Below are positions 1-64,000 of a stretch of DNA of 64,000 nt, one piece after another. The notes under the pieces were generated by a model. The model ran no database searches. It was not told where the DNA came from and saw only the letters and a list, made by a program, of their open reading frames with translations. This DNA is from Prorocentrum cordatum (Eukaryota; Sar; Dinophyceae; Prorocentrales; Prorocentraceae). Each line of letters begins with the position of its first letter. The stretch's first letter is position 1. The DNA is taken from assembly GCA_963575745.1 (NCBI GenBank), contig CAUYUJ010017916.1:152188-216187 (forward strand), given 5' to 3'. A program made the translations under genes and the position numbers.

Positions 1-880
1 AGGAAGGAGTGCTTGGTTTTCCTGGCGGGCCGTACTAGTACGCCATAGTACGCCTACTAGTACGACCCGGCGGGTCGTACTAGTACGCCGAAATACGCCT
101 ACTAGTACGACCCGCGGCGCGCGGGAGGCGTACTCGTAGAGCAGAAGTACGCCTACTAGTACGACCCGGCGGGTCGTACTAGTAGTACGCCTACTAGTAC
201 GACCCGCGGCGCCCGGGAGGCGTACTCGTAGGGCCGAAGTACGCCTACTAGTACGACCCGGCGGGTCCTACTAGTACGCCGAAGTACGTCTACTAGTACG
301 ACCCGCGGCGCCCGGGAGGCGTACTCGTAGAGCAGAAGTACGCCTACTAGTTCGCCCCGCTGGGTCGTACTAGTACCCCGAAGCACGCCCACTAGTACGA
401 CCCGCGGGGCGAAGGAGGCGTACTCCTAGGGCCGAAGTACGCCTACTAGTACGACCCGGCGGGTCCTACTAGAAGGCCAGGGTACGCATACTAGTACGAC
501 CCGCGGCGCTCGAGAGGCGTACTCGTTGGTCCGAAGTACGCCTAACTAGTTCGCCCCGCTGGGTCGTACTAGTACCCCGAAGCACGCACACTTGTACGAC
601 CCGCGGGGCGAAGGAGGCGTACTCCTAGGGCCGAAGTACGCCTACTAGTACGACCCGGCGGGTCCTACTAGTAGGCCCGGGGTACGCATACTAGTACGAC
701 CCGCGGCGCTCGAGAGGCGTACTCGTTGGTCCGAAGTACGCCTATTAGTTCGCCCCGCTGGGTTGTACTAGTACGCCGAAGTACGCCCACTAGTACGACC
801 CGCGGGGCGAAGGAGGCGTACTCCCAGGGCCGAAGTACGCCTAGTACGACCCGGCGGGTCCTACTAGTAGGCCAGAGTCG
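1..880. repeat. Tandem satellite array A, about 98-100 bp unit
   Basis: About nine units of roughly 98-100 bp. The phrase GAAGTACGCCT recurs near 144, 234, 334, 433, 533, 631, 731 and 830. Each unit carries several CTACTAGTACGACCC and GGGTCGTACTAGTA half-sites, so the array is dense in the self-complementary cores ACTAGT and TACTAGTA. Units are diverged. Frames that stay open across it follow the repeat and are not genes. Confidence 0.85.
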
Positions 881-2545
881 CCCTACCAGTACCCCCCCCC
901 CAACCCCCCAGGGCCGTACTAGTACGGCAAAGTAGTCCTACTAGTAGCTCTGCCGGGGCGGACTTTCGGGGGCGTCTCGAGCAGAGGCTCACTCCGCCGG
1001 TCGTACTAGCAGCCCAAAGTAGCCCTACTAGTAGCCCCGGCGGGGCGGACTTTCGAGTATGTCTCGAGCGGAGGCCCCCTCCGCCGGTCGTACTCGTAAG
1101 CCAAAGTACCCTACGAGTACGCCCCCGCCACTCTCCCAGGGACCGTACTAGTAGCCCAAAGTAGCCCTACTAGCAGCCCCTCCAGGGCGAACTTGTGAGT
1201 ATGTCTCAGGGGGGGCTCTCTCCGCAATTCGTACTAGTAGGCCAAAGTAGCCCTACTAGAACGCCTCCGCCAACCCCCAGGACCGTACTGGTAGGCCAAA
1301 GTAGCTCTACTAGTAGCCCCGCCGGCCATCCCCCCGGGTCCGTACTAGTAGGGCTACTTCGGCCCTACTAGTAGCACCGCCGGGGCGGACTTTCGAGGAT
1401 GTCTCGAGCGAGGGCCCCCTCCGCTGGTTGCACTAGTAGGCAAAAGTAGCCCTACTAGTACGCCCCGGCGGGCCGGACTTTCCAGAATGTCTCGAGCGAG
1501 GGCCCCCTCCGCCGGTCGTAGTAGTAGGCCAAAGTAGCCCTACTAGCACGCCCCCGCCAGACCCCTCTGGACCGTACTAGTAAGCCAAAGTAGCCCTACT
1601 GGTAGCCTCGCCGGGGCGGACTTTCGAGGATGTCTCGAGCGGGGGCCCCCTCCGCCGGTCGTACTAGTAGGCCAAAGTAGCCCTACTAGTACGCCCCCGC
1701 CAGCCCCCCGGGGCCCGTACTAGTAGGCGAAAGTAGCTCTACTAGTAGCCCTGCCGGGGCGGACTTTCGAGGATGTCTCGAGCGGGGGCGCCCTCCGCCG
1801 GTCGTACTATTGGCAAAAGTAACCCTACTAGTACGCCCCGGCCATCCCCCCGGGTCCGTACTAGTAGGGCTACCTCGGCCCTACTAGTAGCCCCGGCGGG
1901 GCGGACTTTCCAGAATGTCTCGAGCGGGAGCGCCCTCTGCCGGTCGTACTAATAGGCCAAAGTAGCCCTACGAGTACGCCCCCGTCAAGCTCCCGGGGGC
2001 CGTACTAGTAGGCCAAAGAAGCCCTACTAGTAGCCCCGCCGGGGCGAACTTTCGAGAATGTCCCGAGCGCGAGCCCCCTCCGCCGGTCCTACTAGTAGGC
2101 CAAAGTAGCCCTATTAGTACGCACTCGCCATCCCCTCAGGCCCGTACTATCAGGCCCAAAGAACCCGACTAGTAGCCCCCGCTTGGGCGGACTTTCGAGG
2201 ATGTATCAAGCAGGGGCGCTCTCCGCAGGTCGTGCTAGTAGGGCAAAGTAGCCCTACTACTACGCCCCAACCATCCCCCCAGATCCGTACTAGTAGGGCC
2301 ACTTCGTCCCTACTAGCAGCCCTGGCGGAGCGGACTTCCGAGAATGTCTCGAGCGGGAGCGCCTTCCGCCGGTCGTACTAGTAGGCCAAAGTAGCCCTAC
2401 TAGTACGCCCCCGCCAGCCCCCATGGGCCGTACGAGTACACCAAAGTAGCCTTACTAGTAGCTCCGCCGGGGCAGAGTTCCGAGAATGTCTCGAGCGGAG
2501 GCCCCCTCCGCCGACCGTACCAGTAGTAGGCTCAAGAAGCTCTAC
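880..2545. repeat. Tandem satellite array B, about 144 bp unit
   Basis: About eleven units of roughly 144 bp, marked by recurring ATGTCTCGAGCG (near 1397, 1482, 1627, 1770, 1910, 2055, 2200, 2345, 2485) and by GTACTAGTAGGCCAAAGTAG. It shares the TACTAGTA palindromic core with array A but has its own GGGGCGGACTTTCGAG segment. No coding signal is seen. Confidence 0.85.
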
Positions 2546-2589
2546 TAGAATGCCCCGGCCTAAACCCTCCTACCCCTTCCATCTGCCCC

Positions 2590-2616
2590 CTCCCCCCTCT
2601 CTCTCTCTCTTTTTTT

Positions 2617-2649
<33 letters not shown>

Positions 2650-2660
2650 GTATTCCTCAC

Positions 2661-2721
<61 letters not shown>

Positions 2722-2722
2722 C
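2590..2722. repeat. (CT)n microsatellite
   Basis: Nearly pure CT dinucleotide run with a short T-rich interruption. It is followed to 2760 by C-rich sequence. The Ser/Leu and Arg/Glu open frames over it are simple-repeat artefacts. Confidence 0.95.
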
Positions 2723-2759
2723 CCGATCCCCCCCTTCCCCCTCCTCCCTCCTTCCCACT

Positions 2760-3370
2760 TCCTCGTCGCCGGCGCTGCCGCCGTCGCCGTCGTCGTCGTC
2801 GTCGTCGCCGTCACGCAGCCCCAAGCCGACCCCGCGGAAGCCCCAAGAGCCACAATTAAGGCTAATCGTGATAAGAAGATTACATATACGATTCGCACAT
2901 CGCTCGGCGATGACAAAGTTCAGTCTCGCCGCCCCCTCCGCCGACCAAATGTATCTTTCCAGAAATATCCAACGCGGCGGAGTTTCGGATTCCGAACGTA
3001 CTCTCATTATCCGGTACACAAAGGTACTCAAACCAGCTACCTCACCAGAGCGACTCTCGAGAGCGCTTCCATCAAAACCCCAGAGAAACATATTCTCGCG
3101 GAGAACGATTGCAAAGTCACTCCCTGAAGCCTTCCACTCTCCACCCTGGCACAGCGTAAACACAGTACCACCACAATCTCATACAATGTAACAGGAGCAC
3201 CCTCAAACAACCAGGCACCTGACACGCGCGAACTCCACCCATGAGACCTTTTTCCCGCTCTTCACTGTGAATATCAAACCCGAAACCGCAACCCCCATGG
3301 GCCCATGCCCGCTGCATCTCACACGACCGATAGCGCACCCGACTCAGAGTCGGAGTCTACAACGGTCGGA
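2760..3370. other. Unique-looking intergenic DNA
   Basis: Less GC-rich stretch with no recognisable gene, exon or repeat family. The open frames have no protein-like character that I can identify. Confidence 0.4.
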
Positions 3371-3374
3371 ACCA

Positions 3375-3740
3375 CATCGCGGTCGGCACCCACCTCGTCT
3401 GGCACGATTAACGGCGCGCCCACCTCGCATGCCGATTCTACTCCTGTATAGACAGTATCTGGATCCATGCCCTCCGCGCCGGACTGGAAGGGCGCCGCGC
3501 CCGCGCGCGCGCCATGACACCCGGTGCCGAACCCTCCCGCGCCCGCGAAAGGCAACGAGAACCTCAGCGGTGACTCTGTGAACCAGCTCTCGTTGGCGGC
3601 ACGCTGCCCATCGCGGTCGGCACCCACCTCGTCTGGCACGATTAACGGCGCGCCCACCTCGCATGCCGATTCCACTCCTGTATAGACAGTATTTGGATCC
3701 TTGCCCTCCGCGCCGGACTGGAAGAGCGCCGCGCCCACCA
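3375..3740. repeat. Direct duplication, 234-bp offset
   Basis: A segment of about 125 bp starting CATCGCGGTCGGCACCCACC at 3375 is repeated from 3609 with few differences. The copies are separated by unrelated sequence. Confidence 0.85.
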
Positions 3741-3789
3741 GATGGCGCCACGCCCACGCAACATGAGGTGTCGCCGACTCAGCCGCTGA

Positions 3790-4240
3790 CTGCTGGGCAG
3801 CGGGTTACCCATGACCCCGATTCGGCCGAGGATGGGTTACCACCCCCAGCCCGGACGCAAAGGATTACCCTGCGCCCGATTCGGCCGCCGATGGGTTACC
3901 ACCGGCGGCCCGGAGGCAAGGGGTTACCCCTGCCTCCGATTCGGCCGAGGATGGGTCACCACCCCTGGCCCGGACGCAAGGGTTCCCCCCTGCGCCCGAT
4001 TCGGCTGACGATGGGTTACCACCGGCGGCCTAGAGACAAGGGGTTACCCCTGCCCCCGATTCGGCCGAGGATGGGTTACCACCCCCAGCCCGGACGCAAA
4101 GGATGACCCCTGCGCCCGATTCGGCCGCCGATGGGTTACCACCGGCGGCCCGGAGGCAAGGGGTTACCCCTGCCTCCGATTCGGCCGAGGATGGGTTACC
4201 ACCTCCGGCCCGGACACAAGAGGTTACCCCTGCGCCCGGC
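3790..4240. repeat. 60-bp tandem repeat, about 7 units
   Basis: Units of exactly 60 bp containing GATTCGGCCGAGGATGGGTT and GGAGGCAAGGGGTTACCCC alternate between two subtypes. Because 60 is a multiple of three, all reading frames repeat with a 20-residue period, which explains several open frames. No start context or SL supports expression. Confidence 0.9.
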
Positions 4241-4245
4241 CGCTG

Positions 4246-4246
<1 letters not shown>

Positions 4247-4295
<49 letters not shown>
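4247..4295. repeat. (CGT)n trinucleotide repeat
   Basis: Pure TCG/CGT run immediately after the 60-bp array. Confidence 0.95.
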
Positions 4296-4619
4296 GCTCC
4301 TCAGTCACGGTGTCGGGCACGCAGGCCCGTGGCGGTAACAAATGTGCTGAAGACCAGCTCAGACGCGGCTAGGTCCAAGTCGTTCACAGACAGGACTCCC
4401 AGGCCGCATAGGGAGGGGAAGGGTTATGCAGAGGGACTCCCGCGTCAGACTCCCTCGCAAGTCTCTCGAGTTACGCACGCACGAAGCTCCAGGCTCAATC
4501 CTTCCCCATGTCCACGATTGAAGAGGCCAGAAGGGGACCGGGGACCGAGGACCGGACCGGGGGCCGGTCAAAGAAATTCCGCCATTGTGAAGCGGGTGCG
4601 GAGGCCTCGCCGAAAATCC

Positions 4620-5430
4620 TCCACATGGCCGACGTACGCGTGCTCGTACGAGTGGAGCGGGCGTACGGGTTCGGCTACGTAGGCGCACTAATACGACAGC
4701 AAAGTGCACGGACGGGCGTACGAGTACGGCTACGTGAGCCTCCGAATACGGCGGCGGTGCGCGGCTCGGGCGTACGAGTACGGCTACGTACGGCGACTAG
4801 TACGACTGTGACGTGCACGCCCGAGCGTACGAGTACGGCTACGTACTGGTACGAGTACGACTGGAGCGGGCGTACGACTTCGGCGACGTAGGCCTACTAG
4901 TACGGCAGCAGAGTGCAAGAACGGCCGTACTAGTACAGCTACGTACGCCTACTAATACGACGGCGGTGTGCCGGGTCGGGCGTACGAGTACGGCTACGTA
5001 ACGCTACGAGTACGACTGCGACGTGCCCGGCCGAGCGTACGAGTAGGGCCACGTACGCGTACTAAAACGACCGGAGCGGGCGTACTAGTACGGCTACGTA
5101 GGCCTACTAGTACGACGGCGGAGCGCAGGGACGGTCGTACTAGTGCGGCTACGTAGGCCTACTAAAACGACGGCTGTGTGCGGGGCGGGGCGTACGAGTA
5201 CGGCTACGCACGGCTACTAGTACGACTGCGGCGTGCACGGCCGAGCGTACGAGTACGGCTACGTACGGCTACTAGTACGACTGCGGCGTGCACGGCCGAG
5301 CGTACGAGTACGGCTACGTACGGCTACTAGTACGACTGCGGCGTGCAAGGCCGAGCGTACGAGTACAGCTACGTACGGCTACTAGTACGCCCCGCGGTCG
5401 TACTAGTAGGAGGAAGGAGGCCTACTAGTA
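4620..5430. repeat. Tandem satellite array C, 55 bp unit
   Basis: In the most regular part (5221-5385) the unit is 55 bp: TACGACTGCGGCGTGCACGG followed by CCGAGCGTACGAGTACGGCT and ACGTACGGCTACTAG. Upstream units are more diverged. It shares CTACTAGTACG with array A, so arrays A, B and C form one superfamily. Confidence 0.85.
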
Positions 5431-6539
5431 CGACGACCGGGCTAAGCAAGCCTATTCTGCAGGGACAAGGACGTCTGGCTAGATTGGAGCCCTGGCTATG
5501 TGGACTCATTCACGAATCGTGGTATTGCGGCCGCCTGGGGGCGCGCGCCGTCCTGCGCACGGGGGGCGGCGGGCTTGATCAGAGCCTCTTAGCCTTTTGA
5601 ATTCTAGTCTCGTAGTGGCCCTGGCAAACAATTCTCACTTCCCTCCCGGGCTCGCCGCCCAGGTGTTCCACCCCTTGCCCTCCTCCCCGGCCTTCTCTGC
5701 GGACAAGCCCTCTGGGCGTGGCACAGTGAGCATGTCAATCGGGGCGGCTGCGTGCCGAGTGCATCGATAACCACGTGCTGGCGCCAGAAGCGCCGCAGCA
5801 ACTTCGGCCTCCCCTTCGGAGCGCTCTCTGGAACGACGCGACGAAGTGGCAGTCAGCAGTCTGTTGTGGCAATTGGTTCCAGACTGGGGAGGCGACAGTT
5901 TGCGCTGAAACCACGCGCTGTTCGAGATGCCCAGAGACCGGGGGGGGCCAAGGAGGAGAGAGCAGGAGGAGCACTGCCAGATGAAGCCTCAGAGAGAAGG
6001 CCGCGGACAGAAAAGTCCTGCCTCATACTCAGAGAAGCCAACTTATCATACTCGCAGGGGGCCGCCTTTGTGGGAACGTCGCGCTCTCCATCGCAAAACC
6101 ATCGAAACCCAAGGAACCCAGGCCACCCTGGAGGCAAGCAGGGTGTTTCTTCGCATGATTTTCCATTGTACTCGACGCCTCGTGTCTCACGTCGCCGCTG
6201 ACAAATACTTCAGTTCGTCCTCCCGACTAATCCTGCCCTCAACTGGGGGCGCCACTCCTGAGCTCTCGCGTTCGATGTAGGCTAGATGACCACAAGCGCT
6301 GTAGAAGACAGAATCCCGAATACCGCAGGCCACACTGGGAACTCGCAATCAATCAAAATTAATACCCGTCACCGTGCCGTAGGCTCTAGGTGGAGAACGC
6401 AAGAATGCCCCCCGAGAGTCCAAACTCATACCGACAAAAACATGCAGTGATTCACTGATGTGTTGCTTGTCGCCCTTTCCCTTCTCATGGGCCTCCGAGG
6501 TTCCAAGACACCCCCGAGGTCGCCCAAAAGACCCGATAA
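5430..6539. other. Intergenic DNA with one dispersed-repeat fragment
   Basis: No gene recognised. At about 6060-6165 the sequence matches 27410-27520 and 60480-60590 (GGAGGCAAGCAGGGTGTTTC and flanks), so it carries a fragment of that dispersed family. Confidence 0.4.
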
Positions 6540-6763
6540 CTTAGTGGGCCCTGGAAACGACAGGGCCATTTTTTTCTGCCGGATCCGAAGCCCTTCGTTT
6601 ACCAGTTCCGTCGCCGTTTTTTTACCGGTTCTGGCTCCGGTTCCAGTCCTGGAGCCGTTCGTTTGCCGTTTCCAGTCGCCCTTTTTTTGCCGTTCCCATT
6701 TTCAAGGGGCGCTTTTTCAGAAACGGTGACAAAACGGCCCTGCCGTTTCTGGGGCCCACTAAG
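6540..6763. mobile_element. 250-bp-family MITE, copy 1 (degraded)
   Basis: Terminal inverted repeats start CTTAGTGGGCC and end GGGCCCACTAAG. Inside are repeated AACGGC/GCCGTT motifs. It is homologous to the elements at 32424-32673 and 33161-33410. The 8-bp flanks (CCCGATAA and CCTGAGAT) are not identical here, so this copy looks older. It has no coding capacity and is presumably mobilised in trans. Confidence 0.8.
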
Positions 6764-7134
6764 CCTGAGATGACGAACGAGCAATACACACCCGTACCCA
6801 TAGGGGGGTTGTTGAGAGGAGGACTGGCTATGGGTATGGGTGCGGGTTGTCGGACCCTGGGGAACGCTGCCGTTCGAGCGGGGACCCCCATCCGACAACA
6901 CGCACCCATAGCCCCCTCCGAACCCCCTATGGGTATGGGTGTGTGTCGTTAGTTCGTCATGAGAGCGCCCCAACACGGCCCCCGGATGCGATTCGTCATG
7001 CTCCGGCGGGAGCGCTTCCACTGCCCCCCCCCCATCCCCGCCTGGGGAGGGGATCCGTGGGCTCCCGCGAGCGGCCGCGGAGGGCCCCGAAGAGGCCTCC
7101 AAGAGGACCCAAGGGGGAGCCTCAAAAAAGCCCC

Positions 7135-7312
7135 GATCCTCCTCCTCCTCCTCCTCCTCCGCCTCCTCCGCCTCCTCCTCCTCCGCCTCCTCCTCCTTCT
7201 CCTCCTCCTCCTCCTCCGCCTCCTCCTTCTCCCTCCTCCTCCTCCTCCTCCTCCTCCTCCGCCTCCTCCTCCTCCTCCTCCTCCCTGCTCCGCCTCCTCC
7301 TCCTACTAACGA
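7135..7312. repeat. (TCC)n homopyrimidine tract
   Basis: CCT/TCC triplet tract with occasional CCG. Poly-Pro, poly-Leu and poly-Ser frames over it are artefacts. Confidence 0.95.
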
Positions 7313-7439
7313 AGCCCGGAGACGGCTCTCAAGCAGACCTCAGGTAAGACTCCTGAAGCAACAACTTTGCAAGGCACGCGGACATCTGTGCTCGTCTGGG
7401 AAAGGTACAATACAGTCAACCCAGACCCCCTCGCGCTGT

Positions 7440-7620
7440 GACAAAAATCACGACGGGAGGCTTTTCGCTATCTTCGGCTTCCTGGGGCCCTTACAGGGCC
7501 TCGGGGCTGTCAAAAAACGACTCGGGATGAAGAACCGGTCCTGGGGAGAGGGTCCAGACCTCTGGGGGTCGACGTTGTGAAAAGATCAAGGCGTCGGGGG
7601 GCTGGGAACCCGCATAATCA
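7440..7620. mobile_element. Partial copy of the CCCAGACCCCC-type repeat
   Basis: Matches the core of the full elements at 40480-40667 and 51888-52076: CACGACGGGAGG, then GTCAAAAAACGACTCGGGAT, GGGTCCAGACCTCTGG and GTCGACGTTGTGAAAA. The outer termini are not both intact. Confidence 0.7.
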
Positions 7621-8280
7621 GGATGGACAACCTTCCTCGCTGTGGCAAGGTCTGTTCTGCTCTGACAGGTCGAGTAGTTCATCTGGTGGGTCTGGTCTAG
7701 TCGGGTTGGTCTGGCCTGCCTGGTTGTTTTCGTTTGCGGTCGATTGGTTCCTGTACCTGGTCTGCGTAGTCCGGTGATCTGGCTGGTCCATCTAACTTCT
7801 CCGGCTTTCCTTGGTCTGCCTGCTACGCACGATTTGGACGAGGACGAGGACCAGCAGCAGGAGAGCAAATGGAGACGCGCCAACACTCACATCGCTCCGT
7901 GATCACCACGGCCACTTCGCTCGGGCGACGATTCAACCCGCCGCCACGGCGAGCTAATCGGTCACCTACATATGTGGCGCGCAAGCTTGCGGGCAGATCT
8001 GTGCAGGTGAGTCGCACACCTCCCGCCCCGCGTCTCGTTAAAACCATCGTGCCCAAGACGGCGACTAGATCCCCAGCAAGGTACCGATAGAGCCATAGAG
8101 CCTTCAGAGCCCTTGCGAGAAACTCAACCCGGCACATCGCAAAGGAAGCAATGAGTCTCCCGCGTGGCTTGCACGGCGACCCTGGCCGTGCTAGACACCG
8201 TAACGTGACGCATATCGACGCGGCAAAGATTGCTCTGGGCATCACCTGCGACCCCATCGCAAAGCGGCGCAGCGACCTCT
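7620..8280. other. Unassigned DNA
   Basis: No repeat family or recognisable gene. A 144-codon minus-strand frame (8257-7823) has no identifiable domain and no SL, so I do not call it. Confidence 0.35.
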
Positions 8281-8632
8281 AACACCCATCACGCAGATCG
8301 GCGGGGTCAGGGTCCAAGAACACAAAGGATTTGCCACATTTCTGAAATTCGGTGGCACCCCTCACGCAGATCGGCGGGGTCAGGGTCCAAAAACAAAAGG
8401 GATGTGCCGCATTTCTAAAATTCGGTGGCACCCCTCACGCAGATCGGCGGGGCCAGGGTCCAAAAACACATCGGATTTGAAACAGTTCTGAAATTCGGTG
8501 GCACCCCTCACGCAGATCCGTAGGGTCAGGGTCCAAAAACAAAAGGGATTTGCCACATGTCTGAAATTCGGCGGCACCCCTCACGCTGATCGGCAGGGTC
8601 AAGGTCGAAAAACAAATAGGCCCGACACTGCT
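8280..8632. repeat. 73-bp tandem repeat, about 4.7 units
   Basis: CACGCAGATCGGCGGGGTCA begins units at 8290, 8363, 8436, 8509 and 8582, a strict 73-bp period. Each unit also carries TTTCTGAAATTCGGTGGCAC. Confidence 0.95.
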
Positions 8633-8689
8633 TCACGGCAAGGCCAAAGCCTCATGACTTCGCTCTTCCATGTCCTATTATCCGAGAGA

Positions 8690-8950
8690 GGGGGCCGGCG
8701 GCAGGGGGCGAAGCCCTTACGGATAAGGCGGTCCCAGCCAGACACAGAAAAAGAAAACACGTTGTGCAAACGACCAGCACTTATTATAACATTCGCCGGT
8801 GGCCGCATGCCAAGACGCCTCGCCACTGCTTGACGAGAGGGCAAGGCGGTGCGAACGCAGCCCACCAGGAAGGGCGTGTAGTCGGCTCTTCAAACCAGGC
8901 ATCCAAAGTCTTCACAGAAAATTAAAACGGAGATTTGGCAAGGCTTCGGG
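8690..8950. repeat. Dispersed repeat, copy 1
   Basis: Diverged homologue of 9450-9680, sharing GACGCCTCGCCACTGCTTGA, GGAAGGGCG, a CCTTCAA/CTTCAAA block and a CGGAGRTTTGGCA block. A fragment is also present at 34140-34210. Confidence 0.75.
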
Positions 8951-9288
8951 CTGTGCGCCGACGAGGACGAGGAGCAGCAGGAGCAACATCAGCGCGCGGA
9001 GGGAGAAACATCCGAGGAGGATCGGGGGGAGGAGTGAGAGAGGAGAGCCTGCTTCACCAGCCATATGTCGCCGCGTCGTGGGTTCTCGACGCGCCCGCGT
9101 GGACGACGCTGGCACAGCGGCAAACCCATGGCAAGCCCTGCACCCTGCGCCCAAGGAGACGAAGCCAGCACCGCGGCAAACCCCACGGCGAGCCCACCGC
9201 GCTCGGGGCGGCGTTTGCCCTGGTGGTTGCGGCGCCCTCCCCACGACGTAACGCCGCGCGTCGGAAAACGTGGCGCGGTGACACATCA

Positions 9289-9332
9289 GCTCGTAGGCCC
9301 CAACGCAAGGTTTGGCGCTGGGGCCTACGAGC
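9289..9332. other. Perfect 14-bp hairpin
   Basis: GCTCGTAGGCCCCA (9289-9302) is exactly repeated in inverted order at 9319-9332 with a 16-nt loop, followed by TTTTT. No associated gene is recognised, so it is only described as a secondary-structure feature. Confidence 0.8.
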
Positions 9333-9449
9333 TTTTTGGCTTCTAGCGGCGTAGAAAAAGCCTGACACGACATGTCATTAAAACAAAGTCTTGTTCTGAG
9401 GGAAAAAGGGTTGTCCTTAGACAGCTGGACCATGAAGCAAATTATGTGT

Positions 9450-9682
9450 TTTAAAACAGGGCGGTCTCAGCCCGACATGTCCTATAACAATTTCGCGCAA
9501 ACCACAAAAGGTTCTTAGAACATTCGCTGTTGGCCTGTAGCCAAGCCAGGACGCCTCGCCACTGCTTGACGAGACGGCAAGGTGGTGCGGACGCAGCACG
9601 CCAGGAAGGGCGCGCAGTCGGCCCTTCAACCCACACATCCAACGCCTTCGCAGCAAATCAAGGCGGAGGTTTGGCACGCGGA
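9450..9682. repeat. Dispersed repeat, copy 2
   Basis: Homologue of 8690-8950 with the same block order. It ends next to a GGCGCTCCGCGCGG-type foldback remnant at 9690-9795. Confidence 0.75.
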
Positions 9683-9689
9683 GCGCGCC

Positions 9690-9795
9690 AGGGGCGGCGC
9701 GTGGGGCGCCGTCGGGGGGGGGGCCCAGCGCGGATCCAAGCAATCCGCGCGGATCGCCGACAGTTTCTTTTATGCTTATGCCGTGTTTTTTCTTC
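9690..9795. mobile_element. Foldback element fragment (CCAGCGCGGATCC type)
   Basis: Contains GCGCGCCAGGGGCGGCGC and CCCAGCGCGGATCCAAGCAA with a downstream TATGCCGTGTTTTT arm. These match the right halves of the foldbacks at 16205-16345, 20363-20538 and 48910-49091. Confidence 0.65.
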
Positions 9796-9842
9796 TTAGG
9801 TGCCTGCGCGTAGCCTCCGACATCCGCCGCAGCCGTCGGGGA

Positions 9843-10032
9843 TCTTCTGACCCGGGTCAATCCAGACCCGGGTCAGCCAGGCCTTGCAGAATCCTGCTGA
9901 ACCCTGCACCCAAACCCGGGTCAATGCGGAGGATCCTGCAAGATCCTGCAGGATCCTGCACCGAAACCCGGGTCAATGGGAGCCTGGCCCTGCAGGATCT
10001 TGCAAGATCTGGCGCTCTGGCTGACCCCCGTT
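9843..10032. repeat. GACCCGGGTCAA dispersed repeat, copy 1
   Basis: About 190 bp rich in AACCCGGGTCAAT and GCAAGATCCTGCAGGATCC. A second copy is at 26821-27030. The right end of this copy is interrupted by the element at 10033-10226. The equivalent position is uninterrupted in copy 2, giving an internal empty-site comparison. Confidence 0.85.
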
Positions 10033-10226
10033 TGTCGGGAGCGGCCAAGAGGGGGGTGTCCAAGAGGGGGGGGTGCAAATCATGACCGGCGGCATGTGTG
10101 CGGCCCAGCGGGGGGGCCAGGGACGTAACGAAATAAGAAGAGGCGCCACGAAATCTGGGGAAATATCATGGCCCCCGCCATGATATCCACCCCCCCCTAG
10201 TCATCACCCCCCTCTTTTCCGCCCCC
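10033..10226. mobile_element. TCGGGAGCGGC inverted-repeat element, copy 1
   Basis: Ends are TCGGGAGCGGCCAAGAGGGG and, inverted, a GGGGGCGG..AAGAGGGGGG terminus. The second copy (51527-51712) is nearly identical throughout. Left flank ...CCCCCGTTTG and right flank CTTGCATCGACC reconstruct CCCCCGTTTGCATCGAC, which is present without the insert at 27017-27035. A target duplication of about 3 bp (TTG) is implied. Non-coding. Confidence 0.85.
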
Positions 10227-10285
10227 GAGCTTGCATCGACCCCCGTCTCGAGGCTCCCGAGGCCGGTCTGGGTCTGGGCCGCCGG

Positions 10286-10353
10286 CTGTCTATCACCACG
10301 GTGACGTCCGGCAGGGTCACCGACGTCTCGGCCACGTTCGTCGCCACGACGAC
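10286..10353 (-). CDS. DEAH-box helicase exon with motif V (exon C)
   Basis: The minus strand reads VVVATNVAETSVTLPDV followed by TVVIDS. This is a very close match to motif V and its surroundings in DEAH/RHA-family RNA helicases (consensus ATNIAETS...VIDSG), part of the RecA2 domain that couples ATP hydrolysis to RNA binding. A pyrimidine-rich stretch precedes GGCGAG|GTC, a plausible AG|G acceptor at 10354/10353 in phase 0. The 3' boundary near 10286 is unresolved because no clean donor follows IDS. Exons A (30.1 kb) and B (20.3 kb) precede it on the same strand. Motif VI was not found downstream, so the gene may continue outside the recognised sequence or be a fragment. Motif identity is strong; membership of a live gene is inferred. 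Confidence 0.75.
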
Positions 10354-10564
10354 CTCGCCGCGGCGCCGGGGGAGGGGGCAGGGGCAGGAGGCCGTGGCGG
10401 GGGGGGGGCGGAGCTCGGCAGGCACACGAGTCTGACAGCTAGCCAGCGGGGCAAGCGCTGGACAGCTCAAGTGCCTCGAGTGCGCTGATCGATAGCGGTG
10501 CCTTCGCGGCGGGGGGGAGGAGGGGGGAGGGGGAGGAGATCGGCTGCACGCAAGAGTGGCCCTG

Positions 10565-10725
10565 GGTAAAGAGTGGCCTCTGGTGCGCGGTGCAGCGGGG
10601 GCCGCCTGGGGGCCAAACCCAGGCGCGCAAGCCGGCGCCATCGCCTCGCACTCGGCGAACTTCGGCGATTGGGAAGGCCCATCGGGCCCGCACCAGAGGT
10701 CACTCCGGCCAAGGGTCACTCTTAC
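10565..10725. mobile_element. GTAAGAGTGACC-type inverted-repeat element, copy 1
   Basis: Begins GGTAAAGAGTGGCCTC and ends GGGTCACTCTTAC, i.e. inverted termini of the GTAAGAGTGACC family. The body has GGGGGCCGC and GGCGCGCAAG blocks shared with 11659-11807, 36787-36939, 37205-37354 and 57144-57275. Confidence 0.7.
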
Positions 10726-11029
10726 GAGATCCCAGGCCTCCCAAGGTCTCGAGCAGACTTCTCGAGTCAGGCCTGGGTCCTGCGTTCTCCTGCCCCTGGG
10801 CGCCATTTTCGCGCCCAGGGCCGTCAGAACACTGCTGAGTGTGAAGGCTGGGGCTCAGGAATTGTGGTCCACCGGTCCAGGGGCCCGACTCAAAACTAGG
10901 GCTAGGGTGTCGCCGGTCACTGGAGGAGGCGCAGCACGGAGAGATGATGATGAGATCGGGGGGGGGGGAGGAGGCGTTGCCGTCGGGAGGGGGGGGTCGG
11001 ACGGAGGCGGGAGAGGTCGGCTACACGAA

Positions 11030-11345
11030 AGGATGACCCTAGTTAAGAGTGGTCTTTGGTGTGCGACTTTTTGGGGGCCGCGGGGGGACCAAAAACAAGC
11101 GCGCAAGACGCTGCTGTTTGGTCGGGCATGTTCTCCTACAGGCGGATTTTGGAAGACAAAGAAAAACTGTCAAAGACTACTCAACAATTCTCAAACATTA
11201 TCGAGAACTCGTCCCCTGACTATTTTGTGACGATCTTTGAATATTCCCCCTGTAGAGGGACATGCCCGACTCAACGCTTCTGCCGCATCGCGTTCGGCGA
11301 TGGTGGGGGCCCCACATGGGCGCGCACTGAAAGTTCCTCCAGCGA
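11030..11345. mobile_element. GTAAGAGTGACC-type element interrupted by a second element
   Basis: Starts GACCCTAGTTAAGAGTGG and continues GACTTTTTGGGGGCCGCGGG as in other copies. It is broken at GACGCTGCTG by the insertion 11121-11270 and resumes with ACGCTTCTGCCGCATCGCGT. Uninterrupted copies (37260-37300, 57205-57235) show the original junction. Confidence 0.75.
11121..11270. mobile_element. GTCGGGCATG-type MITE, copy 1
   Basis: Terminal repeats GTCGGGCATG..CTACAGG and CCTGTAGAGGGACATGCCCG. The interior is AT-rich compared with its surroundings. Related copies are 16352-16507, 26539-26811, 52452-52604 and a variant at 63409-63653. It sits inside another inverted-repeat element with candidate 9-bp flanks ACGCTGCTG and ACGCTTCTG. 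Confidence 0.85.
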
Positions 11346-11658
11346 AGGGCGCGCAAACATGGATTAGCGATCCATGGATTGGGCGTGCGGTCGCCACATC
11401 CATGCATCGGGACAGGTGCCCTCCCCAAATGCGGCCGGTACCGCCTCGCTCAGCGGCGGAAGTCCGCGCTTGCCCATGGAAACGGGACCCGACGCTGATC
11501 CACGCCCCAGTGATCCATGCTTGCGATCGCCTGGTCTCAGACGTGCAGCCGAAGGGCAGGAGGGGTCGCCCAGAGGCTGCATCGCGCCCGACTTGACGCT
11601 ACTGTCGCATCGCGTTCGGCGATGGCGCGGGTCGGCTACACGCAGGAGGTGACCCTGG

Positions 11659-11807
11659 GTAAGAGTGACCTTGGGTGCGCGACTTTTTGGGGGCCGCGGG
11701 GGGACCAAACCTGGACGCGCAAGCCGCTGCTACTGCCTCGCTTTTCACCATCTGGGGACCCATCTGTGCCTGGACGAAAGGCCACTCCGGCGAAAGGTCA
11801 CCCTTAC
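11659..11807. mobile_element. GTAAGAGTGACC-type element, copy 3
   Basis: Complete copy of 149 bp from GTAAGAGTGACCTT to AAAGGTCACCCTTAC, flanked by CCTGG and GTCTAGTCGA, as in the copies at 37205 and 57144. Confidence 0.8.
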
Positions 11808-11879
11808 GTCTAGTCGAGTGGGGGCCCCAATGGGCCCGCACCAGCGGTCCCTCCGGCGAAGGGCCCCTCTCAGACGTGC

Positions 11880-12050
11880 AGGAGGGGAGGAGGAGGAGGT
11901 GGAGGAGAAGGAGGAGGATGAGGAGGAGGATGAGGAGGAGGAGGAGGAGGAGGACGAGGAGGGGGATGAGGAGGAGGAGGAGGAGGAGGAGGGAGGAGGA
12001 GGAGGGAGGAGGAGGAGGAGGAGGAGGAGAAGGAGGAGGGGTCGGCGCTG
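11880..12050. repeat. (GGA)n homopurine tract
   Basis: GGA/GAG triplets with GAT and AAG interruptions. Encoded poly-Glu and poly-Arg frames are artefacts. Confidence 0.95.
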
Positions 12051-12393
12051 GAGGCCGCGCGGCCCCCGGGGCGGGGGCCCCCCGTCGCTCCTGTGGGGCG
12101 CAGGGCGCCGCGAGGTATGCAGGCCGCGGGCGCGCTCTCCCGTGCCGGCGCCGCCCCCGCCAGGGGCATGCGAACCCCACCCCTGCCCCCCACGAGTTCT
12201 GAGGGGGGGGGCGTCACTTCGTCACTTCGTTCGGGAGCGCCCCCTGCCCCCCGTCGGCGAGCCCTGAAGTGGAAGAAGCCAAGACGGCATCGGCATGTGG
12301 CCGTTTTCTTATTTTTTTGTTGTTTTTATGCGGCGTGTCGACATGTGGTGGGGACAAAAAAGAAAAGGGGAGGAGGGGGGGTCTGGCTCCAGA

Positions 12394-12738
12394 CCTCTGC
12401 TCAGTGCGACTGTTTGCAAGAGTGCGTCCCATGTGGGAGGCTCCAGCTGCTCGAAACAGGCGCTAAAAACAGCCAAGATCTACTCCACGGGGGGGGGAGC
12501 GGGAGGGTTTGCGGCCCGCGCCGATCGGCAAAGCAATGAGTGAAAAACTATCACCATAAACTTGCGGTGATCGTTGTCATATTCATGGTTTTGCCGATCA
12601 GCGCGGGCCATTGCACCCCCCCTCCCCCCCAACCCACACAGAGAGCAAGTGGATCTTGGCTGGTGTTGGCGCCTGTTTCGAGCAGGCGGAGCCTCCCTCA
12701 TAGGACGCACTCTTGCAAACAGTCGCACTAAGCAGAGG
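12394..12738. mobile_element. Large foldback element, arms about 90-145 bp
   Basis: CCTCTGCTCAGTGCGACTGT at 12394 is matched in inverted order by ACAGTCGCACTAAGCAGAGG ending at 12738. The pairing continues inwards through GCAAGAGTGCGTCC, CTGCTCGAAACAGGCGC and CAGCCAAGATC to GCCGATCGGCAAA. A short AT-richer loop with CACCATAAACTTGCGGTGA occupies the middle. No coding capacity. Confidence 0.85.
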
Positions 12739-12819
12739 TAGAGTCGCAACCCCCCACCGCTTACTGTGTTTCACGCTTGCGTTCTTTCCCCATGCATCCG
12801 AACGTTATCGGTCCCAGAC

Positions 12820-12945
12820 GCTTCAAGAGGCCCCCAGGACCGCCAAGAGGCCCTCACGACGCCCGAGCAGGCCTTCAAGAAGCTCTCGAGTGACACTCGA
12901 AGAGACTCCGAGAGCATCCAAAAGGCCTCTGGCCGTTCTGTTCGC
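12820..12945. repeat. Degenerate CCAAGAGGCCC minisatellite
   Basis: Loose 12-bp repeats of the type TCCAAGAGGCCC. The same motif recurs at 7085-7135, 54580-54740, 55660-55750 and 58565-58720. Confidence 0.6.
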
Positions 12946-12947
12946 CG

Positions 12948-13245
12948 TCCTCCTCCTCCTCCTCCTCCTCCTCCTCCTCCTCATGCTCTTCGTCTTCCTC
13001 TCATTCTTCCTCATCCGCGTAATTATCCTCCTCCCTCCTCCCTTCTCCCTCCTCCTTCCTCCCCCTCCCACCTCCTCCGCCTCCTCCTTCCTCCTCCACC
13101 TCCCCCTCCTCCTCCTCCTCCTCTCCCTCCTCCCCCTCCTCCTCCTCCTCCTCCTCCTCCTCATCGTCCTCCTCCTCCTTATCGTCCTCCTCCTCCTCCT
13201 CCGCCTCCTCCTCCCCCTCCTCCTCTTGGTCCTCCTCCATGATCT
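12948..13245. repeat. (TCC)n homopyrimidine tract
   Basis: Long CTC/TCC triplet tract with scattered interruptions (CATG, TCATCG). All long frames across it are low complexity. Confidence 0.95.
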
Positions 13246-13429
13246 TCCTCTTGGGGTACGACGGCTTCCCAACTTTTATTCCACTGCGTGCTCCCCCACA
13301 TGCCTGATCAGGACACCTCGCTTGGGCATCGTTTCTGGATGGGTTGATGGGGTTGCGCGCAACGTCTAGAATTTGGCATGGAGGCGTTGAGCAAACCGTG
13401 TAGACCTGCCGCTGTCGGCGACGATAGCA

Positions 13430-13560
13430 TGAAGGACATGGCTCCCGAGGAAAACGTGTCCTGAGCCCTGGGGCTTTCTCCAGGGACTAGCTTTTCATCT
13501 CGAGTCGCTGCTTGGCGGCCCTGGGGGTTGGGGAAGGCCCCCAAGGTGAAACACATCATC
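13430..13560. mobile_element. Fragment of the CCCAGACCCCC repeat superfamily, inverted
   Basis: Contains GGGACTAGCTTTTCATCTCG, AGTCGCTGCTTGGCGGCCCT and CCCCCAAGGTGAAACAC, a diverged reverse-orientation match to the superfamily core. Confidence 0.5.
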
Positions 13561-13603
13561 AAAACCAACTTCCCTCCATCAAGCTGCATCTTCGGAGGAT
13601 ACT

Positions 13604-13778
13604 CCAGATTTCGTAATAAAAGGGAGGGGGTCTCAACCCTCCCAGACGAGAAGTTTTAGACCCCCCCCGTGGGAGAACCCTCCAAAACATCGTCCCCAGA
13701 CCCCCCCAGGCCCTCCAAGATAGCCTGGAAGAGACCCCCCCTGGAATGAGACCCCCTCCCTTTTATTACGAAATCTGG
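13604..13778. mobile_element. 175-bp MITE with perfect 32-bp terminal repeats
   Basis: CCAGATTTCGTAATAAAAGG plus GAGGGGGTCTCA at the left is exactly matched in inverted order at 13747-13778. With one mismatch the arms extend outwards to 13599 and 13783 (ATAYTCC). The interior is C-rich non-coding sequence. No second copy was noticed. Perfect arms suggest recent insertion or a functional hairpin. Confidence 0.85.
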
Positions 13779-14188
13779 AATATGGTCTGTCCCAATCGTG
13801 CCGCTATCCGTGTCAAGTCCGCGCCGAATCCATGCCGAACCCACGTTGACTGCCGGCGGAGCCCACGTCGCGCCGCGTCCCCCTCGATTCCGCGTCGATC
13901 CCTTCCTCGGCTGAGAGAAGGGGCCCCAGGACACATATTTTCTGGGTTCCTGTCTTCCCCCCCACTTCCTGAATTTTCCCATGTTTTCCTGGGAATCGAG
14001 GATTAACTGCGTCTGTGTGTTTTTTCCCCTCCTGATGAGAGAAGGGGCCGCAGCTCCCGAAGAGGCAAACACACGGCGAGGCACTCTCTTGCTCGGCGCG
14101 CCGCGGCGGCGGCCCCTGCGACACTCCCTGTGGCTTACAGCCTCATGGCGTCGGCTTCTTTCCGGCCATCGCCTCGGGCCTTAGGCTC

Positions 14189-14379
14189 GGGTCGGGCGAA
14201 AGGGGGGGATAGCAAAGGGGGGGTTTGAGAATCAGCTCACGTAGCTGATTTTCCCGGCGCCTCCCGGCGCCGGATGGAGCGATGTATCGAGGAATGGGCC
14301 CCTCGGTGAGGCCGAAACCAGCTGCATGCAGCAAATTTCGTAACCCCCCCTTTCCCAATCCCCCCCTTTCGCCCGGCCC
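14189..14379. mobile_element. GGGCGAAAGGGGGGGAT inverted-repeat element
   Basis: Left GGGCGAAAGGGGGGGATAGC, right arm ending CCCCCCCTTTCGCCCGGCCC. A second internal pair (CAGCTCACGTAGCTG and GCTGCATGCAGC) lies inside the arms. Non-coding. Confidence 0.75.
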
Positions 14380-14421
14380 GATAGGCGGCCGCCTGAGACG
14401 ATCAGGGCACCCCTGGCTCGC

Positions 14422-14544
14422 CATCGCTCGGACGCCCATTCCCGGTGCCTTTTTCTGTTTCGTGCGTGGTCTTTTGTCGCCGAATGATCAAGGATGCTCC
14501 TCGATGGCCCTCGCCGCGGAAAAAATGCACACGTCCGAGCGATG
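14422..14544. mobile_element. CATCGCTCGGACG element, uninterrupted copy
   Basis: Inverted ends CATCGCTCGGACG and CGTCCGAGCGATG. The interior has TTTCGTGCGTGGTCTTTTGT and GATCAAGGATGCTCCTCGAT. Other copies or fragments: 20966-21305 (interrupted), 24925-25010, 25745-25845, 45008-45070, 51798-52117 (interrupted). It serves as the empty reference for two nested insertions. Confidence 0.8.
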
Positions 14545-14934
14545 CCAGGGCGGAACGCCCTCGGCGAGGCGCGGGTGCTGGAGAGCGCCCCGAGCCTGGC
14601 AGACCGCCGCGCACCAGCGTTAACGCCGCCGAAGACCGCGGCGAGCAGCGGCGAAGAGATCCCCTCGCCTTCCGAGGAGGCTCCGACGCAGCTCGGCACG
14701 CCGCTGCTCTCAGCTCGGGGACCGGGCAGTGCTGGGCGCGTCGCGCCGCGGCGCGGCGGGCCCCAGAGAGAGAGCCGCGGCGCGACGCGCTGAGCAGACG
14801 CTCCCGTCCCGCCGCCGAGCGCTGCCGGAAAGGCCGGGTCCGCGAGGAGCGAGCGGGCGCCGCCGGCCGCGGCGAGCCTGGACCACGAGCGGGCTCCGCG
14901 CCACGGACCGAAGGAGCGGTCCGAAGACCGAGAG

Positions 14935-15122
14935 CTCCTCCTCCTCCCTCCTCCTTCTCCTACTCATGCTCCTCCTGTTCCTCCTCCTCCTCCTCCTCCT
15001 CCTTCTCCTCCTCGTCCTCATCGTCCTCCTCTTCGTCCTCCTCCTCCTGCTGCTTCTCTTCCTCCTGCTGCTCCTATTCCTCATCCTCCTCCTCCTCCTC
15101 CTCCTCCTCCTCCTCCCCTTTT
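14935..15122. repeat. (TCC)n homopyrimidine tract
   Basis: CCT/TCC tract with CTG, CTT and ATC interruptions. The preceding 14550-14930 is GC-rich, without a recognisable gene. Confidence 0.95.
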
Positions 15123-15299
15123 TCCTGACATGGTTCCAGGAGGCCCCTCCTGAGACCAGAAGCGGTCTGCATCTCGGAGCCTTGGCTGCAGCCTCAAGAC
15201 CCTAGAAGAAGAAGACGAAGAATAAAAATAACAAGAAAAACGGCATGATGAACAGAAGCTCTCGGCGCTCCGCGCGGAGTTCTTTAGGACGGGAAGAAT

Positions 15300-15860
15300 C
15301 TATTGACACAACGTGCTATTGATACGTTCCGGAGATTCCGGGATTTCTAACAGCCTTCGCGCGGGGTACACCTTGCGTCGAGTATTGTCTACCCATTCGC
15401 AATCGAGCGGTCGCCCGTAAGGGGCTATATGGCAGTTGCTGACCCCCTTTCTCGTTGCCGAGCGCGGGGGGGACGGTGGCGCACAGTCGCATCGCCCGCC
15501 GCCGCGCGCCGCGCGCCTCGGCGGATTTCCAAAGACCTGGCAAGGCAAAACATGGTTGACTCTGGAAATTTCTCCGGGGGTAAAATTGAACAAATCTGGG
15601 AATATGTTTGAACATGTCCGGCCTACTTTTTGAAACATACCAAAATCATGTTTGAAAATTTCCGGGATCAATTTTGAAAAATTCCGGAATCCATTTTGAA
15701 AAATTCCAGTTTTCAGAATTCTTCAGACGTCCTGCGCGGCGGGCGCATTCCACCCCTCAAAACTGTTGTTTTTTTTGACATTTCCGGGCTCCGTTTTGAA
15801 AAATTCCGGAACCGCTTGCGCGGAAAACAGCGGAAGCGTTTTCTGACACATTCTACAATC
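15300..15860. repeat. AT-richer region with TTTTGAAAAATTCCGG repeats
   Basis: Imperfect units of about 28 bp carrying TTTTGAAAAATTCCGG recur at 15620-15830, in part inverted (GAAATTTCTCCGGG, GAAAATTTCCGGG). The AT content contrasts sharply with the rest of the window. No protein-like frame. Confidence 0.65.
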
Positions 15861-16204
15861 CAGAAATCATGTCCGGGCGGTCCGACGGGCGCGGCCGGCT
15901 GGTTCACGCGCCGCGCCGCGCGCGATTGGGCGCAGCGCGCGCCGCGCGTTGCGCCCGCGAACAGCACTCGAAGGGGCTACCTCGAAAACAGCGCCACGGC
16001 AGCTGCGACTCGCGGACTCCCCAAGAGTAACACAGCATGCAGCTTGGAATCTTCGAGGTCGCTCCGATGCGCGAGAAACGCACTGCGAACATCACGCAAA
16101 GAACCTGCGCGACAGAATGCGCTCGACCATTCGTCCCTGGAGCCCGCGCGGAAGAACAGGAAAACCTGGAAATCTGGAAAACTATCAATATCAATACTTC
16201 ATGC

Positions 16205-16348
16205 TCATCTGATTCTTGGATCCGCGCTGGCCCCCCCTCCCTGGCGCGCGGGGCGCGCCAGGGGCGGCGCCAGAGGCGCGCCGGGGGGGGGGGGGGGGGA
16301 ACCAGCGCGGGTCCAAGAAGTCCGCGCGGAGCGCCCAAAGCTCATGGT
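16205..16348. mobile_element. Foldback element (GATTCTTGGATCCGCGCTGG type)
   Basis: Left arm TTCTTGGATCCGCGCTGG, right arm CCAGCGCGGGTCCAAGAAGT followed by CCGCGCGGAGCGCC, with GGCGCGCCAGGGGCGGCGCC in the loop. Same family as 20363-20538, 36548-36720 and 48910-49091. Confidence 0.75.
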
Positions 16349-16351
16349 TAG

Positions 16352-16507
16352 GTCAGGCATGTCACCCTACAGGCGGATTTGGGATGATTTTTGCTCAAAC
16401 TGAAAACTTGGAAAATAAAGGACACTGACAAACAACATTGTAAAAATCGTCCCCAGGCTTTTGTTTGACTGTTCTTGAAGATTCCTCCTGTAGAGGGACA
16501 CGCCCGA
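16352..16507. mobile_element. GTCGGGCATG-type MITE, copy 2
   Basis: Starts GTCAGGCATGTCACCCTACA and ends CCTGTAGAGGGACACGCCCG plus AC. AT-rich interior of about 110 bp. It abuts the foldback at 16205-16348. Confidence 0.85.
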
Positions 16508-16797
16508 CTTGAGTGTAGGGTTATGGCGTTTTCTCTGCTTCGAGGCCCCGCCCTCTCTCATGGCCAGGCGGGGGTCCCGCGGCCACTCTGGACGGGCCGA
16601 GGGCGGCCGGAGGGGGAGAGGACGCAGGAGTGAGCAAACCGAGCCTGCCTGTGCAGAACCACGCGCGGTGGGGGGTGGCCACTCTCGGGCCATCCGCGGG
16701 AGGCGCAGAGGAGAGCAGCATGTCATGGTGCAGCTGTGGAGGCGGAGGAGTGAGGAGGCAGAGGGCATAGGGGGGGAGAGGGAAGGGAAGCGGTAGG

Positions 16798-16984
16798 CAG
16801 GAGGGAGGAGGGGGAGGGGGAGGAGGAGGAGGAGGAGGAGGAGGAGGAGGAGGAGGAGGAGGAGGAGGAGGAGGAGGAGGAGGAGGAGGAGGAGGAGGAG
16901 GAGGAGGAGGAGGAGGGGGAGGTGGAGGAGGGGAGGAGGAGGAGGAGGAGGAGGAGGAGGAGGAGGAGGAGGAGGAGGAGGAGT
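16798..16984. repeat. (GGA)n homopurine tract
   Basis: Almost uninterrupted GGA for about 185 bp. Confidence 0.97.
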
Positions 16985-17115
16985 AAGAGGAGGAGGCAGA
17001 GGGCATGAGTGGTGACATGGGAAGCGATTGGCGCCGTGCCAGTAGGGGGGGGGGGGGGCGCGGGCCTTCCGAGGTGCACCCCGGCCGCCCACCTGGAACG
17101 GCGGAGCGCGACACG

Positions 17116-17265
<150 letters not shown>

Positions 17266-17794
17266 CGACGAGCCTCTCATCTCCTCTCCTGTCATCTTCT
17301 CCTCCTTTTCCCTCCACCTCCTCCTCCTCCTCCTCCTGTCCTCCGTCCTCCCCCCCTCGGGGAGGACGGAGGTGGTTCGTCGACGCCGCGTGGGCGTATT
17401 GGTCGTCGCCGTCGCCCCGAGGCTCGTCGTCGTCGTGGTCGTGGTCTCCCCCGTCGTCGCCGTGGCCGTTGCCGTGGTTCGACGAGGTCGCGGACATCAT
17501 CGTTGCGGTGGTCGTCATCGTCGTCGCCGTGGCCGTTTTGCCGTCGTCGTGGTCGTCGTGGTCGTCGCCGTGGTCGTCGTCGTGGTGGTCGTTGTCGTGG
17601 TGGTGGTCTTGTGGTCGTCGCTGTCGGCGCAAGATAACGCATGGGGGAGGAGAAGGGAGGGGAGAGAGACGTGACGACAGCTACGTAGCGAAGGTGGGCG
17701 GTTGAAAAATGGGGATAGACGAAGGAACGGGGTCCAGATTTCAAGGAAGGCCCGGACTATTTTTGGACTATGCTTGTATAGGGACTGGCACGAC

Positions 17795-18100
17795 TTAAAC
17801 CGGGGAACTTGTTTTTTCCATCCCGAGTCGTTTCTTGACGTGATTTTCTGTTCTACCAGGCACGAGCCTGTCTTGGGAAGGATCGACACTGATGTCCAGA
17901 GACACGCCTCCCCCTCGAGATAAAGTATCAGCTGGATAATCCAGCATGTCTGGGAAAGGATTGACACTAATATCCACATGTACACCTCCCCCTCGAGATA
18001 AAGAGTCAACTGGATAAGTAAGCCTATATGGAAAAGGATCGACATTGATATCCACACATACACCTCCTCCTCAAGAGAACGAGTCAACTGGATAATTAAG
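17795..18100 (-). CDS. Possible exon with three 26-residue repeats
   Basis: A minus-strand frame (18055-17798) contains tandem units of 78 bp, exactly 26 codons: VDINVDPFPYRLTYPVDSLS, then RGGGVHVDISVNPFPDMLDY, then RGGGVSLDISVDPSQDRLVP. The residue mix (Asp, Val, Ile, Pro) looks more like protein than the surrounding simple repeats, and substitutions between units are largely conservative. No domain is recognised, no SL or clear splice site is seen, and the frame runs on at its 3' end into TCCCGAGTCG sequence shared with the CCCAGACCCCC repeat superfamily. It could equally be a non-coding tandem repeat whose period happens to be a multiple of three. Confidence 0.3.
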
Positions 18101-18109
18101 CGTCACGGG

Positions 18110-19510
18110 AACGAGCGGTGCAATCAAAAGATAACGGCGCATGGCTTCTGCCACTTTCCAGCCTGCGGGGGCCCTCACGGGGACCCTGGACCGTCAAAAA
18201 CGACTCGGGATGAAAAGCAGGTCGCGGGTTCCCTGGTCTACACCTCCAGGGTTCCAAGTTCAGAAGAAATTGCGACGTCGGATGTATGGGTCCTCCTCTC
18301 TATCCAGTCCTGCGCACAGGTCCTGCTGTTTTCCTAGTGGTAGGATTTGCGACCCCAAGCGCCCTTGCCCTGCATTACCTTACCTTACCTCCTGCTCCCC
18401 GTCCCTTCACCTCGAATCTCCCCTTCCTCCCTCCACCTGCGTCCTCCTCCTCCTCGTCGAAGAGCCGGGAGGCGAAGAATCCTCAGTCTGGAGCAATATT
18501 GATCCCTCATCCCGCTCGAGTTTGTGACCCTCCTCCTCTGAAAGTCCTCCAGCTTACGCTACGCCTAGCCTCGGTGGGCGTGCGCCCAGCGCGAACACCA
18601 TCCCTGCGCCGCCACAGCCTGCTAGGATCTGGGATCCTGCACTCTGCGACCGTCGCCCACTGCAGGCTCCTGCGTGCGCAAAAAAAACGCCTGCCCGTGC
18701 GTCGAGCCACGGTGCCTCCTCGTAGAGGCCCGCCCCTGGTCCTCGCAGTCATCGCGCCCGCTGATGGGACTTCGCAAGCATGGCCCACCTGCCAAAGGTG
18801 AGGGCGCGCTCGCCACAGCTGGGGCACCACTGCAGTTCAAGTGCAGGGCGGACGCGCGGCCCGAGGCAGGGCCTGCCCAGAAGCAGTGGATCACAACACT
18901 TTTTGGTCGGCGGGGCGAGAGCGAACCTCTTCCGCTAACAGCCAGGCGGGCCACGCACAGCTTTAAGACAGTGGATCACAACACGCGTCCATCTCCGTGG
19001 TGGCGGCCTGCTGCTTCCGCCGGCCTTCCGGTGGCTGCCTCTGGGAGGGCCGCCCCGGTGCTGCTTCCGTCGGCCCTGCGCCAACTTCCGCGGGGAGGGA
19101 GGTGCGAAGATCTCATCCCCTCGAAGGCGAGCAAAGCCCTCTGTCGAGGACTGGATTGCCCACCGCCTCGAACACGGAACTTATCAAGAGGTTCCCAGAT
19201 CCCAAGACCCCCTTCCGAGGCAGTAATACGGACGTCTTTGGGCTCTGGGCCCAGAACTGTTCATGTCCGCTGCCTCCTGCAGCCCTGGGAGGTCGTTTCC
19301 CATAATAGTGAATCTGTCAAACATCTGGCCTCGGGGTTCTGAGGCGCTGCGGACCTCACGACATTCCCCGAGGCCCCCACTTCTCGGCCGCAGCATTTCT
19401 TGTGTAGCCGTGGAGGCCGAACATGCAGACACCTCAGTGCTGACTCTTGCCAACAGAGCTGGAGGTATTGGTCCCGATGCCAGCGACGCCTGGAGCCGAA
19501 GGCAATTTAC
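18110..19510. other. Unassigned DNA with one repeat fragment
   Basis: 18165-18290 is a CCCAGACCCCC-superfamily fragment (GTCAAAAACGACTCGGGATG). The remainder has open frames but no recognisable domain. AGTGGATCACAACAC occurs twice, at 18884 and 18970, as a short direct duplication. Confidence 0.4.
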
Positions 19511-19516
19511 TTTTCC

Positions 19517-19574
19517 GAGGAGGAGGAGGAGGAGGAGGAGGAGGAGGAGGAGGAGGAGGAGGAGGAGGAGGAGG
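19517..19574. repeat. (GGA)n tract
   Basis: Pure GGA/GAG triplets, 58 bp. Confidence 0.97.
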
Positions 19575-19639
19575 TCTTGGCAACCTCTCCCTGGGCCAGC
19601 TTCTCGTTCTCAGCCGTTCCTTCACGTTCCTTTCCGGCG

Positions 19640-20145
19640 GCGAGCCCGCAGGGGGGAAAGCTAGAGGGGACGGCCCTTTTCGGAGGGAAGTCCCCCGGCC
19701 TTCTGCGAGATGTTCTGAGCCTCCCCCGAAGACACAGAGCACGTCTCGGAAGACCGAGAAGTTAGGCGACGAGCGAGGGGGGGAAGTGAGAAGGGGCGTG
19801 CCCAATTCTGTCGGGACGTCTGCGTCCCGTTCCCATGTTTAGGCTCCCCTTGTTTTTCCCTAGCTTTCTGTCTCTGCTCCCCTAAGTTCATGTTTACGTA
19901 CCCCCTGTTTATGTCATTCGTCGTTCCCCTAGTTTTCTATGTTAGGCGGCGAGCAAGGGGGGAAGTGAGAAGGGGCGTGCCTTCCCAGAAGGCTCGGAAG
20001 TCCCCCGGACTTCTCAGAAGTGCTCTAAGCCTTCCCCGAAGACAGAAACAACTTCTCAGAAGGCGCGAGGGCTTCCGAGAAGCCCCGCCGCCTTCCGAGA
20101 AGGCCTGCTCCTTCGTACTTCCCTCCCTCGCTCGCCGCCGATCCG
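19640..20145. repeat. GGCGGCGAGC / CTTCTCAGAAG repeat cluster, copy 1
   Basis: 19804-20095 is duplicated at 20548-20855 with a 744-bp offset (TTCTGTCGGGACGTCTGCGT through CCCGGACTTCTCAGAAG). Within each copy GGCGGCGAGCAAGGGGGGAA and, inverted, CTCGCCGCC bracket CTTCTCAGAAG/CTTCCGAGAAG palindromes, as in the element at 34629-34837. Confidence 0.8.
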
Positions 20146-20237
20146 CGGGCCCCTGCGAGGACCCCATGGAGGCCGCCCGCCACGAACAAAACAAACAAAA
20201 ACCCCTCGAGGGAGGGCACTGGGCGCCGCGCGGAGGC

Positions 20238-20311
20238 CTCGAAGCAGCGCCGCTGCTGCTCGCTGGTGAGGCCGCCGTGGAGCGGCAGCACGTTCAGCAG
20301 CTTGCGCCCGC
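20238..20311 (-). CDS. DEAH-box helicase exon between motifs IV and V (exon B)
   Basis: The minus strand reads GRKLLNVLPLHGGLTSEQQR followed by RCFE. This matches the RecA2 strand-helix unit of DEAH/RHA helicases (LPLHSxLxxxEQxxVF). A candidate AG|G acceptor (CGGCGGAG|GCGGG, 20312/20311) starts the exon in phase 1, the phase in which exon A ends. The joined peptide then puts PLH 36 residues after the start of ILVF; my recollection of DHX36 gives 35. The 3' end is uncertain: GAG|GCC at 20238 is a GC-type donor in phase 0, or the frame may run to GAG|GGG at 20205, adding SARRPVP and giving more typical spacing to motif V. Both would join exon C in phase 0. Confidence 0.7.
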
Positions 20312-20362
20312 CTCCGCCGGGGCCCCGCAGGACGCAGACGTCCCGACGAAGCTGGGGGAACG

Positions 20363-20538
20363 AAAAACGACATCAACATAAAAACTCGGAGCTCCGCGAG
20401 AATTCCTCGGATCGGGACCCCCTGGCGGCGCCTCCGGCGCCGCCCCTGGCGCGCCCCGCGCGCCAGGGAGGGGGGGTGTCCAGCGCTGATCCAAGACATC
20501 CGCGCGGACCTCAGAGTTTGTATGTTTATGCCGTTTTT
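20363..20538. mobile_element. Foldback element next to exon B
   Basis: AAAAACGACATCAACATAAA at the left pairs with GTTTATGCCGTTTTT at the right. Inner arms are CTCGGAGCTCCGCGAG and CGCGCGGACCTCAGAG, with CCTGGCGGCGCCTCCGGCGC in the loop. It lies just upstream of the helicase exon in the transcribed (minus) direction, so it is intronic if that gene is real. Confidence 0.75.
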
Positions 20539-20547
20539 GGTTCCCCT

Positions 20548-20890
20548 AATTCTGTCGGGACGTCTGCGTCCTGTTCCCATGTTTAGGTTCCCCTTGTTTT
20601 TCCCTAGCTTTCTGTCTCTGCTCCCCTAAGTTCATGTTTACGTACCCACTGTTTATGTCATTCGTCGTTCTCCTAGTTTTCTATGTTAGGCGGCGAGCAA
20701 GGGGGGAAGTGAGAAGGGGCGTGCCTTCCCAGAAGGCTCGGAAGTCCCCCGGACTTCTCAGAAGTTATTCTAAGCCTTCCCCGACGACAGCAAAAACACT
20801 TCTCAGAAGTCGCCAGGGCTTCTGAGAAGCCCCGCCGCCTTCCGAGAAGGCCTTCTCCTTCCCAAGTCCTTCCCCTCGCCCGCCGCCGAT
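20548..20890. repeat. GGCGGCGAGC / CTTCTCAGAAG repeat cluster, copy 2
   Basis: Second copy of 19804-20145. It begins directly after the foldback at 20538. Confidence 0.85.
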
Positions 20891-20965
20891 ATGTTTTCAC
20901 GTCGCTTCTTGCTCCACTATGGGAGGCCCGCAGAGCGCGGGCGTCCCGACAAAACAAGCGCCTTC

Positions 20966-21305
20966 CATCGCTCGGACGTCCAATTCCCGCGCATTTGTCG
21001 GTTTCGTGCGTTTTGGTTTGCTCGATGGTCCAGGATCGCCCTCAATGGTTCTCGCCGAGAATTTGGACACCCGAAATGGGTACCGAAAGAATGGGCACAA
21101 TGCCCAACAACAAATGTTGTCCCAAACCGACAGCGGCCGCTGTTGGGCAGGCGGCCTTCTGTCTCAAAAAGGACACAAGCCGCGGCGGCGTGGACAGCGA
21201 GTCCTGTTCAAAATGAACAGGAACTCCTGTTGGGCATTGTACCCATTCTTTCCGTGCCCATCTCGGGCGTCCAAAGAGAAAAAATGCAGACGTCCGAGCG
21301 ATGCC
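20966..21305. mobile_element. CATCGCTCGGACG element with nested insertion
   Basis: Host element ends are CATCGCTCGGACGTCC (20966) and GACGTCCGAGCGATG (to 21303). The host is split after CTCGCCGAGAA by a 214-bp element (21062-21275) and resumes GAGAAAAAATGCAGACG. Confidence 0.85.
21062..21275. mobile_element. TTTGGACRCCCG inverted-repeat element, copy 1
   Basis: Ends TTTGGACACCCGAAATGGGT and, inverted, TTTGGACGCCCGAGATGGGC. Subterminal AAAGAATGGG and ATGCCCAACA are also inverted. Flanked by a perfect GAGAA duplication (21057-21061 and 21276-21280). A diverged relative begins at 26036. Confidence 0.88.
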
Positions 21306-21496
21306 AGGAGCGGGGCGCGCAGCTCGTGCCCGGAGGCCTCGCGGAGGCCTCGTGCTATAGAGGGGCCCCGACGGGCGGGCACCTCCCCCGCAGCGCCAGG
21401 GACCCCCCCCCCCCCCGCGGGGTCGGCTTGGAGCCTTCGCGGCGGACGGCCTTTTCCTCCCAACCGTCCTGTGGTGCTGGGCGGTGGTCGGTCGGA

Positions 21497-21598
21497 GAGG
21501 AGGAGGAGGAGGAGGAGGAGGAGGAGGAGGAGGAGGAGGAGGAGGAGGAGGAGGAGGAGGAGGAGGAGGAGGAGGAGGAGGAGGAGGGGGAGGAGGCC
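21497..21598. repeat. (GGA)n tract
   Basis: About 100 bp of uninterrupted GGA triplets. Confidence 0.97.
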
Positions 21599-21939
21599 GG
21601 CGGACAAAATCATAAATTTTCCCATTCTTGCCCGGGAGTTTATGAAAGACATCAGACTACCTACCAGACCACCCCAACCCAACCCCCGAAGAGCCGCATT
21701 TCGGGTTGGGGGGGGTTAAGGGCTCCATGTGTGTTTTCTCAATGTTCCCCAACCTCCCCCCCCACTGGACATGGAAGGCAAATTGAGGCCTTCGGGTGTC
21801 GCCATCTCTCGGACGTCCATTCCCTGTGTTTTTCCCAACCATCCTGTGATGTTGGGTCCTCGTTTTGAAGAGACGGTGCCCCGCGTTCTCTTTCCTTCCT
21901 TCCTCCCGCTGCCTCCTCCCCCCTCCCATCATCATCATC

Positions 21940-23690
21940 ATCATGCGTCACGCACACTCAATTCGGCACACCCCTCACACGTTTCGTGGCCCCATTGGGG
22001 AGCTCCACCGAAGGCCCCAGTGGCCACGGCCGCATGCGTCACCCACACACATTTCGGCACACCCCTCACACGCTTCGTGGCCCCATAGGGAGCTCCACCG
22101 AAGGCCCCAGTGCCCGCGGCCACATGCGTCACGCACACCCAATTCGGCACACCCCTCACACGTTTCGTGGCCCCATAGGGAGCTCCACCGAAAGCCCCAG
22201 TGCTGCCGCCCGCATGCGTCACGCACACTCAATTCGGCACACCCCTCACACGTTTCATGGCCCCATAGGGAGCTCCACCGAAGGCCCCAGTGCTGCCGCC
22301 CGCATGCGCCCCCCACACCCAATTGAGCACACCCCTCACACGTTTCGTGGCCCCATAGGGAGCTCCACCGAAGGCCTCAGTGCTGCCGCCCGCATGCGTC
22401 ACGCACACTCAATTCGGCACACCCCTCACACGTTTCGTGGCCCCATAGGGAGCTCCACCGAAGGCCCCAGTGCCGCGGCCGCATGCGTCACCCACACACA
22501 TTTCGGCACACCCCTCACACGTTTCGTGGCCCCATAGGGAGCTCCACCGAAGGCCCCAGTGCCCGCGGCCGCATGCGGCGCCGCACACCATTTCGGCACA
22601 CCCCTCACACGTTTCGTGGCCCCATAGGGAGCTCCACCGAAGGCCCCAGTGGCTGCCGCCCGCATGCGTCCCGCACACCCAATTCGGCACACCCCTCACA
22701 CGTTTCGTGGCCCCATAGGGAGCTCCACCGAAGGCCCCAGTGCCGCCGCCGCATGCGTCCCGCACACCCAATTCGGCACACCCCTCACACGCTTCGTGGC
22801 CCCATAGGGAGCTCCACCGAAGGCCCCATGCTGCCGTCCGCATGCGTCACGCACACCCAATTCGGCACACCCCTCACACGTTTCGTGGCCCCATAGGGAG
22901 CTCCACCGAAGGCCCCAGTGCTGCCGCCCGCATGCGTCCCCACACCCAATTCGGCACACCCCTCACACGTTTCGTGGCCCCATAGGGAGCTCCACCGAAG
23001 GCCTCAGTGCTGCCGCCCGCATGCGTCCCGCACACCCCGGCACACCCACGTGGTAGGGAGCTCACCGAAGGCCCCACAGCGTCACGCACACTCAATTCGG
23101 CACACCCTCACACGTTTCGTGGCCCCATAGGGAGCTCCACCGAAGGCCCCAGTGGCCGCGCCGCATGCGTCACCCACACACATTCGGCACACCCCTCACA
23201 CGCTTCGTGGCCCCATAGGGAGCTCCACCGAAGGCCCCAGTGGCCGCGGCCGCATGCGTCACCCACACACATTTCCGGCACACCCCTCACACGTTTCGTG
23301 GCCCCATAGGGAGCTCCACCGAAGGCCCCAGTGCCCGCGGCCGCATGCGTCACCCCCATCCACTTCGGCCAACCCCTCACACGCTTCGTGGCCCCATAGG
23401 GAGCTCCACCGAAGGCCCCAGTGGCCGCGGCCGCATGCGTCACCCACACACATTTCGGCACACCCCTCACACGTTTCGTGGCCCCATAGGGAGCTCCACC
23501 GAAGGCCCCAGTGCTGCCGCCCGCATGCGTCACGCACACTCATTTCGGCACACCCCTCACACGTTTCGTGGCCCCATAGGGAGCTCCACCGAAGGCCCCA
23601 GTGCCGCCGCCCGCATGCGTCACCCCCACCCACTTCGGCACACCCCTCACAGGCTTCGTGGCTTCATAGGGAGCTCCACCGAAGGGGCGC
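21940..23690. repeat. 90-bp satellite, about 20 copies
   Basis: Units of about 90 bp (88-92) contain CGGCACACCCCTCACACGTT, TCGTGGCCCCATAGGGAGCT and CCACCGAAGGCCCCAGTG. One unit near 23030-23085 is truncated. The period is 30 codons, so frames on both strands stay open for up to 144 codons; this is a by-product of the period. Isolated diverged units lie at 24805-24860 and 25155-25310. The array ends about 160 bp before the helicase exon at 23851, so it may be intronic. Confidence 0.97.
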
Positions 23691-23850
23691 ACCATGCGCG
23701 AAGGCGACGGGGCGGGGGAACGGCGCTCCGGGGGCGGCCAGACCTCCGGGGCGCGAGCAGTCCGCGGCCAGACCATCTCTCGGTCCTGTGGACTCTCGCC
23801 CTGGGCCGTCGGCTGCCCGGCGCGCTGCTCCCTCGGTCGACGTCGCCCAG

Positions 23851-24125
23851 GCGTGATCCTGGATTGCGGCCGCCACGAGGTAGGGAACGGCAAGAAGGAG
23901 GACGACGACTGGTGGCTGGAGCTCTACGTGCTGCTCTCGCGCGCCACGCGCCACGAGGACCTCCTGCTCATGCGGGCGCCGCGCATCGAGTTCTTCCTGG
24001 CAGGGCCGCCGCAGGGCTTGCGGAAGCAGCTGGAGCAGTTTGCGGCGCGCACGAAGCGGTGCAGGAGGGAAGCGACGGCCCTCGCCAGGGAGCTCGGCTT
24101 CACCGAGTTCATCCGCGAGGCCTGA
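23851..24125 (+). CDS. C-terminal exon of an SF1 (PIF1/RecD-like) helicase
   Basis: After an AG|G acceptor with a pyrimidine-rich lead (GTCGCCCAG|GCGTG), the frame reads VILDCGRHEVGNGKK, an acidic linker, LELYVLLSRATRHEDLLLM and RAPRIEFFLAGPP, then a basic helical tail with ALARELGFTEFIREA and a TGA stop at 24123-24125. YVLLSRAT corresponds to motif VI of SF1B helicases such as PIF1 and RecD (YVALSRA), which bears the arginine contacting ATP. The preceding exons (Walker A, motifs II-V) were not found upstream on the plus strand; the 90-bp satellite fills the adjacent intron or flank. The exon lies, on the opposite strand, between DEAH helicase exons A and B. Motif and stop are seen; PIF1-like assignment is an inference from the motif VI context. 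Confidence 0.7.
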
Positions 24126-24179
24126 CCTGAGGAGCGTCTCCCCCGAGCCGCGCCTTCTCTCGACTGCCCGACTAATTGT

Positions 24180-24455
24180 TTGGCCTCGCGCCGCGGACGA
24201 CCCGCGCGCGTCGCTGGGACCCTCTCGGGGCGACCAGCGCGCGTCGCGGGAACTCCGTGCTGCGGGGGGCCCGGCGCCTCGTTCGCCCGTCGTCGCTCTG
24301 CCCAGCGGTCAGAGACTTGCCCGCTATCAGCCAGCCAGTTAGCTAGTCAGCTCTCTCTGCTTCGCGCAGCGGACGACCCGCGCGCGTCGCTGGGACCCCG
24401 CCCGGGGCGACCAGCGCGCGTCGCGGGGACTCCGCGCTGCGCTGCGCCCGCAGCC
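24180..24455. repeat. Direct duplication downstream of the helicase exon
   Basis: An 80-90 bp block GCGGACGACCCGCGCGCGTC to GGGGCGACCAGCGCGCGTCG is present at 24196-24270 and again at 24368-24440. Confidence 0.85.
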
Positions 24456-24779
24456 TTGGATTTTGGAGTGCGCGGGCAAAGAGGAAGGAAAAGAAGAGCC
24501 GAAAGCGGGCGCGATCCTCGCAAGAGGCGTGCCGACATGGGCGTCGCGACGTGCGGACGCTGCCGTCGGGGTTCCCGCGGAAGCTGCCTGCGGCGGCCAC
24601 GCCCAGTGTCACGTGTGTTCGGACAGGCATGCTCGAACCATTCACATTCATATACACTTACACTAGGCGTTTCCATGATCGCATTCATGCAAATATATTC
24701 ACTCGCGCGCAGACCCATTCATACTCAGATTCCCTCGCGCTCTGACTCACCCGCGTTCTTTCTCTCGTAATCAGATCTA

Positions 24780-25320
24780 TCGTATTCCTTTGCGTTGTGT
24801 ACCCCGCCACATTTCGGCACACCCCTCATGCGGTTCGTGGCCCCATAGGGAGCGCCACCGAAGAAGATACTCACAATTGCGATACTCACAACTGCATATG
24901 GTTGGGTCCTTCGCCAGGATAATTTGATTTCGTGCGTGGTTTTTTCGCCAAACGATCAAGGATGCTCCTCCATGGTCCTCGCCGAAAAAATGCTCACGTC
25001 CGAGCGATGCCAAGGGGTTGGGTTGGGGTCGTTTGGAGGGTGGTGGCCATCCTGTGGTGTTGGGTCCCCGCTTTGAAGCGAAGACAGCGCCCCGCGGCCG
25101 CGCTCCCGCTGCCCCCATCCTCCCTCCCACGCGCCTCCCGCCACCTCCCCCTCAATGGCACACCCCATCGCGCGCCTCGTGGCCCCGTATGCGGGGGAGC
25201 TCCACCGAGGGCCCCAGTGGCAGGGTCCGCATGCGGCTCCCCGCTCATGCTGGCACGCCCCTCGCACGGCTCGTGGCCCCCTGGGGAGGCCCGTCGAACG
25301 CTGGTCCCAGAGCGCGGCAT
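24780..25320. repeat. Scattered 90-bp satellite relatives and element fragments
   Basis: Diverged satellite units at 24805-24860 and 25155-25310 flank a CATCGCTCGGACG-family fragment (24925-25010, GATCAAGGATGCTCCTCCAT to ACGTCCGAGCGATG). Confidence 0.75.
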
Positions 25321-25374
25321 CCGCAACTGCTTCTGGTTGGGTCCTTCGTCAGGCTATGCTTTATATGTTCAGCC

Positions 25375-25645
25375 TCCGTGGGCCCTCATACCTGGCCTCG
25401 GGGCCATCAGAAAACGACACAGGTCCAGGGGAGTCCACCTCCACCTTCCATACTTTCGGACCTCCGCGGGAATTGCGAAAGAACTCCTCGAAACTCATGG
25501 AAACCGTACGTAATGCAAACGTCAACCACATATAGACTATATCGAGAAAGGGGCGGAAGGTCCAGAAGAATTAGGGGAAGGGAATGGGTCGAGACCTCTT
25601 GGGCTCGACGTTGTGGCAAAATCATGACGTCGGGGGTCTGATCCT
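25375..25645. mobile_element. CCCAGACCCCC superfamily copy, partial
   Basis: Contains GGCCTCGGGGCCATCAGAAAA, AGGGAATGGGTCGAGACCTC, TCGACGTTGTGGCAAAATCA and GACGTCGGGGGTCTG. The left end is rearranged. Confidence 0.6.
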
Positions 25646-26035
25646 GGGGCAGGAGGTGGCCAGCATCGAATCTGAAAATCGGATCGGGTCGGGACGTGCA
25701 TCCTGCCATCGCTGTCGTTCATTCCCCATGAAAGCTTATTAGGTTTCGTGCGTTTTTGATTGTCTTCCTTCGCAGGTTGATCGAGGATCCTCCCCGAAAG
25801 TCCCCGCCGAAAACAAAATGCACACGTCCGAACGAAGCCGAGGCATAGGATCGTGCTGCATCGGCGAGGGCCGGGACCGAATCAGATCCGCCACGCCACC
25901 ATGCGCAACAGCGCCATGCAACTCTCGGCCCGCGTCGGCTCGCTGGAACATCAGAACCGAGTCGAGTCGGCCTGATCAAAAGCCACATCGAAGCGGATCG
26001 GTCGAATCGGCATGGGCCCCGCTGGGGCTCCTGTT

Positions 26036-26400
26036 TGGACGCCCGGAATGGGTACGGAAAGAATGGGTACACTGCCCAACAACAAATGTTGTCCCAAGCC
26101 AGCAGCGGCCGCTGTTGGGCAAGCGGCCTTCTGTCTCAAATGGACACAGGCCGCGGCCGCGGGCCCCGTGGCTGTCGGAACACGACGCAGGATGAGGATC
26201 GGGGGCCCCCGAACGGGGTGGTGACCACACCGGGTGGTGAGTCGGTGGTGTTTCGGGGTCCCCGCACGGTTTTGGGACTCGGGTCGCTCTCCGAGGACGT
26301 CTCGGGCGACTGGGGCGTCCGAGGTCCCAAGACAGTGCGTCGACGGACCGTGCGGCGAGGTCTTCCGTGCCCATCCCGTTCGTGCCAATCCTGCGCTGCA
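26036..26400. mobile_element. TTTGGACRCCCG element relative, copy 2 (expanded)
   Basis: Left 120 bp match 21062-21180 (TTTGGACGCCCGGAATGGGT, AACAACAAATGTTGTCCCAA, CGGCCTTCTGTCTCAAA). The right part differs: an internal pair GGGGCCCCCGAACGGGG / GTTTCGGGGTCCCCG is followed by CGTGCCCATCCCG near 26365. Confidence 0.65.
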
Positions 26401-26538
26401 CCTCCTTCCGCCGAGCCCCCGCCGGCGGAGCCCGCCCCCGCTGTGTGCCTCCGCCGCCTGCTGCCGACGGCGGGGCGCGCCGCAGAAGAGGCTCGCGCTT
26501 CTGGAGGCGCGCCGTGCGGCACGCGCAGGCGGTGCTGA

Positions 26539-26811
26539 GTCGGGCCTGTCCCCCTACAGGAGGACTGCTCAAAAATAGCCAAAGCAATACTCTGGGGACG
26601 ATTTTTGTTTTCACTACTTTTGACTACGGGATGAATGCTTTTGACTACGAGTTTTGTCCCTCTACAGGAGGAATGCTCAAAAAAATCAAGAATAATCAAA
26701 ACAATAGTCTTGGGACGATGTTTGTTTTCACTACTTTTGACGATGCGGGAATTTGTTTTGGCCGCGTTTGATTTGTCGTCCAAAGTCCGCCTGTAGGAGG
26801 ACATGCCCGAC
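26539..26811. mobile_element. GTCGGGCATG-type MITE, copy 3 (internally duplicated)
   Basis: Outer ends GTCGGGCCTGTCCCCCTACA and CCTGTAGGAGGACATGCCCG. The segment CTCAAAAATAGCC..GGGACGATTTTTGTTTTCAC is repeated from about 26655 after a second TTTGTCCCTCTACAGGAGGA, making this copy nearly twice the usual length. Confidence 0.85.
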
Positions 26812-26820
26812 CTAAGCTCG

Positions 26821-27030
26821 GAGATCTTCTGACCCGGGTCAATCCAGACCCGGATCAGTCAGGCCTTGCAAACGCCTACAATTTCCTGCAAGATCCTGCG
26901 CCCAAACCCGGGTCAATGCGCAGGATCCCCCAACATCCTGCAGGATCCTGAGCCCAAGCCCGGGCCAATGCGACCCTGCCCCTGCAAGATCCTGCAAGAT
27001 CGGGCGCTCTGGCTGACCCCCGTTTGCATC
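26821..27030. repeat. GACCCGGGTCAA dispersed repeat, copy 2
   Basis: Homologue of 9843-10032, including GGCGCTCTGGCTGACCCCCG. It continues uninterrupted as TTTGCATCGACTCCCG, the empty counterpart of the insertion at 10033. Confidence 0.85.
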
Positions 27031-27339
27031 GACTCCCGTTTGCAGTCCTGCGGCGGCGGGGGCCCCGCCAGGGGGCGTCCAGCGCAGACCCGAGGGACTC
27101 GCGCGGGCCTCCGAAGGTCGGTGTTCAGAGCCATCTTTTTTCTTCGATGCGGGGAGTGCTCGGAGGGGACGACGGCGTGCAACTCTTGCGAGGCGGGGAT
27201 CTCTCCCCACATCCTGGAAGGGGGACCCGCCCGGGCGAACCGACAGCTTCGGACGGGCACCGGCGACACGTCGCGGCTGGATGGGCGGTGGGCCCCCGGA
27301 CAGCGGGAGCCCGCGCGCTCCTGGGCGGGGAGGGCTGCA

Positions 27340-27530
27340 GCGGAGGCCGGTCCACAAGAGGCCTGCCGCAAGAGAGCCAGCCCTGAGACCCCAGGACGTC
27401 CATGGAGTTTCGGTGCGGGGGGACGTCGCGCTCTCCGCAGCCAGGCCGCCGAGGCCCACGGGACCCAGGGCGCGCTGGAGGCAAGCAGGGCGTTTCTGGG
27501 CATGGGTCTCCATTGGACGAGGCCGCGATG
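27340..27530. repeat. GGAGGCAAGCAGGG dispersed repeat
   Basis: About 180 bp homologous to 60415-60595 (AGGCCRGTCCACAAGA, CCCCAGGACGTCCAT, GGAGGCAAGCAGGG). A shorter match is at 6060-6165. Confidence 0.7.
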
Positions 27531-27934
27531 GGCGGTCAATGGGCGCTCGGGGGTCGGTGCCCTCCCCCCCCCCCCGGCCCTATCCCCCCGAGCGTTGCCC
27601 CCGACAAAGGCTGCAGGTCGTGAGGGTCGGAGCGTTCTCCGTGCCTTGGCTGGGGAGCCCACAGATAGGACGTGCGTGCACGCGCCCAGCCACGTGCACA
27701 AGTACGGCCTCCCAGTCCGCGAGGCCCGCCGCGCGTTACGACCGTCCGCGCAGTGCGCACGTTCGAAGCCAGCGTGTGCTCAGGCACGCGCGCGTCCAGC
27801 TTTCGCTCCCGATCTTGGTTCCATCCCGCCCAGGGCAGTAGCAGGACAGTCCTGGCTGTGCAGATGCCCTGTGGCTTGGCATTCGCAGACCCTCATTAGA
27901 AACAGCTCCAGCTCCTCAGGTGAAATAAGTAACC

Positions 27935-28125
27935 CAGACATGCGGCGTCCTGCTTTTTTCAATACGGGGTTCCTGGAAGTCCCGACCCTTTCCCTGGGAC
28001 CAGCTTTTCTTCATGACTCGTTTTCTGACGGTCCCGAGGCTCGGCGAGGGCCCCCTGAGGCCGAACATTGTCAAAAACCTCCCGTCCTGGTCCTGATGTT
28101 TTGACGACGCGATCACGTCTGGAAA
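27935..28125. mobile_element. CCCAGACATGCG-type element (sister subfamily)
   Basis: Starts CCCAGACATGCGGCGTCCTG, contains TTCCTGGAAGTCCCGACCCT, GACGGTCCCGAGGC and CCTCCCGTCCTG, and ends ACGCGATCACGTCTGG. Close copies: 40745-40935, 44683-44855 and 50801-50995. Related in its core to the CCCAGACCCCC elements. Confidence 0.75.
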
Positions 28126-28310
28126 GGGGATTCTTACTATCTCTTGCTCCGAAAGGCAAGCAGAACTGTTCTTATGCGGGCTCCAGAAGGGCTCCGCCTC
28201 CGCGCGCCATTCGGTTCCGCGGAGCTGCTGGACCCCCCCCGATATCTTCCTCCCGAAGGGGAGGTCGAGGAGACACCAACGGAGAGCAACGGCGGCGGGG
28301 GTGGGGCTTC

Positions 28311-28501
28311 TGATGGGCACATTCTCCACCACCACTACCATATGTAGGACGGGAGAGAAGGGATGATGAGGAGGTACCTCCTCCTCCTCCTCCTCCTGCT
28401 CCTCCTCCTCCTCCTCCTCCACCTCCTCCTCCTCCTCCTACTCATTCTCCTCCTCTTACCTCTCCAACCTATGGTTGTGGTGGTGGAAAATGGGCCCATC
28501 A
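28311..28501. mobile_element. Foldback element carrying a (TCC)n core, copy 1
   Basis: TGATGGGCACATTCTCCACC ACC at the left pairs with GGTGGTGGAAAATGGGCCCATCA at the right. The inner arms flank about 70 bp of CCT triplets. Flanks GCTTC and GCTCC suggest a 5-bp duplication with one mismatch. Homologous to 31645-31926. Confidence 0.8.
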
Positions 28502-28795
28502 GCTCCTGCGGCAAGTTTGTGCCGCGACGGCTTGCGCGCTGGTTTCTGGCACCGCGTGGATCGTTCACAACACTGAGCACTCGCGCTTCACCAATCGCGC
28601 GCACCGCTTGGTGCCGGCCGATTCGAAAGGCCAACGGCAGCGGTCGACCGCCGGCGCTGGGCCGCCGCCGATGCGACGCGACACGAACCTGCCATGAGCA
28701 TTCGCGGCTCTCAGGATCCATCTTCGGGCTCCTGGGCCATCAAAAAACGGCCCGCGGTGCAAAACTGTGTGCGTGTGCTTGCGAGCATCTCTCTG

Positions 28796-29665
28796 CCCGG
28801 CTTTACTACGCCGCGCAGCTGCGCGCGAGGCCGCGACGCCAACACAGTGTGTGCGTGTGTGCGTGTGTGCGTGTGTGTGCGTGTGTTTGCTTGTGTGTTG
28901 CTGCGTGCGTGTTTGTGTGTGCTGTTTGTGTGTGTGTGCGCGTGTGTGTGACTTCCATGCACCTGAGCCTCGTCCCTCCACCGTGACCCCCCGTCATCCA
29001 AGCCCTGGTGGCTTCAGGCGGGCGGCCGCGACGGGACCCGAAGTGGTCTCTGAGGGCTGCGGCGCATTTAGACGCGCGCGCGGCGTCCGTACTACGACAG
29101 TCTCCGCCCTGTCGCTGTGCGCAGGGCGGCGACGCCAAAAAAGCGTGTGCGTGTGCGTGTGCATGTGTGTGTGTGTGAATGTGTGTGTGTGTGTGAATGT
29201 GTGTGCATGTGTGTGTGTGTGTTGCTCCGCCTCGTCGCTGCGCGGGCGGGACCTCGACGGCCGAAAAAGTGTGTGTGTGTGTGCGTGTATGCGTGTGTGT
29301 GTGTGTGTGTGTGTCGACTGTCTACGCCGCGCCGCCACTCGCGTGGCCGCAACGCCAACAAGTGTGCGTGTGTGTGTGTGTGTGGATGTGTGTGTGTGTG
29401 TGCATGGGGGGGGTCGACCGTCGACGCCGCGCCGTCGCGCGCGAAGCCGCACCGCTAAAGAACGTGCGTGTCTATATATATATATAGATATGTGTATAAT
29501 ATATAAATACATATATATAACTATATATACATGTATGTGTGTGTGGTTGTGTCGACTGTCTACGCCGCGCCGCCACGCAGGTGGCCGCAATGCCCCAAAC
29601 AAAAACGTGTGTGTGTCGACAGTCTACGTACGCCGCGCCGCCACGCGAGTGGCCGAAACTCTCCC
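28796..29665. repeat. Composite (GT)n minisatellite with a (TA)n block
   Basis: Seven or eight units alternate a conserved CTACGCCGCGCCGCCACGCG / GGCCGCAACGCC-type segment with runs of GTGTGTGCGTGT. A (TA)n block lies at 29472-29532. Poly-Cys/Val and poly-His/Thr frames are artefacts. Alternating purine-pyrimidine DNA of this length is prone to Z-form. Confidence 0.9.
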
Positions 29666-30017
29666 TATATTCCGATTCTTACATTTTTATTACCCGGAAC
29701 CCCCTCCACACCCCCACCTCTAGACCGCCCCCACCCCCCAGGGACGAGGACGACGAAGAGCTCTGCTGGGGCGAGCAGCTGCAAGGCAGTGGCGTCATAC
29801 CTTCAGTGCCTTCGAGTGACTGAAACGGGTGACACACATGCAGTATGCAAGACGAAAGCTGTGCATGCTGCGTTCACATCACGCTGGGTGGCATGGGCGT
29901 GTGCATCTCCGAAGGCACGGCCTCCGAACCACACGTGGCGTCGACTGCTCTTGCGCCCATGCAGCATGCAGACTGATGGAGAACACAGACTATGTGTTTC
30001 TGACCCCAGGTTGCGAC

Positions 30018-30095
30018 CTCCTCCCGCACTGCGCTCGAGCACGCTGATCATCTTGCTGATCTCGCCCGCGCCAGGCATGAACACGAGGATGGCGC
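30018..30095 (-). CDS. DEAH-box helicase exon, RecA2 start (exon A)
   Basis: The minus strand reads GAILVFMPGAGEISKM followed by ISVLERSAGG. The segment (G)AILVFLPGxxEI is the hallmark first strand and turn of the RecA2 domain in DEAH/RHA helicases of the DHX36/DHX57/DHX29 type. The exon is 78 nt, bounded by CGCGCCAG|GCGCC (acceptor) and GGAGGAG|GTCGCA (GT donor); both boundaries are AG|G and both are phase 1. Splicing to exon B at 20311 keeps the frame and gives family-like spacing. Motifs I-III should lie upstream on the minus strand between 30.1 and about 35 kb or beyond, but were not recognised. Family identity is clear from the motif; the long-intron structure is inference. Confidence 0.78.
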
Positions 30096-30179
30096 CTGGC
30101 GCGACACGGTTGGTTCGCCGAACTTCCCCATGCAACGCATCGCCCCAAGAATGCGGCGTATGGCAACGACAAGGTTCAG

Positions 30180-30660
30180 ATTGTGTGTATTGCTTCCGGT
30201 GACGGCAACGCTTGGGCGGGGTGGGGCACGTCGGAGCGGGGGTGCGCTGCGATCGCCGTAGCATGCGCGCAAGGGCCAACATCTGGGTGGGGGGTCCAGG
30301 CCCCCCCCCTACGCACGATCGTTAACGTCACCGGGGGGACGGGTAGGCGGGGGCTTGGCCCGGGAAACGACCGACACGCGCCAGAGGATGAACAAACAAG
30401 CTCTCGCTTCGTGGCGAATCTCCTGGCCAGCGTGGATGTACCTAGGTTACCCAAGTGCCCCAAGATCTGCAAACATCAAGAGCGCTCAGTCCGTTCCGTG
30501 CCCCGAAACGCTCCGCGGACGCGCAACCACTGTGGAACTCAGAGCCGCGCCTCCTGGGACTCACCGAGGCTCGCTGGGCAGGATGGCATGCGGGGGCCCA
30601 GGCTTCTGACGACTCGACATTATGTCAGGACTGGCTTTCGGGCGGGTGGCACTGGGGTGT
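30180..30660. other. Unassigned DNA upstream of exon A
   Basis: No repeat family or recognisable exon. I looked here for DEAH motifs II and III on the minus strand and saw none. Confidence 0.4.
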
Positions 30661-30667
30661 GCCAAGC

Positions 30668-30815
30668 CTCCTCTTCCTCCTCCTCCTCCTCATCATCTCC
30701 TCCTCCTCTTCCTCCTCCTCCTTCCCTCCCTCCCTCTTCCCTCCTCCTCCTCCTCCTCCTCCTCCTCCTCCTCCACCTCGTCTTCTTCCTCTACATCCGC
30801 CTCATCCTGGGAAAG
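30668..30815. repeat. (TCC)n homopyrimidine tract
   Basis: CCT/TCC triplets with TCA and CCC interruptions. Confidence 0.93.
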
Positions 30816-31178
30816 CCCCCAAGCCCCCTGCGGAGAGCAATCCAGTCTCCTGAAGCCATGCCGGCGCCCCAGTCCCTAGTCCCCCCTCTCGAGGGACCGC
30901 ACCGTCCGTGCGCATCCGCGAGCGGCTGCGACCGCCGACGGACGAGCGGCGCGCTTCCAGCAGCCGTGAGTGCCGGCGCCGCCGTCAGACTGCCACGGCT
31001 GCAGCCACGACCAGGCCCGCCCCTGCCTGTCGGCCCCCGTCGCCGCATGCGCGAAGATCGCGGCCGCCGGCGCGCAAAGATGCCCGCTCGCTGCCCATGG
31101 CCGGGGCCGCAGGCCGGCGCTGCAGGGCCGCACATCGCCCCCGCCAATTCTTTCTCACGCCCCTCCACCACTTTGGGT

Positions 31179-31434
31179 GGCCCAAGAGGGGGTCCCGCTG
31201 AACGGGGGTGGTGCAGTAGACTTGGGGCAATCGTCTTGCAGATGCACTGCGCTGGAGAACTGTGTTGCGCTGGATTGCAAGTCATGCATCGCACGCGAGA
31301 CTTAAATCCAGCAGTACGTCCGCGCCCCGGAATGTACTGCACGCCCCCAAATGTGTGGCAACCCCACAAATCTATTGCACCACATCTGTCGCCCCCCCCC
31401 CCCCTTATCGCTGGACCCCCTCCTGGGCCAACCC
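31179..31434. mobile_element. GGGGGTCCAGC inverted-repeat element, copy 1
   Basis: Left GGCCCAAGAGGGGGTCCCGC TG, right GCTGGACCCCCTCCTGGGCC. The interior has GGTGGTGCAGTAGAC, CAGATGCACTGCGCTGGAGA and AATCTATTGCACCAC, shared with 36940-37165. A poly(C) run (31389-31401) lies near the right end. Confidence 0.8.
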
Positions 31435-31644
31435 GAACCTCCTCCGTGCCGACTGCCCCCTGCGAGGCGGGGGTGGCTGCTGGGCCTTGAGGACCGCCCC
31501 CCTTCTCCTCCTGCCTCGCCCTCGCCCTCGGCCTCCCCCCGGAGAGATCCCCTGCGCTGCCACTCTTTCGCCACGACGGGCGCGTCCGCCCGGCGTCTAT
31601 TCGGGCCCCGGGGGGCCCTCACAGATCGGTCCGGCTCGAGCAAT

Positions 31645-31926
31645 TGATGGGCCTGTTTTCCACCACCACCACCAGAAGTTGGAGGGGGGAAGGAGGTGGA
31701 GAACGAGGAGGAGGAGGACGACGAGGAGGAGAAGGAGAAGGAGAAGAAGGAGGAGGAGGAGGAGGAGGAGGAGGATGTGGAGGTGGAGGACGAGGAAGAG
31801 GAGGAGGACGAGGAGAAGGAGAAGGAGAAGGAGGAGGAGGAGGAGGTGGAGGTGGAGGTGGAGGAGGAGGAGGAAGACCCCTCCCCCTCCAACTTCTGGT
31901 GGCGGTGGTGGAAAACAGGCCCATCA
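31645..31926. mobile_element. Foldback element carrying a (GGA)n core, copy 2
   Basis: Arms of about 44 bp: TGATGGGCCTGTTTTCCACC and CAGAAGTTGGAGGGGG at the left, the exact inverse with one or two changes at the right. The core is about 190 bp of GGA/GAA triplets. Flanking pentamers GCAAT and GGAAT differ at one position. Confidence 0.88.
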
Positions 31927-32149
31927 GGAATGGCGCAGAAAGCCGGGGGTCCGGGGCGCCCGTCGTGCTCTTGCGCGACGTCTCCAGTTTTTTTTTGTTC
32001 GAGACGTCGGGCCGCAGGGCCGACCCGCTCCCCGGGAGCAGCTGTTCCAATCCCGAGTCGGCTAGTCACGGTCCCGCGTCCCGGGAAGGGCCCCCCACAG
32101 GCTGGAGATCACGAAAGAACTTCCGTCGTGGTCGTTCCTCGGCTCGGCC

Positions 32150-32410
32150 TCCTGAGTCGTCTGGTAACGAGCCTGAGTCCCAGGTAGGGCCCCAGGAGGC
32201 TGAAGATAACGAAGGAGCTTCCGTCGCAAATGAATCAGAACGAAAGGTTGTTGGCGAATTTCGGCCTCGGGGGGCCCTCGCCGGGCCTCGGGACCCTCAA
32301 GACACGACTTCATGGATGAAAAGACGGCCCTGGAGAACTGATCGGGACTTCCGGGGACCCCGTATCGAAAAAATCTGGAAGTCGCATGTCTGGGATCGTT
32401 TATCGACTCG
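32150..32410. mobile_element. CCCAGACATGCG-type element, inverted, expanded
   Basis: Contains CGAAAGGTTGTTGGCGAATT, GGGGGGCCCTCGCCGGGCCT CGGGACC, ACGACTTCATGGATGAAAAG and AAGTCGCATGTCTGGG. An additional diverged segment occupies 32040-32200. Confidence 0.65.
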
Positions 32411-32423
32411 AGCGGGTCTGGGC

Positions 32424-32673
32424 CTTAGTGGGCCCCAGAAACGGCAGGGCCGTGTTTTTCCACCGTTTCCCCAAAAATGTCCCTTGAAAATGGAAACGGC
32501 AAAAAAACGGCGACCGGAAACGGCAACAAAAACGGCTCCAGGAGTGGAACCGGAGCGGGAACCCGTAAAAGAACGGCGACGGAATCGGAAAAAAAACGGC
32601 GTCGGAACCGGCAACACAAACGGCAAAACGGAACCGGAAAAAAACGGCCCTGTCGTTTGCAGGGCCCACTGAG
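32424..32673. mobile_element. 250-bp MITE, copy 2, with 8-bp target duplication
   Basis: Inverted ends CTTAGTGGGCCCCAG and GGGCCCACTGAG. The interior is built of CGGCAAAAAAACGGC-type motifs. Flanked by identical GTCTGGGC at 32416-32423 and 32674-32681. An 8-bp duplication is typical of hAT (also P and Merlin) transposons. No coding capacity. Confidence 0.92.
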
Positions 32674-33160
32674 GTCTGGGCAGAGAGGGGGGCTTCTGCT
32701 CAGCGTCGGCGGGGGCCTCTGCGAAACGCGCCAGGGTCTGCGGATGGCGTGCTCGGGCCAGCTCCCCAGGGGGGCGATGGGGCCAGGAGGGGCTCGGGGC
32801 GCTGGCTTCGGGTCGTGCCTGCAGGGGCCCTGGGACACACGAAAAGACAGACACAAACCCCAGGAGCCCCCATAGATTCACATATTTTTGGGGGTTCTGC
32901 CGTCCCCCCCCCACCTCCCATACTGGCGCATCTTGTTCTGGGAATCGACGATTCATCGTGACTGTGTTCTGTTTTCCCTCCTGGGTCCCCCTTCCTCCCG
33001 AGAGGAGGCGGTTGGGAAGCAGCTGTGGGATCAACGCGAGGGGACAAAAGGAATCTCCCGAGGGCCACACTGCCAAATGGATGTGTAAGCGTGGGTCGCG
33101 AGGCGCAGGACGCAAGGGTACCCTCGCTTTGGCAGGGTCGACCTACTAATCAGCCTCGAC

Positions 33161-33410
33161 CTTAGTGGACCCTGGAAACGACAGGGCCGTTTTTTTATTG
33201 GTTCCGTTTTGTAGTTTTTTTACCGGTTCCGACGCCGTTTTTGTTACCGGTTCTGTCACCGTTGTTTGACTGGTTCCGGCTCCGGCTCCAATCCCGGAGC
33301 CGTTGTTTTCCCGTTTCTGGTCGCCATTTTTTTGCCGTTTCCATTTTCAAGGGAACTTTTGTTTTGGAAACGGTGAAAAAACGGCCCTGCCGTTTCCGCG
33401 GCCCACAAAG
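33161..33410. mobile_element. 250-bp MITE, copy 3, with 8-bp target duplication
   Basis: Inverted ends CTTAGTGGACCCTGGAAACG and GTTTCCGCGGCCCACAAAG. Flanked by identical GCCTCGAC at 33153-33160 and 33411-33418. Opposite orientation to copy 2 and the same length. Confidence 0.92.
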
Positions 33411-33419
33411 GCCTCGACT

Positions 33420-34625
33420 GCATAGGGACGCAAGGCCACCGGAGGCCGAAGCTGGGATATCCTTTGGGCGGCGGGCGACCCGTGAAGGCTGCCAAGGACG
33501 AGCCGCCGCGGCGAAGCCACGGGGGCAGCCTCCTCGATGCAGGCGCGCGCCCTGACCACGAGACTCGTCGAGAGTACAGTCGGGGCGTTGACCTAAGGAA
33601 CCCTAAATAAGGAACGAGGCCCCTGTTTTTCCATAACTAAAGCTCCGATTCCCCATCGAAAACCTCAGGACAACCTAAGGCAAGCTGCGAAACAATTAAG
33701 GAACACGGAGTCCCTCCCCAACGAAAAGGGTGCCTTGTTCAGCGCCCCGACTGTAGATCGACGGGTTTTGCTTTCAGCGCATTGCGCGGTCGGCGCTGAT
33801 TACTTCAATGCGAGCATGGAGTGCTTGGCCCGGACGCAGGGGTGTCCGAAGTCCAGCAGTGCCCCAGCAGCGTTGAGGAGCGTGTCTTCTGACGAGTGCC
33901 CAAACTACCGGGCGCCTCGATGCTCAACGGCGCCGCAATCTACCCTTGACGAGGCTGGCAAGCGCATCGATTGAGCAGGGACCGGCAGTCCAGGCATCCC
34001 GACGGGCCCGCCACGACATGCTCTTCGAACCCCAACAATGTTTCAAGCACCAGAGCGGTGTTCTTGGAACATACACCCGACGTGCTGGCACAACACAGTC
34101 TCGGCCAGAACTGCTCTAAGAACAGGCCGCGCAGACCGCAGCAGGGTCCTAGAACATTCTTTGGGGCGGGCCTGCAGGCAAGCCAGGACGCTTCGCCACT
34201 GCTCAAACTAAAACGTCTCGTGAACGGCCGCTGCCGCCGCCGCCGGCTCTCTCACGGGCCCCCGGTGGCCCCGCACTGGCTGCGCGCCGCCTGCCGCTCA
34301 GTCCCCGCTCGGCCAAGCCCCGGGCGCGCTGCCGCGGCCAGCGCGGCGGCGCGGCCGGGCCCCTCGCACCGCCAGCGCGCGCCCCGGCAGCCGTCCTCTG
34401 GACGGAGGAGCGGCCCCAGGCCCGCCCAGAAAGCTCGCACACGATACCCCAAAATAGCCCTGGGGGGTGAGCGAGGGCCCTGGTCGCGGGTCTGGTATAC
34501 TGACCTCCCTCCCTGGGACGCGGTGGCGGTGTGCGGAGCGTGGCCCCGTGGGGCAGCGTCTGACTGGGGTGGGGAGGGTGTGGTATGCAAAAGAACTGCC
34601 CGAGGACCAGGCAGGCAAGAGTTCG
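33420..34625. other. Unassigned DNA
   Basis: 33590-33730 is AT-richer. 34140-34210 matches the dispersed repeat at 8790/9530 (CAAGCCAGGACGCTTCGCCA CTGC). A 79-codon plus-strand frame (33735-33974) and GC-rich frames at 34200-34600 have no recognisable domain. Confidence 0.4.
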
Positions 34626-34628
34626 GCG

Positions 34629-34840
34629 GCGAGCGAAGGGAAGGGAAGGGAGAAGGACAAGGCCTTCTCAGAAGGCGGCGGGGCTTCTGAGAAGGCCTCC
34701 GGATTCTCCTGAGAGGCTGCCCGCGTCTCCGGGGAAGGCCCAGCAGACTTCTCAGAAGGCCCGGGGGGCTTCCGAGCCTTCCGAGCAGGCACGCGTCCCT
34801 GCTCACCTCTCCCCCCATCGGGCGGCTCGCCGCCGAACAG
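34629..34840. mobile_element. GGCGGCGAGC / CTTCTCAGAAG element, copy 3
   Basis: TTCGGCGGCGAGCGAAGGGA at the left pairs with GGCTCGCCGCCGAA at the right. Internal CTTCTCAGAAG and CTTCTGAGAAG palindromes as at 20000-20140 and 20740-20880. Confidence 0.75.
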
Positions 34841-35074
34841 AGCGGCCCCGGGCAAGAGAGGTGACCTTTTGCGCGCGGCTCGCGGGGGGCGCGGGAGGCC
34901 AAGCCCGAGCGCGCCAGCCCCTGCCATCGCGCCGCGCCCAGCCCTCCGGGGGCCCCACTGCTCCCTGGCAAGGGGCCCGCGGAGGCAGCGGGGGTCCCCC
35001 GAGGGCCGTGCCCGCCGGGGGCCCCGCCGTCCCCGCGCGACCCTCTCCTCGGCCCCGCGGGGGACCCCACAGAG

Positions 35075-35212
35075 GAGGAGGCGGGGGAGGAGGAGGAGAA
35101 GGAGGAGGAGGAGGAGGAGGAGAAGGAGGAGGATGCGGGGGAGGAGGAGGAGGAGGAGGAGGAGGAGGAGGAGGAGGAGGAGGAGGAGGAGGAGGAGGAG
35201 GAGGAGGAGGAG
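35075..35212. repeat. (GGA)n homopurine tract
   Basis: GGA triplets, nearly pure in the last 70 bp. Confidence 0.97.
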
Positions 35213-35221
35213 ACACTCCCT

Positions 35222-35330
35222 GGCGAAAGAGCACTCCTGCGTGTAGTTGGCCGAGTCCTCGAGCTCCGCGCCCCCAGGCTGCAGCATGTCTGCCGGCGGC
35301 CCCTGGAAGGCCGCCCACGCGCGCGTGAGG
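35222..35330 (-). CDS. Candidate exon of the minus-strand gene (exon 4)
   Basis: The minus-strand frame reads LTRAWAAFQGPPADMLQPGG then AELEDSANYTQECSFA, which is protein-like and lies immediately before a GGA/TCC tract. An acceptor at GGGAG|CCTC (35331/35330) would be phase 2, matching the end of exon 3. A cleaner pyrimidine-led alternative is CCTTCCAG|GGG (35302, phase 0). The donor is unresolved (CGCAG|GAGTGC or CGCCAG|GGAG). No domain is recognised. Confidence 0.4.
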
Positions 35331-36222
35331 CTCCCAGAGGGTCGCAGCTTCCGAGGTCGAGCCTCCATCCTGGATCTTGGATGGAAGCAAACAGACATGC
35401 AGGATGAGGGGGTGAAGCACGCCTCGCCTAAACTTTGAAGGGTTGCTGGTCCTCTTTTGAGGGGGCCCAGGGACACACACACATAAATACACACACATCC
35501 CAGGATTCCCCATATGTTGTAATCTTTTGTTGAGGTTCGTCTTCCCCTCCCCACTTCCTATAGTCTTCCAAACTGCCCTGGGAGTCAACGATCTATTGTG
35601 TCTGTGTGTTGTTTCCACTCCTGACTCTTGCCTTACTATACCCAAGCTCGAGAGATCCACGTGCCTCCACGCCGGCGGCCGCGGGTCCCTCGGCGGGTGC
35701 TGGCTCGTCCCGCGGAGAGCTGCCGCCTCTCGTGATCAGAGCTCCCTGGCCTTCGCGTGGTCGCAACATGTGAGCCTGGCACTGCCAATCACGCGGCGGG
35801 TGGGTCCGTGCTCAGAGGGCAGAACAACTCCCCCCCCCCCTAACAATCACCCCGACAAGCAAAGGCGCTTCGTACACGCACCCAGGGAAGGAATCGAACG
35901 GAGCAAGGCTTTCATGGTAAACGCCCAGGGCCGTTGAGCAAACGCCAGTCGTCCGGTCTGGGGTGTTTTTTCCTCCCCTGAGTGCTCTCGACCCCTGCCG
36001 CCCGTGGGCCACGGCGGCATCGTCTGCGAGCCACGACGGGCGAGCGCCGCTCCGCGTGCGCGTCGCAGAAGTGCGCGGGCACCCGAGGCCAAGCAGGCCA
36101 GGCCAGACAGAGCAGACAGCCCGACCAGACGCACAGCACGGACCAGGGCCAGGCAGACCGAACCAAACGGACCCAGGAAGGCCCGGCGAGACCCCGAAGG
36201 GCTCAACGCAAGCAGTACTTAC

Positions 36223-36356
36223 TCCACTCCGCCCAGCCGCGTCCACGCGAAGCGCTGCGCATGTATCTCGTGCTGGATCAGTTCCCTCAGCCTCCGCTCG
36301 TACTCCTGTCTGTCGTAGAGGTGCTGAAGGAGCTCTGCGGCCCTCTGCCCGCACGC
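36223..36356 (-). CDS. Exon 3: charged helical segment
   Basis: After TGCCGTTCCCTCGAACCAG|G, a pyrimidine-rich acceptor, the frame reads ACGQRAAELLQHLYDRQEYE then RRLRELIQHEIHAQRFAW and TRLGGV. It ends at GTGGA|GTAAGT, a perfect consensus GT donor. The exon is 134 nt, starting in phase 0 and ending in phase 2. The sequence looks like a continuing coiled coil and follows the coiled-coil exons 1 and 2 on the same strand. Both splice sites and the open, charged frame make this the best-supported internal exon in the 35-40 kb region, although the product is unknown. Confidence 0.6.
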
Positions 36357-36547
36357 CTGGTTCGAGGGAACGGCAGCGGTGACCATGACCAAGACTGAAC
36401 GCGGTAACGTTTGTGTCGATCTTGGCTAATGTCCACCTCGTCATGTCGTGGATCATCCCCGAGAATCGGCGACGGCCAGCATCCAGCATGGACCATGACC
36501 AAGATCTGCATCGACAAGATACCGCGGCATCTTGGACATGGTGATTA

Positions 36548-36722
36548 TAGGAACAACAAATATTCACACAAACAAGCGGAGTTCCGCGCGCATTTTCTGG
36601 ATCGGCGCTAGACCCCCCTCCCTGGCGCGCGGAGAGCGTTAGACGCGATTGCAGAGGCGCCGCCAGTGGCGCCGGCGCCGATCCAAGAAGTCCGCGCGAA
36701 GCTTTCGAAGTTCATGTCTATG
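36548..36722. mobile_element. Foldback element (TGGATCGGCGC type)
   Basis: Left arm CGGAGTTCCGCGCGCATTTT CTGGATCGGCGC, right arm GCGCCGATCCAAGAAGTCCG CGCGAAGCTT. Diverged member of the family at 16205, 20363 and 48910. Confidence 0.65.
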
Positions 36723-36786
36723 CAGCTCGTTTCGCCCTCGACATGGTCATGGTTCTCCTTCGCCTGCACTCAACGAGTGACCCTGG

Positions 36787-36939
36787 GTAAGAGTGACCTT
36801 TGGGGTGCAGCTTTTGGGGGGCCGCGGGGGGGGGGAGGGGGGCAAACACACAAGCGCGCAAGACGCCACTGCACCCTCGCGTTTGGCGATCGGGGTACCC
36901 CAATGGGCCTGCACTCAAAGTCACTCCGGCGAAGGGTCG
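36787..36939. mobile_element. GTAAGAGTGACC-type element, copy 4 (right end displaced)
   Basis: Begins GTAAGAGTGACCTTTGGGGT and runs to GGCGAAGGGTCG. There the GGGGGTCCAGC element (36940-37165) takes over, so the terminal CACTCTTAC is missing. Confidence 0.7.
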
Positions 36940-37165
36940 ACCCAACAGGGGGTCCAGCTGGGGGGTGGTGCAATAAGTTTTTGGCCATTTGGGTTGCAAA
37001 TGTATTGCGCCAGAGAACTCTACAGCACTGTATTGGAACAAGCGCACTGCACCCGAAAACACATCAATACATCAGCGCACCAGAGTGTATTGCACGCCCC
37101 CAATCTATTGCAACCCCACGAATCTCTTGCACCACCCTCTTTTAGCTGGACCCCCCTTTTTGGGT
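36940..37165. mobile_element. GGGGGTCCAGC inverted-repeat element, copy 2
   Basis: Left ACCCAACAGGGGGTCCAGCT, right AGCTGGACCCCCCTTTTTGG GT. GTGGTGCAATAAG and CTCTTGCACCAC form a second inverted pair. Same family as 31179-31434. Confidence 0.8.
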
Positions 37166-37204
37166 CCACCATATTCCTTCTGCTACACACAAGAGTGACC
37201 CTGG

Positions 37205-37354
37205 GTAAGAGTGACCTTCAGTGCGCAGCTTTTTGGGGGCCGCCCGGGGACCAACCACAAGCGCGCAAGACGCTACCACCGCATCGCGTTCGGCGATCGG
37301 GAGACCCCGTTTGGCCCGCACCTCAAGGTCGCTCCGGCGAAAGGCCACTCTTAC
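37205..37354. mobile_element. GTAAGAGTGACC-type element, copy 5
   Basis: Complete copy: GTAAGAGTGACCTTCAG to AAGGCCACTCTTAC. It abuts the 3' side of candidate exon 2; on the minus strand its end supplies the string GTAAGAG, a strong donor-like sequence. Confidence 0.8.
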
Positions 37355-37398
37355 GTCTGGTCGATTCCTTCCCTCGACTGATCCGCAACGGCCGCCGC

Positions 37399-37644
37399 CT
37401 CGGCCGGCGCGCTGTGTGGCCGCCCGCCGCGAGGCCGACCCTGCTGCGGCGGCTGCCGCGCGGCAGCCTGCCGCCATCCGCCCGCGTGCTCCACGGGCAC
37501 GCGCCGCAGCCCCTCCCCCGGGCGCTCGCCGTGGCAAGCGCTAGCGCGCAGCTGCCGCGGAAGCAGCCGCTCGTCGGACGCCCCCGCGCCGTGCCCGCCC
37601 GCGGCCAGCTCAGCGCGCGCCCGCTCCAGCGCCGCCTCGGCGGC
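37399..37644 (-). CDS. Exon 2 of the coiled-coil gene
   Basis: The minus strand reads AAEAALERARAELAAGGHGA G and continues SDERLLPRQLRASACHGE, closely resembling the Ala/Glu/Arg coiled coil of exon 1. CACGAG|GCC (37645/37644) is an AG|G acceptor in phase 0, and GCCGAG|GCGGCG (37399/37398) is a GC-type donor in phase 0, giving 246 nt (82 codons). This chains in frame to exon 3. The 350-nt intron between exons 1 and 2 contains a repeat element (37692-37861). Boundary choice is inference; coding character of the first half is good and of the second half weaker. Confidence 0.55.
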
Positions 37645-37691
37645 CTCGTGGGGCGAGAGCGATGTCATGATAGGATTGGCACAGGATGCCC

Positions 37692-37861
37692 TGAGATCCT
37701 GGCGCTGCATTTGTTTTTTCAATCGGCGTTTTCGCCCGGCTTCACGCCCCGGGGCCCTCACAGATCGATCCAGATCGGAACATGACGCGGAAAGATGGGG
37801 TCCAGGGATCCGCTTGTGCTTCCCCACGACGTTACACATGTCTTCGAGACCTCGGATCTCA
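37692..37861. mobile_element. TGAGATCC inverted-repeat element, copy 1 (intronic)
   Basis: TGAGATCCTGGCGCTGCATT at the left and, inverted, TGAGATCCGAGGTCTCGAAG at the right. The interior has CCTCACAGATCGATCC and AAAGATGGGGTC. Copies at 44191-44346 and 45671-45840. It accounts for half of the intron between coiled-coil exons 1 and 2. Confidence 0.8.
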
Positions 37862-37994
37862 GGGTGCGCTCCACGATCCCCAGAGGCACCTGGCGGCCCT
37901 CGTCTCTGCAGCCCGTGCGGAACGTCAGGCAGTCCTGAGTCCCCTGGAAGTCCTCGAACGCACCTAATTATCATCCCTTCTTGTGACCCTGGTC

Positions 37995-40388
37995 CTTTTC
38001 GCGCCGCACGCTCTCCGCCAGCTCCCGGCCCAGGCGCCCGGCGAGCCTGTGGGCCTCGGCGGCCGCGGCTGCGGCGCCGCGGCCCTCGGCGAGCTCGGCC
38101 GCCGCGGCGCGCAGCGCCGCCTCTGCGGCGGCCACCTCGCCGGCGCGCCCGCCGAGCTCGAGGCCCAGCTGCGCGCACCGCTGCTGCGCGGCCTCGTGCC
38201 GGGCGCCCGCGAGCGCCAGCCGCTCCTCCAGGCGCTCGTGCTGCAGGGCGTGCCGCTGCGCCTCCGCGGCGCGCCGCCGCAGCTCGGCGGACAGCGCGGA
38301 AGAGAGCTCGTCGGCCCTGGCCGCCTCCGCGGCCTCCCGCTGCTGCAGCTCGGCCCTCTGCGCGGCCAGCGCGCGGGACAGCTCCTCGGCCCGCGCCGCC
38401 TCGGACGCAAGGCCGCGCTGCAGCTCGGCCTCGCCGCTGCGGCACGCCGCAAGGAGGGCGTCGGAGCGCGCCTGCGCGCGCAAGAGCCTATCCTGATGGA
38501 CGCCCTCCACGCTCAGGATGGACTCGGACACGAGGGCACGGATGCTCTCCAGCTCCGCGTGCAGCGTCTCGCGGCGCCGCTCGCTGCCGCTCGCCAGAGT
38601 GGCCTCGTGGCACGCGGCGGCCTCCTCTGCGCCGAGGCAGCGCCGCAACCGGAGCGCCTCCTCCGAGAGCCTCGCGCGGCTCTCCCGCAGCTCGGCGACC
38701 TCAGAGCCTGTGGCCCCCGCCTGTCGGTCCCTCTGGCCCTCCGCCGCGTGCAGCTCCCGGCGCAGAGCTTCGCAGCCGAGCGCGTGCTCCTCCGCCGCGA
38801 GCCGCGACGCGCGGGCCGCGGCGTCGGCCGCCTGGGCGGCGCCGACGGCGGAGAGGCGCTCCGCCTCCAGCTCGGCCTGCAGCGCCGCGCGCTGGCGATC
38901 CGACTCTCCCGCGCGCTGCAGGGCGAGGGCGGCGCGGGCTGCCTCCACCTCGCACCTCTGAAGGAGCTCCGCGACGCTGGCGCCGCTGGAGCCCACGCGC
39001 GAGCAAGCGTCGGCCCCGGCGCCCCGCGCGACCTCGACCACGGCGGCCCGCGCGCTCTCCAACTCCAGCTCGGCGCCCCTCGCGCGCTCCTCGTGCTCCC
39101 GCGCGCCGCGGCGGGCCGCCTCAGCGAGCCCCTCCTGCGCTCTTGCGGCGCGCTCCTGCGCGGCCAGGCTGCCCCGCGCCTCCTGCAGCTCCCTCCACAG
39201 GACGCCCACCCCGCGCTGCTCTTCCGCGCGCACCTCCGCCTGCCTGGCCCGGTCGGCCTGGGCCTCGGCCTGCCGCAGCTCCTGCCCCAAGGCCCCGCGC
39301 TGAGCTTCCGCGCGCGCCTCCGCCTGCCTGGCCCGGTCGGCCTCGGTCTTGGCATGCCGCAGCTCCTGGCCCAAGGCCCCGCGCTGCTCCTGCGCGAGAG
39401 CCGCCGCCCGCCTGGCATGGTCGGCCTGGGCCTCGGCCTGCCGCAGCTCCTGGCCCAAGGCCCCACACTGCTCCTGCGCGAGAGCCGCCGCCCGCCTGGC
39501 CTGGTCGGCCTGGGTCTCGGCCTGCCGCAATTCCTGGCCCACATTTCCGCGTTGCTCCTGCGCGAGAGCCGCTGCCTGCCTGGCCACGTCCGCCGCGGCC
39601 CTGGCCCCCTCCGACGCAGGCGCCGCGAGCGCGGAGGCGCCGCACGGCGGCAGCGAGCCGCCTTGGGCCCCCGCCGCCAGCACCGACTCCGCGAGGGAGG
39701 CGCGAGCCCCCTCCAGCTCGTGCCGCAGCAGCTCGCACTGGCCCTCGCGCTGCCTGGCCAGGCGCGCGCAGCACTCCTCCTCGCGCGACTCCTGCGCCAG
39801 CCGGCCCTGCAGGTGCTCCTCGGCCGGCTGGCCGGAGCGCGCCGCCTGCGCCGTGGCCCTGGCCTCGAGGTCCGAGGCGCGGACGCGGAGCGCATGCAGC
39901 TCATGGGCCCTCTGCGCCGCCTCCGCCCTCGCCCGCTGCGCGGCGGCGCGCTCCCGCTCCAGCTCCCCGCGCAGGGCCCGCAGCGCGGCCTCGTGGCGGA
40001 CGGGAAGACGTGCAGCATGCGGGCGGGAACTGCTGCTCAGCGTGACGCGGCGGCGTCCCCGCGGCGCGCTGGTCCCTGCAAGCGGCTGGCGTCTCGCTGC
40101 GCGCGGCGTGGCGGGAGGCTTGGAAAAGCTCGGGACGTTGGCGCTCGGGGACTGGGACCTGATTAGCGCGTCGCGCCGAGGCGCCGTGGGCCAGAACCGG
40201 CGCCGCGACACGTGAAGCAACCGACCCTGACCGCAAACTGCTTCGCCATCATCGGGGACGCCTCCCCCCAGGGCGGCCGGAAAATGCGTAGGAGGACTCA
40301 TGAAGAACCCTCGCAGAAAAAGCTGGCTGGGGAACAAGCTGCCAATCCCACCCTGGGACAGGCCCTCGCCGACGGCGCACGAAGCCAA
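37995..40388 (-). CDS. Exon 1: long Ala/Glu/Arg coiled-coil protein
   Basis: An uninterrupted minus-strand frame of about 800 codons encodes an unusually long heptad-patterned protein rich in Ala, Glu, Arg, Gln and Leu, with very GC-rich codons. An N-terminal stretch of about 130 residues (basic and Ser/Pro-rich: SQSPSANVPSFSKPPATPR) precedes the rod. Residues around 270-400 form about five tandem 28-residue repeats of the type AAALAQEQRGALGQELRQAE (84-bp DNA period, plus-strand 39230-39590). The first Met of the frame is at 40388, but an AG|G acceptor at 40227/40226 is possible, so the start is uncertain. At the 3' end the frame runs to a stop at 37971, but AAAAG|GACC (37995/37994, a GA-type donor) would splice in phase 0 to exon 2. 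The family is not identified; it resembles cytoskeletal or centrosomal rods only in general character. The opposite-strand frames of similar length are shadows. Confidence 0.65.
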
Positions 40389-40479
40389 TTTCTGTCACTC
40401 CGCTTCTCGTCCGCGCGAACGCGTGAATGGAGGGCTCCGCAATGGGATCCAAGCAGATGGGGGGGTGGTTCGCGACGCC

Positions 40480-40667
40480 CCCAGACCCCCTCGCGTTGTG
40501 AACAAAAATCACGACGGGAGGTTTCTTTGCAATTTTCGGCCTCGGGGGTTCCTCGCCGGGCCTCGGGACCGTCAGAAAATACTCAGGATGAAAGCCCGGT
40601 CCCGGGGAAGGGGTCCAGACCTCTGGAGGTCAACGCTGTGAACAAATCACGACGTCGGGGGTCTGGG
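40480..40667. mobile_element. CCCAGACCCCC inverted-repeat element, intact
   Basis: CCCAGACCCCCTCGCGTTGT GAACAAAAATCACGACG pairs with CGTCGTGATTTGTTCACAGC at the other end, which terminates GGGGGTCTGGG. Core: CCTCGCCGGGCCTCGGGACC and GTCCAGACCTCTGGAGG. 188 bp, non-coding. Confidence 0.85.
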
Positions 40668-40744
40668 CCTCGGCACAACTGGCGTGGAGAAAACCGGGCT
40701 TCGTATCGAGCCGCGTCGCCGATGCATCCGCCGTGCGGCCCGAT

Positions 40745-40935
40745 CCTCCGACGCCTCAGACGTGCGACGTCCTGGCTTTTCCATACCGGGCCCCTGGAGG
40801 TCCCGGCCCTTTCCTCGGGACCGGCTTTTCACACTGAGCCGCTTGTTGACGGTCCCGAGGCCCAGCGAGGGCCCCCCGAGGCCGAAAGTGGCCAAAAACC
40901 TCCCGGGGTGAATTTTGTTGACGACGCGATCATGG
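40745..40935. mobile_element. CCCAGACATGCG-type element copy
   Basis: CAGACGTGCGACGTCCTGGC, CCCCTGGAGGTCCCGGCCCT, TTGACGGTCCCGAGGCCCAG and GACGACGCGATCATGGCTGG, collinear with 27935-28125. Confidence 0.75.
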
Positions 40936-41089
40936 CTGGGACCCCTCTGCCCAGACCGCATCTGACAGGTCTGGAGCGAAGGGCCTCGTGGGAGGACGCC
41001 CCCTGCTGCAGCTCCTGCCGCCGACGGCGCTCGTCCTTCGAGCAGAGGACCAACTACAGAACTGATTTACCCCAAGATTGACTTGTTCG

Positions 41090-41700
41090 CCGAACCTACA
41101 AACACATGCACACAATCTTCGCAGATCTGCGAATATAACGAGTCGTGCTTCGCAGGTTCGACGAGCCATTCAAGTTTGGAGTGCAGTCGGACCTAGGCCA
41201 GAGTGACAACCCCCAAGAGCATGAGGACATCCGTCGGCCAAAACCAAACAGAACATCCAAGGGCCCCCTCCCCAGGATGCACAAGAGCATCCAACAGACA
41301 CGAAGAACACGAGGATACCCTCCCCGCACCGACCTCGATCTTGTCGGGGAAACGAAAAGGGTACCCACAACGCTACTCCCTGGACCTCTCCCGGGGTGCG
41401 CTCTGACCCGAATTTCGCAGCGAATCCGGAGGCCGAAAAACAGACAAGCGGCCGAATTGGGTAGCGGTACGACGACCTTTTCCTCGTCCCCAGACCCCGA
41501 CGTCATGATGTGCATTACGTCGACCCCTGAAGGTCTCGACCCATTCCCCTGGACCGGTTTTTCATCCTGACGGTCCGCCTGCAAAGCATGTCTGCAGTCG
41601 ATATCCCCTGCTCAAGTCCTCGAGGCTGTTGCAGAGCCGCGAGATCGTCTCCCGGCAGCGGGCCAGCACCGCGTCGGGGCTGGAGCGGCGGCGGCAACGC
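41090..41700. other. Unassigned DNA with one repeat fragment
   Basis: 41495-41585 is a CCCAGACCCCC-superfamily end (GACGTCATGATGTG, GGTCTCGACCCATTCCCCTG). The rest, including a 162-codon minus-strand frame, shows no recognisable gene. ACGCTACTCCCTGGACCTCT resembles a segment at 46170-46210. Confidence 0.4.
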
Positions 41701-41701
41701 G

Positions 41702-41832
41702 TGGAGGAGGAGGAGAAGGAGGAGGAGCAGGGGGAGCAGGAGGAGGAGAAAGAGGAGGAGGAGGAGGAGGAGGAGGAGGAGAAGGAGGAGGAGGAGGAGG
41801 ACGAGGACGAGGAGGAGGAGGAGGAGGAGGGG
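41702..41832. repeat. (GGA)n tract
   Basis: GGA/GAG triplets with GAC and AAG interruptions. A short CCT/CATCAT tract follows at 41955-41995. Confidence 0.95.
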
Positions 41833-42049
41833 GCGGGCGCCGCGCGCCCGTTCTCGCCTGGGGGTCGGCCTCTCGCCGCAGACGCGCGAGCAGGGGCTCG
41901 ACGACAGCCAGTCCGTCGAAAAAGGACGCACGAGAAGAGTCCCCACCTCATCCCCCTCGTCCTCCTCCTCCTGCTCCTCATCATCATCATCGTCGCGCGT
42001 CCCGAGGCGCCAGGGGCATTCCACAAGTTCACAAAGAAGAACATCGCTG

Positions 42050-42601
42050 TAGCAAGTCTACCTCTGAAACAGAGGGTCAAACACACAGCACTTTATGGTT
42101 GGCCTTCCCCAAAGCAAGGAGGGCAACATGCACGGGAAGGTATGGAGACAAGGTCAACATACGCAGCGCAAGAAATGAAGACAATGAGAGCGTGAGACCT
42201 GCATGTCAAGAAGCGCAGCACACTACAGGAGGACAGTCACAGCAGCAAGCAATGTATGACTCATCAACACAACCTGCAAGGGAACGAAGTAAAGAAGACA
42301 CGACAATTCGCATGACAGGAATAAGAACAACATAGGCGAAAAAAAAGCAGCATGTGAGCAAACCGGTCAAGACTTCCTTCGCAGAGACAAAACGTTGCAA
42401 GGTGAACAAAATAAGCACCGAAGAATAATACATGTGTGGCGGGATATTCACCAGTCAACTGTTACATGAGAAACGGCAATTTGTGAACAATCCTACCAAG
42501 CCGAAAAGTGTGGCATAATTCACAACGATACAATAGCAACGTGCACGCGATTCAAATTGTCAACAAGCCAAACAGGCCCATACAGCTCCTCGTTGCAGAT
42601 G
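42050..42601 (-). other. Putative 3' UTR of the retrogene
   Basis: On the minus strand the 550 nt after the stop are clearly T-rich and less GC-rich than the window (TTTGGCTTGTTGACAATTTG, GTTCTTATTCCTGTC). This suits a transcript 3' end. No poly(T) on the plus strand marks an old poly(A) tail. Confidence 0.45.
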
Positions 42602-43594
42602 CTACTGCTGCTGACAAGTCGCGTCGGTGGGCGGTCCAATGCCCTGCAGCCCATCACCATTGGCACGAGAGGTAGCAGAGGGGGCAGCAGCTGGGATGTG
42701 CCGAAGTGTCGGCGCATCGCGAACAAACTGTCGATATTCGGCGCTGTCTAACACCTGCATCTCCATGAGCTTTCTCTTGAACGGCTGGGGCCGCTTACCA
42801 GAGTACGTAAAGGGAGCAATTGTGTCCGCGTGCATTGCGTGGAGGAGCTTTCTCTTGAAAGGCTGGGGCCACACACCAGTGAAAGCGAAGGGTGCAATGG
42901 TGGCCGCGTGCACTGCGCAGAGCTCCACTACAGTGCTGTCCACCATCGGGCTGTGAGCCTCCCAAATGCATGGCGCATATCCGCTGGCCCCCAGTAATCC
43001 ACCCTCAGCATACTCCGAACCGGGGGGGGGGACCCCGATCTCGGGTCTCTCGAGCAGCGCCTCCAGCAAGCCTGCGGCTGGGCAGTCCTCACCCTCAGGG
43101 GCCCTATCGCCCAGCTCCTCCATCGGCGCGTCGAGCAAAGGCCAGACACCAGGTGGCCGCTGCGGCCAAAAAGGAAGAGCGTCGCGTCGGAGCTCTCCTC
43201 GCACAGGCGCATGGTCCACCGCCTTCGAACGCCTCTGGATGGAGTTGAACTCTGTCTGGGATGAGCCAGCCAGGATGTCGGCGCTGATGTCGAAGACGTG
43301 CGAGGCCGTGTTCTGCAGCTTGGAGGGTGTGCGGCCCTTAAGCGCAGCAGCAATGACGGGGGCCACGAGCTGGAGGCGCTTGGATAGCTGGGAGTCGTCT
43401 CCAAGCACCGCCCTGAGTTCCTCCAGCTGGTCCATCAGCACCGCCTTCTCGCTCGTGAGCTTCCTCACAAAATTGTCTGCTGCTGTCACCACCCGCGCGC
43501 GCCGCGCGCGCCTGCTTGCCGCGCCGCTCTCCATGTCTCGCCACGCACCAGGGGCGAGTCCCGCTGCCATCTTACACCCAGCATCCGGCGCCAT
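42602..43594 (-). CDS. Intronless 330-codon retrogene, function unknown
   Basis: One uninterrupted frame from ATG (43594) to TAG (42604-42602). The start is favoured because the spliced-leader relics end 38 nt upstream; one upstream ATG (ATG TGC TAG) gives a two-codon uORF. The predicted protein has a basic patch (SRRARRARVV, about residues 27-36), a helical region (TSEKAVLMDQLEELRAVLGD, about 48-67), an acidic centre, and a C-terminal tandem duplication of about 27 residues: HAATIAPFAFTGVWPQPFKR then HADTIAPFTYSGKRPQPFKR. No domain is recognised. Absence of introns plus SL sequence in genomic DNA indicates origin by reverse transcription of a mature mRNA, as known for many dinoflagellate genes. 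The intact frame argues that it is, or recently was, functional. The product's role cannot be told. Confidence 0.8.
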   Translation of the reverse strand: MAPDAGCKMAAGLAPGAWRDMESGAASRRARRARVVTAADNFVRKLTSEKAVLMDQLEELRAVLGDDSQLSKRLQLVAPVIAAALKGRTPSKLQNTASHVFDISADILAGSSQTEFNSIQRRSKAVDHAPVRGELRRDALPFWPQRPPGVWPLLDAPMEELGDRAPEGEDCPAAGLLEALLERPEIGVPPPGSEYAEGGLLGASGYAPCIWEAHSPMVDSTVVELCAVHAATIAPFAFTGVWPQPFKRKLLHAMHADTIAPFTYSGKRPQPFKRKLMEMQVLDSAEYRQFVRDAPTLRHIPAAAPSATSRANGDGLQGIGPPTDATCQQQ

Positions 43595-43632
43595 GAGCTA
43601 GCACATAGAGCCAAGATGTTGGGGGTGCCTGG

Positions 43633-43669
43633 CTTGAGCCAAAATGGCTTGAGCCAAAATGGCTACGGT
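43633..43669 (-). other. Tandem spliced-leader relics: one full, one truncated
   Basis: On the minus strand 43669-43648 is a complete 22-nt dinoflagellate SL (A, then CCGTAG, then CCATTTTGGCTCAAG). It is followed without spacer at 43647-43633 by a second copy of CCATTTTGGCTCAAG that lacks the first seven bases. The truncation falls exactly after the internal AG of CCGTAG, which can act as a trans-splice acceptor. The simplest history is an mRNA with an SL integrated, transcribed again, trans-spliced at the AG inside the old SL, and integrated a second time. Confidence 0.95.
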
Positions 43670-43670
43670 C

Positions 43671-43795
43671 CCTCCTCCTCCTCGTCCTCCTCGTCCTCCT
43701 CGTCCTCCTCGTCCTCCTCGTCCTCCTCCTCCTCCTCCTCCTCCTCCTCCTCCTCCCTGCCTCCTCCTCCTCCTTCTCCTCCTCCTCCTCCTCTC
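43671..43795. repeat. (TCC)n/(TCG)n tract abutting the SL relic
   Basis: CCTCGTCCTCCTCGTCC then pure CCT triplets. It begins two bases from the outer end of the complete SL, so the purine strand is directly upstream of the retrogene. Confidence 0.95.
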
Positions 43796-44190
43796 CCTTC
43801 GCCCCTATTCCTGAGAAGCACAATCAAACTCGTCGGATGAGGACGTACGATCAAGATGCAAGGGTCTTGGAAGGCCGTACCGGCACTATGCGAGCGGGGC
43901 GTGGCCAGCGAAAGCGGCCACGGATAAGCCGAAGGTGAAGGATGCAAGGGTAACCTAGGAAAGTCGTTCATCCTTCCTATGTGGGTTGACTCTACATAAT
44001 TCTCGTCGGGTCATACGTAGAATGTTCGTAGATCTACGAACACGCTACGCATGCCTCATGGCGTCCACGATCAAATCAATTCTGGGGTAAATCCATTTGC
44101 TCGAGGCATGTGGGGCGATCGGGGCCCGTGCCGAGACCCCCGACGGCATGATTGTTTCACAACGGTGAAATCGAGCTCCCGTGAGATCCT

Positions 44191-44346
44191 GGCGATGCAT
44201 TTTTTCACAACGGGCGTTCTCGCCAAGCTTCGGGGCCCAGAACCCTTACAGATCGATCCTGCTCGAAAAATGATGCAGAGAGATTGGGTCTAGGGCTCTG
44301 GTCGTGGTGTTCCGCGTTGTTTCAAACATTTCGACGTCGGATCTCA
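44191..44346. mobile_element. TGAGATCC inverted-repeat element, copy 2
   Basis: TGAGATCCTGGCGATGCATT TTTTCA at the left, GACGTCGGATCTCA at the right. Core CTTACAGATCGATCCTGCTC and GATTGGGTCTAGGGC as in the copies at 37692 and 45671. Confidence 0.85.
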
Positions 44347-44359
44347 GGATCTGTCGGGG

Positions 44360-44590
44360 GACGAATACCGCGGTCTCCCAGCACCGCCGCAAGGGGTGGC
44401 GTCGTCCGACATGCATCGAAACCCCCACGGAAGCGGAGCAATGCGAGGCTGAGGAGGGTGAAGTGGGGAGGCGGGAGGCGACATAGAGAGGGAGGTCGAA
44501 AGAGGGATGAAGGAGGGCGAGGAGGGGGAGGGATGAGAGAGAGAGGTGGGAGGGCTAAAGAAAAAGAGGGAGGAAGAGGACGACCCAGGC
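44360..44590. repeat. Inverted partner of 47210-47425
   Basis: Read on the minus strand it matches the plus strand at 47210-47425: CGCCTCCCGCCTCCCCACTTC, GCTCCGCTTCCGTGG and ATGCATGTCGGACGA. A frame with PASPLHPPQPR, APLPW and SDD is retained in both copies. See findings. Confidence 0.75.
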
Positions 44591-44619
44591 CCCCGATCTT
44601 CTTCCATCCTGAGTCGTCT

Positions 44620-45075
44620 TTGACGGCCCCTCCGATCAAGGTCTGGACCCCTTCCCTGAGGTTCGGACCCCTTCCCCAGACATGCGACGTCCTGATTTTT
44701 TCAATGCGGAGTCTCTGAAGCCGCGACCCTCTCCCCGGGCCCGGTTTTTCACCCCGAGTTGCTGTTGACGGTCCCGAGGCCCGGCGAGGGCCCCCCGAGG
44801 CCAAAAATTGGCCAAAGACCTCCCGTCCTGATTTGTTCGACGCGATCGTGTCTGGGTCTGAGACCCCTTCCCTGAGGCTTGGACCCCTCCCCCTTCCCAA
44901 AGTCTGGGCTCCGTGGGCCCGCGCTCCCTCCCGAGTCGCGTTTTTGATGGGCCCCGGGGCATGATGGCGAGAGCCCCTATAGAGGCCGAAGACTGGCAAA
45001 ACCTGCCATGATCAAGGATGCTCCTCGATGGCCCTCGCCGAAGGAACAATGCGCACGTCCGAGCGATGCCAAGTG
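44620..45075. mobile_element. CCCAGACATGCG-type element and CATCGCTCGGACG fragment
   Basis: 44683-44855: CAGACATGCGACGTCCTGAT to GACGCGATCGTGTCTGGG. 45008-45070: GATCAAGGATGCTCCTCGAT to ACGTCCGAGCGATG, the right half of the CATCGCTCGGACG element. Confidence 0.75.
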
Positions 45076-45479
45076 GTGCTCCACCCACGGGCTCTGCCCG
45101 CCCGCGTTGCAGCCGCCGCGGCTGGCGCCCGAGCACCCGGAGGGCGTCCACGGGGCCCCCCGCGAGGTCGCCGCCGAGACGTCCAGCCCCGCGGGCATGC
45201 CGCGGGCATGCCGCGGCGCCCGCGGCGGGGGCGCGCCCGGCGGGCCGCGGGTGCGGCGGCGAGCCGCGCCATGCGCCTGGCGCTGGAGCGGCTGCGGACT
45301 CTCAAGCGCCGTGGCCCCTCGGTCCTCGAGCGCTGCGTGCAAGGAGAAGGTCCAGAACGCTGAAGGACACGAGGAGCGGTGGTGTTAATATGGCTACGGG
45401 CATGGATCTGAAATGGCAGGAAACAGAAAACAGACAGGAGGGAGGAAGGGGAGGGAGGAGGTGAGCTCCTCCCAAACTC

Positions 45480-45608
45480 TGTTTTCCTCCTCCTCCTCCT
45501 CCTCCTCCTCACCCTTCTGCCCCTTCTACTCCTCCTCCTCCTCCTCCTCCTCCTCCTCCTCCTCCTCTTCCTCCTCATCCTCCTCCTCCTCCTCCTCGTC
45601 GTCCGCCT
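45480..45608. repeat. (TCC)n tract
   Basis: CCT triplets with brief interruptions. 45075-45370 before it is a GC-rich island with open frames but no identifiable exon. Confidence 0.93.
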
Positions 45609-45670
45609 CGTCGCGCCACCTCACGTATCGGTAGGACGGGTCAGGCGTTCGGACCTCTACGGTCAAGGCT

Positions 45671-45840
45671 CGGATCTTGGCGTCGCATTTTGTTGACAGC
45701 GGGCGTTTTCAGTGTTGCTCGGGCCTGGGGACCCTCACAGATCGATCCGGCTCAAAAAATGAAGCAGAAAGATGGGGTCTAGGGCTGTTGTCGTGGTTTT
45801 TCAATATGTTGTTTTTTGTTTTTCGAGACGTCGGATCTCA
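45671..45840. mobile_element. TGAGATCC inverted-repeat element, copy 3
   Basis: CGGATCTTGGCGTCGCATTT at the left, GAGACGTCGGATCTCA at the right. Core CCTCACAGATCGATCCGGCT. Confidence 0.8.
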
Positions 45841-46614
45841 GGGTCCACAGTCAACCCATATGGTAATAGATGCGCGGTAAGGATGCGACGGCCTTGGGCC
45901 CATGCCGAGGCTCTTCGAGCAGGGCTGGCCACCGCAAGTGCTCGACGACGGGCCGGAGACGACCGAAGAGGCAAGGATGCAAGGGTACCCTTGGGAAGTC
46001 GATCATCCTTACTATGGGGGTGGACTGTATCCTCGATCGGAGGTTGCTGAAGGTGTCCCGGGCCCAAGGTGGCCCTGGTCTTTCGCTCCAGTCTGGGGCC
46101 CCTGGGGCCCCTGGGGCCGCGTGAGGGGTGGCTGGGAGCAACCTGCGCCTCTGGGGACACCAAGATGTACCGATACCGCTTCTCCCCAGACCTCGCCCGG
46201 GGTGCGTGCTGACCAGGATCTCGGAGCGAATCCAGCGGTGGCAGCGAGGGCCTCCCAGGAGGCCGAAAAAGGGGAAAAAGGGCGAGGGGTGGAGGTGTGG
46301 GTACCTTTCCCTCCTCCGACTCTGGGAGCAACTTGCGCCTCCCTGTGGTCGGGAACTTTTGAGGGGGCAGCGCGTCGCCGCGGCGGCCCAAGCGGCACAG
46401 CGTGCCCCGCGAGCGAGCAGGCCGCCTCTGGGGGCCCCGCGGCAGGCCCAAGGGCACCGTCTTTCCCGCCGCTCGGCGGGGCAGAAGGCTCGGGGAGGGG
46501 ATCGAGGCACGGCCGCCTCTGGGGGCCGCGGGGTGGACAGCGTGCCGCGCGCCGAAGCGTGGTGGGCCAGCGCCGGCGGAGAGACACGCTATGCTTCGGA
46601 GGCAGCTCCGGGGG

Positions 46615-46960
46615 GCCTCCCACGGCATCTTGTCGGCTCTTGCTGGTCGACGCCAGTCGACGCTAAGTCGGCGCTAGTCGACGCTAAATCGACGCGAAAT
46701 CGGCGCGCTGTCATCGATTCCCAGACACTGATCGACGCTAGAAACGGACTTACGAGGGTATATCAGGCTCCAATTATTTGCCACGGAACTACCAAACAAT
46801 CTACAACGATTTTCGGAGAACCAGCGTCGAACCCAGGTCGAATCCATGTCGGGCTCGTAGAAGCCAAATCGAATCCACGTCGAATCCGCGTCGAGCCCAC
46901 GACACAATCCGCGTCGAGTCCGCATCGAGACCGCGTCGGGCAGAAGAAACGACACCTTAC
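46615..46960. repeat. TCGACGCTAG short-repeat block, copy 1
   Basis: TCGACGCTAG-type decamers, then ACTTACGAGGGTATATCAGG CTCC, are homologous to 52795-52980. A second degenerate repeat CGAATCCGCGTCGAG follows at 46825-46940. Confidence 0.75.
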
Positions 46961-47079
46961 GTCGGGGACGGACCAGGTCCCCCGAAGATGCAACGGAAGG
47001 GCTCAAGTCCTGCACTTGCTCCCCAGACCGCCCTGGCGTCGTACAGAGCACAGAAACGGGAGTCTGGCAGTTTTTGGCA

Positions 47080-47425
47080 TTTGGGGGCCCTCGCAGGACC
47101 TGGGACCATGAACAACGACTCGCAACCATAAAGCTGGTCCCGGGGAAGGGGTACAGACGTCTTGGGGTCCACTTCGTGAACAAGCATGACGTCGGGGGTC
47201 TGGGTCATCCTCTTCCTCCATTTTTCTCGTTAGCTCTCCCACCTCTCCTTCATCCCTCGCCCTCCCCGTCCATCTCCATCCCTCTCTCGACCTCCCTTTC
47301 TATGCCGCTTCCCGCCTCCCCACTCCACCCTCCTCAACCTCGCCCTGCTCCGCTTCCGTGGCATCTTCGATACATCTCGGACGATGTCATCCCTTGTGGT
47401 GATGCGGGGCGACCGGGGCATTGAT
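47080..47425. repeat. Superfamily fragment and pyrimidine-rich inverted partner
   Basis: 47085-47205 is a CCCAGACCCCC-superfamily fragment (GGGGCCCTCGCAGGACCTGG to GACGTCGGGGGTCTGGG). 47210-47425 is the inverted homologue of 44360-44590. Confidence 0.7.
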
Positions 47426-47429
47426 CTCC

Positions 47430-48905
47430 ATTAATACTTGGTTCCAAATGTCCCTGGGCTTTGTCCTAAGAGAGCTGCCTGGCGTACTCGGGATCGGCAT
47501 GTCGGCCGCCGTCCTCCCCGTCGGGATCCTGTCACGTCGAGTCCAAGAGGACGGCGGTAATTCCCCAGGCTGAACCACGGGCGTGCGTTGGACGCTTTTT
47601 TATAAAACAAGGAAAAACACACAAACAAACAAAATAAAAAACGCCCCCCCACATGAGGAGCTTCAGACCAATGGGACCGTCAAGCGACGCGCGGACTGCG
47701 AGCGGAAACTGCTCGACGGTCGGCCAACGACAGCGCCGCGCAATTCAATGCGAACGGCGCGCTGCTCCCGTGCTCGTTGGCGTTTAAACTTGACGTTTCC
47801 TTGTGGTGGCACGCGGCCAATGCTCAAACTCATTGTGGACATTCGCGCGCTCGTGCCGGGGCAAAAACCAATGGGCACGTCGGCCCTTGGCGGCGCTGGC
47901 AAGAGCCCCATGCAGCGCCCGGGGCCCGCCCCGCACAGGCGCGCATCGAAAAGCTTAGATCCACCCCAAAAACAAAGTTTAGGCACCAGGCGAAAGCAGT
48001 TCACATAAATTCCATATACCATCAATCTAAACCTTCCCGAAGCAGCTAGTCTCGCGCGGGAGTCCCAAAAAGTTTGTATGAACAGGAAACATGCGCTTAT
48101 ATGGACGCAGAAAAATTGGACCAATTGCCTTAAGAGAAACGCTCCCGATCTAAACTGCTCCGTCGGAGGAATTACGGGGGGGCGACGGAGGCGGGCGCGG
48201 GAGCCTTCGGCTGGGCCAGCGGCGCTGCCGTGCGAGGGACAGGTGGCCGTGGCGCGCGCGGCCCTGGGAATGCCGGCGCGGGCGCGGCCACACCGAGCGG
48301 GCCCCGGACGTCGCCGCGCGCGCGGGGCCCCCCTGCGGCAGCTGGCAATGATCTGGCCGACAGGGCGCCTACAGTTACGCTCATTCGCCGTAAATGCAAA
48401 ACGGTGACATGTAAAATTGATAGTTGTGGTGTCTGGGGTCGGTTTCCCACTGTTCATGTATGTGCGTCGCCAGGGCGTGCCCCGAGACTGAGTCTCCAGT
48501 GCCTGCGTAAGCTCCATGTCTGAAGGCTGGGCATCAGCACCCGAGACCCTCCAGGGCCCAGGGCCCAGAGGCTGAACCTCCCTCCAGTGTCCACGCAAAC
48601 CACCCGGAAATACTGACGGAGGTAGTCGTCGGTACTCCCCATGGCCGTTCAGCCCCAGCCTTGTCCTCCTCAGCTCCTTCCCGAAGACGCCTCGACATGA
48701 ACGAACCCTTGCTAGATACGAAGTCGTCTCTCACGGAGCCTTCGCCAAGCGTGCTGCGCCCATCACTTCAGACGACTGCGCGCACCGTGCACTGCTGCCG
48801 CCTGCGCAGATGCGGCCACCTCCGGTCTCCAGAGCCAGAGGCTCTCGGCGCTTACTACCAGCCCCTCAAATGAGACTCAGCAGGTGCAACACGGCTTACG
48901 CTAGT
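47430..48905. other. Unassigned DNA
   Basis: 47570-48130 is less GC-rich, with AACAAGGAAAAACAC-type sequence; 48170-48350 is a GC-rich island. No repeat family or recognisable coding exon. A 311-codon minus-strand frame (48598-47663) has no domain and no SL, so it is not called. Confidence 0.4.
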
Positions 48906-48909
48906 AGAA

Positions 48910-49091
48910 ACAGAAAAAGAGCCATGACCATAAACTTTTGGCGCTCCGCGCGAGATTCTTGGATCTGCGCTGGAACCCCCCTCCCTGAGCGCGCCAGGGG
49001 CGGCGCCAGAGGCGCCGCTGGGGGGGGCCCAGCGCGGATCCGAGAAATCCGCGCGGAGCGCCAACAGTTTACGTTTACGGCGTTTTTTCTC
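48910..49091. mobile_element. Foldback element, best copy
   Basis: Left arm CATAAACTTTTGGCGCTCCG CGCGAGATTCTTGGATCTGC GCTGG; right arm is its near-exact inverse ending AACAGTTTACGTTTACGGCG TTTTTTCT. Loop: GCGCGCCAGGGGCGGCGCC. Arms about 75 bp. Confidence 0.88.
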
Positions 49092-49099
49092 CTTGCGCC

Positions 49100-50040
49100 A
49101 TCCGCCGCCATCCGACGATCTGCGCCAGGCGGAGCCGCCGCCGCCGCCATCTCGCAGCCGCCGGCTGCCGCCGCGGCCGGCTTCTGGCTTCTGGCGAGGG
49201 GCGGGCGAGGGGCGAACGGCGCCACGCGGGCTGCACTCCCGCCAGGGCTGCGTCGGTCGAGCTCAGATGCCCGTTCCCGGGGGAGCTTCCTGGAGCCACT
49301 CGCTCCACGCATGCGTCGACGCTGCGTCGGGACCTGCGACGACTTGGGTCGGACTCGAGTCGAGCCAGAGTCGAAGCAGAGCCGGACCAGACTCGAAGCA
49401 GAGTCGAACAGATCCGTTGGGAAGGCCCCCAGGGAGGTTCCCAAGTGAGCATCTCACATCGAGGGTCCAGGCTGCGAGGGCGGCTCGGCACGCGAGCGCT
49501 GCCTGGAGCAGATGCATCGACCGAACAATCGTATAAGAAGTCTTGGGGCACATTCTTGGTCAATATTTGGGGGCCCTGAGGTGCCCCAAAGCTTCCCTGG
49601 GCCCCTGGGGTGGTCGCGGGTCAGGGAACTTCCGTGGGGCACCTGCTGACAATTTTTGAAAACCGAAAGGTACCGAAACCGCTGCTCCACGCACCTCTGC
49701 CGCGGCGCGCTCTGACGAGAACTCCGAGGCGCGCCCAGCCGTGGCGACGAGGGCCTGTGAGGAAGCCCAGCAGGGCGAGAACGAAGCCAGGGCAGCAGTA
49801 TTGGTACCTCATCCTCCTCTGAGGCAGGCCGATCGCTTCCATGCCGTGCCAACTGTGTGTCGAAGGCCCTGGGCGCCAGGGCGGCTCAGCACGCGAGCGC
49901 TGCCGGGAAGCCGAGCGGACGGCACCCCCATGGGCGCAGGCCGCGGAAGCGCCCCGCCGCCCGCCGCGGAAGCCCATCGAGGCCACAGCTATCTGGACCT
50001 ACCAGGGACATCGTGTAGCGCACTTGCGAGTGCCCATGCT
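49100..50040. other. Unassigned GC-rich DNA
   Basis: 49340-49415 has degenerate GAGTCGAGCCAGAGTCGAAG repeats. 49480-49720 and 49680-49890 share GCTCGGCACGCGAGCGCTGC / GGCTCAGCACGCGAGCGCTG. No gene recognised. Confidence 0.4.
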
Positions 50041-50049
50041 CAATGCAGA

Positions 50050-50225
50050 CACGTGTGCGTGTGTGTGTGTGTTGTTGTTTGTGTGTGGCGTTGTGTGTTT
50101 TGTGTTGTTGTGTGCTGTGTTATGTTGTGTTGTGTTGTGTCGTGTCGTGTTGTGTTGTGTTGTGCCGTGTTGTGCTGTGCTGTGCTGTGTTGTGCAGGTT
50201 TGTGTTGTGTGTGTGTGAGAGAGAG
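50050..50225. repeat. (GTGTT)n/(TGTGC)n simple repeat
   Basis: GTGTGTGTGTTGTTG passes into GTGTTGTGTTGTGTC units. Alternating purine-pyrimidine tract. Confidence 0.95.
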
Positions 50226-50349
50226 AGGGTTTGCCTTGGCGCCGCGCGTGCACAGCTACTAGAGCGCGCGTGCGCATCGCCTTTGCCGCGCCGCGGCGGG
50301 ACACAACGTGCTTGCCTCGGTACGGCCCACGAGCTCTTACCTTGAACTA

Positions 50350-50545
50350 TCGATTCATACCCTGCACACCTTCCTGCCGATGCCTGGGCATCGCCAGCTC
50401 GATGCCAGAGCATCACCAGGTCGATGCCCAGGGATCTGCTACGCCCAGCAACGTGGAGCTACGTCCATGGACTCATCCCTCGATGCATGCCTAGGCATGC
50501 CCATGCGGATGCCTAGGCATCAGCAGTGGTTTGCCAAGTCATACA
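50350..50545. repeat. CGATGCCTGGGCATC short repeats
   Basis: Irregular palindromic units such as GATGCCTGGGCATC, GATGCCCAGGGATC and GCATGCCTAGGCATGC. Confidence 0.6.
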
Positions 50546-50800
50546 CATGGCCATGCCCAAGCATGCTACGATGATGCGTAAGCGTCCAAGCTGGAGGGCG
50601 GCTTGGAGCAAGGCGAGCGGGCCGGCCCAATGTTTGCCGTTGCCTCCCAGATCTCCGACGATTGTATGTCCGAAGACTGGGCCCGTCATCGGGCCCTGTA
50701 GGGCCATCAGAAACGGACCCTAGAAAAGAGGGGGGCCTGACCCAGATCCAAGCCGCCAGACCCATCGGGGCCAGGGCTGCGCCCCGACTCCCGATCCCAG

Positions 50801-51000
50801 ACATGCGACGTCCTGATTTTCTCAATACGGGGTCCGTGGAAGTCTGGAGATTTTCCCCGGGACCGGAGTTTCGTCCTGTGAGTTGTTTTTTCTAAACGGT
50901 CCCGAGGTCCGGCGAGGGCCCCCGGAGGCAGAAAAAATCTGCCAAAAGCCTCCTGTCCTGCTTCTCTTCGGCTTTTGCGACGCGCTCGTGCCTGGGATCC
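50801..51000. mobile_element. CCCAGACATGCG-type element copy
   Basis: CCCAGACATGCGACGTCCTG ATTTTCTCAATACGG through CTAAACGGTCCCGAGGTCCG to GCGACGCGCTCGTGCCTGGG. Confidence 0.8.
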
Positions 51001-51119
51001 CCATGAAGGTCCCTCCGGGCCGCCGCCGCCATGGCAAGAGGGCCACCCCGCCCGCCGGGGCGCCTGCGCTGCGCCCCGGGCCGCCCGACCGCCATGATTT
51101 TCCCGACCACCCCGGGCCG

Positions 51120-51445
51120 CCCAGACCCCCGACGTCGTGATGCTCCTACAACGTCGACCTCCAGAGTTCTGGACCCCTTCCCTGGGACCGGGCTTTCATC
51201 CTGCAACCCAGACGCTCAAACTCTTCTATATCTATATATATATATATATACACAAGATTCTTGTTAATATAAAAGAGAAGACCAGCTGGACGTATGATTT
51301 AAAAGCACAATGTAAAAATTTCTTTGAAACCCATCTTGAAAACCATGTTCCTCTTTTATAGATGCTTCTTGACGGTCTCGCGAGGCCCGGCGAGGGCCCC
51401 CTGAGGCCGCAAATGGCAAAAAATCTTCCGTCGCGATGTCTTCAC
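51120..51445. mobile_element. CCCAGACCCCC element split by an AT-rich insertion
   Basis: Left part 51120-51205 (CCAGACCCCCGACGTCGTGA to GGGACCGGGCTTTCATCCTG) and right part 51362-51440 (GATGCTTCTTGACGGTCTCG to CTTCCGTCGCGATGTCTTCA) are separated by about 155 bp of AT-rich DNA containing (TA)n at 51222-51252. Confidence 0.65.
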
Positions 51446-51526
51446 AGCGCGAGAGGGGCGGTGTGGGAGGGCCGCCCAGCCCACCGCCGCCGGAGAGGGA
51501 CCGCCCGGAGCGCCGGGGCCCATTCG

Positions 51527-51712
51527 GGAGCGGCCAAGAGGGGGGTGTCCAAGAGGGGGGGGTGCAAATCATGACCGGCGGCACGTGCGCGGCCCAGCGG
51601 GGGGGCCAGGGACGTAATGAAATAAGAAAGGGCGCCACGAGATCTGGGGAGATATCATGGCCCACGCCAAGATATCCACCCCCCCTAGTCATCACCCCCC
51701 TCTTTGCCGCCC
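51527..51712. mobile_element. TCGGGAGCGGC inverted-repeat element, copy 2
   Basis: Nearly identical to 10033-10226. Flanks GGAGCGCCGGGGCCC and CCCCTGCATGTG reconstruct the uninterrupted GGGGCCCCTGCATGTG at 52178-52193. Confidence 0.88.
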
Positions 51713-51797
51713 CCGACCCCTGCATGTGCCCCGAGCGGAGCTAGGACCCTCCGGCCCAGACTGCAGCGGGCAAGGCGGCGCCCGGATCCCCTGAAGC

Positions 51798-52117
51798 CAT
51801 CGCTCGCGGGCGTCCGTGTCCCGTGCATTTCGTCGGTTTCGTGCGTGTTGTCTTTTGTTGGCTCGATGGTCCAAGATGGTCCTCGATCCCAGACCCCCTC
51901 GGGTATGAAAAAATCACGATGGGAGGTTTTTCACTATGTTCGGCCTCGGGGGGCCCTCGCCGGGCCTCGCGAGACCGTCAAAAAACAACTCAGGACGACA
52001 AACTGGTCCAGGGGAATGGGTCGAGACCTCCGGGGCTCGACGTAATGAAGAAGTCACACGACGTCGGGGGTCCGGGATGGTCCTCGCCGAGAAAATGTGC
52101 ACACGTCCGAGCGATGC
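51798..52117. mobile_element. CATCGCTCGGACG element with nested CCCAGACCCCC element
   Basis: Host ends CATCGCTCGCGGGCGTCCGT and CACACGTCCGAGCGATGCC. The insertion 51888-52076 runs from CCCAGACCCCCTCGG to GGGGGTCCGGG. ATGGTCCTCG is present on both sides (51876-51885 and 52077-52086). Confidence 0.85.
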
Positions 52118-52257
52118 CGCGATCCCCCGGCCAGGCTGTGCCCAGGCCGCCGCCAGGGAGGGGCCGCCCGGAGCGTCGGGGCCCCTGCATGTGTGCCCCG
52201 GGCGGCCCACCGCCGGGCGGGGCCTGGATCCCCTGGCCCATGGGGCGCGAGAGGGTG

Positions 52258-52428
52258 CGGCTCCTCCTCCTCCTCCTCCTCCTCCTTCTCCTCCTCCTTG
52301 TCCGCTTCCTCCTTCTCCTCCTCGTCCTCCTCCCCATTTCGCCTCCCCCTTCCCCTCCCTCCTCCTTTCTCCTCCTCCTCTTCCTCCTCCCCTTCCTCCT
52401 CCTCCTCATCATCATCACTGTCATCGTA
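52258..52428. repeat. (TCC)n tract
   Basis: CCT/TCC triplets with CTT, CCC and CATCAT interruptions. Confidence 0.93.
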
Positions 52429-52451
52429 TCTGCTGTTCACTTCTTGTATCA

Positions 52452-52604
52452 GTTCGGGCATGTTCCCCTACAGGCGGATGCGTGACGAAGCATTAAAAAT
52501 ACCCCAATAATGCTCATTACAAATCGAAAACTGTAAAACATATCGCACCCATACTATATTTGGAGTATTTGGAAATATTCCCCCTGTAGAAGGGTATGCC
52601 CGAC
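52452..52604. mobile_element. GTCGGGCATG-type MITE, copy 4
   Basis: GTTCGGGCATGTTCCCCTAC AGGCGGA to CCCCTGTAGAAGGGTATGCC CGAC. AT-rich core, 153 bp. Confidence 0.88.
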
Positions 52605-52794
52605 TGAACTATTGGACCCTGGTGCATGTTAGAGGCATCTCGCTCCACATCCGGACACCTCGTTGCCGCGCGTGGGCAAACAAGTAACAGCCGTATCCGC
52701 GGCTTCGCGAGAGGGGCCCCGCCTCCCAGTCCGGCGACGTCAGGCAGACGGGGCTCACCCAGAAGAGCTGCTGCCCCAAAGAAAGGCTCGGTGA

Positions 52795-52985
52795 CAACTC
52801 CTGGGAGCCTCCCATACCATCTTGTCCGCTCTTGCGGATCGACGCTAGTCGACGCTAGATCGACGCTTGATCGACGCTAGATCGACGCTATCCCATCGAC
52901 TCCCAGATGCTATATCGGCGCTAACCGACGCTAGAGACGGAATTACAAGGGTATACCAGGCTCCCTTGATTTGCTACCGAGGCAA
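52795..52985. repeat. TCGACGCTAG short-repeat block, copy 2
   Basis: Homologous to 46615-46790: TCGACGCTAGATCGACGCTT, then AATTACAAGGGTATACCAGG CTCC. Confidence 0.8.
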
Positions 52986-52989
52986 GTGG

Positions 52990-53900
52990 CCGGAAGCCCT
53001 ACATGACCACGGAACGGAAAGAACAGATCGGATGATGTCTGAGCTTGGCTGCCAGTGATCATGAGCTCCTGGTCGTGCAACCTCATGCTCGGTCATCAGG
53101 CCTGCTTTGAGCTCCCCCCAAGGCTGCCCCGAGAGCAGTGGGTTCTCTGGGACGAGTTCATACCCACGTGTCCGGTTGCCCCCACGTTGATCTCTTGTGC
53201 CATCCATGACTTCTGGCCATGCTGATACAGATGTCCATGCCAGCTACCAACTTCTTGTTCAGCTCGTCGTGGACGGGCCTGGTATAGCCACCCTGGCCAT
53301 CAGGGCCATGGAGCGGACAGCTCACGATGGCGCACCGCCTGAGATTCGGAGCACTCTGAGCGTCCATGCGCGGGCGCAGGTCCCACGCAATCTTCTTCAC
53401 GTCCATCTCATCGATGCTAGCGCATTGGAAGAGCGCAACAGTGAACGGGTCTGAACCAGGACGCTGCATTCGCCAGGTCCATTGAATATATCGATCGTTC
53501 ATTTGAGCTCGAAACCCTGAATCGAAATCTGACTTGTGCTTATGCTCAGCCACCGTGAAACCCAGCAGCCACATGACTTCCTCGATGGCTCGTATCTCCA
53601 TGTCGGTTTCTATTCCACCTTTAATCGCCTCCATGATCAGCAGAGAGCACGTTTGGTAGGAATCAGTAACAAGGTTAATAAGGCTGTTCAGCCAGGCCGT
53701 TTTCCATGACGGACAATTCGCCAGCCCAGTGGGCCACAAGCGTGATAGATCCCACACTCATGCACAGTAAGCGTGCTAGCAGAAGGAACGCGAGATTCGG
53801 ACCGGAGTGGCGTGTCTGGCCGCAGCACGCCTCGGCCACGAACAAGTTCACCGACCTGGCCCCAACAAGCAGCCCGACAAGCAGAGCCCGTCCTGAGCCC
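52990..53900 (-). pseudogene. Frameshifted gene of unknown function
   Basis: The least GC-rich, most protein-like minus-strand stretch of its neighbourhood. Three segments in different frames read on from each other. First: LAFLLLARLLCMSVGSITLV then AHWAGELSVMENG, a hydrophobic helix (about 53790-53675). Second: LINLVTDSYQTCSLLIMEAI, KGGIETDMEIRAIEEVMWLL and, further on, DMDVKKIAWD-type sequence to a stop at 53158; its longest Met-initiated form is 199 codons, 53757-53158. Third: RTRGYELVPENPLLSGQPWG from 53165 downwards. The shifts at about 53690 and 53165 suggest decay of a once continuous gene, possibly a retrocopy. No domain is recognised and no SL relic was found upstream. A GGA/TCC-rich region starts just upstream at 54060. 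Confidence 0.4.
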
Positions 53901-54059
53901 AGACCATTCCTCCTTTCTTGCCTGCAGTCCGCGCGCGCGAGGACTGCCCTTGGGAGGTCCGCGGACCTACCTGGGGCCAGAGAGAGAGGGAGAGAGAGAG
54001 AGAGAGAAGAAGAGAGCGCCCCAAGAACGCGGCGAACGCGAGGAGCAACGGGCGTCAGG

Positions 54060-54435
54060 ATGCAAGGTGGAGGAGCAGGAGGAGGAGTAGGAGGAGAAAG
54101 AGAAGGCGGAGGAGGAGGAGGAGAAGGAGGGACGGAGGGAGGAGGAGGAGCAGCCCGAAAGCTCCGGGCTCCTCCTCCTCCCATTCCTCCTCCTCCTCCT
54201 CACCCACCTCCTGCTCCTCCTCCTGCTCCTCCTCCTCCTCCTCCCATTCCTCCTCCTCCTCCTCTCCAATTCTCCTCCTCCTCCTCCTCCTCCCTCCTCC
54301 TGCTCCTCCTCCTCCTCCTCCTCCTCCTCCTCCTCCTCCTCCTCCTCTCATCATCCTCCTTTTCCTCCTCCTCCGCCTCCTCCTCCTTTTCCTCCTCCTT
54401 CTCCTCCTCCTCCTTCTCTCCTCCTCCTCCAGGCT
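54060..54435. repeat. Adjacent (GGA)n and (TCC)n tracts
   Basis: GGA-rich from 54065 to 54150, then CCT-rich from 54168 to 54432, so the two halves can pair as a large imperfect inverted repeat. Confidence 0.93.
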
Positions 54436-54559
54436 CTAAGCTGGCCCCAGGATGAGCGCAAAGACGGCCCGAATCAGCAGAACTTACCCCAGTCCGAATT
54501 GCATCATCAAGCAAATGTGCATTTCGGTAGTGGTTGACGTCTCGTCTGTGCCAGGGTCC

Positions 54560-54870
54560 AGTGGGATGCTCGAGCCCCGCGGGGGCCCCAAGGCAGCCCG
54601 GAGGGAGGTCAGGAAGAGCCCCAAGAGGGCCCGAAGGCGGCTCCAGAGCGCGAGTCAACCGGCGCTGGGCCCTAACATGTCCCCAATACGCCCCAAGATG
54701 GTGCCAAGGGGTGGCCCAAAACGGTCCGAGATGCACGGTTTCCCCCGGGGCCGTAGGCGACCCGAGGAGGGGAAGGAGGAGGAGGTGGAGGAGTGGGATG
54801 GGGAGGAGGAGATAGAGGAGGAGGAGGGGGAGGAGGATGAGGTGGAGGAGGAGGAGAAGGACGGGTCGCT
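54560..54870. repeat. CCAAGAG minisatellite and (GGA)n tract
   Basis: GGGGCCCCAAGGCAGCCCGG AGGG-type units to about 54740, then GGA triplets at 54772-54862. Confidence 0.7.
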
Positions 54871-55014
54871 TAGGCCCTTCGGAGAAACCCTCCAGTCCGA
54901 GATAGACCGATGGTCTGCAAAGTGGCAGTCCCAGAAGACCGAATATATCATCCCAGGTCGAGGGCTCACAGCGCCCCCGTCCCAGGGTTCCAGCCCCCAC
55001 GCCAGATGGAACGG

Positions 55015-55175
55015 GGGGGGCGACGACGATGACGACGATGACGATGGCGACGAAGACGAACAAGACCACGATGATGACGAGGACGCCGACAACGACAGAA
55101 AACGACGACGATGAAGGAAGACGACGACGACGAAGACAACGACGACGACGACGGCGAAGACGACGACGAACAACT
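55015..55175. repeat. (GAC)n-like acidic tract
   Basis: GACGACGATGACGACG units, degenerate. The encoded Asp/Glu runs are simple-repeat products. Confidence 0.9.
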
Positions 55176-55494
55176 CCGCGCCCATCCACAGGGGGAGGAG
55201 GGGCACCGACACCCACCCCCACGCCACGCCCTCAGGGCCACGACCACGGGGGGGAGGGGGGGAAGGGGCGATCCTGTTCGCGGGGCTTTCCCGAGGCTCC
55301 CAGGCGCACCCATGCAGCAGGGGGGGCGGCTCCCAGTAGAATTTGGGGGGGAGGGGGGCGGAGCTCTGGATTGCGTGTGTATATCTCGGGTGTGCCGAGC
55401 ACGGCCACAGTCACCCCATCCAGCAAGGGGGGCTGCTCTCATTAGCAGTTTGGGGTGGGAGGAGCGGGGGGGGGGGGGGCGGAGCCCTGGATCG

Positions 55495-55495
55495 C

Positions 55496-55522
<27 letters not shown>
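55495..55522. repeat. (TA)n microsatellite
   Basis: ATATATATATATATATATAT run. The segments before it (55300-55490) contain two copies of a GGGGGGCGGAGCYCTGGATYGC-like block, at 55350-55375 and 55470-55495. Confidence 0.9.
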
Positions 55523-55526
<4 letters not shown>

Positions 55527-55559
55527 CCCCTTCGGAGGTCCCGGGCACGGCCAAACACG

Positions 55560-56060
55560 TGGCAACATGTTTGTGGTGCTGCTGTGCTGTGTTGGCCTCC
55601 CTGCGCCTGCGGGATCCGGGGGGCCTCTCAGGCCCCGCGTTGGCACAAGAGTGCTGTCAACAAGAGAGCCTGAGGAGGGTCCAAAAAAGAACCCCAGGAG
55701 GGCTCCACAAGAGAACCCCCAGGAGGGCTTCAAGAAATATCAACAGCTCGAATATCCTCGAGGAATCCCCAGAACAACAACACACACATACACACATACA
55801 CACGTTCCGGGGGGGCCGAAAGGCGGGCCTGAGGATGGGACCAGCAGATGGCATGCCCTGGGATGGCCCAGAGCCAATCCCGAGAGGTCCCAAGATTATC
55901 CCCAGGTAGCCCGACACGGTCTAAAACGACGCGCTAGAGGCCTGAATAAGCCCCCTGGTGGCCTCCAGGAACCTCCCGAAGATCCGCAAGAGGCCCGCAA
56001 GATGCCGCATGCAAATGGCCAGGACGATGCAAAATAGGCGGAAGGAGTGCAAGAAGCGGT
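55560..56060. repeat. Degenerate GGAGGGCTCCAAGAG minisatellite
   Basis: CCCAGGAGGGCTCCACAAGA GAA-type units at 55665-55745, a CACACATACACA patch at 55785-55802, and CCCGAGAGGTCCCAAGA-type units to 56000. No gene recognised. Confidence 0.6.
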
Positions 56061-56594
56061 TCAATAAATCGTAGCTACCACTATGGTCTCAAATTCGGCC
56101 CGTGTGGACTCAGCGCACTGAACTGGCGTAGTTGCATCGTTGTCAAGAATTACTTTCAGCTTATCTGCGAAGGGGAGCAAATGACTCATTCTCTCGTCGA
56201 TCGGTAAAAGGCGCTTGTGCTGTTTCTCGAAAAACTGCTGGCCTGCTTTGTCTCCCTTTTCGTAGTGAAGCACATCGGCTAGCATTGATGCCAGCTTAGT
56301 GCAAGCGGCCTGACGGTGCTCGTACGAGGCCTGGCCGCAGCCGATGCGTGCGAGCTGCGTAGGCAACGTGAGATCATAAGTGAACGCCCAGGTGCACAGA
56401 GAGCAGCTGCGCACTCCAGCGGCGTTGCGCAGTTTGAAGTTGCCACCATCAATGACTTCAACAACAGTCGCAACCCCGCCTGCCTCAATTTCCCAGGCGT
56501 CGGCGTGTCCATCGCTATCTTGAAAGAGACGGCGTACGGGTGAGCAAACCATTTCGCCAACACGTGGAGTGCGAGCACAGCAACGGTGCTCCAT
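56061..56594 (-). CDS. Intronless 177-codon gene, function unknown
   Basis: An open frame from ATG (56594) to TAG (56063-56061) with balanced amino-acid composition in a low-complexity neighbourhood. Residues 12-60 (VGEMVCSPVRRLFQDSDGHA, DAWEIEAGGVATVVEVIDGG, NFKLRNAAGVRS) look like a small beta-barrel of SH3/KOW type: a charged loop, GxVxxV strand and DGxxFKLRN strand. Residues 90-177 are helical (EHRQAACTKLASMLADVLHY) with a patch EKQHKRLLPIDERM. No family name can be assigned. An SL-like sequence ends 51 nt upstream (56646-56666). With the lack of introns this suggests an older retroposed mRNA with an intact frame. Expression is not shown. Confidence 0.6.
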   Translation of the reverse strand: MEHRCCARTPRVGEMVCSPVRRLFQDSDGHADAWEIEAGGVATVVEVIDGGNFKLRNAAGVRSCSLCTWAFTYDLTLPTQLARIGCGQASYEHRQAACTKLASMLADVLHYEKGDKAGQQFFEKQHKRLLPIDERMSHLLPFADKLKVILDNDATTPVQCAESTRAEFETIVVATIY

Positions 56595-56645
56595 CCTTCC
56601 GACCAGATGGCTTCAAACAACCGGGACGCCTGAAACCAACACGCC

Positions 56646-56666
56646 CTTGAGCCGAGCCTGCTACGG
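56646..56666 (-). other. Degenerate spliced-leader-like relic
   Basis: On the minus strand CCGTAGC, six bases of which one matches, then GGCTCAAG, in exactly the SL spacing: 16 of 21 positions match and both ends are perfect. It is in the sense orientation, 51 nt before the ATG of the intronless gene. By itself it could be chance; its position makes it suggestive. Confidence 0.5.
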
Positions 56667-57143
56667 GAGACCTGAGTTCCAAGTGCACGCGTAGGGCCCA
56701 GGTCCGAAGGCCAGGCCTCACGTCCCTGCGAAGCTCCAGGGCCTGGCGGCTGAGCCCCACGTGCCCACGCAGGCTCCGTGTGCGGAGCGTGTGCGAATGC
56801 ATCGCCTCTCCCTTTTCGAGGCCACGACCACCCGGGAGCAGCAACTGCTCCGCGCCCCCGAGTCCGAGCTTCGGAGGCGGCCCAGGGACGCGACCCATGC
56901 CGCCCGAATTCGGGGGTGGACAGACCTCCTACCCTGACACGTCGATTAAGGAATTGTCCGTTTTCGGCTCGCGAGAGGGCGTTGCGGCCGTCATTTTTGC
57001 GGGTCCAGGTCCGTCGGTTTCGGCCCTGGGTCGTTTTCACGAAGGGGAGGTTTACTAAATGGAGGTTTGTCCACCGCCGACAAATGGCCCACGATGCCTC
57101 CAGAACGGCCCCTTGTTTCGGCTACGCGCAGGAGTGACCCTGG

Positions 57144-57275
57144 GCAAGAGTGACCTTTAATGCGCGGCTTTTTGGGGGCCGCGGGGGGGGGCAAGCAAAA
57201 GCGCGCAAGACGCTGCTACCGCTTCGCGTTAGGCGACCAGCACCGAAGGTCACTTCTGCGAAAGGTCGCTCTTAC
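57144..57275. mobile_element. GTAAGAGTGACC-type element, copy 6
   Basis: GCAAGAGTGACCTTTAATGC to GAAAGGTCGCTCTTAC, with the usual GGCTTTTTGGGGGCCGCGGG core. Flanks GGAGTGACCCTGG and GTCCGGTCGA as in other copies. Confidence 0.8.
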
Positions 57276-57589
57276 GTCCGGTCGATTGTTCCCTGAAGGC
57301 GGTCCAGTACAGCCTCAGGACGGCCGAGTGTGCCTCCAAGAGCGCCGAACAACGAAGCACGGGACCTTCCAGCAGGGCCGGCCCATATCATGTTCTGTAC
57401 CAGCAGCGCTTGCGCGTAGGGCTTCCTACTCTCACCGAGCGCGCTCCACTACTCGCAGAGTGCCTACTCGCAGGCGTCCGAAACATGCACGTCTGCTTCG
57501 ATGGACGTTCTCGTATGATCCCCCGCGGGGGTTTTGGGCCACTTGCGAGTAGCCAGTTTGCGAGTAGTGGAACGCGCTCGTCGATGCTC

Positions 57590-57980
57590 TGACCGACAGC
57601 CTCGGACGGGTCCGCGCGCTCCGTGCCCGCCCCGCGCCTCGCCCCCTGCGCTGCCGAGGTGGGCGCCCCGTGCCGGCCCGTGCCCGCCCCGCGAGCGCGC
57701 CCGGGGGCGCCCCCCGTGCCCTGGGGGGTGGGTCCGCCGAGGCTTCGCCTCGAGGGCGCCTCGTGGGCGCGCTCGTGCCCCCCCCCCCCCCCTGGGGATC
57801 CGCCGAGGTCTCGCCTCGTGGGCGCCCCGTGCCCGCCCGAGGGCGTCCCGTGGGCGCCCCCCCGTGCCCCGGGGTGGGTCCGCCGGGCTGTCGCCTCGGG
57901 GGCGCGCCCCGTGCTCGCCTCGACGGCGCGTCGGGGGCGCCTCGTGGGCGCCCCGCGCGTTTTGGGTGGGTTGCCGCAGC
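57590..57980. repeat. GC-rich degenerate minisatellite
   Basis: Irregular GCCCCGTGCCCGCC, GGGCGCCTCGTGGGCG and GGGTCCGCCGAGG units. Long frames on both strands are Ala/Arg/Gly/Pro-rich and not credible genes. Confidence 0.75.
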
Positions 57981-58500
57981 CTGCGCCACACAGCTCCTGC
58001 CGCACAGCTCACGCGTCGACCGTTGCACAAGGCAGGCCTTTCCCGCTCGCACAACAAATCAAGAGTGACCACCCTCCGGACCAAGACTTCGTCGTTCCCC
58101 TCTGGGTATTGCAGTTTGCATACGATTCTGCATCATCCCTCATGGTCCCTGAGTGATCCCAGCATCCTGCGCAACAACTTCACACTGTCCACCGGCGCGC
58201 GCACACATGTTGAAACAATACCCACAACCTCAGGCCTGCAACCAGGCCAATGCAAAAATCATGAGCACACACGTTTAGTCCATCAAACATGTTCCACGTT
58301 GCCTGCCGCCTGCGCGCACTTGCTAAACACCGTGGGGTCACCAGGTGTTTCTTTAGCAGTGTCGACCAAACCCTGCGCTTTAATCTCACCACGCGGTTCA
58401 CCTTGATTGCTGCAGCACGCGCCCGCTGCACAAACGTGTACCAAATAATTCAATAGAGGCCGCATTCGCGCGCCGCCGCGCGCTCGAGTCGAAATGCTCA
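57980..58500. other. Less GC-rich unassigned DNA
   Basis: On the minus strand short protein-like strings (GEIKAQGLVDTAKETPGDP, NDEVLVRRVVTLDLLCE) appear in different frames between stops. It may be decayed coding sequence, but I cannot delimit it. Confidence 0.3.
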
Positions 58501-58559
58501 CTGACGGAGCATTGAGAGCTGCAGCGTGCCAAAAATAGATGACAAACACATCCCCCCTC

Positions 58560-58725
58560 CCAGGGCCGAAGGCGGCCCCAAGAGACATCTGAGACCCGCC
58601 CAAAAAGCCCAAAGAGGGCCCCAACATGACCCACAAAGACCCCCAAAAGGGCCCCAAGAGCCAAGAGGACCCAAACAGAGCCCCGAGATGGCTCCAAAAG
58701 ACCTCCGAGAATCTTTCGCAACAAC
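58560..58725. repeat. Degenerate GGCCCCAAGAG minisatellite
   Basis: Loose 12- to 15-bp units (GACCCCCAAAAGGGCCCCAA GAG) like those at 7085, 12820, 54580 and 55660. Confidence 0.7.
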
Positions 58726-58739
58726 ACCTCCGCTCCACC

Positions 58740-59830
58740 TCAGGTTTGGGATGGGCTGGTGGGGTTACTTTTTTGTTCGCGAGCGCAAGCGGAAGGGCCG
58801 CGCGCCGTCCAAAGGGCTGATGGGGATATTTTTTTTGATCGCGCCCGCGGCGAGAAGATTGGGCGGCGTCAAGGGGCGAAGCACAGAGGCGACGGCCTCA
58901 ATTAGCGGACGGGAACAGGAAAGCGAAAAGAGACAAGACCAAGCAAGGGGGGAGGCAAACAGGAGGCGGGCCTCGCTGCCGCTCGTAGGAGAGCGCACGC
59001 CAGGAAGTCCTTGCGGGCGACGCGCAGCACCAGGTGGTAATTCCGGAGCCATACCATGTCCAGGACGAGGAAGACCGCCGACATGACGCACAGCAAGCCC
59101 AGGGCAGGCCGAGGGACGGGGAACCAAGGACAACAGGCCACCGCCTCGGAGGACAGAAAAAGGCCAGGCATGCGGGCGCTCAACGGAATGGCTCCGGATC
59201 GCCAGACACCGAAGAGTGTCGGGGCGGCGGCCAGGGCGGGTGCGAGCAGACCGCGCCGCCTCTGGCGGGAGAAAACAGCCAGAGGACTGCAGGATGAAGC
59301 AGGTCGGGACGCCGTGGGTGCATCCAGGCGGGGGCGAGCAGCCCGCGCCGCCAAGGTGGCGAGAGAGCCCAGGCTGAGGACAGGAAGGGGTAATGCCTGA
59401 GGGCGGGTGCGAGCAGCACGCGCCGCCCACGTGGCAGGAGGGCACAGCCAGAGAACTGCCAGGGATGAGCAGACGCGGCGGGGAAGGGACCAGACGTCCG
59501 TCGACCCCGCGTGGGGAGGGAGGGAAGAGCGACGAAGGAGCCCCGAGCGCCCCACGGTGGGCGGGACGCAGGGGGGTGGCCCAACTGGTGGGGATACTTT
59601 TTGGTCTGCGGGCTCGCGAAGCAGGTCGAAAGCCGTCCGAACACCAATCGGGCCGCGACTAGGCAGCAAGAGAAAGGGGCAAGCGAAGCGAGCGCGCGGG
59701 CAGCCACTCAGACGAAGAGCCAGCAGCGAAACTCCCAGCCCGGTGGCGTGGAGATCCCGGTGGCGACCAGCAAGTGAGCACTGGTGGGGATACGCGAAGC
59801 GTCAAGAGTTATCAACACCACATCTGTAAA
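58740..59830. repeat. Repeats with TGGTGGGGATACTTTTT and ACGCGCCGCC units
   Basis: TGGTGGGGTTACTTTTTTGT, TGATGGGGATATTTTTTTTG, TGGTGGGGATACTTTTTGGT and TGGTGGGGATACGCGAAGCG occur at 58755, 58820, 59588 and 59782. Between them, 59235-59480 holds three 80- to 90-bp units with GGGTGCGAGCAG, CGCGCCGCC and AGAACTGC/AGGACTGC. No gene recognised. Confidence 0.7.
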
Positions 59831-60055
59831 TCTGGATCACTTACACACCATACTCACCCAGCACCACTGAACTGACTCACCACAGCCAGCACTACACAGC
59901 TTATACTCTGCAAGACTTGCGCAGCGTCGCAAAAGCCACGTAACTTAATTAGCAAATCGCCCACCCCCACAATACAATAACTCACTAGGTGGGGTCCGTG
60001 CTGGCTAACAATTGTTAAAAACAGGTTCTAAGCATCCGTTGCCAGTGTCCAGAGC
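59830..60055. other. AT-richer unassigned DNA
   Basis: CACAGCCAGCACTACACAGC to AACTCACTAGGTGG. No coding signal seen. Confidence 0.4.
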
Positions 60056-60057
60056 TG

Positions 60058-60144
60058 TCACTCGAGAACCTCGTCCGACGTCGTGCAGACCACACTGCCC
60101 ATCGCGTCGTCGACAGGGGCCCCGCGGCCAGCGCGCGGCATCTG
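60058..60144 (-). CDS. Possible helicase motif VI fragment
   Basis: The minus strand reads QMPRAGRGAPVDDAMGSVV then CTTSDEVLE, followed by TGA. QMxxRAGRxxxxD..G.VV..T..EV resembles motif VI of Ski2-like (Mtr4/Brr2/ASCC3) helicases, but the first Gly of GRAGR is Pro here. The frame upstream is low complexity, no neighbouring helicase motif was found, and the other frames are also open. It may be a decayed exon or chance. Confidence 0.25.
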   Translation of the reverse strand, partial: QMPRAGRGAPVDDAMGSVVCTTSDEVLE

Positions 60145-60414
60145 AGCGCGCCGCTGCGGAGGCCCAGGACTGCCGCCGCAGGGGGCACCCGGGCACCCTG
60201 CCTCTGGGCCCCCGTCGGGGGCCTGCCCCACCTTCCCCTCCTGCCCCGGCGCCCTCTCCCTCCGCCCGCCCCTCGTCTGCCTCCTGCCCCGCTCGCCGTC
60301 GTCGTGCCCTCGAAGTGACACCAGTGCGGGCGTCGGCGTCGCCGGCAGCGCCCACAGACTCTGGCCATGCCGCCCGACAGACGGGCGGCGCCTTCCACGG
60401 GCCCCCCCTGCGTA

Positions 60415-60595
60415 TGCAGTGGAGGCCAGTCCACAAGAAACCCTCCACAAGAAACCCAGCCTTGATACCCCAGGACGTCCATTGAGAATTTGGTGTGGAG
60501 GAATCACGCCTCTCACAGCAAAACCGTCGAAACCCCACAAACCCGGGGCACCCTGGAGGCAAGCAGGGTGTTGCTTGGCATGGGCCTGTCGCCGT
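60415..60595. repeat. GGAGGCAAGCAGGG dispersed repeat, copy 2
   Basis: Homologous to 27340-27530: AGGCCAGTCCACAAGAAACC, CCCCAGGACGTCCATTGAG and GGAGGCAAGCAGGGTG. Confidence 0.75.
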
Positions 60596-60719
60596 CGTCG
60601 TCCTTGTCCTCGTCCTTGTAGTCGTCCTGGTAGTCGTCCTCCTCGTCGTCGCCCTCGCGTCGCCGTCGTCGCCGTTTCCAGTCGATCGTCATCCTCCACG
60701 TTGTTCATGCTCCACCTGC

Positions 60720-61035
60720 CTCTCCCCGCTCCTCCTCCTCTTCCTCCTCCTCCTGCTCCTCTTCCTCCTCCTCCTCCCACTCCTCCTCCTCCTCCTCCTC
60801 CTCCTCCTCCTCCTCCTCCTCCTCCTCCATCCTCCTCCTCCTCCTCCTCCTCCTCTTCCTCCTCTCCTCCTCTCCTCCTCTCTTCCTCCTCCTCCTCCTC
60901 CCCCGCCTCTTCCTCCTCCTACTCCTCTCCTCCTCCTCCTCCTCCTCCCCCGCCTCCTCCTCCCTCCTCCTCCTCCTCCTCCTCCTCCTCCTCCTCCTCC
61001 TCCTCCTCCTCCTCCTCCTCCTCCTCCTCCTCCAC
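60720..61035. repeat. (TCC)n homopyrimidine tract
   Basis: More than 300 bp of CCT/TCC triplets with few interruptions, the longest such tract in the window. Confidence 0.97.
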
Positions 61036-61229
61036 TGCAAGGGGGGTGGAGCGCGGCGTGCAGGGCCGGGGGTTGCAGAGGCGCCGTGCCGCCCGCCCGC
61101 TGGCCGCCGAGCGGCGGGGAGGAGAGGGCTGGCCGCTGCCCGCCGGGGGAGCAACAAAGCGGCGGCCACGTGCGAGCCCTGCCCTGCGAGGCAGGGGTCT
61201 ACCCATATCAGCCGCCTGGGAGCCGACGT

Positions 61230-62770
61230 CCTGGCGCCCCAGCTGGCGGTGGATGTGGATATATTTCGGCCCAAGGGAGGCGACTAGATCCGAGAGAGCG
61301 TGATCCACCGCCGCTTTCCTGTGGAAAATTCCCCCCCTCTTCCTCTGGAACCCGAAGTCCCCCCCTTCGAAAATCCCCCTGCTGGACCCCCCCCCTTTCC
61401 CTCCGGCAAACACCCCCCCCCCAACCCCTCCCCCTCGCCCCCTCCAGAAAACCTGGGGGGGTCACTACCGGTTCGAACCCCCCTCCTCGAAAACCCGGGG
61501 GGGTCACTACTGATTCGAAACCCCTCCCCACTCACCGCCGGCAAACGACTCCCGGCCGGGTCCCCACCACCGTTCGCACCACATCTCCCACTGCTGTCCC
61601 CAGCACCGCTGTCCCCACCACCACTGTCCCCACTGTTCCCACCACCGTCCCCACCAGTGCCCCCACCAGTGCCCCCACCACTGACGCACTGTCCCCACTG
61701 TCCCCACCACTGTTCCCACCACGGTCCCACTCTCCCCACTTTCCCCACGGTCCCCACCACTGTCCCACTGTCCCCACTGACCCCACTGTCCCACTGTCTC
61801 CGCCGCTGTCCCGCTGAGCCGTCCCACTGTTCCCACCACTGTCCGCAATGTCCCCACCACTGTCCCCACTGTACCTCTGCTGTCCCATTGTCCCACCACC
61901 GTCCCCACCCCCGCCCTCACCACTGTCCCCACCACCACTGTCCCCACCACTGTCCCACTGTCCCCACACCTGTCCCCACCACCACCGTCCCCACTGTTCC
62001 CACAGTTGTTCCCGCTGTCCCCGCCCACACCAGTGTCTCACTGTCCCCACTCTCCCCACCATTGTCCTCCACGGTCCCAACCACTGTCCCACTGTCCTCA
62101 CTGTCCCACTGTCCCCACTGTCCCACACTTGTCCCACCACTGTCCCACTGTCCCCACTGTCCCCGACGCTGTCCCACTGTGCTGTCTCACTGTCCCCGCT
62201 ATCCCCACCACTGTCCCCACTGTCCCCACTACCCCCACTGTCCCCACCACTCTCCCCACTGTACTACTGTCCCACCACCGTCCTCACCACCGCCCTCACC
62301 ACTGTCCCCACCACTACCGTCCCCACCACTGTCCCATATCCCGCTGTCCCCATCACCACTGTCCCAGCCACCACCGTCCCCACCACTGTCCGCACCACTG
62401 TCCAACTGTTCCCGCACTACTGTCCCCACCACCACCGTCCCCACCACTGTCCCAGTATCCCCACCACTGTCCAACTGTCCCGAGGAGCGGGAATCGGTTG
62501 CCGGCGGCGAGGGGGGGGGTTCGAACCGGTAGTGACCCCCCCGTTTTCGAGGGGGGGGAGGTTCGAACAGGTAATGACCCCCCCTTTTCATAATGGACTC
62601 GGGGGGGGTCGAACCGGTAGTGACCCTGGCCGGTTTTCGAGGGGATGGGGGGGACGGGTTGGGAACCCCCAGTGACCCCTCCCGGTTTTCCGCCAGCAGC
62701 GGCAGAACATGCTCTTCCTGTGGAGGTCCGCGAAGATCGAATCCCCAGGCGGTGGTTATGGATAAACCCC
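61230..62770. repeat. CCCCACTGT minisatellite between inverted arms
   Basis: About 900 bp (61560-62480) of CCCCACCACTGTCCCCACTG-type units. On both sides lie inverted copies of GGTCACTACCGGTTCGAACC / GGTTCGAACCGGTAGTGACC, with CCTCGAAAACC and its inverse, twice at the left (61455-61520) and three times at the right (62515-62640). CTCTTCCTGTGGA/GATCGAATCCCC-type blocks also match across the arms. Thr/Val/Pro frames in the array are artefacts. Confidence 0.85.
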
Positions 62771-62964
62771 CGCCGCGAATACCCCACCTCCCGACGATTC
62801 CTGCGACTCCTGAGGGAGAGGGTGGGGTTCATTTCGCTCGTGTCGACTATCCCGAGCGAAGTTCCCCCCCCCGGAGAGCGATGAAAACCGCCTGCAGCCG
62901 AGGGCAGGAGCCGAGGGCGGATGCACAGCGGGTTCTGCTTGGTGGAGTCCTCCTCCCTTCAGTT

Positions 62965-63192
62965 GGGAAGCCGGGGGAGGGAGGAGGAGGAGGAGGAGGA
63001 GGAGGCGGAGGAGGAGGAGGAGGAGAAGGAGGAGGAGGAGGAGGAGGAGAGGGCGGAGGAGGAGGAGGAGGAGGAGGAGGAGGATGAGGAGAAGGAGGAG
63101 GAGGAGGAGGAGGAGGAGGGGAGGAAGGAGGAGGAGAGGGCGGAGGAGGAGGAGGAGGAGGAGGAGGCGGAGGAGGAGGAGGAGGAGGAGCT
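62965..63192. repeat. (GGA)n homopurine tract
   Basis: GGA/GAG triplets with GCG, GAT and AAG interruptions. Confidence 0.97.
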
Positions 63193-63408
63193 ACCCCGAG
63201 CGAGGCGAACCAGACGCCGCCCACCCTTCGAGTCCGTGGGGGGGCGGGGTTTAGGGCTTCGCGCGCGGCCGCCCCAGCAGGGGCGCTGGACGCGCGGAGG
63301 CCCCCGCGCGTGAACCTCGGCTGTGTCGCGCGCGCGCTCCGCGGAGCGCCGCCGCCTCGACGAGAACGGAGGCACCGTGAGAAGTCACGACTGGAGCCCT
63401 GGACGTAG

Positions 63409-63475
63409 GTCGGGCGGATTTTGGGCGTTTGTTTGTTGTTTTTTGTTGTGTTTTTCTCTTTTAAAAGAATACCAG

Positions 63476-63558
<83 letters not shown>

Positions 63559-63653
63559 ACCAAATGGTCAAACCATAAGTTTTGAAACTCGTTCCCATAA
63601 TATGTTTTGTTTTGACTATTTTTTATTTTCACCTGTAGAGGGACAGGCCCGCC
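63409..63653. mobile_element. GTCGGGC-type MITE variant with internal poly(A)
   Basis: Left GTCGGGCGGATTTTGGG lacks the ATG..CTACAGG part. The right end CACCTGTAGAGGGACAGGCC CGCC fits the family. The core contains an 82-nt A run (63476-63557) and the sequence TTTGAAACTCGTTCCCATAA. Confidence 0.7.
63476..63557. repeat. 82-nt poly(A) run
   Basis: Uninterrupted A homopolymer. The only long one in the window. Confidence 0.98.
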
Positions 63654-63879
63654 TTAACCCTAGACCCAACCATGGTTCTGCGCCGTGTTTCGAGCCAGAT
63701 CGAGCTGTGAGGGCCCCGGGGCCCGCAAGTTGGTCGGCGCGAGCGCCGGGCGGGACCAAACTGCAACGCCAACACCTCAGGGCTCGAGCGCGTTCTCTTC
63801 CGCGCGCGTGATGTGCAAGTGAGCCCGAGTGTGAGCGTGAGCCTGAATTGTGCCGTTTATGTCTGATGTTGTTATATCA

Positions 63880-64000
63880 TTGCTTATTGTTGGTGGTGGT
63901 GGTGTAGTTGCTGTTGCTGGTGCTGTTATTGTTATTGTTGTGGTGGTTGCTGCTGGTGCTGGTGTTAGTGTTGTTCTTGGTGGTGTCGGTGTTGGTAGTG
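63880..64000. repeat. Degenerate (GTT)n/(GGT)n trinucleotide repeat
   Basis: GTTGCTGTTGCTGGTGCTGT TATTG-type units continue to the window edge. Confidence 0.9.

Follow-up and report, generated by a model that had tools for sequence, protein, structure and literature searches.

The locus studied here raises the question of how a gene of the dinoflagellate Prorocentrum cordatum came to carry two spliced leaders (SLs) in genomic DNA, a full one joined directly to a truncated one. Recycling of dinoflagellate mRNAs into retrogenes marked by a DinoSL and a relict of an older one (DinoRL) was reportedly described by Slamovits & Keeling in 2008. The window, that is the whole stretch of 64,000 nucleotides that was analysed, has a GC content of 63% and holds the gene with the following features.

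43670..43793, minus strand: (AGG)n / GAGGAGGAC microsatellite directly 5' of the SL, the presumed insertion target
43648..43669, minus strand: DinoSL by pattern match, 21 nt certain, A43669 possibly part of the repeat
43633..43647, minus strand: relict SL (DinoRL) CCATTTTGGCTCAAG, an exact match, its end cut after the AG of CCGTAG
43595..43632, minus strand: 38-nt 5' leader starting CCAGG, with an AGCCA repeat shared with the SL, 95-100% identical in L087-L089
43605..43619, minus strand: candidate third, decayed relict ACATCTTGGCTCTAT, 4/15 mismatched, assessed by shuffles of the leader
42602..43594, minus strand: 330-codon frame, with no Pfam family above cut-off and no homologue found
41991..42601, minus strand: low-GC 3' UTR of the retroposed unit, common to the sister copies
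41979..41990, minus strand: (ATG)4 run in place of poly(A), from the reading of the 3' end
41943..41978, minus strand: AGG-rich tract beyond the 3' end, with an 18-nt stretch AGGAGGAGGAGGACGAGG in common with the 5' tract

On the minus strand, CCGTAGCCATTTTGGCTCAAG abuts CCATTTTGGCTCAAG, and the 38-nt leader and an intact 330-codon frame follow. The first-pass annotation had described a truncated SL at 43647-43633, a 38-nt 5' UTR and an intact, intronless 330-codon frame, and all of this was verified. The SL pattern DCCGTAGCCATTTTGGCTCAAG, with up to 3 mismatches allowed, gave one exact match at 43648-43669(-) together with the overlapping relict, against a mean of 0.00 in 100 shuffles, while CCATTTTGGCTCAAG was found exactly at 43633-43647 and again at 43648-43662. 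The relict begins CCATTTT, the first 7 nt of the SL being gone by a cut at AG, and CCAGGCACC comes after it. The SL had been called complete at 22 nt (43669-43648); it is exact there, but only 21 nt (43668-43648) are certain because the base preceding CCGTAG is T in 62/68 and A in 2/68 sampled genomic copies, and the 22nd base, A43669, may be part of the GGGA of the microsatellite. DinoSL and relict thus lie immediately 5' of the gene, as in a DinoSL-tagged retrogene, and the frame is without introns. The frame also looks coding: its period-3 chi-square was 52 as compared with 21.5 at most in 1000 shuffles, and a sense frame of at least 330 codons arose in 2/5000 shuffles of 43632-42000. Within the leader, the score of the putative third relict ACATCTTGGCTCTAT was reached in 0.3% of shuffles that kept mononucleotide composition and in 0.9% of those that kept dinucleotides; the unit is recognisable, in altered form, in 10/12 sister loci read, but not in L085 or L097. 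Judged from the sister copies, the retroposed unit would extend to about 41979, past the stop codon at 42602. The sole candidate for a target-site duplication of the window copy is the 18-nt match AGGAGGAGGAGGACGAGG within simple repeat, which is weak evidence because a 15-mer of it is found 5 times in the window.

The 330-aa protein matched no Pfam family above the cut-off and nothing in phage records. No homologue was found among the 7,999 best candidates scored in the protein collection with the whole query, nor among 41 candidates scored with residues 216-300. Ten other large frames of the window gave a single Pfam match, below the cut-off, and Rfam gave 0 matches at the gathering score. 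Elsewhere in the window, an SL-like sequence, CCGTAGCAGGCTCGGCTCAAG, lies at 56646-56666 (-) with 5/21 positions mismatched; the mean was 0.1 in 30 mononucleotide-shuffled windows.

The assembly searched comprises 4,128,499,153 bases in 21,875 contigs, for a genome given as ~4.15 Gbp (excerpted text of PMC10449503) with a GC content of 59.7% (excerpted text of PMC10666404). Exact 21-nt SLs were found 7,201 + 7,017 = 14,218 times (reversed control 0). The 36-mer of SL and relict, with as many as 3 mismatches allowed, occurred 1,929 + 1,961 = 3,890 times (control 0; all exact among the matches listed), so the double SL is ordinary in this assembly. The relict SLs, the cut at AG and the several rounds are already published. 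In the portions of these sources that bear on it, a truncated SL was counted in 61 ESTs, or 26% of SL ESTs, with a second relict in 11 ESTs (PMC3229502), 5% of 6,544 retrogenes had at least two relicts (PMC12014239), and up to four relicts per case were recorded (PMC7245778). As in the DinoSL-DinoRL retrogenes so described, where several relicts stand for several rounds (PMC3229502, PMC6050394, PMC12014239, PMC7245778), the SL of the window is followed directly by a relict truncated just past the AG of CCGTAG; the published cases, as far as these texts go, are mainly transcripts, whereas here the genomic copy, its sisters, the target and the ATG-type 3' end are visible.

A sample of SLs was read, made up of the first 68 of 100 listed exact SLs, from early contigs and thus non-random. 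An exact relict lay directly behind 7/68, so that the rarity which the first-pass annotation had implied for a double SL does not hold, and a further 9/68 were followed by CCA without an exact relict. An ungapped relict with 1-5 mismatches was found behind 5/68, against 0/68 at a control offset of 100 nt; by eye, a few further SLs had a gapped relict or a decayed full SL. One locus, L044, has an exact SL, an exact relict and a third unit with 4/15 mismatches, a triple in which the decay is graded as it would be after successive rounds. A sense frame of at least 250 codons stood within ~1-1.5 kb behind 60/68 SLs; within 980 nt, such frames were found in 60/68 in sense, 17/68 in antisense and 1/68 in shuffled sequence. 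SL+relict tandems numbered 0 in viral contigs.

Several SL loci deserve separate mention. In the groups L030/L032/L036, L006/L041/L046, L014/L064, L034/L043 and L037/L039, the sequences that follow the SL are alike for ~45-110 nt and then diverge abruptly, which may represent shared leader modules. Three near-identical SL-headed loci on one contig (L059-L061), with near-identical upstream sequence, form a local tandem gene array. An IMG/VR contig of 7157 bp (L001, 1936-2913) has two exact SLs and a GC content of ~9-24% outside one stretch; one SL heads this 48% GC stretch, which holds a 254-aa frame, and ~90-nt AT-rich stretches near both SLs are 81% alike. The stretch may be an SL-retrocopy that a large DNA virus took from its host, although the viral label is that of IMG/VR; a protein search with the 254-aa frame matched only itself. 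Two contigs were labelled Dehalococcoidia: in L002 (1-60) the SL stands directly behind (TCA)n and is followed by CCAG, and the contig was probably misbinned and comes from a dinoflagellate in which SLs have the same microsatellite setting; in L003 (4334-4354) the SL is followed by GTACGC, a possible misbinned SL RNA gene.

The window gene belongs to a dispersed family. A DNA search of the assembly, in which 40 of 258 candidates were scored and 45 matches were listed, allowed 5' ends to be read at 13 dispersed loci, L085 and L087-L098, where L098 is the window and the three copies of L097 are counted once. An intron-bearing parent, which the first-pass annotation had envisaged, was not proven in this search. 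Three other full-length copies among the best 40 of 258 candidates are intronless; L090 and L091 are interrupted or longer, yet each has an SL of its own with an AGG tract ahead of it. Both have an extra in-frame 117 nt, and L090 carries a 4.2-kb insert at about 1926-6160 (reverse strand) with 11-bp inverted ends CCTAACATCGA/TCGATGTTAGG, which may be a DNA transposon or an introner-like element. That the SL bases are cDNA contamination is disfavoured, we argue, because related copies are dispersed at many places across the assembly.

An SL+relict was present in 2/13 loci, the window and L092, the latter of a subfamily B whose leader starts CTGCAAC. A single exact SL was read in L087, L088, L089 and L094 and a single SL with one mismatch in L085, L090, L095 and L096, while the SL is more altered in L091, L093 and L097. 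L087, L088 and L089 have the same leader as the window copy at 90-93% DNA identity, and in subfamily B the tandem of L092 stands beside the single exact SL of L094 and the altered SL of L093. A tandem is therefore found beside single-SL sisters in two subfamilies, which fits the prediction of a second round. The copies have AGG repeat at both ends. Alignments of the window with its sisters start within the microsatellite and stop within the 3' repeat, or short of it in the case of L091 and L097. The outer flanks of the sisters therefore differ from those of the window, in a comparison of the window with each sister other than L085 and, for L096, without the 5' outer flank. One copy, L085, lies outside microsatellites and has no AGG tract upstream; it is flanked by a 16-bp target-site duplication, GGGGAGCACCCACACC on both sides of the SL-headed copy, with 5-6 extra nt ahead of the SL and an ATG run at its end. 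With single-SL sisters, different outer flanks and a duplication in one sister, the earlier reading of the SL-relict copy as a retroposed trans-spliced mRNA was borne out.

The 3' ends tell a similar story. In ten loci (L087-L090, L092-L096 and the window) the unit ends in ...CGGGACGTGCG, then ATG-type triplets, then AGG, with small variations such as GATGCTGATGGGGAGG in L088 and GACGATGAGGAGG in L089; the tail pattern of the family is CCTCGGGACGTGCG(ATG)n. An ATG-type run without poly(A), that is a simple-repeat tail, was found in all eleven loci read at the 3' end, the window among them, that of L091 being masked by N. Part of the family 3' end also matches elsewhere in the assembly without the rest of the unit. 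As for the frame, which the first-pass annotation took to have survived, it is intact from the same ATG in the window (330 aa) and in L088 (334 aa), but early stops were found in L087 (29 aa), L089 (245), L090 (146) and L091 (35). Values of dN/dS for the window against L087, L088 and L089 were 0.45, 0.58 and 0.47 (0.66-1.03 in the other 12 pairs), and identity in the same three comparisons was 0.956, 0.943 and 0.936 for coding sequence and 0.913, 0.881 and 0.866 for the 3' UTR, which suggests some past constraint. The window copy is without the 12 nt GTGGCAAAGCGG present in L087-L089.

Taken in full, the best explanation, and one that we consider probable, is that the window copy is a real twice-leadered retroposed gene that went through two rounds with LINE-type machinery. 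In the first round, an mRNA would have been trans-spliced, reverse transcribed and inserted, giving the single-SL copies; in the second, one of these copies would have been transcribed and its RNA given a new SL at the relict's own AG, so that 15 nt of the old SL stayed behind, and re-insertion would have ended, at the window locus, inside the (AGG)n microsatellite. The enzyme would probably have come from a LINE-type (non-LTR) element acting by target-primed reverse transcription. LINE-type machinery is proposed because of the full-length 5' end, the ATG-type 3' run instead of poly(A) and the target-site duplication, and retroposition of this type into microsatellites is the mechanism that we favour. 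Both the order of the two rounds and the supply of the family's enzyme by a LINE are what we infer. The at least two rounds claimed earlier appear to be the likeliest origin, not the sole one, because a tandem-SL donor RNA or slippage at AGCCA gives the same bases and could mimic an order that rests on one locus.

The first of these, in which one trans-splicing event with a tandem-SL donor supplied the mRNA with SL and relict together before a single retroposition, is unlikely on balance. Fugacium kawagutii is described as having tandem-SL genes with 2 and with 3 units, and the available text offers the same alternative (PMC6616646); both units are exact at the window, and among sampled SLs exact relicts (7/68) outnumber ungapped decayed ones (5/68). 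Against this, the exact SLs with decayed relicts (5/68, control 0/68) and the graded triple of L044 resemble units of different age, a comparison skewed by a sample restricted to exact SLs. A tandem-SL donor gene was also not seen among the 68 sampled copies, a sample not aimed at SL genes.

Two rounds of LINE-type retroposition also have to be weighed against a spread at the DNA level, in which recombination between AGG tracts copied microsatellite-bounded segments, SL included. The AGG tract is directly upstream of the SL, in sense and in the same orientation, in 12/13 family loci including the window, although the tract of L089 is short and impure and those of L091 and L093 are interrupted, and at L097 three copies stand in a local tandem array; both points could be expected of such a spread. 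However, the outer flanks are unlike those of the window where compared, L085 has a target-site duplication and no upstream AGG tract, and a pair of SL-headed LINEs, L099/L100, has the same kind of junctions, and we regard this account as quite improbable.

The microsatellite context extends well beyond the family. A microsatellite lay immediately upstream of 45/68 sampled SLs, as compared with 33/267 control stretches ~300-480 nt upstream, 0/68 stretches downstream of the SL and 181/3,198 stretches of the window (Fisher p 3e-18 for the upstream enrichment). In a separate test the upstream repeat was (CCT)n in 26/68 and (AGG)n in 13/68, and AGG was found upstream of 11/12 dispersed family copies (L097 left out) versus these 13/68 (p 2e-6). 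No CCT or AGG repeat occurred up to 950 nt downstream in the 39 loci having either upstream, a stretch shorter than the elements; a 3' end came into reach only when the pair L099/L100 was extended. An association of SL-headed copies with microsatellites was not described in the open-access texts searched.

Four SL loci were extended: L008 (as L099) and L022 (as L101), picked for having a sister copy, L018 (as L103), an AGG case, and L010 (as L104), a CCT case. All four gave a LINE-type domain, above the cut-off in 3/4. L099 and L100 align over 5.7-5.8 kb at 91% identity, with (CCT)n at both ends and different flanks, and a 1,869-aa open frame of L099 matched RVT_1 (1.2e-15) and Exo_endo_phos (1.4e-8), both above cut-off. 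L101 and L102 are 98% identical in an alignment that stops short of the 3' end; in L101, RNase_H was above the cut-off and RVT_1 and Exo_endo_phos below. L104 matched RVT_1 (6.9e-15) in a frame that starts ~2.6 kb behind the SL and possibly belongs to a separate element, and L103, the AGG-associated candidate, matched Exo_endo_phos at E 5.5e-4, under the curated cut-off. For ten other SLs, a Pfam search of the first 313-500 aa that follow was negative for LINE domains. Ahead of the upstream tract of L011 stands TCAAGGTACGTTCACT(CCT)n, similar to the L099 3' end TTCAAGGTTACGTTCGCT(CCT)n. No LINE sharing the family 3' tail was found, the sole LINE 3' end reached being (CCT)n.

Replication slippage after a single round, in which a 5-bp AGCCA repeat (AGCCATTTTGGCTCA|AGCCA) duplicated the 15-nt unit in place, is very unlikely. 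The repeat is present in the window copy and in the single-SL sisters L087-L090, but the 15-nt unit recurs without it, because the tandem of L092 continues CTG and CCA follows 0/7 exact sampled tandems. A decayed SL RNA gene ('SL-like gene') preceding the frame by chance is barely conceivable: tandem units without a donor site are known in F. kawagutii from the text available (PMC6616646), but CCAGG rather than GT/GC follows the SL+relict and leader and frame are conserved in sisters. An SL RNA gene proper was rejected on the CC in place of a GT/GC donor right after the SL.

More interesting than the double SL itself is an SL-headed, microsatellite-seated gene family with SL-headed LINEs in the same genome. 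Non-LTR retrotransposons that target microsatellites were reportedly described by Kojima & Fujiwara in 2004. The SL-headed copies resemble these in their insertion into simple repeats; in contrast, the elements here are SL-headed, the repeats are dinoflagellate trinucleotides, and the passenger is a gene family without its own RT. SINEs are mobilised by a partner LINE through a common 3' end (PMC3747384, in part), and the window family is likewise non-autonomous with a recurrent 3' end; unlike SINEs, as that source presents them, it has a protein frame and an SL, and a partner LINE with its tail was not found.

Stacked SL relicts are a clock of dinoflagellate gene recycling, to be read with the caution that SL counts may contain LINE 5' ends. 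The relevant passages of a 2018 review treat the retroelement class behind recycling as unknown and favour Ty1/copia (PMC6050394), while a 2023 study of endogenous RNA viruses in Symbiodiniaceae, in the part consulted, argued for LINE-mediated insertion of viral RNA genes (PMC10235124). With retrogenes and SL-headed LINEs that have the same junctions and the same kind of target, the question of the retroelement becomes testable from one assembly. We tentatively propose, as an idea that is somewhat more probably wrong than right, that the engine of recycling consists of trans-spliced LINEs inserting into trinucleotide microsatellites; copied SL-mRNAs would land behind the repeat, the AG of the SL and the pyrimidine tract of (CCT)n would pre-equip the copy for the next trans-splicing, and relicts would stack. 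If this is true, LINE 5' ends would account for many of the 'SL relicts' that are scored as retrogenes in genomes of this kind.
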